Of a stretch of DNA of 64,000 nt, positions 1 to 64,000 are shown piece after piece. The DNA comes from Rhodanobacter sp. (GTDB lineage: Bacteria; Pseudomonadota; Gammaproteobacteria; Xanthomonadales; Rhodanobacteraceae). Numbering within the stretch: position 1 is the first letter of the stretch; each line of letters opens with the position of its first letter. Position numbers and translations under genes: made by a program. The notes under the pieces were generated by a model. The model was not told the origin of the DNA. It searched no databases and worked only from the letters and a program-made list of their open reading frames with translations. Where the stretch lies: positions 1 to 64,000 of the forward strand of contig SCSE01000039.1 of the NCBI GenBank assembly GCA_004298015.1. Direction: 5' to 3'.

Positions 1-3
1 TTC

Positions 4-99
4 CGTCATTCCTGCGAAAGCAGGAATCCAGTGACTTCTGCCGTTTGCAGGCTACATAAGGCGCGGGGGCGCTGGATTCCCGCTTTCGCGAGAATGACG
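4..99. repeat. Palindromic REP-like repeat beside the decarboxylase remnant
   Basis: Two 28-base arms (4-31 and 72-99) are inverted copies of each other with about three mismatches. They start CGTCATTCCTGCGAAAGC and end in GGAATCCAG. The centre is about 40 bases. This is the layout of a dispersed REP/MITE-type hairpin. Its right end lies 3 bases from the stop codon of the truncated gene at 103-903, so it probably marks the break point. I saw no second copy in this window. Confidence 0.75.
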
Positions 100-102
100 A
101 GC

Positions 103-903
103 TTAAGTAAGTGCCATTCGGATCAGGGCCGATTCCTTGGGCTGGAATAGCCACTTGTGTGCAGATACCGACACGGAGTCTGCGCGGTCGATTCCGGTCA
201 ACCGGTCGGCATAGGAGCTCAGGCGAAGAGGGCCTGCCCACGCCGCATCGACATGAGTCCAGGCCGCGCGGCCCGCAAGATCGAGTGGGTCTATGGCACC
301 CGCGCCCGTTGTTCCGGCGGTAAGTACCAATGCGGCCCGCGTCAAATCGTGGGGTAGCGATTCGCCAACAAGCTTCCCGTGCCGGTCGGCAGGCAGCCCT
401 CGGAAACGCAAGCCCAGAATATGAGCGGCTTTGCGGATCGAGAGATGGGCCTCCTCGGACGCGACCACCTCTTCGATGTGGGCGCATTCCCGTGCAGCCC
501 ACAGTGCGGTCAGATTTGCCAGCGTCGATCCGGGCGTCATATGGCCACCCGTCATCCCGAAAGCGGGTGCGAGCCACTCCATAACCCGTTGTTCGACCAT
601 GCGGGCTACCGGCGCGGTGGCAGGGTGCAGCAGGTTCTGGTTCAGCGCGGCGTTCCACAGCGTCGTTGCCCAGGTTATCCAGGGGGTCGGCGGGTCCATA
701 TGGGCAAACGATGTGGCTGCGCCAAGGCGCGCCGCTCCCCCCAGGATGCCCGCTGCCAAATACTCGAGGGTCGCATGAGGGCCGAACCCCTTTTCCGGCA
801 ACATGATCGGCAGAGCGATGGAATCGACGGCCTCATGGTCGCGTCCCAAGAGCTCGATTGCATGCAGCAACCCCTTTCGATCGCCTAGAAAATCTCTATC
901 CAT
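103..903 (-). pseudogene. PLP-dependent group II decarboxylase, C-terminally truncated
   Basis: The 266-residue product resembles the aromatic-L-amino-acid/glutamate decarboxylase family (PLP fold type I). It has the cofactor-stacking His (about H152, in EEAHLSIRKAA), the Asp of HVDAAW (D219) and the Schiff-base Lys in SVSAHKWLFQP (K250). Family members run to about 450-500 residues, so the small C-terminal domain is missing. The frame ends in RMALT and a TAA, 3 bases from a palindromic repeat at 4-99, which suggests insertion or rearrangement. The rest could lie before position 1. The ATG at 903 has no clear Shine-Dalgarno. The fragment keeps the cofactor lysine but probably cannot form the normal dimer active site. 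Confidence 0.75.
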
Positions 904-1060
904 CTGTACCGGTCTGCCAAACGGTTTTCCGGGTGACTATAAAGGATTCCGGGGCAAACGCCGGCCGGGATGGCAAGCCATACCCCCGATGTGGCCGGCT
1001 CAAAGCCTGGCGACGGAGCGTCATCACGTCGCCCTGTCGGCCGCTGGTGGAGGCGTGTGC

Positions 1061-1570
1061 TCAAGACGCCACGAGGTCGTCGGACAACTTCCGCCAGGGC
1101 GTCAGATTCCAGTGTCCGCGCGCCTGTCCCGAGGGCGAGGGCAGCACGAACAATCGGGTTGCTCCGAGGGTTTCCGGCTGCAAGCCGTAGTCGATCACGC
1201 GCCCGAGTACGGCGCGGGCAGCGTTCTTGCTGGTGAAGGCCAGCCGACGTGGCGCGTGGTGCTCGATCCTGGCGAGCAGGCTGGCGACATCGAAAGCATC
1301 GCGTGGCAGTTCGTGGTCGTTGCCGGCGTGGTACTTGGCCAGGTCGGTGAGGCCGATGCCGTGCTGGATCAACTGGCGGAATTCGCACGGTGCGAACTGA
1401 CGCGGGGTGATCCCGGATTCGAACAGCGCACGCCAGAACCAGTTGCCGGGATGGGCGTAGTAGGCGCCCTCGGCCGCCGAGCGCCGGCTGGCCGCGGTGC
1501 CGCAGAAGACCAGCTTGAGACCGGGCTGCAACAGATCCGGCAGCAGCGGTTCGTCAGCGGCTGGCGCCAT
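1061..1570 (-). CDS. mug: Mug/TDG-type mismatch-specific uracil-DNA glycosylase
   Basis: A 169-residue protein with the uracil-DNA glycosylase fold features of the Mug/TDG branch: an N-terminal strand-loop FCGTAAS at about residues 21-27, the following AHPGNWFWRAL segment, and a late LPSPSGQARGHW loop that would contact DNA. The family excises uracil or ethenocytosine opposite guanine as the first step of base excision repair. I chose the ATG at 1570 because upstream in-frame residues are low-complexity Ser/Thr and antisense-like. This start overlaps the end of the upstream gene by 17 bases, which implies translational coupling. The symbol follows family resemblance; substrate preference within the family is not known. 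Confidence 0.8.
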   Translation of the reverse strand: MAPAADEPLLPDLLQPGLKLVFCGTAASRRSAAEGAYYAHPGNWFWRALFESGITPRQFAPCEFRQLIQHGIGLTDLAKYHAGNDHELPRDAFDVASLLARIEHHAPRRLAFTSKNAARAVLGRVIDYGLQPETLGATRLFVLPSPSGQARGHWNLTPWRKLSDDLVAS

Positions 1571-2261
1571 CGTCGTGCGTGTCGTCGTCGAGCAGGAAAT
1601 CGGTGAACTGGAAGCGCTCGTCACGCAGCACCGACTCACCGCGGCGCAGTTTCAAGGGTTGACGGTACAGCGGTCCGGCATAGCTCAATGTATGGAATTC
1701 GCCCTGTTCGCCACACGGGTCGACGCTGGCGGGCAGGTCGTCGAGCAGGGCGGCGTCAAACCGGCGACCGGCGTAGCCGGCATCCAGCTGGCGGGTATCC
1801 ACGCAGCACAGCCGGGCACGATGACCTTCGCCGATGAAGCGCCGCGACAGCGCCGCGGTGTCCTCGCCCCACAGCGGAAACACCGCGCGCCAGTTGGCGC
1901 GCCCGAGTTGCCGGATACGGTAGTCACGCACATCCTGCAGAAACAGGTCGCCGAACGCGCAGTGACGGATGCCGGGCCAGCGCATGCGGGCCTCGGCCAA
2001 GGCGCGCTCATGGGCTTCCTCATACGCCTCGTTGTTGCCGGGCCAGTCCATCGGAACCTCCAGCAGGGGCAGTCCGAGAGATGCGGCTTGCGCCAGCAGC
2101 ACGTCGTGACGAACGCCATGCATGGCGATGCGCTGATAGGTCCGGTTGACCGTGGTGAGCAGGCCGACCACTTGCCAGCGTGGCTCGCCGAGCAGGCTTT
2201 GCAACGCCATCAGGCAGTCCTTGCCGCCACTCCAGGCCAGCAGGATGGGGGTGATTTTCAT
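1554..2261 (-). CDS. Dph6-like adenine nucleotide alpha hydrolase (PP-loop ATP pyrophosphatase)
   Basis: The 235-residue protein starts with a strand leading into the PP-loop AWSGGKDC (residues 9-16), the ATP-pyrophosphatase signature. It also carries DPCGEQGEFHT at about 183-193, a hallmark of the Dph6/diphthine-ammonia-ligase family. Bacteria have no diphthamide, so the bacterial substrate is unknown; an ATP-dependent amidation or ligation is the inference. It forms a two-gene unit with the overlapping glycosylase at 1061-1570. It is cytoplasmic, with no signal peptide or membrane segment. Confidence 0.85.
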   Translation of the reverse strand: MKITPILLAWSGGKDCLMALQSLLGEPRWQVVGLLTTVNRTYQRIAMHGVRHDVLLAQAASLGLPLLEVPMDWPGNNEAYEEAHERALAEARMRWPGIRHCAFGDLFLQDVRDYRIRQLGRANWRAVFPLWGEDTAALSRRFIGEGHRARLCCVDTRQLDAGYAGRRFDAALLDDLPASVDPCGEQGEFHTLSYAGPLYRQPLKLRRGESVLRDERFQFTDFLLDDDTHDDGASR

Positions 2262-2307
2262 GCCGATACTCTAACCCGCCATGAGCGAGATCGTCGCGTG
2301 ATTGCCG

Positions 2308-3702
2308 CTACCACGCCAGGCGGGCAAGCAGGCGCCCGTCCTTCAGCGTGAAGTCCAGTTGCACGGCCAGAGCCTGTGCGGCGGCATGGGCCAGCGCCAG
2401 GCCGAGGCCGGCGTGACCGGCGTGTGGCGGTTGTTTGCGCCAGAAGCGTTCGCCGAAGTTGTCCAGGTCGGAGGGTTCGAGTTCGGGCGCCGCGTTGTCG
2501 ATCACCGTAGCCTCGCGGCTCAGCCGAACGACCACCCGGTCACCGCCGGGTGCATAGGCGCAGGCGTTGCCGAGCAGGTTCGCCATGATTACCTCAAGCA
2601 GCGCGGGATCGGTATGCAGGTTGACCGGCGGGGTCCCTTCAGTGTGCAGCTCGATGCCACGTTCGCCGGCAAGCGGTTGCTGTCGCTGCAATTGCCGCTG
2701 CAACCATGGCAGCAGCTCCAGCGATTGCCGTTGCGGTCGCTCCAGACCGGATTTCAGGCGCGTGAGCAAGAGCAGGGCGGTGACGGTGGCCTCCAGCTCC
2801 GCACCGATGAGACCGATCTCACCGAGGATGTCCGACATGCTGCGACCGCTGGGGTAACGCGCTTCGATTTCGGTCAAGGCGCGCAATTCGGCCAGTCGGG
2901 TGCGGGTTTCGTGTGCCAGGCCGCTGGCAAACTGGCGCTCACGGGCAAGTCCCTCGTCCATGCGGCCCAGCACATCGTTGAAGCGACCGACCAGAGGGTC
3001 GAGTTCGCGCATTCCCAGCGCCGCCAGACGCTGGCCGGGAGCATTCGGCCCGATGTCGCGCATGCGTTCAACCAGCACCCCGACAGGGCGCAATCCACGA
3101 CGCACAATCAGCGGTACCGCGAGCAGGGCGATCGCCAAGGCCAGCGCGGGACCGAGCAACAGGGTCCAGTCTGTCGCGAGCAGGATCTGGTCGATCGCCT
3201 TGCGATCCTGTTCGAACAGCAACGCACACTGACGCGGTGCGCTGTTGTCGCTGGCGTCCCGGGTCGGGGTCGTTTCGCCATTGTCGACGGGATCGGGAAT
3301 GAAACTGAATTGCACCGAACCCAGATGTTGCTCGCCATGCCGAAGACGGGCGAAGTGCGGTTTCGGGCCGACATGATCGAACCAGTCGGCAGGTACCGCC
3401 GGTGGCGGCGGCGTACTGAATCGTGGCGGCTCACCATCACAGCGCAATGCATGGTACGTAGGGCTGCTGCCGCCGAGCAGACCGGCTCGCGGTTGCGAGC
3501 CGGGATCGCCGGGGGACTCGTCCTGTTCCAGCTGAGCCATCGAGCTGACCGCGATGGCCTGGGTCAGCAGGTTCTGCTGAAACCGGCCCTCCATCTCGTG
3601 GTCGATGCGCCAGTCCATCAATTTGGCCCCGCCACCGAGGACCAGCAGGCTGGTGATCACCAGCAGCATGGTGATGCGTGCGGACAGCGACGCCGGTGTC
3701 AT
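2308..3702 (-). CDS. Sensor histidine kinase with atypical H-box
   Basis: A 464-residue membrane kinase. TM1 is at about residues 9-26 and TM2 at 180-200, enclosing a periplasmic sensor of about 150 residues rich in Pro and polar residues. A HAMP-like linker follows (202-255). The phospho-accepting His is H264 in GLAHETRTRL; the usual HELRTPL Pro is Arg here. The ATP-binding domain has the N-box NLLGNACAYAPGG and a G-box-like HAGLGLAL near the C-terminus. The gene lies 13 bases downstream of the response regulator at 3716-4381, so the two form one operon and cognate pair. The stimulus is not evident; the pair is of the QseBC/PmrAB style. Confidence 0.85.
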   Translation of the reverse strand: MTPASLSARITMLLVITSLLVLGGGAKLMDWRIDHEMEGRFQQNLLTQAIAVSSMAQLEQDESPGDPGSQPRAGLLGGSSPTYHALRCDGEPPRFSTPPPPAVPADWFDHVGPKPHFARLRHGEQHLGSVQFSFIPDPVDNGETTPTRDASDNSAPRQCALLFEQDRKAIDQILLATDWTLLLGPALALAIALLAVPLIVRRGLRPVGVLVERMRDIGPNAPGQRLAALGMRELDPLVGRFNDVLGRMDEGLARERQFASGLAHETRTRLAELRALTEIEARYPSGRSMSDILGEIGLIGAELEATVTALLLLTRLKSGLERPQRQSLELLPWLQRQLQRQQPLAGERGIELHTEGTPPVNLHTDPALLEVIMANLLGNACAYAPGGDRVVVRLSREATVIDNAAPELEPSDLDNFGERFWRKQPPHAGHAGLGLALAHAAAQALAVQLDFTLKDGRLLARLAW

Positions 3703-3715
3703 GCCGGGGGGGCGC

Positions 3716-4381
3716 TCATGCGATCAGGTAACCGGTACCACGGCGCGTCTCGATCAGCCCGGGCACACCGGCCGCATCGAGTTTGCGGCGCAGGCCGAAG
3801 ACCAGCACCTCGACGCTGCGGTCGGAGACTTCGCTGTCACTGCCCGCGGTGCGCTCGAGAATCTCCAGGCGACTGAAGGCCCGGCCCCGGTGGCGCAGCA
3901 GCAGGCCGAGTACGGCAAATTCCCGCGGCGTCAGTGGCAACGGTTCATCGTGTACGCTGGCACTTTGTGACAGCGGGTCCCAGGCCAGCGGTCCGTAATG
4001 GAGCACGGGGGGCTGCGCTTGCTGCGGACGTCGTGCCAGTGCGTGCAGCCGTGCCACCAGTTCGTCGAAGGCAAACGGCTTGACCATGTAGTCGTCGGCG
4101 CCGGCGTTGAGCGCCTTGATCCGGTCCGGGACCTGATCTCGTGCTGAAAGCACCAGAACCCGGGGCCGACGATCGCCCGCTGGAAGGTTGTGCAGCACGC
4201 CAATGCCATCGAGCCGCGGCAGCATCAGGTCGAGTACGACCAGGTCGTAGTCATAGCTGGCCAGGAAGCCACCGGCCTCCACCCCGTCGCCAGCGGCATC
4301 CACGGTGAATCCCGCACCTTGCAGACCGTGTTGCAGGGTCTGACGCAGGCGCTCGGAGTCCTCGACCAGCAGCAATTTCAT
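3716..4381 (-). CDS. OmpR-family response regulator
   Basis: A 221-residue two-domain regulator. The receiver domain has the acidic pair E7/D8, phospho-acceptor D51 in VVLDLMLPRLDG, and the conserved Lys in MVKPF (K101). The C-terminal winged helix (about 125-221) has the transactivation loop, a recognition helix in DRSVEVLVFGLRRKL and the wing GTGYLIA. It should bind direct repeats near its target promoters when phosphorylated by the kinase encoded immediately downstream. It is transcribed away from rng; the shared 164-base spacer holds both promoters. Closest in style to QseB, PmrA and TctD. Confidence 0.9.
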   Translation of the reverse strand: MKLLLVEDSERLRQTLQHGLQGAGFTVDAAGDGVEAGGFLASYDYDLVVLDLMLPRLDGIGVLHNLPAGDRRPRVLVLSARDQVPDRIKALNAGADDYMVKPFAFDELVARLHALARRPQQAQPPVLHYGPLAWDPLSQSASVHDEPLPLTPREFAVLGLLLRHRGRAFSRLEILERTAGSDSEVSDRSVEVLVFGLRRKLDAAGVPGLIETRRGTGYLIA

Positions 4382-4545
4382 GCGGTATTCCCGAGTCTTT
4401 CCATGTCGCGCCAGACTGCAAGCCTAAAGCAAATAGTGGTCTGGTTTCAGTATTGTCGCGGTGCCGTAGGCAAATCCGGCGAAATGGCGCATCGACAGCA
4501 TGCGCATACAGCCGTTATAAAGATGCTCTGTCCGGGGAGTGTTCG

Positions 4546-6054
4546 GTGAGCGAAGAAATTCTGATCAACGTGACACCGCGCGAGACGCGGGTGGGTGTGG
4601 TGGAAAACGGGATGCTGCAGGAAGTTCACGTCGAACGGGCGTCCCGTCGAGGCTATGTCGGCAACGTCTACAAGGGCAGGGTACAGCGCGTGATGCCCGG
4701 GATGCAGGCGGTGTTCGTCGACATCGGACTGGAACGCGCCGCGTTTCTCCATGCTTCGGATATTGTGCGGCTGGCACCCGCGATCACCGTCGAGCGTGAC
4801 GATGCGGCCGGCAACGGCAACGGCAACGGTCATGTCCCGTCGATCAGCGAACTGGTGCATGAAGGCCAGGAGATCGTGGTGCAGGTGGTCAAGGACCCGA
4901 TCAGCACCAAGGGTGCGCGGCTTTCGACCCACCTGTCGATTCCTTCGCGCTATCTGGTGCTGCTGCCCTATGCCCGCACCCTGGGCATCTCGGCACGGAT
5001 CGAGGATGAGGAAGAGCGCCAGCGGCTGAAGGACGTGCTGACACCGCTGATCGGAGACGATGTGCCCGAGAGCCCCCGGCTGGGCTACATCGTGCGTACC
5101 AATGCCGAGGGTCAGCGCGCCGAATCGCTGGCGTTCGATGTGACCTACCTGGGCAAGGTATGGCGCGTAGTGCAGGAAAATATCGCCCGGGCCAAAGTCG
5201 GCGAGCGTGTCTATGAGGAATTGTCACTGCCGCTGCGCAGCCTGCGTGACATGCTCAACGATGACATCGAAAAGGTACGCGTGGATTCACGCGTAACCTT
5301 CGAGAAAGTGGTCAAGTTCGTGCACAAGTTCATGCCGAGTCTGGATGACCGCATCGAACACTACGACGGCGAGCGCCCGATCTTCGATCTCTACGGGGTC
5401 GAGGACGAGATGCAGCGGGCGCTGAAAAAAGAAGTGCCACTCAAGTCCGGTGGTTACCTGATCGTCGACCAGACCGAGGCGATGACCACCATTGACGTCA
5501 ATACCGGCGCCTACCTCGGTACGCGCAACCTGGAGGAAACGGTCTACCGCACCAACCTCGAGGCCGCGCAGGCGGCATCCCGGCAACTGCGGCTGCGCAA
5601 TCTTGGCGGTATCATCATCATCGACTTCATCGACATGGTCGACGACGAACACAAGCGCCAGGTGTTGCGCATGCTGAACAAGGGCCTGGCGCGCGATCAT
5701 GCGAAGACCACGGTCTACCCGATGTCGGCGTTGGGCCTGGTCGAGATGACCCGGAAACGCACCACGGAAAGCCTGGCCCGCCAGCTTTGCGAGGCCTGCC
5801 CCACGTGCAGCGGGCGTGGCGTACTGAAGACCGCCGAGACTGTTACCTACGAGATTTTTCGTGAAATCACCCGTGCGGTTCGCCAGTTCAATGCGGAGAA
5901 ACTGCTGGTCATGGCCAGCCCGACCGTAGTCAACCGGATTCTCGAAGAGGAGTCCAGCGCGGTGGCTGAACTGGAAGAGTTCATCTCCAAAAGCATACGC
6001 TTTCAAGCCGAGGAGCATTATTCGCAGGAACAGTTCGATGTGGTGTTGCTGTAA
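4546..6054 (+). CDS. rng: Ribonuclease G
   Basis: A 502-residue endoribonuclease of the RNase E/G family (E. coli RNase G is 489). It matures the 16S rRNA 5' end and takes part in mRNA decay. Visible parts are the S1 domain (DIGLERAAFLH), the DNase-I-like catalytic core with VDQTEAMTTIDVNTG (acidic D308 and D317), the IIIIDFIDM segment (D360), and a zinc-link CPTCSGRG (C418, C421). The start is GTG at 4546, with GGGGAG at 4534-4539 six bases upstream; earlier in-frame codons give a basic, non-conserved extension. A three-fold Asn-Gly repeat (DNA 4810-4827) sits in the S1 domain. It is first in the rng-yhdP-tldD cluster. Confidence 0.95.
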   Translation: MSEEILINVTPRETRVGVVENGMLQEVHVERASRRGYVGNVYKGRVQRVMPGMQAVFVDIGLERAAFLHASDIVRLAPAITVERDDAAGNGNGNGHVPSISELVHEGQEIVVQVVKDPISTKGARLSTHLSIPSRYLVLLPYARTLGISARIEDEEERQRLKDVLTPLIGDDVPESPRLGYIVRTNAEGQRAESLAFDVTYLGKVWRVVQENIARAKVGERVYEELSLPLRSLRDMLNDDIEKVRVDSRVTFEKVVKFVHKFMPSLDDRIEHYDGERPIFDLYGVEDEMQRALKKEVPLKSGGYLIVDQTEAMTTIDVNTGAYLGTRNLEETVYRTNLEAAQAASRQLRLRNLGGIIIIDFIDMVDDEHKRQVLRMLNKGLARDHAKTTVYPMSALGLVEMTRKRTTESLARQLCEACPTCSGRGVLKTAETVTYEIFREITRAVRQFNAEKLLVMASPTVVNRILEEESSAVAELEEFISKSIRFQAEEHYSQEQFDVVLL

Positions 6055-6075
6055 ACCCAACTGGGCCGGTGTCGC

Positions 6076-9000
6076 GTGAATGCGCCGTGGTGGCGTCGCG
6101 GTGCCCGCGTGCTGGGCTGGACAGCTGGCGTTTCGGTCATCCTGCTGGCCTTGCTGGCGGCGCTGGCGCAATTGTTGCTGCCCCTGCTGGCACAGCATCC
6201 GCAGTGGGTGGCCGCCCAGCTCAGTCAGCAGCTCAAGCGACCGGTCAGCTTCGCCTCGATGGAGGGGCGCTGGACCGCATCCGGCCCGGTATTTGTGATG
6301 CATGGGGTGACGGTCGGTGCGGTGCCCCCCGGCAAAGGTAATGCACTGCAGATCCCCGAGGCGGAACTGCAACTGGATTTTGGTGGCTGGCTGCTGCCTT
6401 CGCGGCACTTGCTCAACCTGCATGTGCAGGGTCTGCAACTTGATCTGCTGCATGACGCGTCAGGCAAGTGGCATGTCAACGGTCTGGGCTTGAGCGGTCA
6501 GTCGCATGCCCAGCCGGTATCGTTGGGGCCGTTGTCGGTAGACCTGTGGCTGGAGCATCTGCGCATCGTGGTCACCGATACCGGTCCCGGCAAGCAGTAC
6601 ACCTTGCTGGCGCGGCAGTTGCGATTGAGCCGTCACGGCAGCGAAATCCGTTTCGGCGGTGTGTTGAGACGCGAGGGTGTGGCCACGGCGCTGCACATGG
6701 CCGGTCGTTTTCAGGAAGACGGCCGATCCGGCAGGGTATGGCTTGGCGCGGACGGCGTCGACCTCAAGCCCTTGCTCGATGGCATGAACATGGAGGGCTA
6801 TACGGCTGACCGGGGGCGTGGTCGGCTGGCGGTGTGGCTGGATTGGCGCAAGGGGCAACTGACCCGTTGCCTGCTGCGGCTCGATCTGGACAAGGTGGGC
6901 GTGACCGCGCCGGATGGTGCCACCGCCAGCGTGGCGTCACTTCACGGCCTGGCCGGATTGCAGCTGACTGCCGATGGTTATGATGTTCGATGGGCTGGAG
7001 ACGATGACGGGGCAATGGCCGCCGCCGTGCATCAACCCGGCACGGCTAAGCTTGAGGTGGGCGTTGCTGCGCGTGAGCTTCAGCTGGCGCCGCTGCTGCC
7101 GTGGCTGGCGCTGAAACCCGAGCTTGCGCCGGGACTGGCGCATTGGCTTGGCAGTGGCAACCCGCGTGGCGATCTTGTTCGCGTAGGCTTGCGCTGGAGC
7201 GGCAATGGCGGGCTGCAGATGCTGGATCTGGCCTTCCGGCAATTGTCGATCGAGCCGGTGGGCAAGCTGCCCGGGGTCAGCAACCTGCAGGGCGAATTGC
7301 GTGGTGACATGGAAGCGGTATCGCTGCGGCTGCCGGCGCAGGCCACCACGCTGCAGTTTCCGCAGCTGTTCCAGCAGCCGCTGGTCCTGAACCGGCTGCA
7401 GGGCACCATGGCGTTCTGGCGCCAGGACGATGATTGGCACCTCGGGGCCGACCCACTGGATTTTGACGGTGCCGGTTATGCCGGGCAGGTGCGTGGCCAG
7501 GTGGTCCTGCCGGCACAGGGCGGGGCCCCGTTCCTGGATCTGTACGCCAGCCTCGATCACGCCGACGTGACATCCGCGCGCTTGTTCTGGCCGATCCACG
7601 CCATGTCGCCGGGGACCATCCAGTGGCTGGACCATGCGCTAGTGTCCGGCACCATCACCCAGGCTCAGGCGTTGGTGCGCGGCAACCTGGCTGATTGGCC
7701 GTTTCGTCAGCACGAGGGGCGGTTCGAGGCCCAGGCGGTCATTCATGACCTGACTTTCGACTACGGCAAGAACTGGCCACGCGCCGAGGGCGTCGATGCG
7801 GTCGCCCGCTTCGTCAACAACGGCATGTTGGTCCAGGCCAGCGATGGGCAGGCGCTCGGTGTGAAAATCGACAAGGCAGTGGCACTGATTCCGGATTTCG
7901 GCGACGGATTGCTCGACCTCAACATGCGTGGCAGCGGACGTGGCGGTAGCTTGATGCGCTTCATCCGCAAGAGTCCGATCGGCAGCCACCAGGCCGACAC
8001 GCTCGGCAAGCTCACCCTGGGTGGCCGCGGCACCTTCAATTTTCACCTGATCTGGCCGTTGAAGGATCGCGCGGATGTGCAGCTCGATGGCGCTGCCCAG
8101 TTGGTCGATGCCGATCTCTCGGCGCCGGACTGGAAGCTGCACCTGGGCAAGCTCAACGGGCCGATGACATTCGATCTGCATGGCTTGAACGCCGGTCCGC
8201 TGGCGACCCGCTTCCGCGGCGAGCCGGCGACCTTGAAGCTGACGCTTGCCGGTGCCAACAGCAACCCGGGAACGGTATTGGCGGCACACCTGCAGGGTCG
8301 CTACCAGCTCGCCGAGCTGGTGCAGCAATACCCGGCACTGGATTGGCTTGGGCAGGCGGCGAAAGGACGCAGTGATTTCGACATCGGCTACATGATTTTC
8401 CACCGGCCGGGCAGCCCTGTCCTGGGCCAGATGCTGAGCGTGGACTCATCATTGAACGGCATGCGGCTCGATTTCCCCGCCCCGCTGGACAAGCCTGCCA
8501 CGGTCAGCTTGCCACTGCATCTGACGATGGCTCTGCCAGTGACTGGAAGTGAGCTTCAATTGTCACTGGGACAGGTATTGCGTGGGCGGCTGCGGTTGCC
8601 CACCGAGACCGGGCAGCCGTTGGCCGGCAGCCTGGCGTTCGGCGATCAGATGCCGCAGACGCTGCCACCACGCGACTTGCGTATTCGCGGTCATGCCGAT
8701 CGCCTGGATGTCACCGGCTGGGTTCAGCGTGCAGCTGCCGGTGGCAGCGGGAGTGGCCCGGGCCTGGAAAGCATCGACATCGGCACCGGCAACGCCTTGT
8801 GGTTTGGGCGCTCGCTGGGGGCGATGAAGATCAGGGCGACACCACAAGCGGATCGGATCGTCTTCGATGTGGACGGCAAGGCCATGGTGGGCAACGTCCA
8901 GTTGCCGACGCGCAACCTGCGCAAACGCGGCATTACCGCACGCCTGCAACGACTGTACTGGCCGCAGGGGGCACCCGCCCCACATGCTGCGCCGACATCG

Positions 9001-9960
9001 CCATCGCCATCGACCCGCGTGGACAGCCAGGCCAGCGCGGGTGTCGACCCGGCCGCGCTGCCGCCGCTGCATCTGTGGATCGGCGACCTGCGGCTGGGCA
9101 AGTCGAAACTCGGCGAGGCCCGGCTGGAAACCTGGCCCACCACGGACGGCATGCACATCGAACAACTGCGTGCCTTGTCCAGCAGCGTGCAGATCAACGC
9201 CAGCGGCGACTGGAACGGCAACGCCAGCAACAGCCGGACGCACATGCGCATCGGCTTTGCGGCGAAGGATCTCGGCGCCATGTTGACGGCCTTCGGTTAT
9301 CGGGGACTGGTCGATGACGGCAAGACCAACGACCAGCTGGATGCGACCTGGCCGGGGCCGCCGAGCGACCTGTCGCTGGCCAACATGACCGGCACACTCA
9401 GCATCCACGTCACCGACGGCCACATTCCCGACGTGTCGTCGGGTGTTGGGCGACTGCTCGGTTTGGTTTCGCTGACCGAGTTGCCGCGCCGGCTGACTCT
9501 CGACTTCGGAGACGTGTTCGGCAAGGGGCTGGCCTTCGACTCGATTACCGGAAAGTTCCAGCTCGCCGATGGCAATGCCACCACCAGCAACCTGAGCATC
9601 AAGGGACCGGCGGCAAACATCAGCATCAGTGGCCGGACCGGATTGCGCGCCAGGGACTACGACCAGCAAGTGCGCGTAGTGCCGCATATCGGCAACAGTC
9701 TGCCGTTGGTGGGCGCGGTTGTCGGCGGCCCGGTCGGAGCTGCGGCTGGATTGGCTGTGCAGGGCCTGTTGGGCAAGGGACTGAATCAGGCGGCCAGTGC
9801 CCGTTACCGGGTTACCGGAACGTGGGACAAGCCGGTAATGACGCTGGTCGAAAAGAAAGGGGAGGCGGTGACTCCAACCCCACCGTTGAGTTATCCGGCA
9901 TCGCCCGCCGCGCCGGCCAACCGCGCCGCGCCAGCAACCTCGTCCACAGCAGGACATTGA
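6076..9960 (+). CDS. yhdP: YhdP-family AsmA-like phospholipid transport protein
   Basis: A 1294-residue protein with one N-terminal membrane anchor (about residues 13-37) and a long periplasmic part of repeated beta-strand segments, as expected for the AsmA-like bridge proteins (YhdP, TamB, YdbH) that carry phospholipid from inner to outer membrane. The C-terminal AsmA-like region includes SSGVGRLLGLVSLTELPRRL, followed by a glycine-rich hydrophobic stretch and a Pro/Ala tail. It starts with GTG at 6076, 21 bases after rng, giving MNAPWWRRGARVLGW. The rng-yhdP-tldD order is widespread in gammaproteobacteria. Length matches the family (E. coli 1266). Confidence 0.92.
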   Translation: MNAPWWRRGARVLGWTAGVSVILLALLAALAQLLLPLLAQHPQWVAAQLSQQLKRPVSFASMEGRWTASGPVFVMHGVTVGAVPPGKGNALQIPEAELQLDFGGWLLPSRHLLNLHVQGLQLDLLHDASGKWHVNGLGLSGQSHAQPVSLGPLSVDLWLEHLRIVVTDTGPGKQYTLLARQLRLSRHGSEIRFGGVLRREGVATALHMAGRFQEDGRSGRVWLGADGVDLKPLLDGMNMEGYTADRGRGRLAVWLDWRKGQLTRCLLRLDLDKVGVTAPDGATASVASLHGLAGLQLTADGYDVRWAGDDDGAMAAAVHQPGTAKLEVGVAARELQLAPLLPWLALKPELAPGLAHWLGSGNPRGDLVRVGLRWSGNGGLQMLDLAFRQLSIEPVGKLPGVSNLQGELRGDMEAVSLRLPAQATTLQFPQLFQQPLVLNRLQGTMAFWRQDDDWHLGADPLDFDGAGYAGQVRGQVVLPAQGGAPFLDLYASLDHADVTSARLFWPIHAMSPGTIQWLDHALVSGTITQAQALVRGNLADWPFRQHEGRFEAQAVIHDLTFDYGKNWPRAEGVDAVARFVNNGMLVQASDGQALGVKIDKAVALIPDFGDGLLDLNMRGSGRGGSLMRFIRKSPIGSHQADTLGKLTLGGRGTFNFHLIWPLKDRADVQLDGAAQLVDADLSAPDWKLHLGKLNGPMTFDLHGLNAGPLATRFRGEPATLKLTLAGANSNPGTVLAAHLQGRYQLAELVQQYPALDWLGQAAKGRSDFDIGYMIFHRPGSPVLGQMLSVDSSLNGMRLDFPAPLDKPATVSLPLHLTMALPVTGSELQLSLGQVLRGRLRLPTETGQPLAGSLAFGDQMPQTLPPRDLRIRGHADRLDVTGWVQRAAAGGSGSGPGLESIDIGTGNALWFGRSLGAMKIRATPQADRIVFDVDGKAMVGNVQLPTRNLRKRGITARLQRLYWPQGAPAPHAAPTSPSPSTRVDSQASAGVDPAALPPLHLWIGDLRLGKSKLGEARLETWPTTDGMHIEQLRALSSSVQINASGDWNGNASNSRTHMRIGFAAKDLGAMLTAFGYRGLVDDGKTNDQLDATWPGPPSDLSLANMTGTLSIHVTDGHIPDVSSGVGRLLGLVSLTELPRRLTLDFGDVFGKGLAFDSITGKFQLADGNATTSNLSIKGPAANISISGRTGLRARDYDQQVRVVPHIGNSLPLVGAVVGGPVGAAAGLAVQGLLGKGLNQAASARYRVTGTWDKPVMTLVEKKGEAVTPTPPLSYPASPAAPANRAAPATSSTAGH

Positions 9961-10020
9961 AGCCATCGGCGGCGCTTTAAAGCGACTTCTGCCGACCCCA
10001 TCTAGTCAGATCCGTCCTCA

Positions 10021-11478
10021 GTGAGCAGCCCGCACCCCATGGATTCCCTGATCGCGCAAGCCGAGAGCAAGCTGCTGGTTCCCGGTGGTCTTGCCACCGG
10101 CGATCTGGATCGCGTGTTTACCCAGTTGATGGGGCCGTCGATCGACGCCGCCGATTTGTATTTCCAGCATTCACGCAGCGAGTCGTGGTTGCTCGAGGAA
10201 GGCATCGTCAAGGACGGCAGCCACTCGATCGAGCAAGGCGTGGGGGTTCGTGCCATCAGTGGCGAGAAAACAGGATTTGCCTATTCCGACGAGATCGTGC
10301 TGCCGCAGCTGCTGGAGGCCTCCAGGGCGGCGCGTGCGATCGCCCACGATGGCAAGGGTGCCGGCAAGCCCCTGGCGCTGCACGGTGCCCGTCAGCTGTA
10401 TCCCGCGCTCGATCCGGTCGAGAGCCTGCCCAATCCCGACAAGATCGCGTTGTTGCGCGAGGTCGACGCATACGCCCGCTCCCGCGATCCGCGCATCAAG
10501 CAGGTAATCGTGAGCCTGGCCGCCACCATGGACACGATCCTGATTGCCGCCTCCGACGGTACGCTGGCGGCGGATGTGCGTCCCCTGGTGCGCCTCAGCG
10601 TGCAGGTGATTGCCGAGCAGAACGGTCGCCGTGAGCAAGGCCATTCGGGCGGCGGTGGCCGTTATGGCTACCGTGAATTGATCGAAAATGGCCGGGCGCT
10701 GGCATTCGCCGACGAGGCCGTGCGCCAGGCGCTGGTGAATCTCGACGCGATCGATGCACCTGCGGGGCAGATGACGGTGGTACTCGGCCCCGGCTGGCCC
10801 GGCGTGCTGCTGCACGAGGCGATCGGCCACGGACTGGAGGGCGACTTCAACCGCAAGGGCAGCTCGGCGTTTTCCGGTCGCATCGGTCAGCGGGTGGCTG
10901 CCAAGGGCGTCACCATCGTCGACGACGGTACCCTGCCAGGCCGCCGCGGATCGCTCAGCATCGACGACGAGGGCACGCCAACCGAGTGCACTACCCTGAT
11001 CGAGGATGGCATCCTCAAGGGCTACATGCAGGACAAGTTGAATGCCCGGCTGATGGGTATGGCACCGACCGGCAACGGACGCCGCGAATCGTTTACCGCG
11101 TTGCCGATGCCACGCATGACCAACACCTACATGCTGGCCGGATCACATGACCCGGGCGAGATCATCCGCTCGGTCAAGCATGGTCTGTACGCACCCAATT
11201 TTGGTGGTGGTCAGGTCGACATCACGAATGGCAAATTCACCTTCTCCGCCAGTGAGGCCTATCTGATCGAGGACGGCAGGATCACCGCGCCGGTCAAGGG
11301 CGCCACCCTGATCGGCAACGGTCCGGAAGTGCTTACGCGCGTCTCGATGATCGGCAACGATCTCAAGCTGGACGAGGGTGTCGGGGTGTGTGGCAAGGAT
11401 GGGCAGAGCGTGCCGGTCGGGGTCGGGCAGCCGACGTTGAAAATCGATGCGATGACGGTGGGCGGCACCGTTTCGTAG
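10021..11478 (+). CDS. tldD: Metalloprotease subunit TldD
   Basis: A 485-residue TldD. The zinc motif [11 protein letters not shown] is present (H265, E266, H269), as is the C-terminal Cys ligand C457 in GVGVCGKDG. TldD and TldE (PmbA) form a heterodimeric protease that degrades unfolded peptides, takes part in CcdA turnover and trims microcin-type peptides. The partner pmbA is at 14280-15662. The start is GTG at 10021; an ATG at 10039 (MDSLIAQ) is possible and neither has a strong ribosome-binding site. It lies 60 bases after yhdP, probably in the same transcript. Confidence 0.94.
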
Positions 11479-11760
11479 GTTGCTGTGGTCCGCTGCCGCC
11501 GCGGGTGCTGCGCGGTGGGCAAATGTTCCTCACGAGGCGCTGTGGCATGGTGTCGCATCGCGCAACGAGTTGCCCCGAAAAATGTCCCCGCGCGAGAACA
11601 CCATAGTGGCCCGGCGGCTCATCCTGGAACGCCGCGGGATGCCCGCAAACCGCTTGGGACAAGGGCTTCCGGCTTAACGGACGAGCCGGGATCTGCGCGT
11701 ACCCCTCGATATCCGGCAGCGCAGACCGTCCCTGTGCGCTGGATAGGGCGATGGCTGCGC

Positions 11761-11802
11761 TTGATCAAAGTCAAAACAGCCGACGGCGTGCGTCTTTACG
11801 AT
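11761..11802 (+). promoter_or_regulatory. FNR/Anr-type class II promoter for the cytochrome-porin
   Basis: TTGATCAAAGTCAA at 11761-11774 matches the FNR/Anr consensus TTGAT-N4-ATCAA at nine of ten fixed positions. A -10-like TACGAT follows at 11797-11802. With a start at A11809, the box centre is at -41.5, the classic class II activator position. The site lies 72 bases before the ATG of the cytochrome-porin, which has its own GAGGAG at 11832-11837. The rest of the 368-base gap after tldD (11479-11760) shows no gene that I can support. Confidence 0.65.
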
Positions 11803-11846
11803 CTCCTCAACAAGATTTTAACCACTGGATCGAGGAGTGCAGACGC

Positions 11847-13226
11847 ATGTATACGAAAGAAAGGCAAGATCCTGAACGGGTCCTATCCAGGGGCTGGTGG
11901 CTGCGCCATATCGTGGTTGCAGCCTGTCTGTTGCTCGCACCCACGTTGGCGCAGGCGGTGCCGGCGTATGCGCGACAGACCCAATTGCCATGCACGGCCT
12001 GTCATGTCGGTGGCTTTGGTCCCGAGCTCACCCAGTTCGGTCGCCAGTTCAAACTCATGGGCTACACCATGAAAGTCGGCAACCAGGCGAAGATCCCGTT
12101 GTCGGCGATGCTGGTCGAGTCGTTCACGCACACCCGCAAGGCGCAGGCGACCGCCCCGAACACCAACTTCGACACCAACAACAACTTCGAGTTGCAGCAA
12201 GCCTCGATGTTCCTGGCAGGACGACTGAGTGAGCACATGGGTGTGTTTGCCCAGGCGACCTACTCCCAGAATGGCGGCCTGCTGGGCTGGGACAACGCCG
12301 ATATGCGCTATGCGCGCATGTTCAGTCATGGGAGCCATACCGGTATCTGGGGCATCTCGGTCAACAACAATCCCACGGTCAGTGACATCTTCAACACCGC
12401 ACCGGCCTGGATGTATCCGTACATGGCCCCGGATCTTGCGCCTGGAGCGCCCGCAGCGCCGATGTTGTTCGGCGGTATCGGTGGTCAGGCGATCGGTGCC
12501 AGCGCCTACGCTCAGCTGGACGGCAAGTGGTATGTGGAGGTGGGTGGCTATCGGTCACTGTCGGTGGCCTTCCTGAACCACGTCAACGCAGGCTATGACG
12601 GCAAACTGGCCGGCGCTGCCCCGTATGCACGTGTGGCCTACACCTGGAACCTGCCCAGCGGCGACTTTTCCATCGGTGGCTTCCTGTTTGACATGAAGCG
12701 GGGGCTGGTCGGCGCCGATGCTGCTGGCAACCCGGTGCCGCTGGCCGGTCCCACCGATCACTTCAACGATCTTGGCCTGGACTCGACTTACCAGTATGTG
12801 GATGACAGCTATGCGCTGACCTTCGAAGGGATCTATGTCAATGAACAGCAGAAGCTCAACGCCACGTTCGCCGATGGAGGCTCATCGAATCTGCACAACA
12901 GCCTGCAGTCCCTCAACCTCAAGGGCAGCTACTGGTACCGCAATACCTACGGGTTGACGCTGGCATCATTCGCCAACAACGGCAGCAGCGATATCACGCT
13001 GTATGGCAACAATGGTTCGCCGAATACACAGGGTGGCATGCTCGAGTTTGACTACAACCCGTTTGGTCAGGCGACCTCATGGAAGGAGCCTTATGCCAAT
13101 ATGCGCCTGGGCTTGCAATACACCTTCTATTCGAAGTTCAGTGGTCTGGTACACAACATCGACGGTACCGGGCGCAACGCCAGCGACAACAACACCCTCT
13201 ACCTCTATATGTGGCTGGCGATCTGA
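11847..13226 (+). CDS. Cyc2-like fused monoheme cytochrome c / outer-membrane porin
   Basis: A 459-residue exported protein. The signal peptide ends at about residue 37 (TLAQA/VPAYARQ). Directly after it is one heme-binding CTACH (C49-C52-H53) followed by FGPELTQFGRQFKLMGY. The remaining 390 residues are alternating, aromatic-rich beta-strands with Asn/Gly turns, as in an outer-membrane barrel. One CXXCH at the N-terminus plus a porin of this size is the architecture of Cyc2, the iron-oxidising outer-membrane cytochrome. The resemblance is by motif and layout only. Start: ATG 11847 with GAGGAG nine bases upstream. It is a single gene between tldD and darP, with an FNR-type promoter before it and a terminator after it. 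Direction of electron flow and substrate are unknown. Confidence 0.75.
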   Translation: MYTKERQDPERVLSRGWWLRHIVVAACLLLAPTLAQAVPAYARQTQLPCTACHVGGFGPELTQFGRQFKLMGYTMKVGNQAKIPLSAMLVESFTHTRKAQATAPNTNFDTNNNFELQQASMFLAGRLSEHMGVFAQATYSQNGGLLGWDNADMRYARMFSHGSHTGIWGISVNNNPTVSDIFNTAPAWMYPYMAPDLAPGAPAAPMLFGGIGGQAIGASAYAQLDGKWYVEVGGYRSLSVAFLNHVNAGYDGKLAGAAPYARVAYTWNLPSGDFSIGGFLFDMKRGLVGADAAGNPVPLAGPTDHFNDLGLDSTYQYVDDSYALTFEGIYVNEQQKLNATFADGGSSNLHNSLQSLNLKGSYWYRNTYGLTLASFANNGSSDITLYGNNGSPNTQGGMLEFDYNPFGQATSWKEPYANMRLGLQYTFYSKFSGLVHNIDGTGRNASDNNTLYLYMWLAI

Positions 13227-13257
13227 GTTCCAGATAGCCGCATCGACGGATGCACAA

Positions 13258-13294
13258 CGGATGACCTGGCCTGCACGGCAGGTCATCCGTTTTT
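13258..13294 (+). terminator. Rho-independent terminator after the cytochrome-porin gene
   Basis: An 11-bp stem (13258-13268 with 13279-13289) with a 10-base loop is followed by five T residues at 13290-13294. It ends transcription of the gene finishing at 13226. Confidence 0.85.
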
Positions 13295-13325
13295 CATGTC
13301 CCGGTGCCCGGCGATGGCAGGCCGC

Positions 13326-13877
13326 TCAGGCGACATCCCCGGGATCGTCCCGGGACAGGTCCTTCAACAGCTGGAATATGTCGCGATAGGCCCGCAGCGG
13401 CTTGCCGGCGGTGCGTTCGCTGCGGGCCTGTCGGATCAGTGAGCGCAGGTGCTGGCGATCGATCTGCGGGTGGGCTTCGATCAGCGCGGACAGCGCCTCC
13501 TCATCGCCGTCGAGCAAAGCGTCGCGGAGTGCCTCGAGCCGATGCATCGCGGCGTTTTCCTGCCGTTGCTTCTCACGGTTTTCGCCCAGTTCGGCACGCA
13601 CTGCGGCGAAGTCCTCCTCGCTGAAGCGGCGCATGACCTTGGCAAGGAAGGCGAGCTGGCGTTTCTTCGCGCCGTGCGAGGTGATGCGGCGGGTGATGTC
13701 GATCTCACGGCGCACGTCGTCGGGCAGGTCGAGTCTGGCCAGCCGACTGGGTTGCAGTTCAATCAGTTGGCCGGCCAGCGTCAGCACGGCCAGTGCCTCG
13801 CGGCGCTTCTGGGTCCGACTGGGGCCATAGTCCTCGTCGTCAAGTTCGGTCTGGTTGCGGCTGCGACTCGGGCTCAC
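13326..13877 (-). CDS. darP: Ribosome-associated protein DarP (YjgA)
   Basis: A 183-residue, highly charged helical protein of the YjgA family, now named DarP. It associates with 50S precursors and helps late large-subunit assembly. Family features are GPSRTQKRREALAVL near the N-terminus, LARLDLPDDVRREID, and the C-terminal HLRSLIRQARSERT followed by KPLRAYRDIFQLLKDL. Length is normal. In many gammaproteobacteria darP lies next to pmbA; here it is on the opposite strand, separated from pmbA by the small DUF1653 gene. Confidence 0.93.
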   Translation of the reverse strand: MSPSRSRNQTELDDEDYGPSRTQKRREALAVLTLAGQLIELQPSRLARLDLPDDVRREIDITRRITSHGAKKRQLAFLAKVMRRFSEEDFAAVRAELGENREKQRQENAAMHRLEALRDALLDGDEEALSALIEAHPQIDRQHLRSLIRQARSERTAGKPLRAYRDIFQLLKDLSRDDPGDVA

Positions 13878-13904
13878 GGTATTCGATTCCTGCGGAAGGG
13901 TGAA

Positions 13905-14141
13905 TCAGCTCGGGGTACTGGCATCGTTATCGGCCTGCTCCAGGGCAAAGCGTGGCAGCGGCTCGCCGTCCACCTCGACGGTTTCGCAGAACATCGCAGC
14001 CGGCCGGACCCACCAGCCGGAATCGCCATAGAGCGCCTGATAGACCACCAGCGACTCCTCGGTTTCACTGTGCCGGGCGGTACCCAGCACGCGGTACCGT
14101 TGGCCTTTGTAATGACGGTATATGCCAGCCGTGGGTCGCAT
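13905..14141 (-). CDS. DUF1653 domain protein
   Basis: A 78-residue cytoplasmic protein. It matches the DUF1653 pattern: GIYRHYKGQRYRVLGTARHSETEE, then LVVYQALYGDSGWWVRP and MFCETVEVDG. The fold is a small beta-barrel; no biochemical role is established. Start ATG 14141 is preceded by GGAGGA. It may be transcribed with darP, 27 bases downstream. Confidence 0.88.
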   Translation of the reverse strand: MRPTAGIYRHYKGQRYRVLGTARHSETEESLVVYQALYGDSGWWVRPAAMFCETVEVDGEPLPRFALEQADNDASTPS

Positions 14142-14279
14142 GGTGATCCTCCGCAGCGCTTTGCTTTTCGCCGCGGCGGCCCCATTTCGGGCACGGGGCG
14201 TCAGTGGGAGGCCGGCTCGATCAGGCGGCCGGTACTCGCGAACGCTTATTCTACCCGCCAAACTCTCAGGAAACCCAAC

Positions 14280-15662
14280 GTGAGCGAAACCGTTATCAGT
14301 CACGAGCGCAGCCAGCCGGATCTTGCCGGAGATGAAGTTGAGGGGCTGGCTGAACTGGCCGAGGACGTGATTCGCCGCGCCCGCGCTGCCGGTGCCAGCC
14401 AGGCGGAAGTCTCCGCCAGCATCGAGACGGGCCTGAGCGTCAACGTTCGCCTGGGTGAGGTGGAGACCGTGGAGCACACCCGCGACCGTGGTTTCGGCCT
14501 CACCGTTTACTTCGGTCAGCGCAAGGGTTCGGCCAGTACCGCCGACCTCAATCCGGATTCTCTGCAGGCCACTATCGACCAGGCTTGTGCGATCGCCCGC
14601 TATACCGAAGCCGATCCGGCTGCCGGGCTCGCCGACGCGACCCGGATGGCGACCGAATTTCCGGATCTCGATCTGTGGCATCCGTGGGATATCGATACCG
14701 CTGCCGCGATCGAACTCGGTCTCGAGATCGAGGATGCGGGTCGTGCACATGCCGGTATCAGCAACTCCGATGGTGCGGGTGTGCAGGCCGGACAGGGCTT
14801 GTCCGTCTATGCCAATTCGCACGGTTTCGTCGGCTGCGAGCGCGGCACCCGACATGCGTTGTCACTGGCTCTGATCGCCGGCAACGAGGACGGCATGCAG
14901 CGTGACTACTGGTACGACAGTGTGCGTGCAGCCAGCGATTTCATGGGCGCGAAGGCGCTGGGCGACAAGGCCGCCGAACGCACCCTGGCGCGGATGGGCG
15001 CACGCAGTCTGTCGACACGGCAGTGCCCGGTGATGTTTGTGCCGGAGCTGGCGCGGGGACTGATCGGTCACTTGCTGGGCGCGGTCAGTGGCGGTGCGCT
15101 GTATCGCCAGGCCAGCTTTTTGCTCGACCATGTCGGCAAGCAGGTGATGCCGTCCTGGCTCACCATCAACGAACGACCCCGTTTGCTGCGCGGTCAGGGT
15201 TCGGCCAGTTTCGATGCCGAGGGCGTGGCCACCGGCGACAGTGCCCTGATCGAGCGAGGCGTGCTGGCGCGTTATGTGCTGGGCAGCTATTCGGCACGCA
15301 AGCTGGGGCTCCAGTCCACCGCCAATGCCGGCGGTATCCATAACCTGATCGTCGAGCCGGGCAGCATGGACGGGGCGACGGATGACTTCAATGGCCTGTT
15401 GAAGCGCATGGGTACGGGGCTGCTGGTGACCGAACTGATGGGACAGGGCGTGTCGACCATTACCGGCGACTACTCGCGCGGGGCGTCCGGGTTCTGGGTC
15501 GAGAATGGCCAGATTGCGTATCCGGTGGAGGAAATCACCATCGCTGCGAATCTGCGCGAGATGTTCAAGGGCATCGTCGCCGTGGGTACCGATGTCGATC
15601 GACGATCGCATGTTCTTGCGGGTTCGATCTTGCTCGATCGCATGACGGTGGCCGGGGCGTGA
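14280..15662 (+). CDS. pmbA: Metalloprotease subunit PmbA (TldE)
   Basis: A 460-residue protein homologous to TldD but without the zinc motif, as expected for the TldE/PmbA partner of the TldD-TldE protease. Recognisable segments are SIETGLSVNVRLGEVETVEHTRD, RGFGLTVYFGQRKGSAST, SNSDGAGVQAGQG and the C-terminal NGQIAYPVEEITIAANL. Start is GTG 14280 with CAGGA at 14266-14270; longer in-frame extensions run through the DUF1653 leader and are not coding. It is unlinked from tldD by two opposite-strand genes and the cytochrome-porin. Confidence 0.93.
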   Translation: MSETVISHERSQPDLAGDEVEGLAELAEDVIRRARAAGASQAEVSASIETGLSVNVRLGEVETVEHTRDRGFGLTVYFGQRKGSASTADLNPDSLQATIDQACAIARYTEADPAAGLADATRMATEFPDLDLWHPWDIDTAAAIELGLEIEDAGRAHAGISNSDGAGVQAGQGLSVYANSHGFVGCERGTRHALSLALIAGNEDGMQRDYWYDSVRAASDFMGAKALGDKAAERTLARMGARSLSTRQCPVMFVPELARGLIGHLLGAVSGGALYRQASFLLDHVGKQVMPSWLTINERPRLLRGQGSASFDAEGVATGDSALIERGVLARYVLGSYSARKLGLQSTANAGGIHNLIVEPGSMDGATDDFNGLLKRMGTGLLVTELMGQGVSTITGDYSRGASGFWVENGQIAYPVEEITIAANLREMFKGIVAVGTDVDRRSHVLAGSILLDRMTVAGA

Positions 15663-15787
15663 GGCGATCTGGGGGTTGTTGTGCTCGTATGTGTCGTAAG
15701 TTCACTCGGCAGCAGCCCGGCGAGTTGCTAATGTAGCGCTGCGTCCGGCGATCGGGCCGGAGCTTCCCTGACGACGAGGAGACACGC

Positions 15788-16225
15788 ATGAGCGTCCCAC
15801 CTGAATCCGTCACGCCACCTTCGTCCGGCGCCCCGCAACCAGCCGGCCTTGCAACCCCCGAGGAACATCAATGGGCCATGTTCGCCCATCTGTCGGCATT
15901 GGTGGGTGCCTTGCTCACGGGCGCCCTGGGCGGCGGCTGGGGGTGCTTCATCGGCCCGCTGGTGATCTGGCTGGTGAAGAAAGACACCATGCCTTTTGTC
16001 AACGACCAGGGCAAGGAAGCGCTCAATTTCAATATCACGGTGGCCATGGTGTTCGTGATCCTGGCGCTGTTTTCGATCATGACCCTGGGTATTGGCCTGC
16101 TGATCGCGATCCCGCTATGGGTGGTTGTCGGCGTGGCATGGCTGGTGTTTACCATCATTGCCGCGATCAAGGCCAATGAAGGCGTCGCTTACCGCTACCC
16201 GTTCACCTTGCGGCTGATCAAGTAG
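15788..16225 (+). CDS. DUF4870 (Tic20-like) membrane protein
   Basis: A 145-residue integral membrane protein. A Pro/Ser-rich N-terminus is followed by HQWAMFAHLSALVG, hydrophobic segments at about 38-63 and 83-128, and FVNDQGKEALNFNITV between them, the DUF4870 signature. The C-terminus YRYPFTLRLIK is typical. GAGGAG lies nine bases before the ATG. Function unknown. It is flanked by pmbA (same strand) and ispA (convergent). Confidence 0.88.
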   Translation: MSVPPESVTPPSSGAPQPAGLATPEEHQWAMFAHLSALVGALLTGALGGGWGCFIGPLVIWLVKKDTMPFVNDQGKEALNFNITVAMVFVILALFSIMTLGIGLLIAIPLWVVVGVAWLVFTIIAAIKANEGVAYRYPFTLRLIK

Positions 16226-16278
16226 CGGTCTGCCCCGGAACACAACCGCTGCGGTGTGGCCGGACGGGCGTAGCGGCG

Positions 16279-17217
16279 TCAGCTCGGGCGTTCGGCGGAG
16301 TAGTGGGCGAGTTCCGCCAGCAGCACGCCGCGCTGGCCCAGCGGCACGATCGCCGCCAGGGCGGTTTCAGTCAGCTCGGCCAGGCGCGCGCGCGAGGCGT
16401 CCACGCCGATGATCGAGGGAAAAGTGGGTTTGTCGGCGGCGGCATCCTTGCCGGCGGTTTTGCCGATCACCGAGGACTCGCCTTCGACGTCGAGGATGTC
16501 ATCGCATACCTGGAACGCCAGGCCTACCGCATGGGCGTAGCGATTCAAGGCATCCAGCGCGTCGTTGTCAGCTGTTGCGGTGAGCGCACCCAGTTGGACC
16601 GAGGCACGAATCAGTGCGCCGGTCTTGCAGGTGTGCATGTGCTCCAGCTCAGCCAGCGTCAACGAGCTGCCGACGGCGCTCAGGTCCAGTGCCTGACCGC
16701 CCGCCATGCCCTCGGCACCGCAGGCGCGGCCCAGCACGCGCAACATGGCGATACCGGTTGCGGCATCGAGGTTGCGCGAGGCCTGTTCGGCCAGGATCTC
16801 GAACGCCAGCGCCTGCAGCGCGTCGCCGGCAAGGATCGCCATGGCTTCGCCGTACACGATGTGGCAGGTGGGTCGGCCGCGGCGTAATGCATCGTCGTCC
16901 ATCGCCGGCAAATCGTCGTGCACCAGCGAATAGGCATGGATCAACTCCACCGCACAGGCTGCCGCATCCAATGACGGACCGGTTTCGCCAAAGGCATGCG
17001 CGGTAGCGTAGACCAGCAACGGACGCAGCCGTTTGCCGCCACCGAGTACGGCGTAGCGCATCGCCCGATGCAGCTCGATCGGCGATTGCTCTGCCGATGG
17101 GAGGCGCTGCCTCAGTGCCGCTTCGGCACGTGCGATCAGCGCTTGGAGTGCAGGGCTCAGCAGGTTGTTTGCGGGCTCAGGGTTCGGGTTCAAAGGGTTC
17201 GGCAGTATCGGGGGCAT
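16279..17217 (-). CDS. ispA: Farnesyl diphosphate synthase (short-chain trans-prenyltransferase)
   Basis: A 312-residue polyprenyl synthase. It has the first Asp-rich motif [11 protein letters not shown], the [10 protein letters not shown] substrate segment, and the second motif [16 protein letters not shown]. It condenses DMAPP and GPP with IPP to make FPP for quinone and undecaprenyl synthesis. The start at 17217 overlaps the xseB end by 41 bases, so the true start may be a few codons later. In E. coli the order is xseB-ispA-dxs; here dxs does not follow, since the next gene (DUF4870) is convergent. Confidence 0.93.
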
Positions 17218-17443
17218 CAGGGTCCAGCAGCAGGCGAACGCGCAGTTCGGCCTGTTCCAGTGCCTGCTGGCAATGACGATACAGACCGATGCCGCGCTCG
17301 AATGAGGCGAGCGACTCGTCCAGGCTCAGCTCGCCACCCTCCATCCGTGCGACCAGTTGCTCCAGTTCGTCCAGAGAGTGTTCGAAGTCGGCCGGGGGCG
17401 GCGTTTTGACGGGTTCGGGAGCGGTCTTTGCCATGGGCGGCAA
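17177..17443 (-). CDS. xseB: Exodeoxyribonuclease VII small subunit
   Basis: An 88-residue helical protein with the XseB signature [22 protein letters not shown] then [19 protein letters not shown]. It pairs with XseA (not in this window) to degrade single-stranded DNA. The C-terminus [15 protein letters not shown] is acidic. It is first in a two-gene unit with ispA, which it overlaps. Confidence 0.93.
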
Positions 17444-17491
17444 CGCTAACCCAGTGCGGACGCGGAATCAATCGGCACGGGTCCGTGCGAA

Positions 17492-17859
17492 TCAGTCGCC
17501 ATCGTCGTTTTCGTCATGCCGGTCGCCATCTTCACGCCGTCGCCGTGCGCTGCGGTCATGGCGCTCGCGGCGATCGCCATCACGAAATTCGCGGGGCGGT
17601 CGGTTCCCAGCTCGATGCTGACGCCGCCAGCGCGGATATATGCCTGAAAGGCCTGTGGCAAGCGAATGCCGGAGCGTCAGTTGCCCCCGTCAACCAGGAT
17701 GAGGTGAGTGACCCCGCGGGCGTAGTAGACCTCGCCACGTGGGTAGTATGTGTAGTGGAGTTTACCGATCCGCGACCATGTACTCGCGCCCGTGGTGGCG
17801 AATCGGCCCGCGCGGCGGGCGTGGCGGCGAGCTAGATTCCGGCCGGCAAGATCGACCAT
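17492..17859 (-). pseudogene. Decayed small exported-protein gene (in-frame stop plus frameshift)
   Basis: The minus strand reads GKLHYTYYPRGEVYYARG, then LILVDGGN, a TGA at 17677-17679, RSGIRLPQAFQAYIRAGG and VSIELGTDRP. This resembles small secreted proteobacterial proteins of the pattern YYP-x-EVYY-x-WLDGGNWRSGVSLP, where the TGA would be a TGG Trp codon. After TDRP a frameshift is needed to continue into an Arg/Asp/His-rich tail (REFRDGDRRERHD) that ends in a TGA at 17492-17494. The upstream part from ATG 17859 lacks a good signal peptide. Two independent lesions make decay the simplest reading. Confidence 0.6.
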
Positions 17860-17968
17860 GACCAGGGAGCGTTTTCGGCGAAGGCTCCATCGGTGGCTGG
17901 TGGGATCAACGTAGCCCAAACGTGACTTTTCAGGCTGAATGGTGGCTTCTATGACAGAGTAGTGATGG

Positions 17969-18155
17969 CTCAGAGGTTGGGAAAATATCGAACGCCGCAG
18001 CGAGAGCGTCCCAGGCATTGGTGGCAAGGTTCGACATGGGCACTACGGGAGGGTGGTGCGCCAAACGAAATCCGTACTTGGCCGCCGCGCGTCGCTGGCA
18101 CGGGTGTCGTCTGACCGCGCTCGCGGCCGGCGGGCGATTTTCCCCAACCGCTCAG
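17969..18155 (-). repeat. Family A repeat, copy 1 (inverted), overlaps the tilS stop
   Basis: The ends are CTCAGAGGTTGGGAAAAT (17969-17986) and ATTTTCCCCAACCGCTCAG (18137-18155), near-perfect terminal inverted repeats. The interior aligns, in reverse, with 49967-50153: both hold GAACGCCGCAGCGAGAGCGTC-like and CCGTCAGA-like blocks. It is 187 bp. The TGA stop of tilS (18152-18154) lies within the terminal repeat. Confidence 0.8.
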
Positions 18156-19453
18156 TCGCGGGGGCGCCAGCGTGGCTCGGCATCGGCAACACGAAACAGC
18201 GCATGCCCGGCGTCGCTGGCCCAGCGATCGGCTACCGCGACCAGGGTGTCGCCGTCGAACAGCAGGGGGTACGCGGGGCGCCGCCAGGGAGGGATCATCG
18301 CCTGCTGGAACAGGTCGCGAAGCTCCCGCGTATGTCGGTCGCCGGTTGGCTTGATGTGCTCGCCGCCGCGACGCAGGCGCACACTGAGAGGCCGAGGCAG
18401 CCGGGCCCCGCGCTTGCTCAGTGAGAGCACGCCACCATCGGGCAGGGTCAGCGGCAGGCCCAGCCACGAGGCCTCCCAGGCACTGGCCAGGCCGGGTTGG
18501 GGAGCCGAGGCCCAGAGGCATCCCTTCCAGATGTGCAGCTCGACACCTGGCCAGCGGATGCACGGCTGCTGGCCGGCGCGAGCGTGGCACTGGTGCTCGA
18601 TCTGGCGACGCTGGGCGCTGCTCGGCGCGGTCAGGCCGCGGGCATGCAGCCAGTGGTCGAGCAACGGCCCGCGCAATGCCGGTGCCAGCGCCAGCCAGCC
18701 AGCGACTTGCAGGCTGCCGGTGGCCGGGTCGTGCAAGGTTTCCAGTGCGGGCAGCCATTGCGTTTGCAAGGCGTCGGCAGCGTCGTGGCTGAGTGCGGCG
18801 CTGTGCAGGATCGAATCCACCGCCTGCGGCCAATGCCGGATCAGTCGCGGCAGGATTTCGTGGCGAAGGTGGTTGCGCGCCAGCCGGGTGTCGGTATTGC
18901 TGGGGTCCTCGATGTACGGCAGTCGATGGGCCTGGATGTAAGCACGCAGCTGCGCGCGCGACTGCGTCAGCAATGGACGCCACAGCTGGCCGCACCCGAA
19001 CGGGCGCAGCACGCGCATGCCGCCGAGCCCCTCCGGGCCGGCGCCGCGCAGCAATTTCAGCAGCACGGTCTCGGCCTGATCATCGCGGTGGTGGCCGAAC
19101 ACCAACCACTCGTCACGTCGCAGCTGCGCTTCAAGGGCGGCATGACGTGCATGCCGCGCCGCCGCTTCGATGCCGGTGCCCTGCTGCAGGTCGACCTGCA
19201 CCGGCAGTACGTCGCATGGCAGTTGCAGCGCTGCACACACGCGTTGGCCGTGCTCGGCCCACGCCGCGCTGTCGGCATGCAGGCCGTGATCGACATGTAC
19301 GGCGCGGAGGCCTCGCTGCCGCGCCAGCGGCAACTGCGCCAGTGCATGCAGCATGGCCGTGGAATCCGCCCCGCCACTGAAGGCGACACACAGTGGTGCC
19401 GGTGGCGCCGATGCCAGTGCGTCGAGCAGATGTTGCTGCAGCGGGTCGCTCAT
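18152..19453 (-). CDS. tilS: tRNA(Ile)-lysidine synthase
   Basis: A 433-residue PP-loop enzyme. The ATP-binding loop is CVAFSGGADSTAML (about 22-35), followed by HVDHGLHADS and FGHHRDDQAETVLLKLLRGAG, the TilS signatures. A substrate-binding and C-terminal TilS domain follow. It converts the wobble C34 of the CAU-anticodon tRNA-Ile to lysidine and is essential in most bacteria. The start overlaps the upstream NYN gene by four bases (ATGA), showing coupling. The stop codon falls inside repeat copy A1, so the last few residues may come from repeat sequence. Confidence 0.95.
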   Translation of the reverse strand: MSDPLQQHLLDALASAPPAPLCVAFSGGADSTAMLHALAQLPLARQRGLRAVHVDHGLHADSAAWAEHGQRVCAALQLPCDVLPVQVDLQQGTGIEAAARHARHAALEAQLRRDEWLVFGHHRDDQAETVLLKLLRGAGPEGLGGMRVLRPFGCGQLWRPLLTQSRAQLRAYIQAHRLPYIEDPSNTDTRLARNHLRHEILPRLIRHWPQAVDSILHSAALSHDAADALQTQWLPALETLHDPATGSLQVAGWLALAPALRGPLLDHWLHARGLTAPSSAQRRQIEHQCHARAGQQPCIRWPGVELHIWKGCLWASAPQPGLASAWEASWLGLPLTLPDGGVLSLSKRGARLPRPLSVRLRRGGEHIKPTGDRHTRELRDLFQQAMIPPWRRPAYPLLFDGDTLVAVADRWASDAGHALFRVADAEPRWRPRD

Positions 19454-20190
19454 TTTTTCCCGCTGCGCGGGCGCACGTAGATATGTTTGCCGTTGCCGAT
19501 GTGACGCTCTTCAGTCTCGAACAGGCCGATGCCGTTGATCAGGCCACTGAGCTTGGCATAGCCGTAGTTGCGTGAATCGAAATCGGGCGACTGCTTGTTG
19601 ATGATGCTGCCGATGGCCCCCAGACCGGCCCAGCCGGAATCGTCCGATGCGGCCTCGATGGCGTTGCGCAGCAGGTTCATCAGCTGGCTGTCGCCGCGCA
19701 GCTCCCTGGCGTTGCGGCGCTTCACGCCGCCGCTGGGTTCGGTCTCGGTGGCCTGCACCAGCACCTCGGTATAGATGAACTTGTCGCAGGCGGTGCGGAA
19801 TGGTTCGGGCGTCTTTCGCTCACCGAAGCCGTAAACCGTCATTCCCGATTCGCGAATGCGCGAGGCAAGGCGCGTGAAGTCGCTGTCGCTGGAGACGATG
19901 CAGAAGCCATCGAAACGCTCGGCGTACAGAAGGTCCATCGCATCGATGATCATCGCCGAGTCGGTGGCGTTTTTGCCGACGGTGTAGCGAAACTGCTGGA
20001 TCGGCTGGATCGAGTGGCGCAACAGCACCTCTTTCCAGCCGTTGAGGTCGGGCTTGGTCCAGTCGCCGTAGATGCGCTTGACGTGGGCGGTGCCGTACTT
20101 GGCAATCTCGGCCAGCAGGCCTTCGACGATCGCGGGGCGCGCGTTGTCGGCATCGATCAGTACAGCGAGCTTGTGGGTGTCGGTGGCCAT
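19450..20190 (-). CDS. NYN-domain (PIN-like) ribonuclease-type protein with C-terminal LOTUS-like domain
   Basis: A 246-residue protein. The N-terminal NYN domain has LAVLIDADNARP, then RIYGDWTKPDLNGW, TDSAMIIDAMDLLY and CIVSSDSDFTRLASRIRE, giving the acidic metal site expected of a PIN-like nuclease. The C-terminal 80 residues (LMNLLRNAIEAASDD to GLFETEERHIGNGKHIYV) resemble an OST-HTH/LOTUS RNA-binding domain. I chose ATG 20190 (MATDTHKLAVLID) over an upstream TTG. It is coupled to tilS through a four-base overlap, hinting at an RNA-related role. Specific target unknown. Confidence 0.85.
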   Translation of the reverse strand: MATDTHKLAVLIDADNARPAIVEGLLAEIAKYGTAHVKRIYGDWTKPDLNGWKEVLLRHSIQPIQQFRYTVGKNATDSAMIIDAMDLLYAERFDGFCIVSSDSDFTRLASRIRESGMTVYGFGERKTPEPFRTACDKFIYTEVLVQATETEPSGGVKRRNARELRGDSQLMNLLRNAIEAASDDSGWAGLGAIGSIINKQSPDFDSRNYGYAKLSGLINGIGLFETEERHIGNGKHIYVRPRSGKK

Positions 20191-20246
20191 GGTGAATTCC
20201 GTCAGCAAGGTGCCATGCCGATGGTAACGCCATGGGATGGTTTGCT

Positions 20247-20350
20247 GTAGGGGCGCACCCTGTCCACAAAAGGGGACTTCCTACGGTCGTGCGCGATGGC
20301 TCTTTTGGCGGCATGACCGCAAGGCCATCGCGCGCAGGGTGCGCTCCTAC
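20247..20350. repeat. Palindromic REP-type element touching the accA stop
   Basis: GTAGGGGCGCACCCTG (20247-20262) and CAGGGTGCGCTCCTAC (20335-20350) are inverted copies with one mismatch. A second inner pair (GCGCGATGGC and GCCATCGCGC) extends the hairpin. GTAGGAGCGCACCC palindromes of this kind are common between genes in Xanthomonadales and pseudomonads. The right arm includes the TAG stop of accA (20347-20349). Confidence 0.8.
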
Positions 20351-21303
20351 TCCTGGAATGCGCCGTAGCGGCGCAGCCGCTGGTAGCGCTGTTCGAGCAG
20401 GTCGCCGGCCGGCACCGCCTCGAGTTCGTCGAGCTGGTTGAGCAGCACGGCCTTGAGGCGCACTGCCATCGAGCGCGGATTGCGGTGGGCGCCGCCGAGC
20501 GGCTCGCGTACCACCTTGTCGATCAGCCCCAGCTCCAGCAGCCGCGGTGCGGTCATGCCCATGGCCTCGGCGGCATCGCGCGCCTTGTCGGCGCTCTTCC
20601 ACAGGATCGAAGCACAGCCCTCCGGCGTGATCACCGAATACGTCGAGTACTGCAGCATTACCGTGCGATCGCCGACGCCGATGGCCAACGCACCGCCAGA
20701 GCCGCCTTCTCCGATCACCGTGCAGATGATCGGCACCTTGAGCCGCACCATTTCCAGCAGGTTGCGGGCGATCGCCTCACTCTGGCCGCGCTCTTCCGCG
20801 CCCACGCCCGGATAGGCCCCGGGGGTGTCGATCAGGGTCAGCAGCGGCAACTTGAAACGTTCGGCCAGCTGCATCAGGCGCAGTGCCTTGCGATAACCCT
20901 CGGGACGCGGCATGCCGAAATTGCGGCGTACCTTGGTCTTGGTATCACGGCCTTTCTGGTGACCGATGATCACCACCGGGCGGCCATTGATGCGACCGAT
21001 GCCGCCGACGATCGCAGCATCATCGGCATAGGCCCGATCACCGGCCAGTTCGTGGAATTCCTCGCAGATCACACCGATGTAGTCGAGCGTGTACGGTCGT
21101 CCCGGATGACGTGACAGCTGGGTCATCTGCCACGAGTTGAGGTTGCGGAAGATCTCGGCGGTCTTGATCTTGAGCTTTTCGCGAAGCCGTCCGACTTCCT
21201 CGTCGATATTGAACGCCTGGCCATCGCTGGCATGGCGAAGTTCTTCGATCTTCGCGTTCAGCTCGGCAATGGGTTGTTCGAAATCGAGAAAATTGGGATT
21301 CAT
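20347..21303 (-). CDS. accA: Acetyl-CoA carboxylase carboxyltransferase subunit alpha
   Basis: A 318-residue protein typical of Acc[86 protein letters not shown] and [15 protein letters not shown]. With AccD it transfers the carboxyl group from biotin to acetyl-CoA to make malonyl-CoA, the first step of fatty acid synthesis. The ATG at 21303 is preferred to one three codons earlier because MNPNFLDFE is the conserved N-terminus. The stop abuts a palindromic repeat. Confidence 0.96.
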
Positions 21304-21470
21304 TCGTGACAAGTCGTGGCACAGTAGCGGGTCAGTATACCGGTCCGCAGAAAAAGACGAGAACGGCGCCGTATGGCCACGGGCGACCTCGCCGGAGCTT
21401 GCGTGGAGCGCGCCAGGCGACAGTTTGCGCTATTGTCCGCGCCAAACCGCGCCGTCCCCGGGAATCGATC

Positions 21471-21857
21471 ATGCCGACCAAGCCGCCCATCGACAACAGC
21501 AAGCTCGACCGCATCGTCGCCGAGGCGCGGCGCCACGCCGAGCAGCGTGAATCGGGGTACCGCGAGCGCGCGCTGAAAATGTATCCGTGGGTATGCGGCC
21601 GTTGTGCGCGTGAGTTCACCCGGGCCAACTTGCAGGAGTTGACCGTGCACCATCGCAATCACGACCACGACTTCAACCCGGCCGATGGCAGCAACTGGGA
21701 GTTGTTGTGTGTGTACTGCCATGACAACGAACACTCCCGCTATATCGATCATGTGCGGGGCGGGGTGATGGAAACCGAGGAGGCGCCTGCGGCCACCGGC
21801 AATCCGTTTGCCGACCTGAAGGCGATGATGGAACGTGGCGGCAAGCATCAGCGGTGA
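21471..21857 (+). CDS. yajD: YajD-family HNH nuclease
   Basis: A 128-residue small HNH protein. The zinc pairs are CGRC (about 38-41) and CVYC (about 78-81), with the catalytic TVHHRNHDHDFNPADGSNWELL between them. This is the YajD family of HNH-domain proteins, widespread in gammaproteobacteria with no firm role. The ATG at 21471 gives MPTKPPIDNSKLDRIV; the upstream Shine-Dalgarno is weak. Confidence 0.88.
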   Translation: MPTKPPIDNSKLDRIVAEARRHAEQRESGYRERALKMYPWVCGRCAREFTRANLQELTVHHRNHDHDFNPADGSNWELLCVYCHDNEHSRYIDHVRGGVMETEEAPAATGNPFADLKAMMERGGKHQR

Positions 21858-21900
21858 GGCAGGGCGCCACCGCGGATTTGAAGCCGGGTTTCTGGCAGCG

Positions 21901-22383
21901 TCAGTCGCGGAAGTTGTCGAACTGCAGCGGTAGCTCGACCTCGGATTTGCGCAGCAAGGCCATCGCCGCCTGCAGGTCGTCGCGCTTCTTGCCGGTGACC
22001 CGCAGCTTGTCGCCGTTGATCTGCGCTTCGACCTTGAGCTTGGCAGCCTTCAACTCGGCCACCAGCTTTTTCGCCATCGGCTGCTCGATACCCTGTTTCA
22101 CGGTGATCTTCTGGCGGGACCCGCCCAGATTGGTATCCGGGTCACCGACATCGAGCGCGCGGATGTCGATCTTTCGTGCCACCAGTCGTCCGCGCAGGAT
22201 GTCGAGCATCTGCTGCAGCTGGAATTCGCTCGGGGCACTCTGGGTGATCACGAAATCGTCGAGTGCGTATGACGCGTCCTGGCCCTTGAAGTCGAAGCGG
22301 GTGCCGAGCTCGCGGTTGGCCTGATCGACGGCATTGGTCAGCTCGTGCTTGTCGACTTCGGAGATCACGTCAAAGGAGGGCAT
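21901..22383 (-). CDS. yajQ: YajQ-family nucleotide-binding protein
   Basis: A 160-residue protein of the YajQ family: MPSFDVISEVDKHELTNAVD, TRFDFKGQDASYAL, KQGIEQPMAKKLVAEL and INGDKLRVTGKKRDDLQ. The double ferredoxin-like fold binds nucleotides; a Xanthomonas member is a cyclic di-GMP effector that works with a LysR regulator. That role here is inference. It is transcribed divergently from the flavoprotein gene at 22493, with a 109-base shared spacer. Confidence 0.93.
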   Translation of the reverse strand: MPSFDVISEVDKHELTNAVDQANRELGTRFDFKGQDASYALDDFVITQSAPSEFQLQQMLDILRGRLVARKIDIRALDVGDPDTNLGGSRQKITVKQGIEQPMAKKLVAELKAAKLKVEAQINGDKLRVTGKKRDDLQAAMALLRKSEVELPLQFDNFRD

Positions 22384-22492
22384 GGCGGCTGCTCGTGGTG
22401 AACGGTCTGCCCAGTGTAAGCGATGCGATGGGCGACGGCTGATGGATAATGCGCCTTGCGCCACAAGGTGGAACGAACAGGACGATGACCGG

Positions 22493-23671
22493 ATGAAAGT
22501 GGATGTCATGATCATCGGTGCCGGTGCCGCCGGGCTGATGTGCGCGATTGCGGCGGGCCGGCGCGGGCGTCGCGTGCTGGTCGTCGATCACGCCAACAAG
22601 GTCGGCAAGAAGATCCTGATGTCGGGTGGTGGGCGTTGCAACTTCACCAACACCGGAGTCACCCCGGACCAATACCTGTCGGCGAACCCCCATTTTGCCA
22701 AGTCCGCGCTGGCGCGCTACACGCCGTGGGATTTCATCGCACTGGTGGAAAAGCATGGTATCGCCTACCACGAAAAGGAACTCGGGCAGCTGTTCTGTGA
22801 TGATTCCTCCAAGCAGATCGTGCGCATGCTGCTGGACGAGTGCGCAGCGGCTGGCGTTGTCGTGGAGGCGAGTTGCGGCGTGCGGCAAGTGCGCAAGACA
22901 CCGCAGGGCTTCATCGTCGCCAGCTCGCAGGGTGAGGTATACACCGAGTCGCTGGTGGTGGCCAGCGGGGGCTTGTCGATTCCCAGCATGGGCGCCAGCG
23001 GGTTGGGCTATGAGCTGGCCCGCCAGTTCGGCCACAACGTGCTGCCGACGCGGGCCGGTCTGGTGCCGTTGACCCTCAGCGGCAAGCATCAGGAGCACTA
23101 TCGGGATCTGGCCGGAGTGGCGCTGGCTGCGGTGCAAGCCTCGGTGGGGAAGCAGGCTTTTCGGGCCGGCCTGCTGTTCACCCATCGCGGTATCAGCGGC
23201 CCGTCGGTGCTGCAGATTTCCTCGTACTGGCAGCCTGACGACGACCTGCGCATCGACCTGCTGCCGGATCAGGACGCCGCGATCTGGTTGATCGAACAGC
23301 GCACCGCGCGGCCATTGGCCGAACTGAAAAATGTGCTTGGCGATAGCTTGCCCAAGCGGCTGGCGCAGCGACTGTGCGAGCAATGGTTCGAGAGCCGAAC
23401 GATGCGCCAATTCCGCGAAGCCGAGTTGGTGCAGATCGGTCATCAGCTCAACGCCTGGCCTGTCACCGCCAGCGGCACCGAGGGCTACCGAACCGCCGAA
23501 GTCACCCTGGGCGGCGTCGATACCGACGGCCTTTCCTCCACCACCATGCAATCGAAGCACGTGCCCGGGTTGTACTTCATCGGCGAGGTGGTGGATGTCA
23601 CCGGCTGGCTGGGCGGCTACAACTTTCAGTGGGCCTGGGCATCGGGGCAGGCGGCAGGAGAAGTGGCTTAG
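22493..23671 (+). CDS. yhiN: YhiN/BaiN-family FAD-dependent oxidoreductase
   Basis: A 392-residue flavoprotein. The N-terminal dinucleotide fold has VMIIGAGAAGLMCAIAAGRRG, then KVGKKILMSGGGRCNFTN, the HI0933/YhiN/BaiN signature. The C-terminus has GEVVDVTGWLGGYNFQWAWASG, closing the FAD site. Substrate is unknown; the family includes a flavoprotein of bile-acid metabolism (BaiN), which does not fix the role here. The start at ATG 22493 gives MKVDVMIIG. A bidirectional terminator lies 21 bases after the stop. Confidence 0.9.
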   Translation: MKVDVMIIGAGAAGLMCAIAAGRRGRRVLVVDHANKVGKKILMSGGGRCNFTNTGVTPDQYLSANPHFAKSALARYTPWDFIALVEKHGIAYHEKELGQLFCDDSSKQIVRMLLDECAAAGVVVEASCGVRQVRKTPQGFIVASSQGEVYTESLVVASGGLSIPSMGASGLGYELARQFGHNVLPTRAGLVPLTLSGKHQEHYRDLAGVALAAVQASVGKQAFRAGLLFTHRGISGPSVLQISSYWQPDDDLRIDLLPDQDAAIWLIEQRTARPLAELKNVLGDSLPKRLAQRLCEQWFESRTMRQFREAELVQIGHQLNAWPVTASGTEGYRTAEVTLGGVDTDGLSSTTMQSKHVPGLYFIGEVVDVTGWLGGYNFQWAWASGQAAGEVA

Positions 23672-23692
23672 CTTGAGCGAGTCGCGCAATAA

Positions 23693-23723
23693 AAAGCCCT
23701 GACGCCGTCGGCGTCAGGGCTTT
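23693..23723. terminator. Bidirectional terminator between yhiN and the porin gene
   Basis: A 14-bp perfect stem, AAAGCCCTGACGCC (23693-23706) with its complement (23710-23723), and a 3-base loop. It has A residues on the left and T residues on the right, so it can serve both convergent genes. Confidence 0.85.
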
Positions 23724-23767
23724 CGAGCGAACCCCTGTCACACCCCCATGGTGCGACGGTACCGATC

Positions 23768-25198
23768 CTAGAATTGCGCCGTCAGCTGCAAATCAAGACG
23801 GTTTCCCATCGACCGGGCAATCGCCTGCGCGTTGTTGCGTTGCACCGGATTGGTGATTGCATCGGGGTGTGGCACGGTCAGTTTCTGGATCGCGTAGTTC
23901 AGCGTGAGTCGAGTGTTTTTGGTCAGGTAATACTGTGCGCCGACGGTCCATGTCTTGAAGTCACGTTGAAGTGCCGGGTTGTTCTTCAGCCGGCTGTATT
24001 CGTCGTAACGCAGCTGCAACTCGATGTTGTGCGCCACAAAGTAGCCGCCTTGCGCAAAAACGCCCGAGGAGGTGTTGCTGCTTCCCGGATAGATCGTCCA
24101 TTGCGTCAGGTTGTTATAGGCACCCAGCGCCGGGCCGGCGTAATTGCTCGCTGTTGACCCATCGTACTGGAACGGCGCCGGGGCGAGTATCCAGCCGCTG
24201 GCGTGCATGTATCCGGCATGTATCGAGTAGCCACCTGTTTGACGCTGGTTGCGACCGTATTCACCACCTACGCCCCAACGCTTGATGTCATGGGTGCCGA
24301 TCTGGTTGATCTTGCGCTGTCCGTTGTGGAACCACACCCAGATGCCGGCATCATTGCGGTAGGGGCCCTTGCCGCCGAAGACGTAACTGGTGCGCAGCAT
24401 GCCGTAGGTATCGAGGCCGTTCGTGCTGCTGGTCGAGGTGATCGGGCCACCGTTGCCGACCATGAAGGCGTAGGCATACTCCCACGGCCCCCGATTGAAC
24501 CAGTTGAATACCTTCACGCCGATATCGCGAAATGCACCGTAGCCATCGACATTGCTGCTCGAAGGCACGAACTGGTAGCCACCATTGCCACTTGCGGTGA
24601 CCGCAGCGTTCGGGCTGATGAAGCGCTCAAGCGTGTTTTGCACACTTGCGGTGGAGAAGTTGATGAAGGGAAGCACCGGGATCCCGACCCGCGATTCCCA
24701 GCCACCCGGCACCTTCTGCAGGCCGATCGAGAACCGTGCCACTTTCGAGGCATTCCAGGTGACGAAAGCATCCGTCATCACCGGGTGTTTGCCCGAGAAG
24801 TGGGTCAGTCCGTTGTTGCCGAATTCAGCCAGTACGAAATACGTCAGCTTGTCGTCGAGTGGTGACAACGTGCCACGCATGCCGATTCGGGCACGCAGCA
24901 GATTGAAGGTATTGGAACTCTTCAGATCCGGGCCGATCAGGTTGAAGTTCGGCACCGTGCCATTGAAGGCTGTTACCGACGGCGGCCCCATCAGTCCGCT
25001 CACGGCATTCCCCTGCGCCGAGGCGTAATCCGGCTGGATGAACCCCCAGACCTTGACGGCCGGCGTGACACCCGGCGGTTCGGTGTTGTAGAGCTGCAGC
25101 CAGTTCGCCGCCTGCGCATACTGGGCAAAGCCCGATGCCGACAGGATGGCGGCGCCCAACGCAGCTTTCGTAAAGATTTTCTTCGAAGTGAAATTCAT
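23768..25198 (-). CDS. Outer-membrane porin
   Basis: A 476-residue protein with a 30-residue signal peptide (KKIFTKAALGAAILSASG, cut after AQYAQA) and a chain of amphipathic beta-strands ending in RLDLQLTAQF, with the C-terminal Phe typical of outer-membrane barrels. Strands are rich in Tyr, Trp and Asn, including YFVLAEFGNNGLTHFSG and VGAQYYLTKNTRLTLNYAIQ. No cytochrome motif is present. The family looks like a general or anion porin; specificity cannot be read. It is 177 bases downstream of a periplasmic DsrE-like gene on the same strand and may share its promoter. Confidence 0.82.
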   Translation of the reverse strand: MNFTSKKIFTKAALGAAILSASGFAQYAQAANWLQLYNTEPPGVTPAVKVWGFIQPDYASAQGNAVSGLMGPPSVTAFNGTVPNFNLIGPDLKSSNTFNLLRARIGMRGTLSPLDDKLTYFVLAEFGNNGLTHFSGKHPVMTDAFVTWNASKVARFSIGLQKVPGGWESRVGIPVLPFINFSTASVQNTLERFISPNAAVTASGNGGYQFVPSSSNVDGYGAFRDIGVKVFNWFNRGPWEYAYAFMVGNGGPITSTSSTNGLDTYGMLRTSYVFGGKGPYRNDAGIWVWFHNGQRKINQIGTHDIKRWGVGGEYGRNQRQTGGYSIHAGYMHASGWILAPAPFQYDGSTASNYAGPALGAYNNLTQWTIYPGSSNTSSGVFAQGGYFVAHNIELQLRYDEYSRLKNNPALQRDFKTWTVGAQYYLTKNTRLTLNYAIQKLTVPHPDAITNPVQRNNAQAIARSMGNRLDLQLTAQF

Positions 25199-25375
25199 GA
25201 AACAACCCCTCCCGATTGTTTGATTTCCAGCACGTGCTATCCCGCCCTGCCAGCGTCTGTCGTGGCCGCGTCATGGCATTTGAAACGCAGCGCATACAAA
25301 GCCCGACCCGGAATCGGAACGGGCATGGTCAGGAAGCGATAACGGGAAATCAGAAAGATTTCTATGGTTTGTGGC

Positions 25376-25840
25376 TCAGGGCCGGATGAGTACGTAGCCG
25401 TGCTGAACGAGATCCACGATGCGCGCGGCCCCTGCCGGCACAAGCTGCGATTCTGAGTTCAGCTTAGGCACGTGCCCCAGTTTTTTGGTGAACGCGTGCA
25501 GCGTGTTTTCGCAGGCATCGAATTTGACATCGTAGCTTTTTGCCAGATCGTGGATACGCGAGGCATTGACATTGTTGGCCAGCAGCAGTTTGAGCCCAGG
25601 TCCGTAGGCGACGATTTCCAGATCGAGTTTGTCCGGACCGTAGTACGTCATCAGGTTACCGGCGACGTTGAGGACCAGGTTCTGCGTGGCCGGACTGGCG
25701 TCGCTTATTTGCAGAACGATATGCGTGGTGGAAAAAGGCTTCTGCTGGACCGGCGGCATTTTCACTGCTGCAAATGCCGCTGCTGGAATGAGATACATCA
25801 AGGCCAGTAGCAGGAAGCCAAGCTTTTTGTGGACGTTCAT
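25376..25840 (-). CDS. Periplasmic DsrE/DsrF-like protein
   Basis: A 154-residue protein with a signal peptide (residues 1-25, ending AAFAA) and a DsrE-like alpha/beta domain: THIVLQISDASPATQNLVLNVAGN, LEIVAYGPGLKLLL and one cysteine in VKFDACENTL (C110), at the place used by DsrE-type proteins to carry sulfur. The rest ends in ARIVDLVQHGYVLIRP. Start ATG 25840 has GAGGGG upstream. Its promoter region holds the 26026-26043 palindrome. A role in periplasmic sulfur handling is inference. Confidence 0.82.
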   Translation of the reverse strand: MNVHKKLGFLLLALMYLIPAAAFAAVKMPPVQQKPFSTTHIVLQISDASPATQNLVLNVAGNLMTYYGPDKLDLEIVAYGPGLKLLLANNVNASRIHDLAKSYDVKFDACENTLHAFTKKLGHVPKLNSESQLVPAGAARIVDLVQHGYVLIRP

Positions 25841-26025
25841 GTTTGCCACACCCCTCATCTGTGGTGTTGATCGGAAAACGTCGCGTGAAAAAACGTGGCG
25901 ACGCGCAACGTCCCGCTTCCCTGAGTCGCTCGGAAGTTGAGGACCGAGGGGATAGTGGCACGCCTTTATGGTCGTGCGGAATAGCCCGGCGATGCCACTG
26001 CAACCGCGTAGTTTGGCCATTTTAC

Positions 26026-26043
26026 AATACCCTACTGGGTATT
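26026..26043. promoter_or_regulatory. Perfect palindrome upstream of the DsrE-porin pair (operator candidate)
   Basis: AATACCC-TACT-GGGTATT has two perfect seven-base arms and a four-base spacer, inside an AT-rich island (26020-26060) unlike the GC-rich surroundings. It is 186 bases before the DsrE start. Palindromes with CCC/GGG cores flanked by ATA/TAT recall operators of CsoR-family repressors; this is inference and no such regulator gene is in the window. Confidence 0.5.
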
Positions 26044-26321
26044 TATTTAATAATCATAAACTTAGCCTTTCCCTGTCCCGGTTATGTTGCGAAGCAGCAC
26101 GTAAATTTATCCGTCTGACGCGGCGCACGTCGTGCAGATTCGGTACGCGATCTGATTTTTCATGCCGGCGTGGGAGGGCTGCGGACCATCATGTCTTCGT
26201 TCAATACCCGGTGTCGTGATGACACGGGTACTGATGTCGTGTTGCGGTTTCAGGCCTCCGCTTGACGCTGCCAGGGCAGACCCGCAGGATTCGTGGTCAG
26301 GTGGTGCGGCAGGGGCGATCC

Positions 26322-26480
26322 ATGCACATCTTGATTCATGGCCGCTGTCACTGCGGCAACATCGGTTTCGATCTTGACCAGGAACTTGAATCCACGGGCA
26401 TCCTTGCGGGTACCTGTGATTGTTCGTGCTGTGTGAGGAAAGTTGCGCCCGTAGCAAGCGGCGCGAGCGCCACTGGATAG
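26322..26480 (+). pseudogene. Remnant of a GFA/CENP-V-type protein
   Basis: ATG 26322 opens a 52-residue frame, MHILIHGRCHCGNIGFDLDQ followed by GTCDCSCCVRK, then unrelated Ala/Ser residues and a stop. The CHCGNI and CDCSCC-RK motifs are the zinc ligands at the start of the GFA (glutathione-dependent formaldehyde-activating-like, CENP-V) family. Full proteins are about 120-190 residues, so the C-terminal two-thirds, including later zinc ligands, is gone. Most likely a decayed gene. Confidence 0.6.
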
Positions 26481-26570
26481 CCCGTGTCGCGTAGGTCGAA
26501 AGGGCCGTGTGATCGACCGTTTCGGTCCGGCGGGAGTATTCATGGAACCTCGACTTGAAAGGTGTCTTGC

Positions 26571-27173
26571 ATGACGGTCAAAACGGTTTTTTGCGGTGCT
26601 GTTCTCGTTGTTGCCGGAATGGTTGCCTTTCACGCCCCGGCATTTGGAGCCGCCGGTCGCGTGGCGGGCGCGGCAGCAGCCGTGCGTGTTTTCGCGTCGG
26701 CACAGCCGGCACGACTTGACGCCCCCAACGTCGTGATCATCTCGTCGCGTCTCGTGACGGCAGGACAACCGACCCGTAGCGCGCTGGCGTCTCTGGGCTC
26801 GCAGGGTTTCGCGGCCGACATCTATCTCGCGCCACCGAGCGTGGCCGATGCGGTGCATGACGAGGCAGCCATCGTCGAGCGCCAGGGTATGGCGTACCTC
26901 GATATCCCGATCAATTTCCAGCGCCCGACGGCGGCCGACTTCACCGCTTTTTCGTCGGCGATGAAAAAGTTCGAGGGACGCAAGGTACTGGTGCATTGCC
27001 AGCTCAACATGCGGGCATCGAGCATGGTTTTCCTGTATCGCGTCATCGTCGGCGGGGAGGATCCGGAGCAGGCGTACACCGCGGTAACCCGGGTATGGGT
27101 GCCGGATCGTCAATGGAGGGCGTTCATGGTCCGGCGGCTGCGCAAGCATCACATCGCGTTCGAACCTTACTGA
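26571..27173 (+). CDS. Exported protein-tyrosine-phosphatase-like protein (DUF442-like)
   Basis: A 200-residue protein with an N-terminal export signal (about residues 1-24, ending AFGAAG). The mature domain has LVTAGQPTRSALASLGSQGF, MAYLDIPINFQRPTAADF, and the active-site loop VLVHCQLNMRASSMVFLYR. That loop is Cys-x4-Arg rather than the usual Cys-x5-Arg of tyrosine phosphatases, as also seen in DUF442/Blh-type proteins. Substrate unknown; the domain is probably periplasmic. Start ATG 26571, with GAAAGG upstream. Confidence 0.75.
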   Translation: MTVKTVFCGAVLVVAGMVAFHAPAFGAAGRVAGAAAAVRVFASAQPARLDAPNVVIISSRLVTAGQPTRSALASLGSQGFAADIYLAPPSVADAVHDEAAIVERQGMAYLDIPINFQRPTAADFTAFSSAMKKFEGRKVLVHCQLNMRASSMVFLYRVIVGGEDPEQAYTAVTRVWVPDRQWRAFMVRRLRKHHIAFEPY

Positions 27174-27311
27174 GCGCGTCGATGGCGCGTTGGCCCTGGT
27201 CGCGGACACTGTGCGACAGCAAGCCGGAGATCGGTGAACCCCACCCTATTCGCGTCGCCTGAACAACCGCAATGATCCACTGACGGCTTCAATGCAATGA
27301 CGAGGGTCACT

Positions 27312-28220
27312 ATGAAAGTCGGATTTATCGGCCTCGGCGCGATGGGCAGCGCGATGGCCAGCAATCTCATTGCCGCCGGCCATGCGGTGTCGGTGTGGAA
27401 TCGTTCGCCTGCAGCGTGCGAGCCGCTGGGATCGTTGGGTGCCAGGATCGCATCGACGCCGCAAAGGGCGGCCCAGGGCGAAGTGTTGTGCAGCATGCTG
27501 GCGAACGACCAGGCGGTGCGCGAGGTGATACTGCAAAGCGGATTGCTGGATGCGATGGATCGCGGCACGGTGCATGTGAACCACGCCACGATATCGGTGG
27601 CGCTGGCGCAGGAGCTGACCGTGGAGCATGCAAGGCGCGGGCTCGACTACGTGGCGGCGCCGGTGTTCGGTCGCCCGGACATGGCTGCGGCAGCGACGTT
27701 GAATATCCTGGCCGCCGGCAAGCCCGCGGCGCTCGAGAAGGTGCGCCCGCTGCTGCAGGCGATGGGTAGCAGGGTGTGGCCGATGGGTGGAGCGCCGGAA
27801 CGAGCAAGCGTGGTCAAGATCGCCGGAAATTTCATGTTGGCGGCAGCGATCGAAAGCATGGCCGAGGCGACAGTACTGACCCGCGCCTACGGTATCAGCG
27901 CGGCAGACTTTCTCGAGGTGATGACCAGTACGTTGTTCGCCTCACCAGCCTATCAGGGGTACGGCAAGCTGATTGCCGAGCAGCGTTTCAAGCCGGCAGG
28001 GTTCACCGTGGCCTTGGGTTTCAAGGATGTCGGGCTGGCGCAGGCTGCCGGCGAAGCGGCGCAAGTGCCGCTGCCGTTTGCGAGTGTGCTGAGAGATAAT
28101 TTTCTGGAGGCGTTGGCCGGCGGCGAGGAGGATCTGGACTGGTCGGCGCTGGCGAAGGTGGCGGCGCGAAGGGCGCGTCTGGACGAGCGCGACGTGCCGG
28201 AGGATTCCGCCCGCGCGTAG
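27312..28220 (+). CDS. NAD(P)-dependent beta-hydroxyacid dehydrogenase (3-HIBDH family)
   Basis: A 302-residue dehydrogenase. The Rossmann start is VGFIGLGAMGSAMASNLIAAGH; the substrate loop is DYVAAPVFGRP; the catalytic Lys is in VVKIAGNFMLA; the C-terminus has FTVALGFKDVGLA. This fits 3-hydroxyisobutyrate dehydrogenase, tartronate semialdehyde reductase and GLYR-type succinic semialdehyde/glyoxylate reductases. The GRP variant of the substrate loop points to the GLYR-like side. Start ATG 27312 has GAGGG five bases upstream. It stands alone, convergent with the PhzF gene. Confidence 0.87.
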   Translation: MKVGFIGLGAMGSAMASNLIAAGHAVSVWNRSPAACEPLGSLGARIASTPQRAAQGEVLCSMLANDQAVREVILQSGLLDAMDRGTVHVNHATISVALAQELTVEHARRGLDYVAAPVFGRPDMAAAATLNILAAGKPAALEKVRPLLQAMGSRVWPMGGAPERASVVKIAGNFMLAAAIESMAEATVLTRAYGISAADFLEVMTSTLFASPAYQGYGKLIAEQRFKPAGFTVALGFKDVGLAQAAGEAAQVPLPFASVLRDNFLEALAGGEEDLDWSALAKVAARRARLDERDVPEDSARA

Positions 28221-28428
28221 GGCTGGCGTCGCGGCGAAATGCCGCTTTCCGGAACAGCTTCCGCCACGGCGTCTTTTCGTCATGCCCGAAGCCATCATCG
28301 CCGCGTAAGCCACTGCGACGGAAAGCACCCTGGGTCTTCGAGCGAGCTCGGCATGTCGGGACAGCGCAAGGTCGGGGTGTGCGCTGGCGAGTGTCGAGGA
28401 CGAATTTGCCGCCAGCGAGTTCGGTTGT

Positions 28429-29313
28429 TTACGCCGTCGTTGTCCAGTCCAGTGCGCCGTCGATCACGGTGTGGGTATGTCCACCCGTCCAGATCGCCTG
28501 CCTGTCGATGCGTACCACCAGGCGGGCGTCATGGCCAATCTCGCGGCCCTGACTGACCCGGTAGCCGTGCGCCAGCAGGCCTTGGGGTTCGGTCTGGGCG
28601 ATGTACGCAGCAATCAGTCCGTTGGCGGCGCCGGAGGCAGGATCTTCCACGATGCCGACCCCAGCCGGGAAGGCGCGCACCACCAGTTGGTAATCGACCT
28701 GTGCCGCGCGGGCAAAAACACATAGCCCCATGCTGTCTGTGGCCTCCGCCAGCGCGAGGATCGCGGCGTGATCGGGTCGCCACGCGCGCAGACTGGCTTC
28801 GTCAGCCACCTCGCTCAACCACCAGCGTCGCCCGCCATCGACCAGCGCGGGTGCGAGCGCTCCGGGTGCGCTGCCGGCAAGCGCAGCGGCCAGCAGCGGG
28901 TGGGCATCGTGACCGCGACTGACGATGCGCTCGCCGGGAGCCTGCAGCAGCAGGTCGCGGGTGGCACCGCTGCCCTCCACCAGAATCGGCAACACACCCG
29001 CGGCGCATTCCTGCCACAGCAGACCGTGATGCGCCTGCGCCAGGCCGCAGCTCAGTGCCGCATGCGCGCTGCCGATGCTGGGGTGGCCGGCAAACGGGAT
29101 CTCCTTGTGCGGGGTGAAGATGCGCACGCGATAGCTGGCTTTTGGATCCGTGGGTGGCAGCAGGAATGTGGTTTCGACCAGCGCGGTCCAGTGTGCGAAC
29201 CGCTGCATGGCCTGCACGCTCCAGTCGTGCGCCCCGATCACCACCCCGAGGTGGTTGCCGCCGCCAGTGGTGGCGGCGAAGACATCCAGATGCAGATAGC
29301 GGATCGTGCTCAT
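28429..29313 (-). CDS. PhzF-family isomerase
   Basis: A 294-residue protein of the PhzF/diaminopimelate-epimerase fold: YLHLDVFAATTGGGNHLGVV, catalytic Glu in TALVETTFLLPP, RIFTPHKEIPFAGHPSIGSAHA, and GIVEDPASGAANGLIAAYI. PhzF itself isomerises a phenazine precursor, but no phenazine genes are here, so only the family can be named. The start at 29313 (MSTIRYLHLDVF) is chosen; an in-frame ATG three codons earlier is possible. Confidence 0.9.
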   Translation of the reverse strand: MSTIRYLHLDVFAATTGGGNHLGVVIGAHDWSVQAMQRFAHWTALVETTFLLPPTDPKASYRVRIFTPHKEIPFAGHPSIGSAHAALSCGLAQAHHGLLWQECAAGVLPILVEGSGATRDLLLQAPGERIVSRGHDAHPLLAAALAGSAPGALAPALVDGGRRWWLSEVADEASLRAWRPDHAAILALAEATDSMGLCVFARAAQVDYQLVVRAFPAGVGIVEDPASGAANGLIAAYIAQTEPQGLLAHGYRVSQGREIGHDARLVVRIDRQAIWTGGHTHTVIDGALDWTTTA

Positions 29314-29522
29314 GGTATCCATCGGCCAGCAAGCGACCAGGGTTCAAAGCGCGGCATGATAGCGGTGCAGCGCCTGGGGCGGCAGTGATTTTTCGGCATA
29401 TTGTCGTGCTGGGGGCGATGGGCCGCGGTCAGATCCGGCCAACGATGTCCCCCTGCGGAGTCGACAACGCCGCGGCGGGACGCCAAGATGCCCACTTTTG
29501 CCGGGCTGTCGCGGAACCGTTT

Positions 29523-30128
29523 ATGGCCATTACCCTGATCATCATTGCGATCACCTGCATCGTTTCCTACATGGCATTCAACAACAGCCGGTTGATGAAT
29601 GACCTGATCCTGTGGCCACCGGCGATCACCCGCCAGCGTGAGTATCACCGACTGGTGACCTACGGCGTGGTGCATGCGGACTTTGGCCATCTGCTGTTCA
29701 ACATGTTCACGCTGTATTTTTTCGGTCGCGCCATGGAGCCGTTTTTCACCGACCAACTCGGTGCACTCGGTTTTGTGCTGTTCTATATCGGCGGCCTGGT
29801 GGCATCGATCCTGCCGACGTACCTCAAGAACCGTGACAACCCGAATTACCGCAGCCTGGGCGCGTCCGGTGCCGTCTCGGCGGTACTGTTCGCCTATATC
29901 CTGCTTTGGCCGTGGCAGCAGATCATCGTGCTGGTGATTCCAATGCCGGCGATCGTCTACGCCGTGTTGTACACCGCATATTCGATTTACATGGATCGAC
30001 GCGGTCAGGGCAACATCAATCACAGCGCACATCTGTGGGGTGCTGCCTACGGCGTGCTGTTCACCGTGCTGGTGAATCATCGGGTGTGGGCGCATTTCCT
30101 GTTTGCGCTGTCGCATCCGCGTGGCTGA
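29523..30128 (+). CDS. Rhomboid-family intramembrane serine protease
   Basis: A 201-residue, six-segment membrane protein. It has HADFGHLLFNM (His51, His56 and Asn60 in TM2), the nucleophile in LGASGAVSA (S115) and the partner His in NHSAHLWGA (H170), which complete the rhomboid Ser-His dyad. The EYHRLVTYGVVH segment precedes the TM2 motif. It should cleave transmembrane helices; substrate unknown. The start at ATG 29523 gives MAITLIIIAITC as the first membrane segment. Confidence 0.9.
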   Translation: MAITLIIIAITCIVSYMAFNNSRLMNDLILWPPAITRQREYHRLVTYGVVHADFGHLLFNMFTLYFFGRAMEPFFTDQLGALGFVLFYIGGLVASILPTYLKNRDNPNYRSLGASGAVSAVLFAYILLWPWQQIIVLVIPMPAIVYAVLYTAYSIYMDRRGQGNINHSAHLWGAAYGVLFTVLVNHRVWAHFLFALSHPRG

Positions 30129-30266
30129 AGGTCCGTGCCTGCGCGTACGGGAAGAACCGTCTGCCTGAGTACGGCCTGAGCGAATCTTCTGCAGGGAGAT
30201 GCCAGCGTGCATCAAGGCGCGCATACTGGCCCTGCACTCAATCGACCACCGCAGGAGAACAGACGC

Positions 30267-31169
30267 ATGGCTATGACCCGCAAGTCGGCTGCGAAGAAGT
30301 CCGCGGCAAAGAAAGCGCCCGCCAGGAAACCGGTCATCCTCAAGAGCAAGGCGGGACCGGCCGCTCGCAAGAGCACCGCGAAAAAGGCGGCGGCCGGCAA
30401 GTCGGTGGTCCGGACAGCCGCAGCCAGCAAGGTGGCTTCGAAGAAATCGGCCGCCAAGAAGCCCGTCGCGAAGAAGCCAGCTACCAGGAAAGCTGCGCCC
30501 AAGAAAGCTGCGCCCAAGAAGGCTGCCCCTAAGAAGGCGGCTCCCAAGAAGGCGGCTCCCAAGAAGGCGGCTCCCAAGAAGGTGGTGGCCAGAAAGGTTG
30601 CCCCGAAGAAGGCGGCTCCAAAAAAGGCCGCCGCGCGGAAAGCCGCCAGCGGAAAGGCTGCGGTGAAGAAGATCGCCGTGCGCAAGGTTGCGGTCAAGAA
30701 GTCTGCCGCGAGGAAGCCGGCAGCCAGCAAAGTTGCCGCCCGCAAGCCGGTGCCGCGGAACGCTGCGACGAAAAAGGCTGTCGCCAGGAAGCCGGCGGCA
30801 CAGAAGACTGCTCCCAGGAAAGCGGTTACTCCAGGCGCCAACGGCAAGCTGACCGCCAAGCCGTCGTCCCGGGCCAAAACGACGGCGGTGAAGTCGGCGA
30901 CGAGGAAAACACCCCGAAAGCAGGTTGTAGCCGATCAGCCGGTCCAGCACATCAGTCCTGAAGAGGCTGTGGCACATATCCAGGCGCTGCTTGACGCCAA
31001 GCACGAGCGGGTACGGCAAGGGCCGAGTTGGCCGGGCGCCCAGGGCGTATCGGCGACACCCGGTGGCACGGACACGTATCAGGCGTCGGCGCCTGCGCCG
31101 GTGTCGTCCAGCGAGGCAGTCCATGGCCAGGCCCATGAACGCGGGGAACAGAGCAAGCGCAAGGGCTGA
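30267..31169 (+). CDS. Histone H1-like Lys/Ala/Pro-rich DNA-binding protein
   Basis: A 300-residue, extremely basic protein made of SAAKK, KKAAP and RKPA units over residues 1-220, resembling eukaryotic H1 tails and bacterial AlgP/H1-like proteins that bind and compact DNA. The last 80 residues are different and acidic or neutral: QHISPEEAVAHIQALLDAKH and a Ser/Pro/Gly tail ending SKRKG. AGGAGAA at 30253-30259 fits ATG 30267. A 15-base tandem repeat (30486-30590) encodes the KKAAP units. Nucleoid function is inference from composition. Confidence 0.8.
   Translation: MAMTRKSAAKKSAAKKAPARKPVILKSKAGPAARKSTAKKAAAGKSVVRTAAASKVASKKSAAKKPVAKKPATRKAAPKKAAPKKAAPKKAAPKKAAPKKAAPKKVVARKVAPKKAAPKKAAARKAASGKAAVKKIAVRKVAVKKSAARKPAASKVAARKPVPRNAATKKAVARKPAAQKTAPRKAVTPGANGKLTAKPSSRAKTTAVKSATRKTPRKQVVADQPVQHISPEEAVAHIQALLDAKHERVRQGPSWPGAQGVSATPGGTDTYQASAPAPVSSSEAVHGQAHERGEQSKRKG
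30486..30590 (+). repeat. 15-base tandem repeat inside the H1-like gene
   Basis: Seven units of 15 bases, consensus AAGAAGGCGGCTCCC. Three units (30531-30575) are identical and the rest vary by a few bases. Each encodes KKAAP or a variant. Unit changes would alter length without a frameshift. Confidence 0.85.
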
Positions 31170-31233
31170 CCGTCGCGCGCCGTCGTGGCGCGAACCGACG
31201 ATGGAGGCCAGGCTGGGCGGGCATTCGCGCGGA

Positions 31234-31424
31234 CTCCGAGGTTGGGAAGATATCCAACGCCATAGCGAGAGCGTCGCCCGGCGTTCGTGACCGTCTCCCA
31301 AGTACGTGGCGGGAAAGTTCGGGGAGTTTGGTGAGCCAAATACCCCGGACTTGCCAGCAGCGCGCCGCCGGAAAGCCGTCTGACGGCGATCGCAGCAGGC
31401 GGGCGGTTTTCCCCAGCCTCTCAG
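31234..31424 (-). repeat. Family A repeat, copy 2 (inverted)
   Basis: It starts CTCCGAGGTTGGGAAGATATC and ends TTTTCCCCAGCCTCTCAG. The interior has GTTTGGTGAGCCAAAT and CCGTCTGACGGCGATCGCAG, the inverted form of blocks in the 49967-50153 copy. It is 191 bp and lies between the H1-like gene and the lipoprotein gene, with no gene of its own. Confidence 0.8.
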
Positions 31425-31480
31425 CACGGGTTCAAGCGCGCGGGCTTAAGGTGTTTTCGTCATCCTGCTGGAGACGGATC

Positions 31481-31903
31481 ATGAGACGCGTGCTTGCCGT
31501 TATGGTTCTGGTTGCCGCCGCAGCGACGCTGTCGGGCTGCTATTACGATCCCGGCTACAGCTATGTTCGAGCCTCCGGGGAGGGCGGCGATGCCTATTAC
31601 GGTCGGGGAACTACCACGGTCTACGACGATGGTTACTATGCCAACCCGTACTACTACGGTTCGGGTTACTACCCCGGCTACTACGGGGGCGGCTACTACG
31701 GCTGCTGCTACAACTCGGGCGTGAGTATCGGCATCCATGGCAGATGGCGTGACCGCCCCCATGATCGCCGTGACGGTGATGGATACCGGGGCCATGAAGA
31801 GCGTCACCGCGAATATGCGGGTCACGAGGATCGACGTGGTGGCACCGGCGATCATCGCGAGGGTCGCCGTCGCCGGCATGGCGATCACCACGAGCACCGC
31901 TGA
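31481..31903 (+). CDS. Tyr/Gly-rich lipoprotein with Arg/His/Asp-rich tail
   Basis: A 140-residue predicted lipoprotein. The signal MRRVLAVMVLVAAAATLSGC ends in lipobox LSGC (Cys20). The mature part is rich in Tyr and Gly (YYYGSGYYPGYYGGGYYG) and then changes to a hydrophilic tail of Arg, His, Asp and Gly. GGAG lies seven bases before ATG 31481. No domain is recognised. The composition suggests an outer-membrane-attached, disordered protein. The next gene, another lipoprotein, starts 30 bases downstream. Confidence 0.7.
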   Translation: MRRVLAVMVLVAAAATLSGCYYDPGYSYVRASGEGGDAYYGRGTTTVYDDGYYANPYYYGSGYYPGYYGGGYYGCCYNSGVSIGIHGRWRDRPHDRRDGDGYRGHEERHREYAGHEDRRGGTGDHREGRRRRHGDHHEHR

Positions 31904-31932
31904 CGATTCGGGCACAATGGCCGGATGCCTCG

Positions 31933-33039
31933 ATGTCGGTTGCCATTGTCCAGCAGGTGTTTCGCAGGCTCATTGCCGTGATGGCCGTGAGCCTGTTGCT
32001 CGGCGCCTGCGGCAGCCTGCGTTACTACGCCCAGGCCGCGCACGGTCAGGCCGAGCTGGTATGGCGCCAGCGCAAGGTAAGCACGATTCTGCGCGATCCC
32101 GCCACCGATCCGACGCTGGCCGCCCGCCTGCGGTTGGCGCTGAAGGCCCGGCAGTTTGCGTCACAGAGGTTGGGATTGCCCGACAACCGAAGCTACACCG
32201 GCTATGTCGACCTGCATCGGCCGTACGTGGTCTGGAACGTGTTTGCCGCGCCGCGCTTCTCGGTGGCGGCGATTCCCCAGTGCTTTCCGATCGCCGGTTG
32301 TGTGGCCTATCGCGGGTACTTTTCGGAAGCCGCCGCCAATGCCGACGCGGCACGGCTGAAAGCGCGTGGCGATGATGTGTGGGTGGGCGGGGTTCCGGCG
32401 TATTCCACTCTGGGCTGGTTCGCCGACCCGATTCTCAGCAGCATGCTGCGCTGGGATGACGACGAACTGGACAGCACGATTTTTCACGAGCTGGCACATC
32501 AGCTGATTTACCTGAAGGGCGATACGGCATTCAACGAGTCCTTCGCCACCTTCGTGCAGAAGCAGGGATTGCGCGAATGGCGAAAATCGCGCGGGCTGCC
32601 GCCGCGGAGTGGGCAGTCGCAGGCCATGGCCACCGGGTTTACCCGGCTGGTGCTGGATCTGCGCGACCGACTCAAGGCCCTGTACGCCAGTGGCAAGGAC
32701 AGTGCGGCGATGGCGGTCGCCAAGCAGGGCGAGATCGAGGCTTTTCGTCAGCGCTACCGGCAATGGCAACAGCGTGAATGGCCGGGAGACCATCGCTACG
32801 ATGCATGGGTCGCCAGGCCGCTGAACAATGCCCGGTTGCTGCCGTTTGGCCTGTACGACGAGTTCAGGCCGGCATTTGCACTGCTGTTCGAGCGAGCCAA
32901 GGGCAACTGGTCTGTATTCTACGCCCGGGTGCGGGCGCTGGCTCGGTTGCCCGCTGCTGAGCGCAAAAGGCAATTGCAGCACTTGTTGAAAGAGCGAGAA
33001 GGCGCCTTGGCGGCGTGCGGCGCACGATCCAGTGGATGA
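31933..33039 (+). CDS. Lipoprotein aminopeptidase-like zinc protein (PF10023 type)
   Basis: A 368-residue protein with a lipobox LLLGAC near residue 26. The zinc motif is STIFHELAHQLIYLKGD, followed by FNESFATFVQ, giving the His-Glu-x-x-His plus distal Glu of gluzincin peptidases. This matches the predicted aminopeptidase family PF10023, often encoded near other envelope genes. The active site should face the periplasm. The ATG at 31933 is used; CGSLRYYAQAAHGQAELV follows the lipid-modified Cys. It is probably co-transcribed with the upstream lipoprotein gene. Confidence 0.85.
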   Translation: MSVAIVQQVFRRLIAVMAVSLLLGACGSLRYYAQAAHGQAELVWRQRKVSTILRDPATDPTLAARLRLALKARQFASQRLGLPDNRSYTGYVDLHRPYVVWNVFAAPRFSVAAIPQCFPIAGCVAYRGYFSEAAANADAARLKARGDDVWVGGVPAYSTLGWFADPILSSMLRWDDDELDSTIFHELAHQLIYLKGDTAFNESFATFVQKQGLREWRKSRGLPPRSGQSQAMATGFTRLVLDLRDRLKALYASGKDSAAMAVAKQGEIEAFRQRYRQWQQREWPGDHRYDAWVARPLNNARLLPFGLYDEFRPAFALLFERAKGNWSVFYARVRALARLPAAERKRQLQHLLKEREGALAACGARSSG

Positions 33040-33144
33040 CCGTGCACCATCGGATGACGCGGTGTCCCCGGCACCAGACTGTCGCTGAGCTGAATGGACA
33101 AGCTTGCGACCTTGAACTCCCTTCGTCAGGACCACACTAATGCT

Positions 33145-33271
33145 TCGTATCGCCGTGACGGCGACAGGAAGTGACGTAGCGTCATCGCGTCACTGAGGGG
33201 TTGCCCTTCCTCCCCTGGAGGCAACCTGACAAGCCCCCTGGGTCCTCCCCTGGCCCATGGGGGTTTTTTTT
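33145..33271 (+). ncRNA. Candidate small RNA with two identical C-rich hairpin loops
   Basis: Between the aminopeptidase gene and pncB lie a series of hairpins: CGCCG/CGGCG (33151-33163), GTGACG/CGTCAC (33171-33193), GGTTGCC/GGCAACC (33199-33226) and a CCCCC/GGGGG terminator stem (33234-33263) with eight T residues to 33271. The last two loops carry the same 11-mer, TCCTCCCCTGG (33208-33218 and 33243-33253), whose CCTCCCC is complementary to G-rich ribosome-binding sites. TTGAAC (33113-33118) and ACTAAT (33137 on) are weak -35 and -10 candidates. The layout is like the Xanthomonas sRNA sX13. A pncB leader with attenuation is the alternative. Confidence 0.55.
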
Positions 33272-33349
33272 GCGTGATGCAGACGCAGGCCATGGATAAT
33301 GGGTGCGCGTCGGTGTGGCGCATTTTCTTGTTCCCTGCATGAGCGCCTG

Positions 33350-34546
33350 ATGATCATCGATTCGCTGCTCGATACCGACCTGTACAAGTTCTCCATGATG
33401 CAGGTAGTGCTCCATCACTATCCCGCGGCCCAGGTCGAATACCGCTTCAAGTGCCGCAATCCCGGAATCGACCTGGTGCCATGCATCGACGAGATCCGCG
33501 CCGAGCTGGCCGGTCTGTGCCAATTGCGGTTCAGCGCGGAGGAGCTGGATTACCTGCGCGGTTGGCGTTACATCAAGAGCGATTTCGTCGACTTTCTCGG
33601 CCTGTTCCAGCTCAACGAGAAGTACGTCGAGATATCGCCGGCGGCTGACCGCGAGGGCGAAATCGACATTGTCATCCGCGGTCCGTGGCTGCATACGATC
33701 CTGTTTGAAGTGCCGCTGCTGGCGATCATCAACGAGGTATATTTCCGCCGTACTTCTGCCGGGCTGGATCTGGCCGAAGGGCGTCGCCGGCTGCGCGGGA
33801 AGATCGCGCTGTTGCGCGACACCCCCGATTACAGCGGTTGCCGGATTGCCGACTACGGCACCCGCCGGCGCTACTCGCGGGCATGGCAGGAGGAGGTTGT
33901 CGGCAGCCTGCGCGATGGCCTGGGTAACCAGTTGGCCGGCACCAGCAATGTGTGGCTGGCACGCAAGCTGGGCCTGACTCCGCTGGGCACGCTGGCACAT
34001 GAGTACCTGCAGGCGCATCAGGCGCTGGGTCCGCGCCTGCGCGATTCCCAGGTCGCTGCGCTGGAGGCGTGGGCGCGTGAATACCGTGGCGACCTCGGGA
34101 TCGCGTTGTCGGACGTTTACGGACTCAACGCCTTCCTGCGCGATTTCGACATGTACTTCTGCAAGTTGTTCGACGGTACCCGGCATGATTCCGGTGACCC
34201 GTTCGAGTGGGGTGAAAAGGTGCTGGCGCACTACCGCGCCAACCGGGTCGACCCGCGCAGCAAGGTCCTGGTATTCAGCGATGGCCTGGATATCCCGAAG
34301 GTGATGAAGTTGTATCGGCATTTCCGCGGCCGCTGCCTGCTGGCGTTCGGTGTGGGTACCAATCTCACCAACGATGTCGGTCCGCAGCCATTGAACATCG
34401 TGATCAAGATGACCCGCTGCAATGGCCAGCCGGTGGCCAAGCTCAGCGACTCGCCGGGCAAGAACATGTGTGAGGACGAAGCCTACGTAAGCTATCTGCG
34501 CCGGGTGTTCGAGATTCCGGCGCCGGTAACCGAATCGGCGGGGTGA
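33350..34546 (+). CDS. pncB: Nicotinate phosphoribosyltransferase
   Basis: A 398-residue enzyme (E. coli PncB is 400). It has [20 protein letters not shown] at the start, [13 protein letters not shown], the phospho-His region [18 protein letters not shown], and [20 protein letters not shown] in the PRPP-binding core. It makes nicotinate mononucleotide from nicotinate and PRPP with ATP, in NAD salvage. Start ATG 33350 gives [13 protein letters not shown]; the ribosome-binding site is weak. A strong terminator hairpin lies 80 bases before it. Confidence 0.95.
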
Positions 34547-34641
34547 TCACGCCGTGCTCCCGATGAGGGCGGCTCGATGACGACGAATGGCTGGCCATGC
34601 GCCGCGAAGCGTGCATAGCCCGCGATGGGTTGCCTCGCGCT

Positions 34642-36192
34642 TCAGTGACGCCCGCGGAAATTCGCCAGCAGCACCGCGATCGCATCGACATCGCGACTGG
34701 TGCGCGGTGCGCCCTCGGGCCGGTGGTAGTTGTTCAACATGATCGCGAAGGCCAGTCGTTCACCACCGGCACTGGTCACATAGCCGGCGAGGCAATGGAC
34801 GTAGGTCATGCTGCCGGTCTTGGCGTGCACATTGTTTTCGGCGCGGGTGCCACGCATGTGCGCGGCCAGGGTGCCGTCCACCCCGGCAATCGGCAAGGCG
34901 TCACGCAAGGAGACGGCGTACGGCTGGGTGGCCAGGTAGCTGAGCAATCGGACCAGCGCATCCGGGGTCACCAGGTCGCGTCGCGACAGTCCGGAGCCTT
35001 CGCTGATCAGCACATCCGTGGGCGGGATGCCGATTTTTTTCAGCAGCGCATCCAGCGCGTGGCTGCCGCGGCTGCCGCTGTCATGGAAACCAGGAGACAT
35101 GCCGGCCTGCTGGGCCGCCGGCAAGTGCGCGCCGACGCTCAAGAACAGATTTTGCAGGTACAGGTTCTGCGAACGCTTGAGTCCGCGATGAAGTACTTCC
35201 ATCAATGGCGGCGAGAAAATTTTTGCCACCACATGGGTACCGTCCCGCAAGGAGGTGTCGTCCTGCGGCCAGTGCAGGGTGCGAACCTGGCCGACAAGCC
35301 GGATGCCCCGGCGCGCCAGCGCAAGCTCCAATTGCCTGCCGGCCAGCAGGGCCGGGTCCGCTACGGCCAGTTTGAAGTGTTGTGGCGGCGAGTCGGCAGG
35401 AATCGAGCCGAACGCATACAGCACCTGGTGCCCCGGGGCACGGTACAGATTCACGTCGCTGGGTGCCTTCGCCGCAGCGGTGACCAGGTGGCTGCGCAAC
35501 AGCGGTTCTGCCGTCGCGGGCTTGAAGTCCAGCAGTGCCGGCAGTCCGGGCCTGCGGTTTGGAGTGATCGTGAGGGTAACCGCATTCTCGTCGACGCTCA
35601 GCGCGGAAGGCGGGGCGGCAAACGCGGCCAGCAAGTCGCCGGCTTCCCAGCCGGGGCCGAACGGCGGTGTGGTGAAGTAGCTGGCATCGGCAATCAGGTC
35701 GCCATCAACACGGCGCACCCCGCGTGCCTGAAGCTGCGCGGCCAGTTGATCGGCCCAATCCGCGCTGGACTCGGTGCCAAGTGTCGGGTCGCCCATGCCG
35801 TAGAGAATCAGCGGGCCGGCCAGACTGCCATGCCGGATCGCGCCGCGGGCCAGCAATCGGGTCGGAATGCGGTAGTCCGCGCCGAGCGTGGCCAGACTCA
35901 GTGCAGCGGTGAACAACTTGGCGGTGGATGCGGGTTGCAGCAGGCGATCGGGATGGTGGGCGTAAAGCGTGCGACCGGTGTCCAGCGAGACCACCGCAAT
36001 GCCCCGCCGTGCGGCGGCAAACCGCGGTTGAGCGATGACGGCTTTGATCTGGCGCCCAAGGCCGGCAAGGGTTCTTGCACCCGGCGCAGAGGTTTGGGTT
36101 GCGGCCAGCGCCGAGGGGCCGGTGGCGCTGGCAGCCATCAGCAGCAGGGCGACCGCGATGCAGTGAATTCGGGGGCGGGCAAGCAGATTCAT
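34642..36192 (-). CDS. dacB: D-alanyl-D-alanine carboxypeptidase/endopeptidase (PBP4 type)
   Basis: A 516-residue exported S13-family peptidase. The signal peptide ends at about residue 30. The catalytic triad of motifs is PASTAKL (S89, K92), SEGSGLS (Ser-x-Asn-like) and HAKTGSMTYV (Lys-Thr-Gly). The long insert between motifs 1 and 2 is typical of PBP4. It removes terminal D-Ala and cuts peptidoglycan cross-links in the periplasm. It is divergent from slyD across about 120 bases and convergent with pncB. Confidence 0.93.
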   Translation of the reverse strand: MNLLARPRIHCIAVALLLMAASATGPSALAATQTSAPGARTLAGLGRQIKAVIAQPRFAAARRGIAVVSLDTGRTLYAHHPDRLLQPASTAKLFTAALSLATLGADYRIPTRLLARGAIRHGSLAGPLILYGMGDPTLGTESSADWADQLAAQLQARGVRRVDGDLIADASYFTTPPFGPGWEAGDLLAAFAAPPSALSVDENAVTLTITPNRRPGLPALLDFKPATAEPLLRSHLVTAAAKAPSDVNLYRAPGHQVLYAFGSIPADSPPQHFKLAVADPALLAGRQLELALARRGIRLVGQVRTLHWPQDDTSLRDGTHVVAKIFSPPLMEVLHRGLKRSQNLYLQNLFLSVGAHLPAAQQAGMSPGFHDSGSRGSHALDALLKKIGIPPTDVLISEGSGLSRRDLVTPDALVRLLSYLATQPYAVSLRDALPIAGVDGTLAAHMRGTRAENNVHAKTGSMTYVHCLAGYVTSAGGERLAFAIMLNNYHRPEGAPRTSRDVDAIAVLLANFRGRH

Positions 36193-36311
36193 GGCGGCAG
36201 TATCGCCAATCGCGACAACCCCTGCATCGGCCCGATCGGCTTGTTCTGTTAACCTTGTCCCTTCGTGTCGGCATCTGGTCGACGGACTTACCCCTTATTC
36301 GCGAGACATTC

Positions 36312-36794
36312 ATGCAGATTGCCCAAAACGCCGTTGCCGCCTTCCACTACACGCTGACCGACGACGAGGGTCAGGTCATCGACAGCTCCGAAGGTCGGGA
36401 TCCGTTGACCTACCTCCACGGCAGCGGTCAGATCGTTCCCGGGCTGGAGAAGCAGATGGAGGGTCGTGTGGCCGGTGACAAGTTTGACGCCAAGGTGGCG
36501 CCGGAGGAGGGTTACGGCGTGCACCACGCCGAACTGATGCAGGAAGTGCCGAAGGCGGCCTTCCAGGGTGTCGAGGACATCCAGCCTGGCATGCAGTTCC
36601 AGGGGCGAGGCCCGCAGGGCGAAATCAATGTCACGGTCAGCAAGGTGGAGGGCGATACGGTATTCATCGACGGCAACCACCCGCTGGCCGGCAAGACCCT
36701 GCATTTCGCCATCGAGGTAACCGATGTGCGCGATGCCAGTGCCGAAGAGCTGGAGCACGGTCATGTGCACGGCGAAGGCGGTCATCAGCACTGA
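36312..36794 (+). CDS. slyD: SlyD-type FKBP peptidyl-prolyl isomerase
   Basis: A 160-residue protein: FHYTLTDDEGQVIDSSEGRD, YLHGSGQIVPGLEKQMEG, then the insert-in-flap chaperone domain, and FIDGNHPLAGKTLHFAIEVTDV. The short His-rich tail (EHGHVHGEGGHQH) can bind nickel or other metals, as in SlyD. It combines prolyl isomerase, chaperone and metal handling in the cytoplasm. The stop codon TGA (36792-36794) falls in the terminal repeat of family A copy 3. Confidence 0.93.
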   Translation: MQIAQNAVAAFHYTLTDDEGQVIDSSEGRDPLTYLHGSGQIVPGLEKQMEGRVAGDKFDAKVAPEEGYGVHHAELMQEVPKAAFQGVEDIQPGMQFQGRGPQGEINVTVSKVEGDTVFIDGNHPLAGKTLHFAIEVTDVRDASAEELEHGHVHGEGGHQH

Positions 36795-36888
36795 GAGGTT
36801 GTGAAAACTTTGCCCGCCTGCTGCGATCGCCGTCAGATGCCTGTGTCGGCGGCGCGCTGCAGCGTTCGATATTTTCACAACCACTGAG
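36791..36888 (+). repeat. Family A repeat, copy 3 (internally deleted)
   Basis: The ends CTGAGAGGTTGTGAAAA (36791-36807) and ATTTTCACAACCACTGAG (36871-36888) are near-perfect inverted repeats. The inside has CTGCGATCGCCGTCAGATGC and GTGTCGGCGGCGCGCTGC, as in copy 5, but lacks the middle half. At 98 bp it is a short derivative. The slyD stop lies in its left end. Confidence 0.85.
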
Positions 36889-36908
36889 CGACGCCGCAGT
36901 GACACCAG

Positions 36909-36942
36909 AGCCCCGGGAGATCTTGTGTCACCGGGGCTTTTT
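36909..36942. terminator. Terminator between slyD and pldA
   Basis: An 8-bp stem, AGCCCCGG (36909-36916) with CCGGGGCT (36931-36938), is followed by T residues to 36942. Each flank allows use in the plus direction, for slyD; in the minus direction the U-tract is poor. Confidence 0.75.
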
Positions 36943-36956
36943 CCGTTGCGCTCCGG

Positions 36957-38045
36957 TCAATACCAGTCGAGCAGGGAAATACCCAGTCCGAGATACGTGG
37001 CATTGTGGTTGTAGTCGATCAGGCTTTCGCCGTAGCCCTTGAACAGCTCCATGTAGCCACGCACATTGCCGGCCAGCGGGAAGCTCCAGGTCAACTGTGC
37101 GGCGCCGTGCTGGCGACGACCGCCACGTAGCGAGTCACGCAGCATCAGGCCGAACTCCTGGCCATGCCACTCGTGCACGATCTGGACCTCGCCGCGACCC
37201 ATGTAGTCGCTGATATCCGGATTGTCATTGGTGCGGCGGGTTTCCGGGATGCGCCACCAGGGGCGGATCATCACGGTCCAGCCTTTGCGCTCGAAACCGA
37301 TGTCGGCGATGACGCGATTCCAGCTGCGCGACAAGGGGTTGCTGCGACCGTTGGACTGATGATTGATACCGATACCGAGCAGGCGGCCGGTCCAGCCGAG
37401 CACCTCGTAATGGGTGTCGAATACCAGCATCGCCTCGGGCTCGTAGTTGGTCTCCCGGAACGGTCGCGACAGTCGCTTGTTGTAGACCTGCCAGCGCGAG
37501 GACTGGGTATAGGCCACCCACAGGTCGCCGGCATTGCCGAACACTCCTTGCCAGACCTTGGTCTTCAGGCTCAGCTGGAACTTCGACTCGATGTTTTGCA
37601 GCGGCATGCTCTGCTGCACGGTATTGTCGGGATTCGGGCTGTGCGGAAGACGGTTCTGGTTGCTGCTGGCAAAGAACGGCAGGAAATAGACCGGTTTGTA
37701 ACCGCGGATATTGAACGTGCCGAGCTTGCTTTCCCGACTCAGCTCCCAACGGCTGTCGAGCAGCGACAACGGCTGCACGCCGTCGCCGGCGAGTGTCGCT
37801 GCCGGCGTGACATGCGTGTCGCGGCTGAATACCCCTGGCGCCAGAGAGTGTATGTCGGTGCGCTTGTGGGCAACCGGCAGGTTTACGCGGCCGCTGGCCT
37901 GGTCGTAACAGGCCAGCCGCAACGCGTCGCTCGCGATTGCTGTGCAGGCGCGGATGTCGTTGGGTTGCGGATTCTGTGCATGGCTGAGCGTGGCGAGCAT
38001 GCATGCCAGCCATGCCAGTGGCACGACAGTACGAGGTGACTTCAT
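36957..38045 (-). CDS. pldA: Outer-membrane phospholipase A (OMPLA)
   Basis: A 362-residue protein. The signal peptide is at residues 1-23 (LATLSHA). A Cys-containing segment (IRACTAIASDALRLACYDQA), common in xanthomonad members, precedes a 12-strand barrel. The catalytic GINHQSNGRSNPLSRSWNR has H229 and S231. The protein ends in GLGISLLDWY. OMPLA is a calcium-dependent dimer that degrades phospholipid misplaced in the outer leaflet. The start at 38045 (MKSPRTVVPLAW) is chosen because an upstream 12-residue extension has no signal character. Confidence 0.93.
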   Translation of the reverse strand: MKSPRTVVPLAWLACMLATLSHAQNPQPNDIRACTAIASDALRLACYDQASGRVNLPVAHKRTDIHSLAPGVFSRDTHVTPAATLAGDGVQPLSLLDSRWELSRESKLGTFNIRGYKPVYFLPFFASSNQNRLPHSPNPDNTVQQSMPLQNIESKFQLSLKTKVWQGVFGNAGDLWVAYTQSSRWQVYNKRLSRPFRETNYEPEAMLVFDTHYEVLGWTGRLLGIGINHQSNGRSNPLSRSWNRVIADIGFERKGWTVMIRPWWRIPETRRTNDNPDISDYMGRGEVQIVHEWHGQEFGLMLRDSLRGGRRQHGAAQLTWSFPLAGNVRGYMELFKGYGESLIDYNHNATYLGLGISLLDWY

Positions 38046-38224
38046 CGTGGATTCCGGAGCCTGTGCGCGGGTAATCGGCACGGAAGTCTAACGCACCGAC
38101 CGTATCTTCCCTCGGCGTCGGCGCACGTTTTTGCACGCATAGCATGGGCGTGCCTGGCTCGTGGGGCCTGGATCCGTTTGAGGATGCTGCACGGGGGAAT
38201 CCGGAAGCCCGTTTTCCGCCGCGG

Positions 38225-38298
38225 CGTAGGGCGGGCACCGTCCGCCGATCTTCACGATGACGATCCGCTCAGGGCCGGCAGCCCGTGCCCGCCCTACG
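38225..38298. repeat. REP-like palindrome upstream of pldA
   Basis: CGTAGGGCGGGCAC (38225-38238) and GTGCCCGCCCTACG (38285-38298) are perfect 14-base inverted arms around a 46-base centre. GTAGGGCGGGCAC palindromes are typical interspersed repeats in proteobacteria. The 435-base gap between pldA and the EF-hand gene (38082-38516) otherwise shows no gene. Confidence 0.75.
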
Positions 38299-38516
38299 CC
38301 AGGCACGGGCTGCCACGGAGGAAGTCCTGATCACCCATCTGCTGCACCCCCGTTGGGAGAATGGCTTGAGATCGCTATGCTTGAGGGATGTGGGTCAAGC
38401 AAAAACTTGCTGCCCCCAGCCGTAAACGGCCATCTGATACGGATCTGTGGAAGCGAGGATGCAGCATGCGGGGAATCAGCTGTCAGCAAGCAATACTCCG
38501 TTGCCGGAGTCGCGAA

Positions 38517-38882
38517 TTACTGTCCTGAGGTCTGCTGCAGTTGCTTGACCCAGCGGTTGTACTCGGTCTTGTTGATACTGCCGTTGTGATCGCCATCGAC
38601 GTACAGGAAGTCGTTGGCCAGCGGAGGGTAGGCGGCTGCCTGCGCCGAGGTGATGGCCTCGCCACCATCGGAAAGCTGCTTGAACGTCGGCGCCGGACCA
38701 GCCGTCGGCGTGGGTGCGGGGACGCTCTTTATCACTACCTCGCCCTGAGGTGTCTGATAAGTCGCCTGATCGCTCGACTGGCCGTCGGCTGGGGCGGGCG
38801 GGGTGCTTTGGGCCAGCGCCGCACCGGCAAACAGCAGAGCCGCAGCGGCCGTGGCGTACAACAAGGGATTGTGGGATTTCAT
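38517..38882 (-). CDS. Small exported EF-hand protein
   Basis: A 121-residue protein with a signal peptide (residues 1-24, ending AGAALA) and one EF-hand loop near the C-terminus, VDGDHNGSINKTEYNRW, with Asp, Asp, Asn, Ser and Glu at calcium-ligand positions. The middle is Pro/Ala-rich. Such single-EF-hand secreted proteins are frequent in Xanthomonadales; a calcium-binding role is likely, the wider role unknown. It is a lone gene on the minus strand. Confidence 0.82.
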   Translation of the reverse strand: MKSHNPLLYATAAAALLFAGAALAQSTPPAPADGQSSDQATYQTPQGEVVIKSVPAPTPTAGPAPTFKQLSDGGEAITSAQAAAYPPLANDFLYVDGDHNGSINKTEYNRWVKQLQQTSGQ

Positions 38883-39037
38883 GATCGATACTCCATGCCA
38901 AAATGCCAGGAAAAATCAGTGCCGGCGTCCTTGACCGATACACCAAGGCTCCGACCCGGCGCTGAGACCGAAGTGAAATTAGCAAGGGTTTTGTAAATGC
39001 CGCCTCAAGGTGATGTCGAAAATTCGGTGAGTGGAAT

Positions 39038-40315
39038 GTGCCGTTGAGCGGGGCTTCAGCCAATCACGCAACCATCACCCTGGCCCAGGCACGGCGGTTG
39101 CAACTGGCGGCACAGGGCTTGTTGCAGCCGGTGAAACGGCTTGCCCGCCGCCAGGATCTGGTGGCGATGGTGGAACGCATGCGGCTGTTGCAGATCGATA
39201 CCATCCAGGTGATCGCCCGCAGCCCCTACCTCGTACTGCACGCTCGCCTCGGAGCTTTTCCCATGGCTTGGCTCGACGAGGCGTTGGCGCAGGGGCGCCT
39301 GGCTGAATGCTGGGCTCACGAGGCCTGCTTTGTGGCCGCATCGGACATCGGTCTGCATCGAAGTGCGTTCGCGCATCGGCGACACCATTGGGCGTATCGG
39401 AACGCCGAGCGGATGTATCGCGAGCAGCGTACAGACATGGACCGGTTGCTGGCAGGCATACGCCGCAACGGTCCGGTCCGCGCGGCGGACTTTTCCCGTC
39501 AGGGAGAACATGCCGGCACGCCCGGTTGGTGGGCGTGGAAACCGGAGAAGCGCTGGCTGGAAGCCTGGTTTGCATTGGGTAAGTTGATGGTAAGCCGGCG
39601 TGAGCGTTTTCAGCGCGTTTACGATCTTGCCGAAACGGTATTGGCCGGCCTTGATCCGGCTTTCGATCCGGCCACGGCGCATCTCCCGGCGACGCTGCAG
39701 CGGCAGCGTTTCATCGTTGACAGTGTGCGTGCTCTGGGGGTAAGCCCGGCCGCCTGGATTGCTGATTATCACCGGTTGCGCCCGGCCGTGACTGAGCAGG
39801 AGTTGGCGCCGTTGCTGGCCAGTGGCGAGTTGCTTGAGGTGTCGGTGCAGGGCTGGACTTCGCCGGGCTATGTGCATCGTGACCATGCCGATCGGCTCGC
39901 GAGCGTCCGTCGAGGTCACTTGCGGGCGACCCATACCGCGCTGCTGTCGCCGTTCGATCCGCTGGTCTGGGATCGGGTCAGGCTGCGGGCGATGTTCGAT
40001 TTCGACTATGCGCTGGAGTGCTATACCCCGCAGGCACGCCGACGCCATGGCTATTTTGTCTTGCCGATCCTGCATCGAGGCGCCCTGGTGGGGCGGATGG
40101 ATGCCAAGGCACATCGGCGCGAGGGACTGTTCGAGATCAAGTCGTTGCGGCTCGAATCGATGCCAGCACCCGATGCGGTTCTGGTGAAGGCGCTGGCTGC
40201 AACCATTGCACGTTTCGCCGGTTGGCACGACACCCCGGAAATCCTCCTCGGCCGCGTACAACCTGCCGGATTGGCGAAGCTGCTGCGTGCAGCTTGGCGC
40301 GCCGGCGCAGGCTGA
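39038..40315 (+). CDS. ycaQ: YcaQ-family DNA glycosylase (winged-helix)
   Basis: A 425-residue protein of the winged-helix YcaQ/AlkX/AlkZ glycosylase family. The catalytic Gln-x-Asp motif is in RMRLLQIDTIQVIARSPYL, followed by WAHEACFVAASD. The C-terminal domain has HTALLSPFDPLVWDRVRLRAMFDF and YVHRDHADRL. YcaQ unhooks interstrand crosslinks and removes bulky alkyl-G lesions. Start GTG 39038 precedes PLSGASANHATITLAQARRL; a TTG two codons later is also possible. Confidence 0.9.
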   Translation: MPLSGASANHATITLAQARRLQLAAQGLLQPVKRLARRQDLVAMVERMRLLQIDTIQVIARSPYLVLHARLGAFPMAWLDEALAQGRLAECWAHEACFVAASDIGLHRSAFAHRRHHWAYRNAERMYREQRTDMDRLLAGIRRNGPVRAADFSRQGEHAGTPGWWAWKPEKRWLEAWFALGKLMVSRRERFQRVYDLAETVLAGLDPAFDPATAHLPATLQRQRFIVDSVRALGVSPAAWIADYHRLRPAVTEQELAPLLASGELLEVSVQGWTSPGYVHRDHADRLASVRRGHLRATHTALLSPFDPLVWDRVRLRAMFDFDYALECYTPQARRRHGYFVLPILHRGALVGRMDAKAHRREGLFEIKSLRLESMPAPDAVLVKALAATIARFAGWHDTPEILLGRVQPAGLAKLLRAAWRAGAG

Positions 40316-40329
40316 ATGGAGGACGCCGG

Positions 40330-40788
40330 CTAAGGGCTGCTGGCGGTCGGTGCGGGATTCACGTCGCAGGATTTGCCGTGCAAGGCCTGGCGCAACTGGG
40401 TGGCCAGCGAGTTGCAGCGCGCCGCCAGTTGCGGGCGGATTTTCGGGTTCATCGAGTCGCGCAGCAAATTGATCCGCATCGCCTCGTAGCGAGCCTGCAA
40501 TTGGCTGGGTGGAAAAATCGCCGCAGCACGGTGACAGGCCAGGTAGCTGGAAAGGTAGTCGTCACAGGCTGCGATGCCTGTCCTGTCCGGCAGGGGCGCC
40601 TTGCTGGTCTTGGCTGAGGAGGCGCTTGCAACTTGCGGACGCTGCCGACCAGCGGAATGAGTGGTGGTGGCTGTAGAAGCATGAGGGGGGGCGGTTGTGG
40701 ACCGGGTGAACAGCCGATTGGAACAGGCCGCCAGGGCCAGGCTGCCCAGCAGCGCGAAAACAGCTCGGCGGGAAGGCATGGGCATCAT
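40330..40788 (-). CDS. Predicted lipoprotein of unknown function
   Basis: A 152-residue protein. The signal RRAVFALLGSLALAAC ends in a lipobox-like LAAC. A Ser/Thr/Ala-rich linker follows, then a compact helical C-terminal domain with three Cys: IAACDDYLSSYLACHRAA, and AARCNSLATQLRQALHGKSC. The first two and later Cys residues may form disulfides in the periplasm. I chose ATG 40788 because GAGGAG lies seven bases upstream; ATGs at 40794 and 40785 are alternatives. I do not recognise the family. Confidence 0.6.
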   Translation of the reverse strand: MMPMPSRRAVFALLGSLALAACSNRLFTRSTTAPPHASTATTTHSAGRQRPQVASASSAKTSKAPLPDRTGIAACDDYLSSYLACHRAAAIFPPSQLQARYEAMRINLLRDSMNPKIRPQLAARCNSLATQLRQALHGKSCDVNPAPTASSP

Positions 40789-40988
40789 CGACATTCTCCT
40801 CGCGGGATTTGTAGCAGGCACCGGTTGAGTGGCTGCGTATGGGTACGGGATGGCATTCAATCCATATTCACACCAGAGGGCCAACGACGTAAAGAGATCT
40901 GGAAATCCGGTGTGGCGCTGATATTGGCCACGGCTGCGCGCAAGCCGCAGCGCAGGGGCGGTGGAGCCAGCGGTTTTTGAGGTAAAGG

Positions 40989-41172
40989 CTGAGAGGCTGA
41001 GAAAAAATCCCGCGCCTACGGCGATCGCCGTCAGCTGCCCATGTCGGCCGCGTGCGGCAGGCGAATCCGGGCCATTTGTTTGGCTAAACCCCCGAATTTG
41101 CCCACGGCGCACCTTGCCACGAACGCCTGGCGATGCTCCCGCTACGGCGTTCGATATTCCCCCAACCTCCGA
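40989..41172 (+). repeat. Family A repeat, copy 4
   Basis: It starts CTGAGAGGCTGAGAAAAAAT, and has GGCGATCGCCGTCAGCTGCC and ATGTCGGCCGCGTGCGGCAG, then TTTGTTTGGCTAAAC, and ends CGGCGTTCGATATTCCCCCA-ACC. It is about 184 bp, same orientation as copies 3 and 5, and the most diverged at its ends. It occupies the gap between the lipoprotein gene and the cold-shock gene. Confidence 0.75.
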
Positions 41173-41405
41173 CCCCTCCGTCGTCCGACTTTCACGAATC
41201 GACATGTGCGATAAATAATCGCTTGACAAATCACCCGTGTGTCTGAAATCCGTTATGCTTGAGATGCTGCGTCTGCTCGGCTGCGTGCGTGCCCGGTGTT
41301 GGGGTTCCCGAATCCGCATCGTTACACCCGACCCCGGCATGCCCAGTAAGTCGTCGGCCCGTGGGGCCGTTTTGTCTCAGCGTCTGGAATGGATCGGAGT
41401 GAGTC

Positions 41406-41615
41406 ATGTCGGATCGTGAAGTAGGTACAGTCAAGTGGTTCAACGACGCCAAGGGTTTCGGTTTTATAAGCCGTGAGAGTGGCCCTGACGTGTTCGTGCA
41501 TTTCCGTGCCATCACCGGCTCGGGTTTCAAGAGCCTGCAGGAAGGGCAGAAGGTCAGTTTCAAGGTGGTCACTGGCCAGAAGGGTCTGCAGGCCGAAGAT
41601 GTCACGGCAGTCTGA
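41406..41615 (+). CDS. Cold-shock-domain protein (CspA family)
   Basis: A 69-residue single cold-shock domain: [19 protein letters not shown] with RNP1 (KGFGFI) and VFVHFRAI with RNP2 (VFVHF). It binds single-stranded RNA and DNA and melts RNA structure. TTGACA at 41223-41228 may be a -35 box, implying a leader of more than 130 bases, as in cspA-type genes; I could not find a well-spaced -10. GGAG before ATG 41406 and a strong terminator after the gene make it monocistronic. Confidence 0.93.
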
Positions 41616-41637
41616 TTGCCTGAAAATTTCAGGGAGA

Positions 41638-41661
41638 GGCCGGCTTTTGCCGGCCTTTTTT
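41638..41661 (+). terminator. Terminator of the cold-shock gene
   Basis: A 7-bp stem GGCCGGC (41638-41644) with GCCGGCC (41649-41655), TTTT loop, followed by a run of six T residues. Confidence 0.9.
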
Positions 41662-41664
41662 ATC

Positions 41665-41730
41665 GGTGCGCCCGGCAGGGCGCACCTGCTTGTGGTGTGG
41701 GAGGGGGCCGGAGGATTCCGGCCCCCTCCC
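41665..41730. repeat. Two perfect GC-rich hairpins before the alpha/beta hydrolase gene
   Basis: Hairpin 1: GGTGCGCCC (41665-41673) with GGGCGCACC (41678-41686), four-base loop. Hairpin 2: a 14-bp perfect stem (41699-41712 with 41717-41730), four-base loop, containing GGGGGCCGG. No T-run follows, so they are not ordinary terminators. They would form a structured leader ending 19 bases before ATG 41750. Confidence 0.7.
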
Positions 41731-41749
41731 CGATTGTTGTCGACGTATC

Positions 41750-42670
41750 ATGCTGTCGGATATCCGGGCCTTGGCTGAAAAGGACCGGTTTGCGGTGAAC
41801 ACGCGGGACGTCGGTGCGGGTATCGGACAGTCCCTGCTCGCCGTCACTGCCGCCGACGGCTCCCGATTCGAACTGTTATGTGTGCATCCCACCGCTGAGT
41901 GGGATCAGATGCTGTACTGGTTGCCGGCTTTGGGGGTGCCTGCACGGCACTATGTATCACTTGCCGAGGCGCTGGCCACAAGAGGCATAGGCGTGGCGAT
42001 CCATGAGTGGCGTGGCATCGGCTCCAGCACTTGGAGGGCGGGGCGGCGCTGCAACTGGGGGTATCGGGAATTGTTGCTGGATGACCTGCCGTCCGCCATG
42101 GCGGCGCTGCGGGCCCGTTGGTCAACGGCGACCTGCTGGCTGGGCGGTCACAGTCTGGGCGGGCAGCTGGCCGCGCTGTACGCCGGGCTGCATCCCGCTG
42201 AGCATGCGGGCCTGTTGCTGGTGGCCAGCGGGTCGCCGTACTGGCGCTGTTATCGGAACGGCTGGCTGCTCGCCGCGGCCTATACCGCCGCACCGTGGCT
42301 GGCGCAACTGGTCGGTTACCTGCCGGGTCGCCGCATCGGCTTCGGCGGCAACGAAGCACGTGGCCTGATCGCCGACTGGGCGCGCAGCGGTCGACAGGGG
42401 CACTACGCAGCGGATGGTATGAGGCAGGATTTCGAGCAGCAGCTGCATGCGCTGCAGTTGCCGGTGCTGGGTATCCGCTTGCGCGATGACTGGATGGTGC
42501 CGGCGTCATCGCTGGCCTGGTTGCTGGGCAAGATGCCACAGGCCACGCAGCAGGTGGAAACGATCACATCGCAGCATCTGGACGGTCGTGACGCCGATCA
42601 TTTTGGCTGGATGAAAGCGCCGCTGCCGGTCGCCAGCCGGATCGCTCATTGGCTGCATCAGCAGAACTGA
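41750..42670 (+). CDS. Alpha/beta-fold hydrolase
   Basis: A 306-residue cytoplasmic hydrolase. The nucleophile elbow is WLGGHSLGGQLAALYAG (Ser in GHSLG). HEWRGIGSSTWRAG lies before it, and DWMVPASSLAWLLG then HFGWMK provide the likely acid and His. The family is the predicted alpha/beta-hydrolase-fold group with EWRGIG near the oxyanion loop; natural substrate unknown. The gap to the next gene is 79 bases, so co-transcription is possible but unclear. Confidence 0.8.
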   Translation: MLSDIRALAEKDRFAVNTRDVGAGIGQSLLAVTAADGSRFELLCVHPTAEWDQMLYWLPALGVPARHYVSLAEALATRGIGVAIHEWRGIGSSTWRAGRRCNWGYRELLLDDLPSAMAALRARWSTATCWLGGHSLGGQLAALYAGLHPAEHAGLLLVASGSPYWRCYRNGWLLAAAYTAAPWLAQLVGYLPGRRIGFGGNEARGLIADWARSGRQGHYAADGMRQDFEQQLHALQLPVLGIRLRDDWMVPASSLAWLLGKMPQATQQVETITSQHLDGRDADHFGWMKAPLPVASRIAHWLHQQN

Positions 42671-42749
42671 GCGTTCATCACCGCATCGTGGCTTGATACC
42701 GCGCTAACCTGCCAGCATCTGGGAGGTTCATGCCCTGCCGGAGTCACCG

Positions 42750-43814
42750 ATGAATCTGTTTGAACCCTTTGCCCAGCGCAGCCTCACCCTGCGCCATCGT
42801 CTCGTGGTGGCGCCGATGTGCCAGTACTCGGCCACCGACGGGGTTCCTGATGACTGGCACCTGGTCCATCTGGGTAGCCGTGCCGTCGGCGGCGCGGCGC
42901 TGGTGATCGCCGAGGCTACGGCGGTATCCGCACGGGGACGCATCTCGCCGCAGGACACCGGCCTGTGGAACCAGGCCCAGGGCGATGCATGGCAACCGAT
43001 CACCCGCTTCATCAAACAGCATGGTGCGATCGCCGGTGTGCAACTGGCGCACGCCGGGCGCAAGGCCAGCACGCTGCGACCGTGGGAGGGGCACGGCCCG
43101 GTGCCAAGCGGACAAGGCGACTGGCGCACGGTGGCGCCTTCGGCATTGCCGTTCGACAATGGCTGGCACACGCCCGAGGCACTGGACGATGATGGGACTC
43201 AGGCCGTGATTACGGATTTCCGTGACGCAGCACAACGGGCGCTGGCGGCGGGATTCGAGCTGGTCGAGTTGCACGCGGCACACGGCTACCTGTTGCATCA
43301 GTTCCTGTCGCCCTTGAGCAATCAGCGTGATGATCGCTACGGCGGCAGTTTCGAAAACCGCACGCGTCTGGTACGCGAGGTGATCATGGCGGTACGCGAA
43401 GTCTGGCCAGCCGAGTTGCCGTTGTGGCTGCGTATTTCGGCCACCGACTGGGCCGAACACGGGGCCGGCTGGACGATCGAACAAAGCGTGCAGCTGGCGA
43501 AGCAGGTGAAGCCGCTCGGTGTGGATCTGATCGATGTGTCCAGCGGCGGCTTGCTGCCGAAAGTGAGCATCCCGCTGGAGCCGGGCTACCAGGTGCCGTT
43601 TGCGGCGCGCATCCGGCGCGAAGCCGATATCGCTACCGGTGCGGTAGGCTTGATCACCGAGCCCGAGCAGGCAGCGGAGATCGTGGCCAGTGGCGCGGCC
43701 GATGTGGTGTTGACGGCGCGGGAAAGTCTGCGTGACCCGTATTTTCCGCGCCGGGCGGCGCAGCAGCTGGGCGCGAATATCGAGGCGCCGCCTCAATATC
43801 AGCGCGCCTGGTAA
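42750..43814 (+). CDS. Old-yellow-enzyme-family NADH:flavin oxidoreductase (YqjM/XenA type)
   Basis: A 354-residue FMN enzyme of the YqjM class. The redox-tuning Cys is in VAPMCQYSATDG (C24), shared by YqjM and XenA. GVQLAHAGRKAS binds FMN, and ELHAAHGYLLHQFLSPLSNQR has the substrate His pair. RDPYFPRRAAQQLG is at the end. It reduces alkenes in enones and similar electrophiles with NAD(P)H. The pirin gene begins 15 bases downstream, forming a two-gene unit. Confidence 0.9.
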   Translation: MNLFEPFAQRSLTLRHRLVVAPMCQYSATDGVPDDWHLVHLGSRAVGGAALVIAEATAVSARGRISPQDTGLWNQAQGDAWQPITRFIKQHGAIAGVQLAHAGRKASTLRPWEGHGPVPSGQGDWRTVAPSALPFDNGWHTPEALDDDGTQAVITDFRDAAQRALAAGFELVELHAAHGYLLHQFLSPLSNQRDDRYGGSFENRTRLVREVIMAVREVWPAELPLWLRISATDWAEHGAGWTIEQSVQLAKQVKPLGVDLIDVSSGGLLPKVSIPLEPGYQVPFAARIRREADIATGAVGLITEPEQAAEIVASGAADVVLTARESLRDPYFPRRAAQQLGANIEAPPQYQRAW

Positions 43815-43829
43815 CCGGGGGAGCAGGGT

Positions 43830-44699
43830 ATGAGCAGGGTTCCGACACGGATTGATGGGCACGTGCACGACCTTGGCGATGGCTTCAGCGTGCGACGCAT
43901 GTTGCCTGCGCTGCAGTCGCGGCATGTGGGGCCGTTGGTTTTTTTCGACCATATCGGTCCGGCGCGGTTTGAAGCAGGCAAGGGCATGGATGTACGGCCA
44001 CATCCGCATATCGGTCTGGCCACCATCACCTGGCTGTTCGACGGAGTGATTCGTCATCGCGACAGCCTCGGCAGCCTGGCCGACATCCGTCCCGGCGAGG
44101 TGAACTGGATGACCGCCGGCCGCGGCATCGTGCATTCGGAACGTACCCCACCCGATCAGCGTCGCGATGGACAGACCCTGCATGGTGTGCAGGTCTGGGT
44201 GGCTTTGCCACAGGCCGATGCCGAGGTCGCACCCGCGTTTTACCATGTCGAAGCGGAGCAGTTGCCACGTGTCGACCTGCCGGGTGCGCAAGCGGTACTG
44301 ATCGCCGGCACCGCTTACGGCAGGATGTCGCCGGTCGCGGTGTTTGCGCCGATGTTCCTGCTGGACGTGCAGTTGTCCGCTGGCGCCGAACTGACCTTGC
44401 CACTGGAACATGTGGAGCGCGGCATCCATGTGGTCGAGGGTGCCGTCAGCTGGAGTGATCTGGCGCTGGAAGCGACTCAGATGGCGGTGCAGTCCGGGCC
44501 GACGGCGCCCACCGTGCGTGCCCGCGAGGCCAGTCGGCTTGTCGCGTTTGGCGGTGCGCCACTGGATGGCGAGCGGCATCTGTGGTGGAACTTCGTCGCC
44601 AGCACCCCCGTGCGGATCGAGCAGGCGAAGGCCGACTGGGTTGCCGGGCGCTTCGCCCGGGTTCCGGGGGATGAGGACGACTTCATCCCATTGCCATAG
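43830..44699 (+). CDS. Pirin-family cupin protein
   Basis: A 289-residue bicupin of the pirin family. The metal site is in VRPHPHIGLATITWLFDG (two His), then IRHRDSLG, and the Glu/His of GRGIVHSERTP. The second half has a C-terminal cupin with AVLIAGTAYGRMSPV and FGGAPLDGERHLWWNF. Some bacterial pirins are quercetin dioxygenases; others regulate metabolism. It follows the OYE-type reductase by 15 bases, suggesting a shared response to electrophiles or aromatics (inference). Confidence 0.9.
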   Translation: MSRVPTRIDGHVHDLGDGFSVRRMLPALQSRHVGPLVFFDHIGPARFEAGKGMDVRPHPHIGLATITWLFDGVIRHRDSLGSLADIRPGEVNWMTAGRGIVHSERTPPDQRRDGQTLHGVQVWVALPQADAEVAPAFYHVEAEQLPRVDLPGAQAVLIAGTAYGRMSPVAVFAPMFLLDVQLSAGAELTLPLEHVERGIHVVEGAVSWSDLALEATQMAVQSGPTAPTVRAREASRLVAFGGAPLDGERHLWWNFVASTPVRIEQAKADWVAGRFARVPGDEDDFIPLP

Positions 44700-44705
44700 G
44701 AAGCG

Positions 44706-44867
44706 GCCGGGCTTCGATCGACCGATCTGCGAATCCGCCTGCACGGTTCATATTTCCGCCGATTCCTGCCCGAAGGAGCCACCATGGGTCGGCGAATCGT
44801 CGAAAAGCTGTCCTCGCGCCGCCACATTCTCGCTTCGATCATCCAGGACCGGCAGCCTCCGGACAGT
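44706..44867 (+). repeat. Family B repeat, copy 1
   Basis: It aligns with 48751-48899: CGATCTGCGAATCCG, TTCATATTTCCGCCGATT and ATGGGTCGGCGAATCGTCG are shared almost base for base, then AAAGCTG and a right end with GGACAG. It is about 160 bp. It fills most of the gap between the pirin gene and the DUF962 gene. A minus-strand open frame across it (to 44842) is matched in copy 2 but is a by-product of the repeat. Confidence 0.75.
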
Positions 44868-44964
44868 CGAGGTCCGAATCATGGCGGATCGCCAGGTCGG
44901 CCTGTTTGCCACGGCGCGGTGGCGAAGCGTGGCAGAATCGGTCAGGTCCTCGAGGAGTGTTGCC

Positions 44965-45267
44965 ATGTCCGGATACGCCAGCTTCGCGCAGTTTTATCCG
45001 TACTACCTCAGCGAGCATGGCCATCGTCTGTGCCGCAGGATGCATTTCATCGGCAGCAGCCTGGTGATCGCGATCGTCCTGCTTGCAGCCCTGTCGGCGC
45101 AGTGGCGCTGGTTGTGGCTGGTGCCCCTGGCGGGCTACGGCTTCGCCTGGCTCGGCCACTACGTTTACGAGAAAAACCGACCGGCTACCTTCAAACATCC
45201 GCTCTACAGTCTGCTCGGTGACTGGGTGATGTATGGCCAGATGCTGCGCGGCAAGCTCAGCTTTTGA
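44965..45267 (+). CDS. DUF962 (Mpo1-like) membrane protein
   Basis: A 100-residue protein of the DUF962 family. FAQFYPYYLSEHGHRLCRRMHFIGSS at the start and GHYVYEKNRPATFKHPLYSLLGDW at the end hold the conserved His residues. Two hydrophobic segments lie between (about 28-45 and 48-65). The yeast relative Mpo1 is an iron-dependent dioxygenase of 2-hydroxy fatty acids; in bacteria the role is unproven. GAGGAG (44952-44957) is seven bases before ATG 44965. Confidence 0.87.
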   Translation: MSGYASFAQFYPYYLSEHGHRLCRRMHFIGSSLVIAIVLLAALSAQWRWLWLVPLAGYGFAWLGHYVYEKNRPATFKHPLYSLLGDWVMYGQMLRGKLSF

Positions 45268-45279
45268 GACGCTGTTACC

Positions 45280-45681
45280 TCAGCGATAGCGCTGATGGCA
45301 GGTTTTGCAGGCTTCGCCGACCGGTTTGATCGCGGCGGTCAGTGCGGTGCAGTCGGACGGTGCGGCTTGCAGGGCGTGTTGCAGGCGCGTCTGCAGGTTT
45401 TCGGCGTCATCGAGGAAGGGTTTCTCGGTCATCCCGAACACCGGCACGATGTCGGTGGCAGTGGATTGCAGCCGAGCCAGATGGCGCTGGATGTCGACCG
45501 CCTTGCACTGTTTGGCCTTGATCGCCTGCTTGAGTGCGCCGAGGTGGTAGTTCATGGTGACCATCACCGCACGGGGCATCGGGTTGCGCGCATTCAGCGC
45601 ACCCACCACATTGACGGTGCCGATGATGCCGATCACCAGGCCCAGAACAAGCAACAGAATGGCACGCATCGAGAAATCCAT
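45280..45681 (-). CDS. Cytochrome c'-like heme protein
   Basis: A 133-residue protein with an N-terminal hydrophobic export or anchor segment (about residues 5-27) and a four-helix-bundle-like domain that ends with one heme motif CKTCHQRYR at the extreme C-terminus, the hallmark of cytochrome c' (CXXCH near the end). MVTMNYHLGALKQAIKAK is the probable first helix. Cytochromes c' bind NO and CO at a five-coordinate heme. The ATG at 45681 is preferred; ATG 45669 is possible. No clear signal-peptidase site is seen, so it may stay membrane-bound. Confidence 0.75.
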   Translation of the reverse strand: MDFSMRAILLLVLGLVIGIIGTVNVVGALNARNPMPRAVMVTMNYHLGALKQAIKAKQCKAVDIQRHLARLQSTATDIVPVFGMTEKPFLDDAENLQTRLQHALQAAPSDCTALTAAIKPVGEACKTCHQRYR

Positions 45682-45823
45682 CGGCACTCACGGTGGCGTC
45701 AGGATAACCCGGGCGGATGCGTTCGAACCATGCAATCACGGTAAAATGCCACCTGCATCAGGCAGCGGGTCAGCACAGTGGGTTTTCGAAAAGATGCGGT
45801 TTGCGCCGGACGGCGTGCCGTCC

Positions 45824-46612
45824 ATGAGTGAGACGAACGTGCCGGCGGATCGCTTCGAAGGCGTGGAGCGACTCTATGGCGGCGGCAGCGTGAGCAGGCT
45901 GGCGCATGCGCATGTCTGCGTGATCGGCGTCGGTGGCGTGGGTTCCTGGGCGGCCGAGGCGCTGGCGCGCAGCGGCGTGGGCCGGCTCACGCTGATCGAT
46001 GCCGACGAGGTCTGCGTATCCAACACCAATCGCCAGCTGCATGCGCTGGACGGCGAGTTCGGCAAGCCCAAGGTCGGCGTGATCGCGGCCCGTGCGCATG
46101 CGATCAACCCGACCATCCGGCTGGAGGCGATCGAGCGGTTTCTCACCCCGTCGACGCTGGATGAACTGCTGGATCGCGGTTACGACGTGGTGCTCGATGC
46201 CTGCGATGCCTTCCGCGTGAAGCTGGAAACCATCGCCTGGTGCCGCCGGCGCAAGCTGCCGATCGTCAGCGTCGGTTCGGCCGGTGGGCGTACCGATGCT
46301 ACCCAGATCCGCGTGCGCGACCTGTCACGCACCGAGCACGATGCGATGTTCAGCCTGATCCGCAAAAAGCTCCGCAGCGACTTCCGTTTTCCGCGCAATC
46401 CGGACCGCTACTTCGGTGTTTCGGCGGTGTACTCGTTGCAGAACGTGCAGTACCCGCAGCCGGACGGCAGCGTCTGCGGCAAGCGGCCTCCAGGGGGCGA
46501 CGCCTTGAATCTCGCCTGCGGCGGCGGCCTCGGCGCCGCCACCCACGTCACCGGTACGTTCGCGTTCGCCGCGGTCGGCAAGGTACTGGAGAAGCTGCTG
46601 GATCGCGGCTGA
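45824..46612 (+). CDS. tcdA: tRNA threonylcarbamoyladenosine dehydratase
   Basis: A 262-residue E1-like enzyme. It has RFEGVERLYGGGSVSRLAHA, the ATP-binding HVCVIGVGGVGSWAAEALARSG, LIDADEVCVSNTNRQLHAL and GSAGGRTDATQIRV. TcdA (CsdL/YgdL) cyclises t6A37 in tRNA to ct6A with ATP. The start at 45824 gives MSETNVPADRF; an in-frame ATG at 45794 would add ten residues. Divergent from the cytochrome c'-like gene; TAAAAT at about 45741 may be a -10. Confidence 0.92.
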   Translation: MSETNVPADRFEGVERLYGGGSVSRLAHAHVCVIGVGGVGSWAAEALARSGVGRLTLIDADEVCVSNTNRQLHALDGEFGKPKVGVIAARAHAINPTIRLEAIERFLTPSTLDELLDRGYDVVLDACDAFRVKLETIAWCRRRKLPIVSVGSAGGRTDATQIRVRDLSRTEHDAMFSLIRKKLRSDFRFPRNPDRYFGVSAVYSLQNVQYPQPDGSVCGKRPPGGDALNLACGGGLGAATHVTGTFAFAAVGKVLEKLLDRG

Positions 46613-46665
46613 GCTCATTGGCGGCAGAGTCGGCTTCGCTTCGACACCCTTGCGAGGTTTGCGGC

Positions 46666-47583
46666 TTACGGGTTGCCAGCCGTATCGGCGTCCTTGTTCA
46701 CGGTTTTTCCGGTGTCCTTCCTGCGGACCTGTTTCAACGCACCGATCGAGGTGGTTGGTGCCAGTTTGTTCCGGAACTTCGGGTCGTAGGGATTGTTGCT
46801 TTGCCGGAATTGTCGATAGGCGATGGAGCCATCAGTGTCCTGGCCACCGGTTATGTCGAAGCCGGTGGAGTCACTATGCTCGAGGCTGGCGGACAGCGTG
46901 CCCTGCACACCTCCTGCAGGGCTGTTCGAGCCGCCACCTGCTGCGCCAACCCGTAACGGTCCGGCAGTACCACCCACGCGCGATCCGGTCATGTGCGAAC
47001 GTACATAGGCCCAGCGGACCTTGGCACGATGCAGGGCTACCTTGTCGCCATAGGTCGGCTTCAGTTGTCCGAACAAGGTGTCTGCCCGGGCAAACTCGGC
47101 GTTGCTGAGAAGGTTGACCATCAGGTTGCGCGCTTTTGCGTAGCGCGGGTCGTTACGTTCCGCGGCAAGCACCATCCACGCCGTGCCGCGGGGACGATCT
47201 GCCGCGACTCCCTGCCCACGGAAATACATGACGCCGAGGTTGTATTCGGCGGGTTTGTACGCCCAGGAGGCAGCCACCTTGTACATGTCGATGGCGAACT
47301 TGTATTGCTTCTTCTGGAAAGCGCGCACGGCCAGCCTGAAATAATACTCGCCGGGTCGTGCGTCGGCTTCCGGCGTGTTGTAACCCCCGTTGGGGAAGGT
47401 CCCGACTGCCGGATCCGTGTCGTAGGTGGGCGCAGTCCGCGCGCTTGACGCGGTATCCGAGGTCGATTTCGAAACGGTTTGCGACTGAACGCTGTTGGCA
47501 AAGGCAGGAACTGGCAGCAAGATGATTGCTGCAATCAGCAGTGCAGACCCCAGGACGCAACCGGGAAAGCTGTGCTGCTTCAC
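46666..47583 (-). CDS. Exported Sel1/TPR-like repeat protein
   Basis: A 305-residue secreted protein with a signal peptide (about 1-29, PVPAFA). Residues 78-135 have Sel1-like helical repeats: YYFRLAVRAFQKKQYKFAIDMYKVAA and AEYNLGVMYFRGQGVAADRPRG, followed by further helices. The C-terminal third is Gly/Ser/Asn-rich (VGAAGGGSNSPAGGVQGTL) and probably disordered. Function unknown; Sel1 repeats usually mediate protein contacts in the envelope. Confidence 0.72.
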   Translation of the reverse strand: MKQHSFPGCVLGSALLIAAIILLPVPAFANSVQSQTVSKSTSDTASSARTAPTYDTDPAVGTFPNGGYNTPEADARPGEYYFRLAVRAFQKKQYKFAIDMYKVAASWAYKPAEYNLGVMYFRGQGVAADRPRGTAWMVLAAERNDPRYAKARNLMVNLLSNAEFARADTLFGQLKPTYGDKVALHRAKVRWAYVRSHMTGSRVGGTAGPLRVGAAGGGSNSPAGGVQGTLSASLEHSDSTGFDITGGQDTDGSIAYRQFRQSNNPYDPKFRNKLAPTTSIGALKQVRRKDTGKTVNKDADTAGNP

Positions 47584-47737
47584 GATGAACCCTCCATGTC
47601 ATTGTGCTTTTCGGTTCTACCACCGACCGACATGCCATAACAAGAGCTTTCGTGCCTGGCAGCGAAAACCATGGAGTTTGGAATTTTTCTGTGACGATTC
47701 CAATGCGATTACCGCATGGATCCGGCAAGCTACGTAC

Positions 47738-47782
47738 CCGGTGCGGCTGGCAACCCAATTATCGGGTTGCCAGCCGCACCGG
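47738..47782. terminator. 19-bp perfect hairpin downstream of phbB
   Basis: CCGGTGCGGCTGGCAACCC (47738-47756) pairs exactly with 47764-47782 around a seven-base AT-rich loop. It lies between the end of phbB (47909) and the start of the Sel1-like gene (47583). It has no T-run on either side, so a factor-independent terminator is unlikely; an RNA-stabilising stem or site for a palindrome-binding protein is possible. The rest of the 325-base gap shows nothing. Confidence 0.5.
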
Positions 47783-47908
47783 CCTGGGACTTCGGCACAT
47801 GCCGGGTCTCCCGGTGGGGTCGGGCAAGGCGTGAATGAGCTCAACAAGCGAGGCGATGTCACCTCGGTGCCCCGCCACGGTTGCGCGCCAGCGCAGCCCC
47901 GGCGGGGC

Positions 47909-48649
47909 CTACCAGCCCATGTAATGGCCACCGTTGATGGCGAGGTTCGCGCCGGTGATCCAGCTGGCTTGCTCGCCGGTAAAGAACGCCACAGCGTGGG
48001 CGATCTCCTCCGGCTTGCCCAGACGGCCGACCGGGATTTGCGCCACGATCTTCGCGCGCACTTCCTCCGGCACGGCCATCACCATGTCGGTACCGACATA
48101 GCCGGGTGACACCGTGTTGACGGTAATGCCGAATTTGGCGTTTTCCTGCGCCAGCGAGATCGAGAAGCCGTGCATGCCGGCTTTGGCGGCGGCGTAGTTG
48201 GCCTGGCCGTACTGCCCTTTCTGACCGTTGATCGAGCTGATCTGCACGATCCGGCCCCACTTGCGCGCGCGCATGCCCTCGATCACCGCGCGGGTTACGT
48301 TGAAGCAGGAGTTGAGGTTGGCGTTGATCACGTCCATCCACTGCGCGTAGTCCATCTTGTGGAACGTGGTGTCGCGGGTGATGCCGGCGTTGTTGACCAG
48401 AATATCCACCGGGCCGCATTTTTCCTCGACTTTGCGGACCATGGCCTCGCATGCGGCCGGATCGGTCACGTCGCCCTGCACCATGCAGACCTCGACACCA
48501 GCGCTGGCCATGGCCTTGCGCCAGCTCTCCGCCTTGTCCGGATCACGGTAGTTGGTGGCAACCCGGTGCCCTTGGTCCGCCAGATAGCGGATGATGGCGC
48601 TGCCGATGCCGCCGGTGCCACCGGTAACCAATGCCGTGCGTTGTGTCAT
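47909..48649 (-). CDS. phbB: Acetoacetyl-CoA reductase
   Basis: A 246-residue short-chain dehydrogenase. It has the NADPH loop VTGGTGGIGSAIIRYLA, VDILVNNAGITRD, catalytic S138 in VQISSINGQKGQYGQ and Y152/K156 in ANYAAAKAGMHGF, and NLAINGGHYMGW at the end. Length and GQKGQYGQANYAAAKAG match PhbB/PhaB, which reduces acetoacetyl-CoA to (R)-3-hydroxybutyryl-CoA for PHB. No phaA or phaC is adjacent. The start at 48649 has TGGAG upstream. Confidence 0.88.
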   Translation of the reverse strand: MTQRTALVTGGTGGIGSAIIRYLADQGHRVATNYRDPDKAESWRKAMASAGVEVCMVQGDVTDPAACEAMVRKVEEKCGPVDILVNNAGITRDTTFHKMDYAQWMDVINANLNSCFNVTRAVIEGMRARKWGRIVQISSINGQKGQYGQANYAAAKAGMHGFSISLAQENAKFGITVNTVSPGYVGTDMVMAVPEEVRAKIVAQIPVGRLGKPEEIAHAVAFFTGEQASWITGANLAINGGHYMGW

Positions 48650-48750
48650 GTCGCGAATCTCCAGTGAGGTGAAGCGTGGTGCGGGGCATGCTGTCATCCG
48701 CGACCACGATCTTGCCGTGTGGCGTGGCGAGCGGCTGATGCCGGGGAGGC

Positions 48751-48899
48751 CGTCGGACTTTGGCCGGTCGATCTTCGAATCCGTATACGGTCCATATTTC
48801 CGTCGATTGCCGCCCCACGGAACCACGATGGGTCGGCGAATCGCCGAAAAGCTGCCGCCGTGCAGTCGAATTTTCGCCTCGACCATCAGAGTCCGACAG
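48751..48899 (+). repeat. Family B repeat, copy 2
   Basis: The ends CGTCGGACTT (48751-48760) and AGTCCGACAG (48890-48899) are inverted repeats. Inside are TCGAATCCGTATACGGTCCA, TATTTCCGTCGATT and ATGGGTCGGCGAATCGCCG, shared with copy 1. It is 149 bp and lies between phbB and gluQ. Confidence 0.8.
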
Positions 48900-48923
48900 T
48901 TTGCTGACTTCCTTTATAGCGCT

Positions 48924-49790
48924 TCAGTCAACGGAATGACCGCTGCAATGCGATAAAAGTGTCGGAGAAAAGCCCTCAAGTGCGGCAACGAGGAGGGTTT
49001 CGACATCGTGTGCCCTGGCTGGAAACGGCCGTTGCAGGAAGGCCAGCGCGCGGCGCAACGCCGGTATCGGGTCGGTTGGATCAAGCGGCCATGCCCGGGT
49101 GGATTTGGAAAGCTTGCGACCGTGCTGGTCCTGTACCAGCGGCAGGTGCCGGTAGCGCGGTGTGGACAGGCCGAGACAGCGCTGCAGCCAGATCTGGCGA
49201 GTCGTGGAATCGAGCAGGTCGGTGCCGCGGACGACTTCGCTGATACCCTGAAAGGCATCGTCCACCACGCAGGCCAGCTGGTAGGAATAGAACCCTTCCG
49301 CGCGGCGTATCACGAAATCCCCGACGCGCTGGCGCAGACTCTCGCGCTGCGGTCCATGCAGGGCATCGGGAAAACTCACCTCGACGTCGGGTACGCGCAG
49401 CCGCCAGGCCGGAGGCCGCTGAGGATCGACTGCAGTGAGGCAGCGACCGTCGCGATGAATGCCGCCACTGGCTACGAGCACGCGACGACTGCACCAGCAG
49501 GGAAACAGGTGGTCGTTGTCGCGAAGCTGTTCGAACGCGGCATCGTAGGCGGCGATCCGCTGCGACTGGAACAGCGGTGGGGCATCGGCCAGCAGACCGA
49601 AGGCGGGCAGCGTGGCGAGGATCTGGTCAGCCGCGCCGGCCACCTCCCGCGGCGGGTCGATGTCCTCCACCCGCACCAGCCACTGGCCGCCGGCATGCCG
49701 TGCGCACAACCAGCTGCCGAGCGCCGCCACCAGCGAGCCGAAATGCAGCGGGCCAGTCGGTGAGGGCGCGAAGCGACCGCGATATGTCAT
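48924..49790 (-). CDS. gluQ: Glutamyl-Q tRNA(Asp) synthetase
   Basis: A 288-residue truncated glutamyl-tRNA-synthetase paralogue without the anticodon domain. It has YRGRFAPSPTGPLHFGSLVAA (HIGH-like motif), RVEDIDPPRE, FPCWCSRR as part of the zinc site, and GRKLSKST (KMSKS-like). It adds glutamate to queuosine-34 of tRNA-Asp. The stop lies 25 bases from family B copy 2, and the start 18 bases from copy 3, so the gene is bracketed by the two repeats. Confidence 0.93.
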   Translation of the reverse strand: MTYRGRFAPSPTGPLHFGSLVAALGSWLCARHAGGQWLVRVEDIDPPREVAGAADQILATLPAFGLLADAPPLFQSQRIAAYDAAFEQLRDNDHLFPCWCSRRVLVASGGIHRDGRCLTAVDPQRPPAWRLRVPDVEVSFPDALHGPQRESLRQRVGDFVIRRAEGFYSYQLACVVDDAFQGISEVVRGTDLLDSTTRQIWLQRCLGLSTPRYRHLPLVQDQHGRKLSKSTRAWPLDPTDPIPALRRALAFLQRPFPARAHDVETLLVAALEGFSPTLLSHCSGHSVD

Positions 49791-49807
49791 GCCGATATTT
49801 TAGCAGT

Positions 49808-49957
49808 CTGTCGGACACCGGTCGGTCGATCGGCGAATCCACCTGTGCGGTCCATGGTTTTGCCGCTTCTTGCCCGTAGAGCCACCGTGAGCCGGCGAAT
49901 CTCAGATATCTGTCCTCGCACGGCCGGATGCTCGCCTCGACCCGCAAAGCCCGACAG
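49808..49957 (+). repeat. Family B repeat, copy 3
   Basis: CTGTCGGAC (49808-49816) and GCCCGACAG (49949-49957) are terminal inverted repeats with one mismatch. CGGTCGGTCGATCGGCGAAT, GCGGTCCATGG and GAGCCGGCGAATC match copies 1 and 2. It is 150 bp. Family A copy 5 begins nine bases to the right. Confidence 0.8.
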
Positions 49958-49966
49958 GCTGCTGGT

Positions 49967-50153
49967 GTGAGAGGTTGTGAAAAACTCGCCGACCTACTGC
50001 GATCGCCGTCAGATGCCCGTGTCGGCGGCGCGCTGCGGTAAAACACGGGTCATTTGGTTCACCAAACTGCTCGAATTTCTTCACCACTCACTTTGTCACG
50101 GCCCCTTGGCGACGCGCTCGCTGCGGCGTTCGATATTTTCCCAACCTTCTGAG
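49967..50153 (+). repeat. Family A repeat, copy 5
   Basis: GTGAGAGGTTGTGAAAAACT at the left and ATTTTCCCAACCTTCTGAG at the right are imperfect inverted ends. The interior reads GCGATCGCCGTCAGATGCCC, GTGTCGGCGGCGCGCTGCGG, CATTTGGTTCACCAAACTG and GCTCGCTGCGGCGTTCGATA. This is the most complete copy (187 bp). It occupies the gap before htpX together with B copy 3; 50154-50311 shows no gene. Confidence 0.85.
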
Positions 50154-50311
50154 TGGACTTCGGCCGGCTGCGACCCAAGTGACAGAAAGAGACGGCCGGC
50201 CTCGGCGGTGTGCACCGATGCGCCGCCGTGCCCTTGAAACCGCCGCGGCCTGCCCCGAATACTCGGTAGCGGCAACTGCCGTGTTGCTCAATGACTGCCG
50301 GAGAGACAGCC

Positions 50312-51202
50312 ATGCGTCGCATCGCATTGTTCATCGGGACCAATATTGCCGTGCTGCTGCTGCTGAGCATCGTGGCGCATCTGTTCGGCATCGATCAGAT
50401 GGTTGCCAGCCGTGGCTACGGCGGCATGACCGGCTTGCTGCTGTTTGCTGCGGTGTTCGGCATGGGCGGCGCGTTCATCTCGCTGGCGATGTCGAAGTGG
50501 CTGGCCAAGCGCTCCACCGGTGCGCGGGTGATCGAGAATCCGCAGACTGAAGCCGAGCGCTGGCTGGTCGATACCGTACGCCGTCACGCGCAAGCCGCCG
50601 GCATCGGCATGCCCGAGGTGGCGATCTACGACGCGCCGGAGATGAATGCCTTCGCCACCGGCATGACCAGGAACAAATCGCTGGTAGCCGTCAGCAGCGG
50701 CTTGCTGGAGCAGATGAATCGCGAGCAGGTCACTGCCGTGCTCGGCCACGAAATCGGGCACGTGGCCAACGGCGACATGGTCACGCTGACCCTGATCCAG
50801 GGCGTATTGAACACACTGGTGATCGTCGCTGCACGAATCGTCGGCAACGTGGTCGACAGCTGGCTGTCCGGCGGACGCGGCGACAACCGCGGTGGTGGCC
50901 TGGGCTATTTCGTGGTGGTGATGGTGTTGCAGGTGGTGTTCGGCCTGTTGGCCTCGATGGTCGTCGCGGCCTTTTCGCGCTGGCGTGAGTTCCGTGCCGA
51001 TGCGGCGGGTGCGAAATTCGCCGGTCGCGGTGCGATGGTATCCGCCTTGCAGCGGTTGCAAGGCAACCATGGTAAGAGCACGCTGCCCGACACGATCGCC
51101 GCCTTCGGTATTTCCGGGCCGCTGGCCGATGGCTTCAGGCGCCTGTTCATGAGCCATCCACCGCTGGAGGAGCGCATTGCAGCCCTGCAGCGCGGCACCT
51201 GA
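50312..51202 (+). CDS. htpX: Membrane zinc protease HtpX
   Basis: A 296-residue membrane metalloprotease (E. coli 293). It has TM1 (RRIALFIGTNIAVLLLLSIV), TM2 (about 38-58), the zinc motif LGHEIGHVANGDMV (H146, E147, H150), more hydrophobic segments, and the third ligand Glu in REFRADAAGAKFAGR. It degrades misfolded membrane proteins with FtsH. ATG 50312 has GGAG at 50300-50303. It is followed by htpG on the same strand after 107 bases. Confidence 0.95.
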   Translation: MRRIALFIGTNIAVLLLLSIVAHLFGIDQMVASRGYGGMTGLLLFAAVFGMGGAFISLAMSKWLAKRSTGARVIENPQTEAERWLVDTVRRHAQAAGIGMPEVAIYDAPEMNAFATGMTRNKSLVAVSSGLLEQMNREQVTAVLGHEIGHVANGDMVTLTLIQGVLNTLVIVAARIVGNVVDSWLSGGRGDNRGGGLGYFVVVMVLQVVFGLLASMVVAAFSRWREFRADAAGAKFAGRGAMVSALQRLQGNHGKSTLPDTIAAFGISGPLADGFRRLFMSHPPLEERIAALQRGT

Positions 51203-51234
51203 CCGTGAATTCCCTGTTCGTCGGATCGGGTCGG

Positions 51235-51265
51235 CTTGGCGCCGGCAGCGCTGTACACCCCACGC
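51235..51265 (+). promoter_or_regulatory. Possible sigma-32 promoter for htpG
   Basis: CTTGGCG (51235-51241) and CCCCACGC (51258-51265), 16 bases apart, resemble heat-shock boxes CTTGAAA and CCCCATNT. The -35 match is partial. The site is placed 45 bases before the htpG ATG, a sensible distance. Confidence 0.35.
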
Positions 51266-51309
51266 TTTGTTTCATCCTTGCCCTTGAAGTCTGATGAGAG
51301 TCATTACCC

Positions 51310-53178
51310 ATGAATGCACCCGCTGAAACCCGCAAATTCGAAGCTGAAGTCGCCCAGGTCCTGCATCTGGTCACCCATTCGCTTTACTCACACAAGGAGA
51401 TCTTCCTGCGCGAGTTGATCTCCAATGCCTCCGACGCCTGCGACAAGCTACGCTTCGAGTCGATCGCCAATCCCGAGCTTTCCGCCGGCGACAGCGAGCT
51501 GCAGATCGATGTGAGCTGGGACCCCGAGGCACGTACCGTCACCGTGCGCGACAACGGCATCGGCATGAGCCGCGACGAAGTGGTGGCCAATATCGGCACC
51601 ATCGCAAGCTCCGGCACCCGGCGTTTCCTCGAGGCGATGTCGGGCGAGCAGAAGGCCGACGCGCGGTTGATTGGCCAGTTCGGTGTGGGCTTCTATTCCG
51701 CCTTCGTGGTCGCCGACAAGGTGACGGTCATCACCCGTCGTGCCGATGCCGCGGCCGATGAGGGCGTGAAATGGGCCAGTGACGGCAAGGGCGAATATTC
51801 GCTGGAGCAGGTGGCGTCGGCCGAGCGCGGCACCGCCGTCATCCTGCACCTGAAGGCGGACGAGGACGAGTTCCTCAAGCGCTGGCAGCTGCGATCGCTG
51901 GTCACCCGCTATTCGGATCACGTGGCGTTCCCGATCCGCATGCCGATCGAGAAGGACGACAAGCCGACCGACGAATGGGAGACCATCAATGCCGCCTCGG
52001 CGCTGTGGACCAAGCCGAAGGCCGAGATTTCCGATGAGGACTACCAGAGTTTCTACAAGTCGCTCGGTCATGACTTCAACGATGCGCTGGCGTGGTCGCA
52101 CAACCGCGTCGAGGGCAGCCAGAGCTTCACCACCTTGCTTTATATCCCCTCACAGCCGCCGTTCGACCTGATGATGGGCGGCCGCGACGAGCGCAAGGGG
52201 CTGAAGTTGTACATCAAGCGCGTGTTCGTGATGGACGCCGCCGAGGAGCTGCTACCCAACTACCTGCGCTTCGTACGCGGGGTGGTCGACGCCGACGACC
52301 TGCCGCTCAACGTCAGCCGCGAGCTGCTGCAACAGAACCGCCAGCTCGATCGTATCAAGGGCGCCTGCGTCAAGCGGGTACTCGACCTGATCGAAAAGCT
52401 GGCCAGGAACGAGCCGGAAAAATTCGCCACCTTCTACAAGGCCTTCGGCAACACCCTCAAGGAGGGCATCAGCGAGGACGCCAACAACCGGGAGCGCATC
52501 GCCAAGCTGTTGCGGTTTGCCTCCACGAAGGGTGACGGTGCCGCGCAAATCGTCGCGTTGGACGACTACATCGGCCGGATGCCGGTCGCCCAGGAAAAGA
52601 TCTGGTTCATCACCGCCGACAGCTACGCCGCGGCGCTGGGCAGCCCCCAGCTGGAAGCGTTCAAGGCCAAGGGTACTGAAGTGCTGCTGATGTTCGACCG
52701 CATCGACGAATGGATGCTTGGCAGCCTCAGCGAATACGCTGGCAAGAAACTGCAAAACGTTGCCAAGGGTGAGCTGCCGCTGGACGAGGCCGACAAGAAA
52801 AAGCAGGAAGAGGCCACCAAGGAGGCCGAGCCTCTGCTCAAGAAGCTCAAGGAACTGCTGGGCGACCGCGTGGGCGAGGTCAAGGTCTCCGCGCGTCTCA
52901 CCGACTCGCCATCATGCCTGGCCCTCAGCGATTACGAGATGGCACCGCATCTGGCCCGTCTGCTGCGCGAAGCCGGTCAGGAGATGCCCGAGAGCAAGCC
53001 GACGCTGGAGATCAACCCGGCGCACGCCCTGGTCAAGCGGGTGGAAACCGAAGCCGACGAAGCCAAGGCCGGCGACCTCGCCACCTTGCTGCTGGAGCAG
53101 GCGGAGATTGCCGCGGGCGCGCAGTTGCCGGACCCGGCAGCGTTCGTGCAGCGGATGAACCGGGTCTTGCTGGGTTGA
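51310..53178 (+). CDS. htpG: Chaperone HtpG (Hsp90)
   Basis: A 622-residue bacterial Hsp90. The N-terminal ATPase domain has FLRELISNASDACDKLRFES, VTVRDNGIGMSRDEV and LIGQFGVGFYSAFVVADKV. The middle domain has YIPSQPPFDLMMGG and LPLNVSRELLQQNRQLD with the catalytic-loop Arg. The C-terminal dimerisation domain has SPSCLALSDYEMAPHLARLL. It is an ATP-driven chaperone in the cytoplasm. A strong terminator follows. Confidence 0.97.
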   Translation: MNAPAETRKFEAEVAQVLHLVTHSLYSHKEIFLRELISNASDACDKLRFESIANPELSAGDSELQIDVSWDPEARTVTVRDNGIGMSRDEVVANIGTIASSGTRRFLEAMSGEQKADARLIGQFGVGFYSAFVVADKVTVITRRADAAADEGVKWASDGKGEYSLEQVASAERGTAVILHLKADEDEFLKRWQLRSLVTRYSDHVAFPIRMPIEKDDKPTDEWETINAASALWTKPKAEISDEDYQSFYKSLGHDFNDALAWSHNRVEGSQSFTTLLYIPSQPPFDLMMGGRDERKGLKLYIKRVFVMDAAEELLPNYLRFVRGVVDADDLPLNVSRELLQQNRQLDRIKGACVKRVLDLIEKLARNEPEKFATFYKAFGNTLKEGISEDANNRERIAKLLRFASTKGDGAAQIVALDDYIGRMPVAQEKIWFITADSYAAALGSPQLEAFKAKGTEVLLMFDRIDEWMLGSLSEYAGKKLQNVAKGELPLDEADKKKQEEATKEAEPLLKKLKELLGDRVGEVKVSARLTDSPSCLALSDYEMAPHLARLLREAGQEMPESKPTLEINPAHALVKRVETEADEAKAGDLATLLLEQAEIAAGAQLPDPAAFVQRMNRVLLG

Positions 53179-53212
53179 GACGCGACGCGCTCCGTTGATG
53201 TGACATGAGATG

Positions 53213-53242
53213 AAAAAGCCCGCCGGTTCCGGCGGGCTTTTT
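53213..53242. terminator. Terminator after htpG
   Basis: A 14-bp stem, AAAAAGCCCGCCGG (53213-53226) with its exact complement (53229-53242), loop of two bases, and T residues at the right end. The A residues at the left let it act for the convergent gene at 53328 too. Confidence 0.92.
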
Positions 53243-53327
53243 CTTATCTCCCCCGCGGGGGAGTGTCTGGAACGAAGAGCCGATGCTCACGCAAGATATG
53301 CAACCCGCCAGCCCACGGAAAGCCACA

Positions 53328-53906
53328 TCAATTCAGGTTGTGCGTCGTGCCTGGCCGTGAAGTTGGCTGAACCGCCAGGCTGCGGCCGGTCGCCTGGGCC
53401 GGCGGTGCTGGCCGTTGGGGTGGCGTGTAGTTCCGGTCCGGATAAGCATCGTCCCCGGGAGGCCGTTGAATACGCTGCCGAGGCAGGAAGCCACCTTGTG
53501 GCGCCAGCGCCAGGCGAACCCCGTCCTGGTGCACCCAGTACCAGGATCCCGAGGGAACCGGCGAGGTCGACACGTAAACGAATCGCGCGTCGTATTTGCC
53601 ATCCGCGCGTGGCGTGACGCGCATGGCGAGATTCATCACGAACTGGCTGGACACCGGGTGTCCCTTGAACATCGCCGGCTTGCTGATCATGGCACCCAGT
53701 GTCTGGTGGAGCAGCCGGTCAAACGCGGGTGACAGCTTGCTGGAAGGCGATACGTCGACAACCTTGCCGGTCGCATCGACCTGCACCAATACCGGCAGCA
53801 CCCGTGGCTTGAACGCATTGAGCGATATCGATTCGGCTGAAACTGCACTGGCACCGGCCATCAACAGCGCCGCAAGGATCACGGTGTAATGCACTCTGAT
53901 TTTCAT
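53328..53906 (-). CDS. Exported protein with a TonB-C-terminal-like domain
   Basis: A 192-residue protein. A signal peptide (1-24, SAVSA) is followed by a domain of about 80 residues, FKPRVLPVLVQVDATGKVVD, SKLSPAFDRLLHQTLGAMI and GHPVSSQFVMNLAMRVTP, which fits the alpha/beta TonB C-terminal fold. A Pro/Gln/Arg-rich disordered tail ends in THNLN. No membrane anchor or TonB Pro-rich spacer is present before the domain, so it is not TonB itself. It is probably a periplasmic protein of unknown role. Confidence 0.6.
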   Translation of the reverse strand: MKIRVHYTVILAALLMAGASAVSAESISLNAFKPRVLPVLVQVDATGKVVDVSPSSKLSPAFDRLLHQTLGAMISKPAMFKGHPVSSQFVMNLAMRVTPRADGKYDARFVYVSTSPVPSGSWYWVHQDGVRLALAPQGGFLPRQRIQRPPGDDAYPDRNYTPPQRPAPPAQATGRSLAVQPTSRPGTTHNLN

Positions 53907-54119
53907 GGCGACCTCCTGGCAAAGCCTTCAATCAGCTTTCAAGCGGATCCGCATGAGGACCATGCAGACCCTCAATTTGCACTATCCGCCCCAGAACCGT
54001 CCAGGTCAATAACGCCGATTCGACCGGGCGACGGGTGCGGTCCCAGGCACAATTTCCACGACATCCGTCGTGCAGGTCGATTTTGGTGGACACGCGTCCA
54101 CGCATGGCTTGGGTGCTGG

Positions 54120-54236
54120 TCAGTTGCGCCAGTCTGAGGGTGGAGGTGGTGAAGGTATGGGCGGGATACCGATGACGACCAGCGCCAGCACGCCCATCGC
54201 CGCTCGGGCGGCAATCAGCAGCTTGCGCCGGCCCAT
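54120..54236 (-). other. Possible 38-residue membrane peptide in a 414-base gap
   Basis: ATG 54236 opens RRKLLIAARAAMGVLALVV, a positively charged start with one hydrophobic helix, then Pro-rich residues and a stop. No clear Shine-Dalgarno precedes it and I know no family. The surrounding gap (53907-54320) shows no other gene. It may be noise or the remnant of a longer exported protein. Confidence 0.2.
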
Positions 54237-54320
54237 AGCCGGTAATTACGGTTTTTGAGCGAGCGGAAGGTGCCTTTCATCCGGCCAGCTACGAAACGGT
54301 GCAATGCCTGTCGTTGAGCA

Positions 54321-54884
54321 TCATGCCGGCGAGCGGTCGAGCAGCGCGATGATTTCGTCGCTGGTGCCGATCTCGCCCAGCCGCGGGAAGATGCGGGTGA
54401 TGCTGTTGGTGTGTGCTTCCGGGCTCAAGTCGGTCATGGCATCGCTGGCGAGGGTGACATGGAAACCGAGCTCATGGGCCTGGCGCGCGGTCGACTCGAC
54501 GCCAATGCTGGTGGCGATGCCGGCGAGCACAACCTGGGTGACGCCGTGCGCAGTGAGATGGGCTTCGAGTTCGGTCCGGGTAAACGCACCCCAACTGCGC
54601 TTGGTGATGACATGGTCATCGGGTTGCCGATGCAACTCAGGCACCAGTTCGGTCCAATCGGCGCGACGTTCGTCAGCGGGGCGCACCTGCTCTGTGCGGC
54701 CCGGCGCGCTGCCATCGACCCTGACCAGCACCACGGGCAACCGATGCCGACGGAAGGCGTCGGCCAGGGCGCTGGCGCGGCGCAGCACGGTATCGATCGG
54801 GTGGGCGGTGGGGTAGGCCACGATGCCCTTCTGCAGATCAATGACAAGGAGCGCGGCGGTTGGATCGAGTGTGGTGATCGTCAT
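54321..54884 (-). CDS. Isochorismatase-family hydrolase
   Basis: A 187-residue alpha/beta hydrolase. It has LLVIDLQKGI (Asp of the site) and HVITKRSWGAF (Lys). At the nucleophile position it has AGIATSIGVESTARQA, where cysteine hydrolases carry Cys before VESTA; here it is Gly, as in true isochorismatases such as PhzD that lack the Cys. The fit is to a subgroup of uncharacterised isochorismatase-like hydrolases. Substrate unknown; no siderophore or phenazine genes are near. Confidence 0.85.
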   Translation of the reverse strand: MTITTLDPTAALLVIDLQKGIVAYPTAHPIDTVLRRASALADAFRRHRLPVVLVRVDGSAPGRTEQVRPADERRADWTELVPELHRQPDDHVITKRSWGAFTRTELEAHLTAHGVTQVVLAGIATSIGVESTARQAHELGFHVTLASDAMTDLSPEAHTNSITRIFPRLGEIGTSDEIIALLDRSPA

Positions 54885-55171
54885 AAGAGGATTCAGCAGA
54901 TGATGTCCCTTGCGCGGCGCCCGCAGCCGAGGACGAGAACATTGTTTCGCGGGAAACTGCGCTCGGGCTGTGTGTCGACGCCGGAACGCTTGCGAGCATA
55001 GCGTGTACGGTGTATCGGAAACGCATTGACGCGTTCGACATCACGCGTGATGGGCACCGCAGGCGTGCGGGACGCTATCGGTCGGTTTCGCTCAGGACAA
55101 TGACTCTGCAGGCGTTCGGCGGCTGCCCTTGGAGGGCTTGCTGGCGCGCAGCCAGAGGGGGCAGCAGCCCA

Positions 55172-56833
55172 TCACACCTGGCGCTGGCCGGGCGTGGATG
55201 CCCGAATCAAGGTCGCAAGCGGAATTTCCGGGTCACGGGGCTGGCCAGCCCGTGCGCCGGGGTGCTGAAAAACGATCTGGTCGGCGGTCTTGAAGATCGA
55301 CACCGCCCGGCGCATGCGTTCTGTCTGCTCTCTCAGGCTGGTCGAAGCCGCTTCCGACTGCTCGACCAGCGCAGCGTTGCTCTGCGTCGTCTCGTCCATT
55401 TGTTCGATCGCGGAGCCGATCTCCTCGATACCCTTGCTCTGCTCCGCACTCGCCGTAGAGATATGATTCATCAGTAACGCCGATTTCTGGATCGCGAGTG
55501 CGATCTTCCTGGTCGCCTCGCCAGCGTTGTTCGCCAATATCGAGCCAGCATCCACCGTGTCGACCGAGACGGTAATCAGCTCCTTGATTTCTTTCGCGGC
55601 GACCGCAGCACGTTGCGCCAGCCCTCTTACTTCGCTGGCTACCACGACAAAGCCCCTTCCATGCTCGCCCGCCCGGGCAGCCTCCACGGCGGCATTCAGC
55701 GCGAGGATGTTGGTCTGGAAGGCGATGCTGTCGATCATCCCCGCAATATCCTCGATACGCCGGGAGTTGGACTTGATGTTTCCCATCGTTGAAACCATCT
55801 TTTCAACGATATCGCCGCCATCCTTGGCGAGTATTGCGGCCGACGCCACCAGTTGATCGGCCTCGGCGGCATGCTCTGCGTTCTGCCTCACCGTGGAGGT
55901 CAACTGCTCCATGGCAGAGGCCGTCTCCTCGAGGGCTGCCGCCTGTCCCTGGGTGCGATGAGAGAGATCGGACGTGCCATCGGCAATCTGGCCGGACGCG
56001 GCATGGATGCTGTCGCTGGCCTGGCGGACGTTCTGCACGACATCCGCCAGCCCAACGCCGATACCGTTGATGGCTTGCAGCAGCTGGCCGATGTCGTCAC
56101 GTCGATCCACCGGCACCTGGGCGCTCAGGTCACCGGCAGCAATTTTCCCGGCGGCCTCCTTGCACTCGGCCATCGGGCGGCGGATGTTTCGCTGTATCAG
56201 GAAGTAACTGGCCAGCGGCACCATCAGGCATGACAGCGTGCCCAGGATGTAGAGCCTGGCAATGTCGGCGCCCGGTGCCATTGGAGGGAGCGACGCCCAC
56301 AAGACTGTTCCGATCGCAGCATTGAGGACGGCGGTCGCCATGGCTACGCGCATGGGCGTGCCAATACTGTGCATGTGGCTCACGTCCAGTCCGACATAAC
56401 GCGCGCCGATGACCCGCCCTGACCCGTCCATGATCGGGTCGTAGCGGGTCATGAACTGCGTGCCGAAAATCGTGGCGTATCCGGTATAGGACTGTTTCGA
56501 CAACAACAACGGATACGCCGGATGAGACCGGTCCAGCAGCGTCCCCACCGCGCGTCCGCCATCTTTCTTCCTGACCGAGGTGGTGACCCGGATGAAGTCC
56601 TCTTCATCGCGCGCAAACACGGTTGCCGTGACGTGAGTTTCCGTGCTGAAGCGGTCTGGCACCGTGAAGTTCAGGTTGAGCAAGGTGCTGCCATTGCGCA
56701 ACGCCGGCGTCTTGCGTTCGCCGATCTGTACGCTGTCGCCCTCGTCGAGGACGAAACTTCCGGGGAACTGCGCAGAGAACCTGCGGGCAGAGGACTCGAT
56801 GCGCGTCTTGAGCGGTACGAACGGAAACTGCAT
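55172..56833 (-). CDS. Methyl-accepting chemotaxis protein with Cache-type domain
   Basis: A 553-residue chemoreceptor. Residues 1-155 form a Cache-like ligand domain (PGSFVLDEGDSVQIG, TPALRNGSTLLNLNF, VIGARYVGLDVSH). There is no membrane segment before it; two hydrophobic segments follow (about 165-182 and 193-215). Then come HAMP (RNIRRPMAECKEAAGKIAAG) and the signalling domain with the hairpin EDIAGMIDSIAFQTNILALNA, which contacts CheA/CheW. GGGGGG precedes ATG 56833. The upstream sigma-28 promoter puts it in the flagellar regulon. The ligand is unknown; Cache domains bind small organic acids, amino acids or similar. Confidence 0.9.
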   Translation of the reverse strand: MQFPFVPLKTRIESSARRFSAQFPGSFVLDEGDSVQIGERKTPALRNGSTLLNLNFTVPDRFSTETHVTATVFARDEEDFIRVTTSVRKKDGGRAVGTLLDRSHPAYPLLLSKQSYTGYATIFGTQFMTRYDPIMDGSGRVIGARYVGLDVSHMHSIGTPMRVAMATAVLNAAIGTVLWASLPPMAPGADIARLYILGTLSCLMVPLASYFLIQRNIRRPMAECKEAAGKIAAGDLSAQVPVDRRDDIGQLLQAINGIGVGLADVVQNVRQASDSIHAASGQIADGTSDLSHRTQGQAAALEETASAMEQLTSTVRQNAEHAAEADQLVASAAILAKDGGDIVEKMVSTMGNIKSNSRRIEDIAGMIDSIAFQTNILALNAAVEAARAGEHGRGFVVVASEVRGLAQRAAVAAKEIKELITVSVDTVDAGSILANNAGEATRKIALAIQKSALLMNHISTASAEQSKGIEEIGSAIEQMDETTQSNAALVEQSEAASTSLREQTERMRRAVSIFKTADQIVFQHPGARAGQPRDPEIPLATLIRASTPGQRQV

Positions 56834-56956
56834 TGAAAGCCCCCCGGCAAGGATATGTATCCTGGGACGTCTGGCTGGCCAGACGCTTGTTGCCGACGGC
56901 TTTGTCCTGTCCGACGGTGCCAGCCGTAACCTGCCAGTGCACGGCTTACCTTCAAG

Positions 56957-56983
56957 GTATCGGTAGGGGAACGTAGAACTTTA
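56957..56983 (-). promoter_or_regulatory. Sigma-28 (FliA) promoter of the chemoreceptor gene
   Basis: On the minus strand, TAAAGTTC (56983-56976) and ACCGATAC (56964-56957) are separated by exactly 11 bases. The sigma-28 consensus is TAAAGTTT-N11-GCCGATAA, so 13 of 16 positions agree. The start would lie near 56950, about 117 bases before the ATG at 56833. The rest of the 423-base gap (56834-57256) shows no gene. Confidence 0.75.
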
Positions 56984-57256
56984 CTGTGGATGCGGCGAAC
57001 AGGAGCCGGTACTTCCGCTTCGGTTTGCGCTGCCAGGCCAGGCGGTTGGCTGTCGTGCGGCGGTCGGAGTTGCCGGAAACCCGGTTCGATACGGGTGGGA
57101 TCGGGATCCAGTGAACACTCCCGGAAGGTCCGGTGTGGCCGGCAGGGAGTCGATTCGCACCGCGACCGTCCAATGTGTTGCGAGTCCGCATGCGCACGGA
57201 ATCTTCAATAGGAACAGGTCTGTCAGGCCACCAGCTGCCGACGCCATGGGTGAAAG

Positions 57257-57559
57257 CTAGACGTTTATTGCGTCCAGGGCCCTCAGTACCTTGACCACCG
57301 GCGGCTCGACCAGCCAGTCGCCGACCTTGGCGCGGTAATCGCGGTAGTGCTCGCTATGGCGATGCGCCTCCAGTGCAGCCTGATCTTGATAGGTCTCCAA
57401 TACATGGAATCCAGCGCCGCCATCGGCATCGGTGAACAGGTCGTAACAGCGGTTGCCGGGCTCGGCGCGCGAGGCACGAACCATATCCCGCAAGGCCGCT
57501 TCGACGCTCGCGCGATGTTCGACTTTCGGGATCAGGCTGGCAAAGACATGAAGGCTCAT
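57257..57559 (-). CDS. Antibiotic-biosynthesis-monooxygenase (ABM) domain protein
   Basis: A 100-residue ferredoxin-like dimer protein of the ABM/YgiN group: HVFASLIPKVEHRASVEAAL, ASRAEPGNRCYDLF, HVLETYQDQAALEAHRHSEH. Such proteins include quinol monooxygenases and small oxygenases without cofactors. The ATG at 57559 overlaps the MOSC gene stop by four bases, giving translational coupling. Role unknown. Confidence 0.87.
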   Translation of the reverse strand: MSLHVFASLIPKVEHRASVEAALRDMVRASRAEPGNRCYDLFTDADGGAGFHVLETYQDQAALEAHRHSEHYRDYRAKVGDWLVEPPVVKVLRALDAINV

Positions 57560-58299
57560 TTCGTCTCCTTGGGAGTGAGGGGCGGGGGAAGGGACGACGG
57601 CAAATCGACGAGTTCGGGTGTGGCGTTCAGGCTGGCGCTTCGGGCCAGTCGCTGGCCGATATGCTCCCGCCATTGCGGCGACAGCGCGGGAATCTCCAAT
57701 GCTCGCGTGAGGGTTTCCAGCGCCACGGGATCGTCGGGTTTCAGGTAGGCATCGAACAGCGCGCGGATCGACAACCGGTGCGGATCCCGGGCGACTACAT
57801 CCACCGTGTTGCCCGCTTCGACGGTGCCTTGCTGCAGCACCCGCAAGTAGACCCCGGTGCGCAGGGATTCGGCAAACAGCCTGGGCATACGCCCGTCGGC
57901 CAGCCGGATGCCGAGTTTGAAGCACGGCGTGCGCGGCTGGCTGATGCTGAACAATGCATCGCCGACACGCAGTTGATCGCCCACGCACAGCGCCGCTTCG
58001 TCCAACCCGGCCACGGTCAGGTTTTCGCCAAACTGACCATAAGGCAGCTCATCCCGGTCGAGTACCTCGCGCCAGTACGCGTAGTGATCGAGCGAATAGG
58101 CGTACACCGCCTTGTGCTCGCCTCCGTGGCGAACCAGGTCAGCCTGGCCGTCGCCGGCAAGGTGGTGGCGGTGCACGGCAACCGGGCCAGTGACCGGTTG
58201 CTTGAAGATGCCGGTTGTCACCGAATCACGGCCATGGCGCACCGCAACCGGTAGTGCGACGTTCACCGAAACCAGGGTCATCGTCATCGGTTCATGCAC
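57556..58299 (-). CDS. MOSC-domain protein (YiiM type)
   Basis: A 247-residue molybdenum-cofactor-sulfurase C-terminal-type protein. It has GIFKQPVTGPVAVHRHHLAG, ADLVRHGGEHKAVYAYSLDH, GQFGENLTVAGLDE and QPRTPCFKLGIRLADG (conserved Cys that binds the cofactor). YiiM-type proteins bind Mo cofactor and reduce N-hydroxylated compounds. It is coupled to the ABM gene and lies near the YdeP-type molybdoenzyme gene. The start at 58299 is used; ATGs at 58287 and 58281 are alternatives. Confidence 0.88.
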   Translation of the reverse strand: MHEPMTMTLVSVNVALPVAVRHGRDSVTTGIFKQPVTGPVAVHRHHLAGDGQADLVRHGGEHKAVYAYSLDHYAYWREVLDRDELPYGQFGENLTVAGLDEAALCVGDQLRVGDALFSISQPRTPCFKLGIRLADGRMPRLFAESLRTGVYLRVLQQGTVEAGNTVDVVARDPHRLSIRALFDAYLKPDDPVALETLTRALEIPALSPQWREHIGQRLARSASLNATPELVDLPSSLPPPLTPKETK

Positions 58300-58338
58300 T
58301 CGCGCATCGAAAAGGGATCGACCACCACCACACCGCGC

Positions 58339-58629
58339 TCAGCCATCCGCAGGCTTCTTTCGCGTGCGGCGTGGTTTTTGTTCGGCGATGGCGAGCAATT
58401 GCTGCAGGTAGGCGATGCCCTCCTCCTCCGGAAAGAATGCGATCACGTCGGCGACCGACAAGCCGTGACGCTCGCGCAAGGCGAGGAACTCCTCTCTTGC
58501 CGTGACTTGCCGCGCCGCAGCGGCAGTCTTCCTGTCGGCGGACTTGAGCCCGGGCTTGGCGGCCGGTGCGCTGTCGAGTGCGGCCAGCTCAGCCTGGAAT
58601 TGACGAAAGTCGTAGTTCTGCGCGGGCAT
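58339..58629 (-). CDS. Small conserved-type protein of unknown function
   Basis: A 96-residue charged protein: FRQFQAELAALD, a Lys/Ala linker, then LALRERHGLSVADVIAFFPEEEGIAYLQQLLA and a basic tail (KPRRTRKKPADG). The helical core and Arg/Lys tail recall small nucleic-acid-binding proteins, but I do not recognise a named family. ATG 58629 is used; a longer in-frame start exists but has an antisense-like Arg-rich leader. It is 39 bases before the MOSC gene on the same strand. Confidence 0.5.
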   Translation of the reverse strand: MPAQNYDFRQFQAELAALDSAPAAKPGLKSADRKTAAAARQVTAREEFLALRERHGLSVADVIAFFPEEEGIAYLQQLLAIAEQKPRRTRKKPADG

Positions 58630-58864
58630 GGGGAGAGCTGAAAGGGATGAGGGAGCGACTATTTTCGCACGTCGCGGCGCTGTACGTATCAATCGTCGCT
58701 GACTGCGGATAGACGGCCATGTCGTTTGGTACCGTGCGTGCCGGGCGTGCACCACCGGGGCTTCACATCGGGCAGTTCATGATCGGTCGGGTGGGCAAAA
58801 CCCACACGGGACTGGTCGGCGACGCCGCAGTCCCGCCGCAGCGTTTGAATACCGGAGAGCAGCG

Positions 58865-61144
58865 ATGGCAGACGAGCGAGAGGAAACCAGGCACTACGAT
58901 GGCCCAGCCGGTGGTTGGGGGTCGTTGAAAGGCATCGGCAGCGTGTTCAAGCGCGAGCTCTCCACCCCGGTCGTGGTGGAGACGCTGATGCGGCAGAACA
59001 AGCCTGAAGGCTATATGTGCAGTTCATGCGCCTGGGGCAAGCCGGCGCACCCGCATACGTTCGAGTTTTGCGAGAACGGCGCCAAGGCCACCATCTGGGA
59101 CCTCACGCGGGATCGGTGTACGCCGGATTTCTTCGCGGAACATTCAGTGGCCGACTTGCTGCAATGGCAGGATTACGACCTGGAAATGCAGGGTCGCCTG
59201 ACTGAACCGCTGCGTTACGATGCCGCCACCGACAAATATGTGGCCTGTTCGTGGGACGAGGCCTTTGCCGGGATCGCTAGCGAATTGTGCGCGCTTGATC
59301 CGAAGTCGGTAATTTTCTACGCCTCGGGCAAGGCCTCGCTGGAGGCCTCCTACCTCTACGCGATGTTTGCGCGCTTCTACGGTCACAACAACCTGCCCGA
59401 CAGCTCCAACATGTGCCACGAAACGACGTCGGTAGGGCTGAAGAAAGTGATCGGCTCGCCGGTGGGCACTTGTGAGCTGGAGGACTTCGACTACTGCGAC
59501 GCGATCTTCTACTTCGGCCAGAACCCGGGAACCAACAGCCCGCGCTTCCTGCACCCGCTGCAGGAGGCGGTCAAGCGTGGCTGCAAGATCATCGTCTTCA
59601 ATCCGGTACGCGAGCAGGGGCTGGTGCGTTTCGTCAATCCGCAGAATCCGATGGAGATGCTGAGCGGACACGGCACCGAGCTGGCGCATATGTATCTGCA
59701 GGTGCGGCCCGGTGGCGACATCGCCGCCCTGATGGGACTGTGCAAGCATGTGCTTGCTGTCGATGACGAGGCCTGCGCTGCCGGCAAGCCGAGTGTCCTC
59801 GATCGTGACTTCATCGATCAGCACACCCAGGGTTTCGACGCATTTGCCACGTCCGCCAGGGCAACCAGTTGGGACGAGATCGAGCGCAACAGCGGGTTGC
59901 AGCGCAGCGACCTGGAGGCCGCGGCCGAGGTATACGTGGCCGCCGAGCGTGTGATCGGCGTGTACGGCATGGGATTGACCCAGCACGTCCATGGATCGCA
60001 GAGCATCGGCATGCTGGTCAATCTGATCCTGATGCGCGGCAATATCGGTCGGCAGGGTGCCGGCATGTCCCCGGTGCGCGGGCATTCGAACGTGCAGGGA
60101 CAGCGTACCGTCGGCATCTCGGAAAAGCCCGAGCTGGTGCCGTTGGACAAACTGGCGAAGATGTTCGATTTCGAGCCGCCGCGCGATACCGGCCTGACCA
60201 CGGTCGATGCCTGCGAGGGCATTGTCGATGGGTCGGTGAAGGGCTTTGTGAGCCTGGGCGGCAACTTTGTGCGGGCCATCCCCGATCGTGAAACGATGGA
60301 GCCGGCGTGGCGGAAGCAGGCGCTCACCGTCTATATCGCCACCAAGCTCAATCGCAGCCATCTGGTGCACGGCCGCAGCTCGTACCTGCTGCCTTGCCTC
60401 GCCCGTCCCGAGGAGGACATGCAGGCCAGTGGTCCGCAATCGGTGTCGATCGAGGACAGCTTCAGCCATATCCACGGCTCGATCGGCAAGCGCAAACCGG
60501 CCAGCGAACAGCTGTTGTCGGAGCTGGCGATCATCGCCGGCATCGCCAAGGCCACACTGCCGGCGCATCCGAAGTGGCGTTGGGATGAATGGACCGCAGA
60601 CTATGGCAAGGTGCGCGATCTGATTGCCGAAACCTATCCCGAGGACTTCCACGACTTCAACGCGCGGATGTTCGAGCCGGGCGGTTTCTACCGCGGCAAC
60701 CCTGCCCACGACCGCATCTGGAAGACCGACAGCGGCAAGGCCGAATTCACCGATCCCAGCGTGATGTCGGCCCTGGGCGTCGGCGATGCGCCGGGTCGAT
60801 ATCACCTGATCACCATGCGCTCCAACGATCAGTTCAATACCACCATCTATGGCTTCAGCGACCGGCTGCGTGGGCTGGAAGGATCGCGCACGATACTGCT
60901 GATGAATCCCGCCGACATGGGTCGGGCGGGGTTGCAGGAAGGCGACGTGGTCACCCTGGTCGGGGATGCGGGCGACGACGTGCACCGCGAAGTGGCAGGG
61001 CTGACGATTACGCCGTTCGACTTGCCCGATGGCTGCCTCGGCGGCTACTACCCCGAGATGAACCCGCTGGTGCCGCTGTGGTATCACGACAAGGCCTCCA
61101 AGACGCCGGCTTCCAAGGGCGTGCCGGTGCGGCTGCATCGCTGA
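58865..61144 (+). CDS. YdeP/FdhF-like molybdopterin oxidoreductase alpha subunit
   Basis: A 759-residue molybdoenzyme. Near the N-terminus is GYMCSSCAWGKPAHPH with C52, C55 and C69, a three-Cys remnant of an iron-sulfur site. The cofactor regions are YFGQNPGTNSPRFLHPL, ILMRGNIGRQGAGMSPVRGHSNVQGQ and LITMRSNDQFNTTIYGFSDRLRG. The metal-ligand candidate is Cys in DSSNMCHETTS. This is the YdeP/FdhF-family oxidoreductase (acid resistance in E. coli), without known substrate. GGAG lies before ATG 58865. It is divergent from the MOSC gene cluster, which is consistent with Mo-linked function. Confidence 0.9.
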   Translation: MADEREETRHYDGPAGGWGSLKGIGSVFKRELSTPVVVETLMRQNKPEGYMCSSCAWGKPAHPHTFEFCENGAKATIWDLTRDRCTPDFFAEHSVADLLQWQDYDLEMQGRLTEPLRYDAATDKYVACSWDEAFAGIASELCALDPKSVIFYASGKASLEASYLYAMFARFYGHNNLPDSSNMCHETTSVGLKKVIGSPVGTCELEDFDYCDAIFYFGQNPGTNSPRFLHPLQEAVKRGCKIIVFNPVREQGLVRFVNPQNPMEMLSGHGTELAHMYLQVRPGGDIAALMGLCKHVLAVDDEACAAGKPSVLDRDFIDQHTQGFDAFATSARATSWDEIERNSGLQRSDLEAAAEVYVAAERVIGVYGMGLTQHVHGSQSIGMLVNLILMRGNIGRQGAGMSPVRGHSNVQGQRTVGISEKPELVPLDKLAKMFDFEPPRDTGLTTVDACEGIVDGSVKGFVSLGGNFVRAIPDRETMEPAWRKQALTVYIATKLNRSHLVHGRSSYLLPCLARPEEDMQASGPQSVSIEDSFSHIHGSIGKRKPASEQLLSELAIIAGIAKATLPAHPKWRWDEWTADYGKVRDLIAETYPEDFHDFNARMFEPGGFYRGNPAHDRIWKTDSGKAEFTDPSVMSALGVGDAPGRYHLITMRSNDQFNTTIYGFSDRLRGLEGSRTILLMNPADMGRAGLQEGDVVTLVGDAGDDVHREVAGLTITPFDLPDGCLGGYYPEMNPLVPLWYHDKASKTPASKGVPVRLHR

Positions 61145-61174
61145 TCGATTCAAGGGCAGGCTGGCAGTGGTGAC

Positions 61175-61768
61175 TTACGAGCCGGATGGATCCGGCTCGG
61201 CCTCCACCACGAGGCCGTCGCGGGCCTGCTGCCAGGCGCGCAAGCCGATGATCGCCAGCACGATGAAACCGGCATACAGCACCGAGGTGATCAACAGCTG
61301 CTTGTAGACGTATTCGCCGACGTAGATCACGTCGACCAGGATCCACAACCACCACGCAGCGATATGTCGGCGCCCCTGCCACCACTGCGCCACCAGGCTG
61401 AACGCGGTCAGCGCCGAGTCCAGCCAGGGCAGGGCGGCATCGGTCCAGCGATGCATCACGAAACCCAGCGCCAGCGCGCCTGCCACGCCGATCAGCAGGT
61501 GTACGGCGGCGTGCCATGGCGGCAGTGCCGCGACCCGGACCAGGCCATCCTCACCCAGGTTGCGCAGCCAGCGGTGCCAGCCGTAGACGATCAGCCCCGC
61601 GAACGCGAGCTGCAGCAGCGCATCCGAATACAGCCTGGCGTCGATGAAAATCCACACGTAGACCAGTACCGACAGCAACCCGACCGGCCAGCACCACGGC
61701 TGCCGTTTGGCGGTGAGCCAGACGCCCCACGCACTGAGCAGTGCGCCGATCAGTTCGACCCAGGTCAT
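61175..61768 (-). CDS. pnuC: PnuC-family vitamin transporter
   Basis: A 197-residue membrane protein with about seven hydrophobic segments. It has WLTAKRQPWCWPVGLLSVLVYVWIF, LYSDALLQLAFAGLIVYGWHRW, ALTAFSLVAQWW and WWLWILVDVIYVGEYVYKQL, the PnuC signatures. PnuC carries nicotinamide riboside; close relatives (PnuT and others) take thiamin or riboflavin. It starts one base after the stop of the TonB receptor gene, so the pair form an outer- plus inner-membrane uptake route. The substrate cannot be decided here. Confidence 0.88.
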   Translation of the reverse strand: MTWVELIGALLSAWGVWLTAKRQPWCWPVGLLSVLVYVWIFIDARLYSDALLQLAFAGLIVYGWHRWLRNLGEDGLVRVAALPPWHAAVHLLIGVAGALALGFVMHRWTDAALPWLDSALTAFSLVAQWWQGRRHIAAWWLWILVDVIYVGEYVYKQLLITSVLYAGFIVLAIIGLRAWQQARDGLVVEAEPDPSGS

Positions 61769-61769
61769 C

Positions 61770-63941
61770 TCAGAAGTCGAAGGTCAGCGAGAGGCGGGCC
61801 AGGCGCGGCGCACCGGGGAACAGGTAGCTGTCGCCGTAGGCGTTGCCCGTGTCACGCCAGTAGAAGCGGTTGAACAGGTTGTCGATGTTGAGATGCCAGG
61901 TCAGCGCATGGCCGTGCCACGCGGTGCGGTAGCGCAGACCGGCATCGAACACGTTGTAGGCCGGCACGCGGACCTGACCGTTCGGGGTGGCATTGTTCGG
62001 ACTGCTGTAGCGCCAGCCGCCGAGCAGTCCCAGGGACGGCGCGAACGGCAGCGTATAGTCCAGATACAGCGCGGAGCGCAGGGCCGGCACGTTGTCGATC
62101 TGGTGGCCTTCGTAAGCGGCCGTGCCGGTGTTTCGCGCTTGTGCCCGGATCCAGTTGATGCTGGCGGTAAGGCGCAGGTTCGGCGTGGCGCGGCCGACCG
62201 CATTCAATTCCAGTCCGCTGTGTACTTCCTCGCCGCGCTGCACGAAGCTGAAGCCGGCACTGGAGTTGTCCGGCTGAGCAAACTGGTACGGCTGATGGAT
62301 GCGATACAGCGCTGCCTGCAGGCTCAGCGTCGGGCTCCACGCATACTTCACCCCGGTTTCGACTTGCCTTGCCAGCAGCGGCGCCAGGATGGTGCCGCCG
62401 TTGGATGTCCAGTACGGCGCCTGGCCGCCGAGCGACAGGCTTTCGCTGTAGCTGACGTAGCCGGTCAGGGCTTCGGTGGGCTGCCACAGCACGGCGGCCT
62501 GCGGCAACGTCTTGCTGAGTCGGGTGTCGCGTTGTGGCGCCCCGCTGCTGTCATAGGCCCGTTCATGCAGGCGCACGAAACGTGCCCCGGCCAGCAGCTG
62601 CCACTGCGCGCCCAGGTGCACCCGGTCCATCGCGAACGCCGAGCGCTGCCAACTGCTCAACACAAGCGCCGGTTTTCCAGGCTGGTTCGGTGACGGCGCG
62701 AAGTAGGGCGGATTCAACTGGCTGATGTTGGCAGTGCCGACGTAGTCATACACGTAGGGGCGTTGGTCCATGGTGCGGCGAAAGGCATCGACGCCAACGC
62801 TGAGCGCATGATCGAGGGTGCCGGTGCTGAAACTGCCCTTGAGTACGGCACGCACCTCGTCGTTCTGCCGGGTATCGTCGGGGCTGCGGAAGTCGTAGAC
62901 ATCGTAGTCGCCGTTGGGCGCGAAGAAGTAACCCGGGGTGGTGCCGCTGGCACAGTCGGGTGAGTAGAAGCAGCCGTAGGCAAACGCCACGTTGTCGTTG
63001 ATCACCGCACGGCTGTGGCCGACCGACAGCTTGCCCTGCCAGTCATTGTTGAACTGGTACTTGAAGCGCGCGGTGGCATTGACGGCATGAATGCCGACCG
63101 GCTGTTGCCAGGGTTCGAAGCCGAGCATGCGGGTGCGATGCGGATTACTCGGTATCACGGTGCCGCCGAGCAGTTGGTAACCGGAAACCGAGCGTTGCTC
63201 GCTGGCCTGGTAGTTGCCATCCAGTTGCAGGGTAGCCTTCGAACTGATTTTCCAGTCGGCATCCAGCGAGATGAAATTGCGGTGGCCATTGGCATGCTGC
63301 ACATAGGAATGCATGTCCTCGTGCGCGGCATTCACGCGCACGCCGAATTGCGGCGTCAGCCAGCGCCCGACATCGACCGCGCCATAGCGCGAGCCGTGCG
63401 AATCGGTGCCGACGGTGACGGTGTGCACGTCGGCGGGGCGCTTGCTGACGAAGTTGACCAGGCCACCGGGTGCGACCACACCGGCCTCGATGCCCGCCAG
63501 GCCCTTGAGGATTTCCACCTGCTGCTTGTCTTCCAGCGTCACGTACTGCTCGCCGGTCATGCTCAGGTCGTTGAAGCGGAAACCGGTGGCCAGGTCCAGC
63601 GGAAAGCCGCGGATCGAGATGTCCTGGTAATAGCCGACCGGGGCGTAGTTGTCGCCCAGTGCGGCATCGAGATGGCCGAGGTCGCTCAGCGTGCGTGGCT
63701 GGTAGTCGTCAAGCTGTTGGCGCGAAATCACCGTGATGGCCGCCGGAGTGTCGTGCAGTGGCGCATTGCCGAAGCTGCCGATTTCGGCGTCACTTGCCTG
63801 GTAGCCATGGTGTCGGTTGGCATCCACCTGCACCGGTGCCAGCTGCTTGGCGGTGGGCTTGGTGGTGCTGTCCTGCGCATGGGCGACCAGTGGCACGACC
63901 GACAGGCAGGCGAGAAACAAGGGAGTGCGTAAAAACGTCAT
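61770..63941 (-). CDS. TonB-dependent receptor (siderophore-receptor type)
   Basis: A 723-residue outer-membrane receptor. The signal peptide is at 1-22 (LVAHA). The plug domain has DTPAAITVISRQQLDDYQ (TonB-box region nearby), SIRGFPLDLATGFRFNDL, VEILKGLAGIEAGVVAPGG and LVNFVSKRPAD. The 22-strand barrel ends in APRLARLSLTFDF with terminal Phe. The siderophore-type fold is clear, but with pnuC one base downstream the cargo may be a vitamin. The promoter lies at or beyond 63942-64000, at the window edge; no riboswitch could be seen there. Confidence 0.9.
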   Translation of the reverse strand: MTFLRTPLFLACLSVVPLVAHAQDSTTKPTAKQLAPVQVDANRHHGYQASDAEIGSFGNAPLHDTPAAITVISRQQLDDYQPRTLSDLGHLDAALGDNYAPVGYYQDISIRGFPLDLATGFRFNDLSMTGEQYVTLEDKQQVEILKGLAGIEAGVVAPGGLVNFVSKRPADVHTVTVGTDSHGSRYGAVDVGRWLTPQFGVRVNAAHEDMHSYVQHANGHRNFISLDADWKISSKATLQLDGNYQASEQRSVSGYQLLGGTVIPSNPHRTRMLGFEPWQQPVGIHAVNATARFKYQFNNDWQGKLSVGHSRAVINDNVAFAYGCFYSPDCASGTTPGYFFAPNGDYDVYDFRSPDDTRQNDEVRAVLKGSFSTGTLDHALSVGVDAFRRTMDQRPYVYDYVGTANISQLNPPYFAPSPNQPGKPALVLSSWQRSAFAMDRVHLGAQWQLLAGARFVRLHERAYDSSGAPQRDTRLSKTLPQAAVLWQPTEALTGYVSYSESLSLGGQAPYWTSNGGTILAPLLARQVETGVKYAWSPTLSLQAALYRIHQPYQFAQPDNSSAGFSFVQRGEEVHSGLELNAVGRATPNLRLTASINWIRAQARNTGTAAYEGHQIDNVPALRSALYLDYTLPFAPSLGLLGGWRYSSPNNATPNGQVRVPAYNVFDAGLRYRTAWHGHALTWHLNIDNLFNRFYWRDTGNAYGDSYLFPGAPRLARLSLTFDF

Positions 63942-64000
63942 CGTCGTCTTCCAGGGTGCAGACGAAGCGATGGCGATCCAGGCGGACGCACCGGACCATC

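Follow-up and report, generated by a model that had tools for sequence, protein, structure and literature searches.

The outer-membrane cytochrome-porin Cyc2 of iron oxidisers has been defined by a signal peptide, one heme, the motifs AXPX(F/Y)ARQT and PXL, and a 16-stranded barrel (Keffer et al., 2021; PMC8406198). The same source describes the function of Cyc2 homologues outside the classic iron oxidisers as an open question, and holds that homologues distant from the tested proteins still need their function verified. Cyc2 homologues in Rhodanobacter and the Rhodanobacteraceae are already in print (PMC5566968; PMC10654088), and there are precedents for Cyc2 together with nitrate reduction in 'Ca. 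Ferristratum', in which adding Fe(II) was followed by a joint rise of cyc2 and narG (PMC8406198), and in 'Ca. Siderophilus' (PMC10993476).

Here we describe a cyc2-like gene of Rhodanobacter sp., found in a 64,000-nucleotide stretch of one contig (the window). Like the Cyc2 of iron oxidisers, the window protein has a signal peptide, one heme motif, AXPX(F/Y)ARQT, a PXL sequence and a modelled 16-stranded barrel (PMC8406198). Unlike it, the protein falls outside the 19-row tree set that includes a rus-operon Cyc2 and has its PXL 6 rather than 4 residues past the heme histidine, while its gene stands alone between tldD and yjgA behind an apparent FNR-class II promoter, and its function is a predicted one. 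The Cyc2 homologue of the Rhodanobacter from culture KS (He et al., 2017; PMC5566968) shares genus, family and nitrate-reducing setting with ours; the available text of that paper reports its presence and says nothing on its regulation. In the Bradyrhizobium Cyc2 cluster cited there (PMC5566968), HiPIP and three cytochromes c accompany the gene, similar to what we see in relatives of the window gene, whereas no carrier gene is adjacent to the window cyc2 itself. 'Ca. Siderophilus nitratireducens' (PMC10993476) is proposed to combine cyc2, RuBisCO and nitrate reduction in one organism, as here, but it uses nap, is described as being without nirKS and norBC, and FNR control is not named in the available text. 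Redox-responsive control of ferrous iron oxidation genes is likewise known from Acidithiobacillus ferrooxidans, although RegB/RegA is a two-component system and not FNR (PMC5506826).

Among the openly licensed PMC papers listed, judged by title and the start of the abstract, we found no report of FNR control of cyc2, and what is new is therefore a Cyc2 branch under conserved low-oxygen-type control; nor did we find an openly licensed PMC paper that brings azurin, HiPIP and Cyc2 together. FNR/Anr class II promoters of denitrification genes carry TTGATNNNNRTCAA, with a -10 placed for a box centred at -41.5; the window promoter resembles these, but its target is a Cyc2-type cytochrome-porin. Such a promoter, being conserved, would link this group of Cyc2 proteins with respiration on nitrate and at low oxygen, a prediction that is easily put to the test in named isolates of Rhodanobacter and Dyella. 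Should it hold, these bacteria would regulate a denitrification fed by iron or by other extracellular electrons, which would bear on how much nitrate is removed and how much N2O is released.

The window gene and the Cyc2 family

The gene (11847..13226, forward strand) encodes 459 aa from an ATG at 11847 to a stop at 13226, with a ribosome-binding site, GAGGAG, recognised by eye 9 nt 5' of the ATG (11832..11837, forward). A longer in-frame reading frame from 11751 is possible and would overlap the FNR box described below; in the 20 orthologues with a 5' end the ATG lies 132–159 nt 5' of the heme codons, and 11847 lies at 144 nt. The neighbours are tldD upstream (10021..11478, forward; NCBIfam NF008006), also present at the loci of many same-genus cyc2 homologues, and yjgA downstream (13326..13877, reverse; NCBIfam NF003593); cyc2 is alone between them.

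The first-pass annotation had read a Cyc2-like layout from a signal peptide, a lone CTACH, FGRQFKLMGY and a long barrel, and the sequence confirms the first three. The signal peptide (11847..11957, forward; residues ~1–37, ending in AQA) was delimited by eye, and this part of the AlphaFold model is a low-confidence N-terminus with a helix at 16–29. The cytochrome segment (11955..12029, forward) comprises AVPAYARQT (residues 37–45), CTACH (49–53), which is the sole CXXCH of the protein, and PEL (59–61), with FGRQFKLMGY at residues 64–73. AVPAYARQT matches the AXPXFAR[Q/K][T/Y] consensus with Y replacing F, and two orthologues (L011, L027) have an exact AVPSFARQT or AVPAFARQT. The PXL motif (HVGGFGPEL) begins 6 residues past the heme histidine where the consensus is 4; this two-residue shift is common to many of the fetched relatives, while a rus-like Cyc2 (L212) has 4. 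The length of 459 aa compares with a Cyc2 threshold of at least 365 aa.

The barrel was likewise borne out when modelled: AlphaFold (pLDDT 89.3, pTM 0.85) places 16 barrel strands from residue 85 to 458 (predicted outer-membrane barrel, residues 85–459; 12099..13223, forward), with short helices surrounding the heme motif. Among the best 50 Foldseek matches (TMq 0.27–0.48) are the porins BpsOmp38, OmpT, Omp32 and OmpF as well as AlgE; OprP (2o4v) ranks 49th with a TMq of 0.48, the other porins and AlgE being placed above it. Pfam, NCBIfam and PDB-sequence searches with the window protein returned no named relative of note.

The relation to Cyc2 that had been suggested is upheld by full-length homology to L212 (31% identity end to end, E 6e-73; hhalign probability 100%), which we took as the reference Cyc2 from its rus-like (rusticyanin) operon context and not from a name. 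There, 3' of cyc2, come a short gene that matched nothing, then genes of the coxB and coxA types (clear matches, though under the curated cut-offs), one more gene, a weak match to heme A synthase, heme O synthase and a rusticyanin-type gene slightly under its cut-off (136.4 versus 146.7 bits); no second cytochrome c gene was seen in this operon. Together, sequence and model support the assignment of the window gene as one for a Cyc2-family outer-membrane cytochrome-porin.

For wider comparison, a genome scan found at least 590 stretches encoding a relative, of which the best 80 were kept, distant relatives being under-sampled; heme codons were located in 77 of the 80 loci, and L109, L118 and L120, in which they were not, were dropped. 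The AlphaFold alignment holds 64 sequences, with 63 of the 77 usable loci taken in. It is restricted to loci with a located CXXCH, and the invariance of the heme motif, FK and NNNP in its 64 rows proves little because the scan patterns covered, and so preselected, these very stretches. In a motif-blind protein search, by comparison, a CXXCH near the N-terminus was present in 37 of 38 homologues, the remaining one (L030) being cut at its 5' end. In a second tree, of 110 rows, the rus-operon Cyc2 falls in a 19-row set (SH-aLRT 95) that does not include the window protein and does include L031 and L043, members of another same-genus Cyc2-like group. This tree took in 23 of 27 further class-level loci (L175–L201), namely those fitting a motif pattern. 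Homologues occurred in 30 of the 60 genomes searched, own genome included: in 28 of 35 other genomes of the genus and in 1 of 24 of the order.

The predicted FNR-type promoter

Upstream of the gene lies an FNR/Anr-type box, TTGATCAAAGTCAA (11761..11774, forward; centre 11767.5), one mismatch from the palindrome TTGATNNNNATCAA. The first-pass annotation had placed it at -41.5 with TACGAT (11797..11802, forward) as the -10, and the conserved footprint agrees with this placement in 30 of 31 promoters, giving a predicted +1 near 11809. These 31 promoters are a dereplicated set in which similarity over 110 nt stays below 85%, and the box served to align them. Apart from a few positions the flanks carry almost no information (mean 0.20 bits, close to random). 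Counted from the first base of the box, position +41 stands out most (T in 25 of 31, 1.05 bits), ahead of +46 (0.76 bits), +37 (A in 22 of 31, 0.74 bits) and +62 (0.65 bits). In a hexamer at +36, positions +37 and +41 are bases 2 and 6, and these correspond to the -11 A and -7 T predicted when the box is centred at -41.5. Of the 31 promoters, 30 have a hexamer with A2 and T6 at one of the offsets 35 and 36, against a mean of 10% over all offset pairs, and the box-to-hexamer spacing is kept although box and heme codons lie anywhere from 208 to 299 nt apart. Since the box was selected for and the hexamer was not, the hexamer serves as an independent check of the -41.5 position.

The box itself is well kept among close relatives. 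In 21 loci (our own and those of 20 homologues from the genus with 62% identity or more, L030 being left out as its 5' end is absent), the best site in the region 200–290 nt 5' of the heme codons was exact in 16, had one mismatch in four and two mismatches in one. Over a longer region, 170–290 nt 5' of these codons, and among the best 80 of at least 590 loci, a box with at most one mismatch was present in 34 of the 42 relatives that share 50% identity or more and in 5 of 34 more distant loci, four of the latter alphaproteobacterial or unplaced proteobacterial; the background was 139 of 7871 segments of 120 nt drawn at random from these loci (1.8%) and 24 of 4200 shuffles. The box was absent from the searched stretch in 7 of 43 promoters, and its state on the first tree needs 10 changes. 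Taken together, these patterns support a conserved FNR-class II promoter as the predicted driver of cyc2. FNR-like boxes were also seen 5' of Cyc2 homologues at L121, L128, L129 and L130, which are the alphaproteobacterial or unplaced loci.

Across the 3.93-Mb genome, TTGATNNNNRTCAA matches in 20 places and a reversed-pattern control in none. The genes 3' of these sites include narK, narG, ccoN, hemN and nrdD, alongside others encoding a P-type ATPase, a TolC-type protein, an acetyltransferase-like protein and two sulfide-quinone-reductase-like proteins; several more had no telling match. Of the two sulfide-quinone-reductase-like genes, one is preceded by two FNR boxes 114 nt apart (L173, G000:C41:37615 and 37729) and the other also has an FNR box (L061, G000:C36).

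Electron carriers, respiration and carbon fixation

Among the best 80 of at least 590 loci, a gene for a soluble carrier lies within 600 nt of cyc2 in 38 of the 77 with located heme codons, an association that points to periplasmic electron hand-over. In that same best-80 sample, such genes are present in 13 of the 42 loci of the closer set and in 25 of the 35 others, and they encode class-I cytochrome c (14 loci), HiPIP (13), azurin (5) or a HiPIP-like small protein (6), a representative of which is without a Pfam match. Where HiPIP and cyc2 genes are divergent, a box with at most one mismatch lies between them in 11 of 12 such loci (again among the best 80 of at least 590). A cytochrome b561 gene accompanies cyc2 in seven loci of the best 80 of at least 590; it is directly 5' of cyc2 in L114, L123, L124, L136, L141, L144 and L145, with a cytochrome c gene 3' in five, and in these five of the seven b561-Cyc2-cytochrome c is a compact unit. 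Our own genome has an azurin gene 3' of its cco genes and four HiPIP matches, none of them beside cyc2.

The same genome encodes NirK with a cytochrome domain, a NorB-type NO reductase, a cbb3 oxidase and SoxY. Pieces of narG lie at several contig ends (L164, L165, L171), which suggests that several nar operons exist and could not be told apart in the assembly. With nar, nirK, an NO reductase and three FNR-type regulators, the genome bears out the denitrifier setting that had been surmised for this gene. Across the 35 other same-genus genomes, the orthologue goes with nirK (19 of 21 genomes, versus 7 of 14 without the orthologue; p 0.015) and with narG (8 of 21 versus 0 of 14; p 0.012), kinship being ignored in both tests; our own genome was left out of these counts and of those for RuBisCO, and nirK pieces below the cut-off (for example in G009 and G035) were scored as negative.

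A RuBisCO large subunit and CbbX are encoded at L170:5235-15816 (G000:C40), and by eye the remaining genes of that cluster look like CBB-cycle genes. RuBisCO was found in four of the 36 genomes of the genus (own included), all with a cyc2 orthologue, and was absent from 18 of the 21 other same-genus genomes that have one; the cyc2-RuBisCO link among these 35 other genomes was not significant (3 of 21 versus 0 of 14, p 0.26). A Rhodanobacteraceae metagenome-assembled genome has been reported to hold a full CBB cycle with no lithotrophy pathway found, as far as the available text of that study goes (PMC9802188); Cyc2 would be a candidate lithotrophy entry for it.

Proposed electron route and alternatives

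Our main reading, to which we give a probability of about 60%, is that under low-oxygen induction Cyc2 oxidises Fe(II) or another extracellular donor and feeds denitrification or the cbb3 oxidase. At low oxygen an FNR/Anr-type regulator would switch cyc2 on from the class II promoter. Some dissolved donor, with Fe2+ the likeliest, would then move into the 16-stranded barrel and hand a single electron to the heme, which would sit where the barrel opens to the periplasm. From the heme the electron would go on to a soluble carrier of the periplasm (HiPIP, azurin or class-I cytochrome c), and this carrier would feed NirK and the cbb3 oxidase, both serving low-oxygen respiration. FNR control is in keeping with iron chemistry, since Fe(II) lasts only in places with little oxygen. 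Computation shows the family, the barrel, the box with its conserved class II geometry, the sharing of this box with narG, narK, ccoN, hemN and nrdD, and the carrier genes beside relatives; that iron is the donor, which way electrons flow, which carrier this species uses and which protein regulates the gene are inferences from these. A fuller version, in which Cyc2 of the Rhodanobacteraceae admits electrons at the outer membrane to a lithotrophic module under FNR control, one that runs from Fe(II) through Cyc2 and HiPIP or azurin to NirK and cbb3 and is made together with nar, is put forward tentatively. Against the main reading stand the report on the culture KS isolate given below, the absence of RuBisCO from 18 of 21 other same-genus genomes with the orthologue, the carrier counts, with only 13 of 42 closer loci having one within 600 nt (best 80 of at least 590) and the window cyc2 having none, and the seven of 43 promoters that, like a second copy of the gene, are without the box in the stretch searched.

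The same protein and promoter might instead serve a donor other than iron for growth, such as humics, surfaces or other metals, or act in the protective removal of Fe(II) at the cell surface during denitrification, when nitrite reacts with Fe(II); we consider this possible, though somewhat doubtful. Homologues are present in many Rhodanobacter, Dyella and Lysobacter, which are mostly heterotrophic genera, a distribution in its favour, and with SoxY encoded in our genome, thiosulfate may be what lithotrophy depends on. An isolated Rhodanobacter of culture KS reportedly failed to oxidise Fe(II) on its own, while the same report records Cyc2-like proteins in culture KS and treats Rhodanobacter as an iron oxidiser (PMC11366258); He and colleagues (2017) leave other roles in extracellular electron transfer open (PMC5566968). 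On the other hand, three diverse Cyc2 representatives that have been tested do oxidise Fe(II) (PMC8406198), and the HiPIP, azurin or cytochrome c genes beside cyc2 in relatives are of the chain kind described for iron oxidisers (PMC5566968).

A further alternative concerns the signal: the box may be read mainly by an NO-sensing or other CRP/FNR protein of the Dnr kind, so that NO or nitrate respiration is what is sensed. We regard this as unlikely. Proteins of the Dnr and Anr types share one box, and the genome does encode four CRP/FNR-family proteins (E below 1e-12), both of which leave room for it, but three of the four carry the CX2CX5C cysteines of oxygen-sensing FNR. One of these three is a neighbour of hemN, a gene with this box in its promoter, and nirK and the NorB-type gene are found nearby in that stretch; the oxygen-linked ccoN and nrdD share the box as well.

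Could Cyc2 run the other way, exporting electrons under anoxia to reduce extracellular acceptors? The direction is not readable from sequence and the box is shared with anaerobic respiration genes, yet we hold such export to be very improbable. Azurin and HiPIP are high-potential carriers, and the carriers beside relatives, being of these types, suit nitrite reductase and oxidases. Measured Cyc2 potentials of +208 mV (PV-1) and 560 mV (A. ferrooxidans) (PMC8406198) are, moreover, high for reducing minerals. Finally, a plain porin in which CXXCH and palindrome both arose by chance, to which the modest TM-scores against general PDB porins and the lack of a Pfam or NCBIfam name might lend a near-negligible probability, was rejected on the conservation of the CXXCH (37 of 38 homologues, the other one 5'-cut), box and -10, and carrier genes adjoin cyc2 in relatives.

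Returning to the proposed oxidation by Cyc2 under FNR-type control, the genus holds further Cyc2-like proteins that would mostly lie outside that control. Two more same-genus Cyc2-like groups (L031 and L043; L032–L037 and L044–L047) are ~28–40% identical to the window protein, and the box is absent from these relatives except at L031, whose site is further out. Our own genome has a second Cyc2 copy, 83% identical, at L039:9361-10737 (reverse strand; G000:C46), and no FNR box was found at it or at its counterpart L040. Downstream lie a gene for a di-heme peroxidase of the CCP/MauG type (PF03150) and genes that by eye resemble ccm, and 5' of the copy there are transposase-like fragments; this copy is a recent duplicate under other control.
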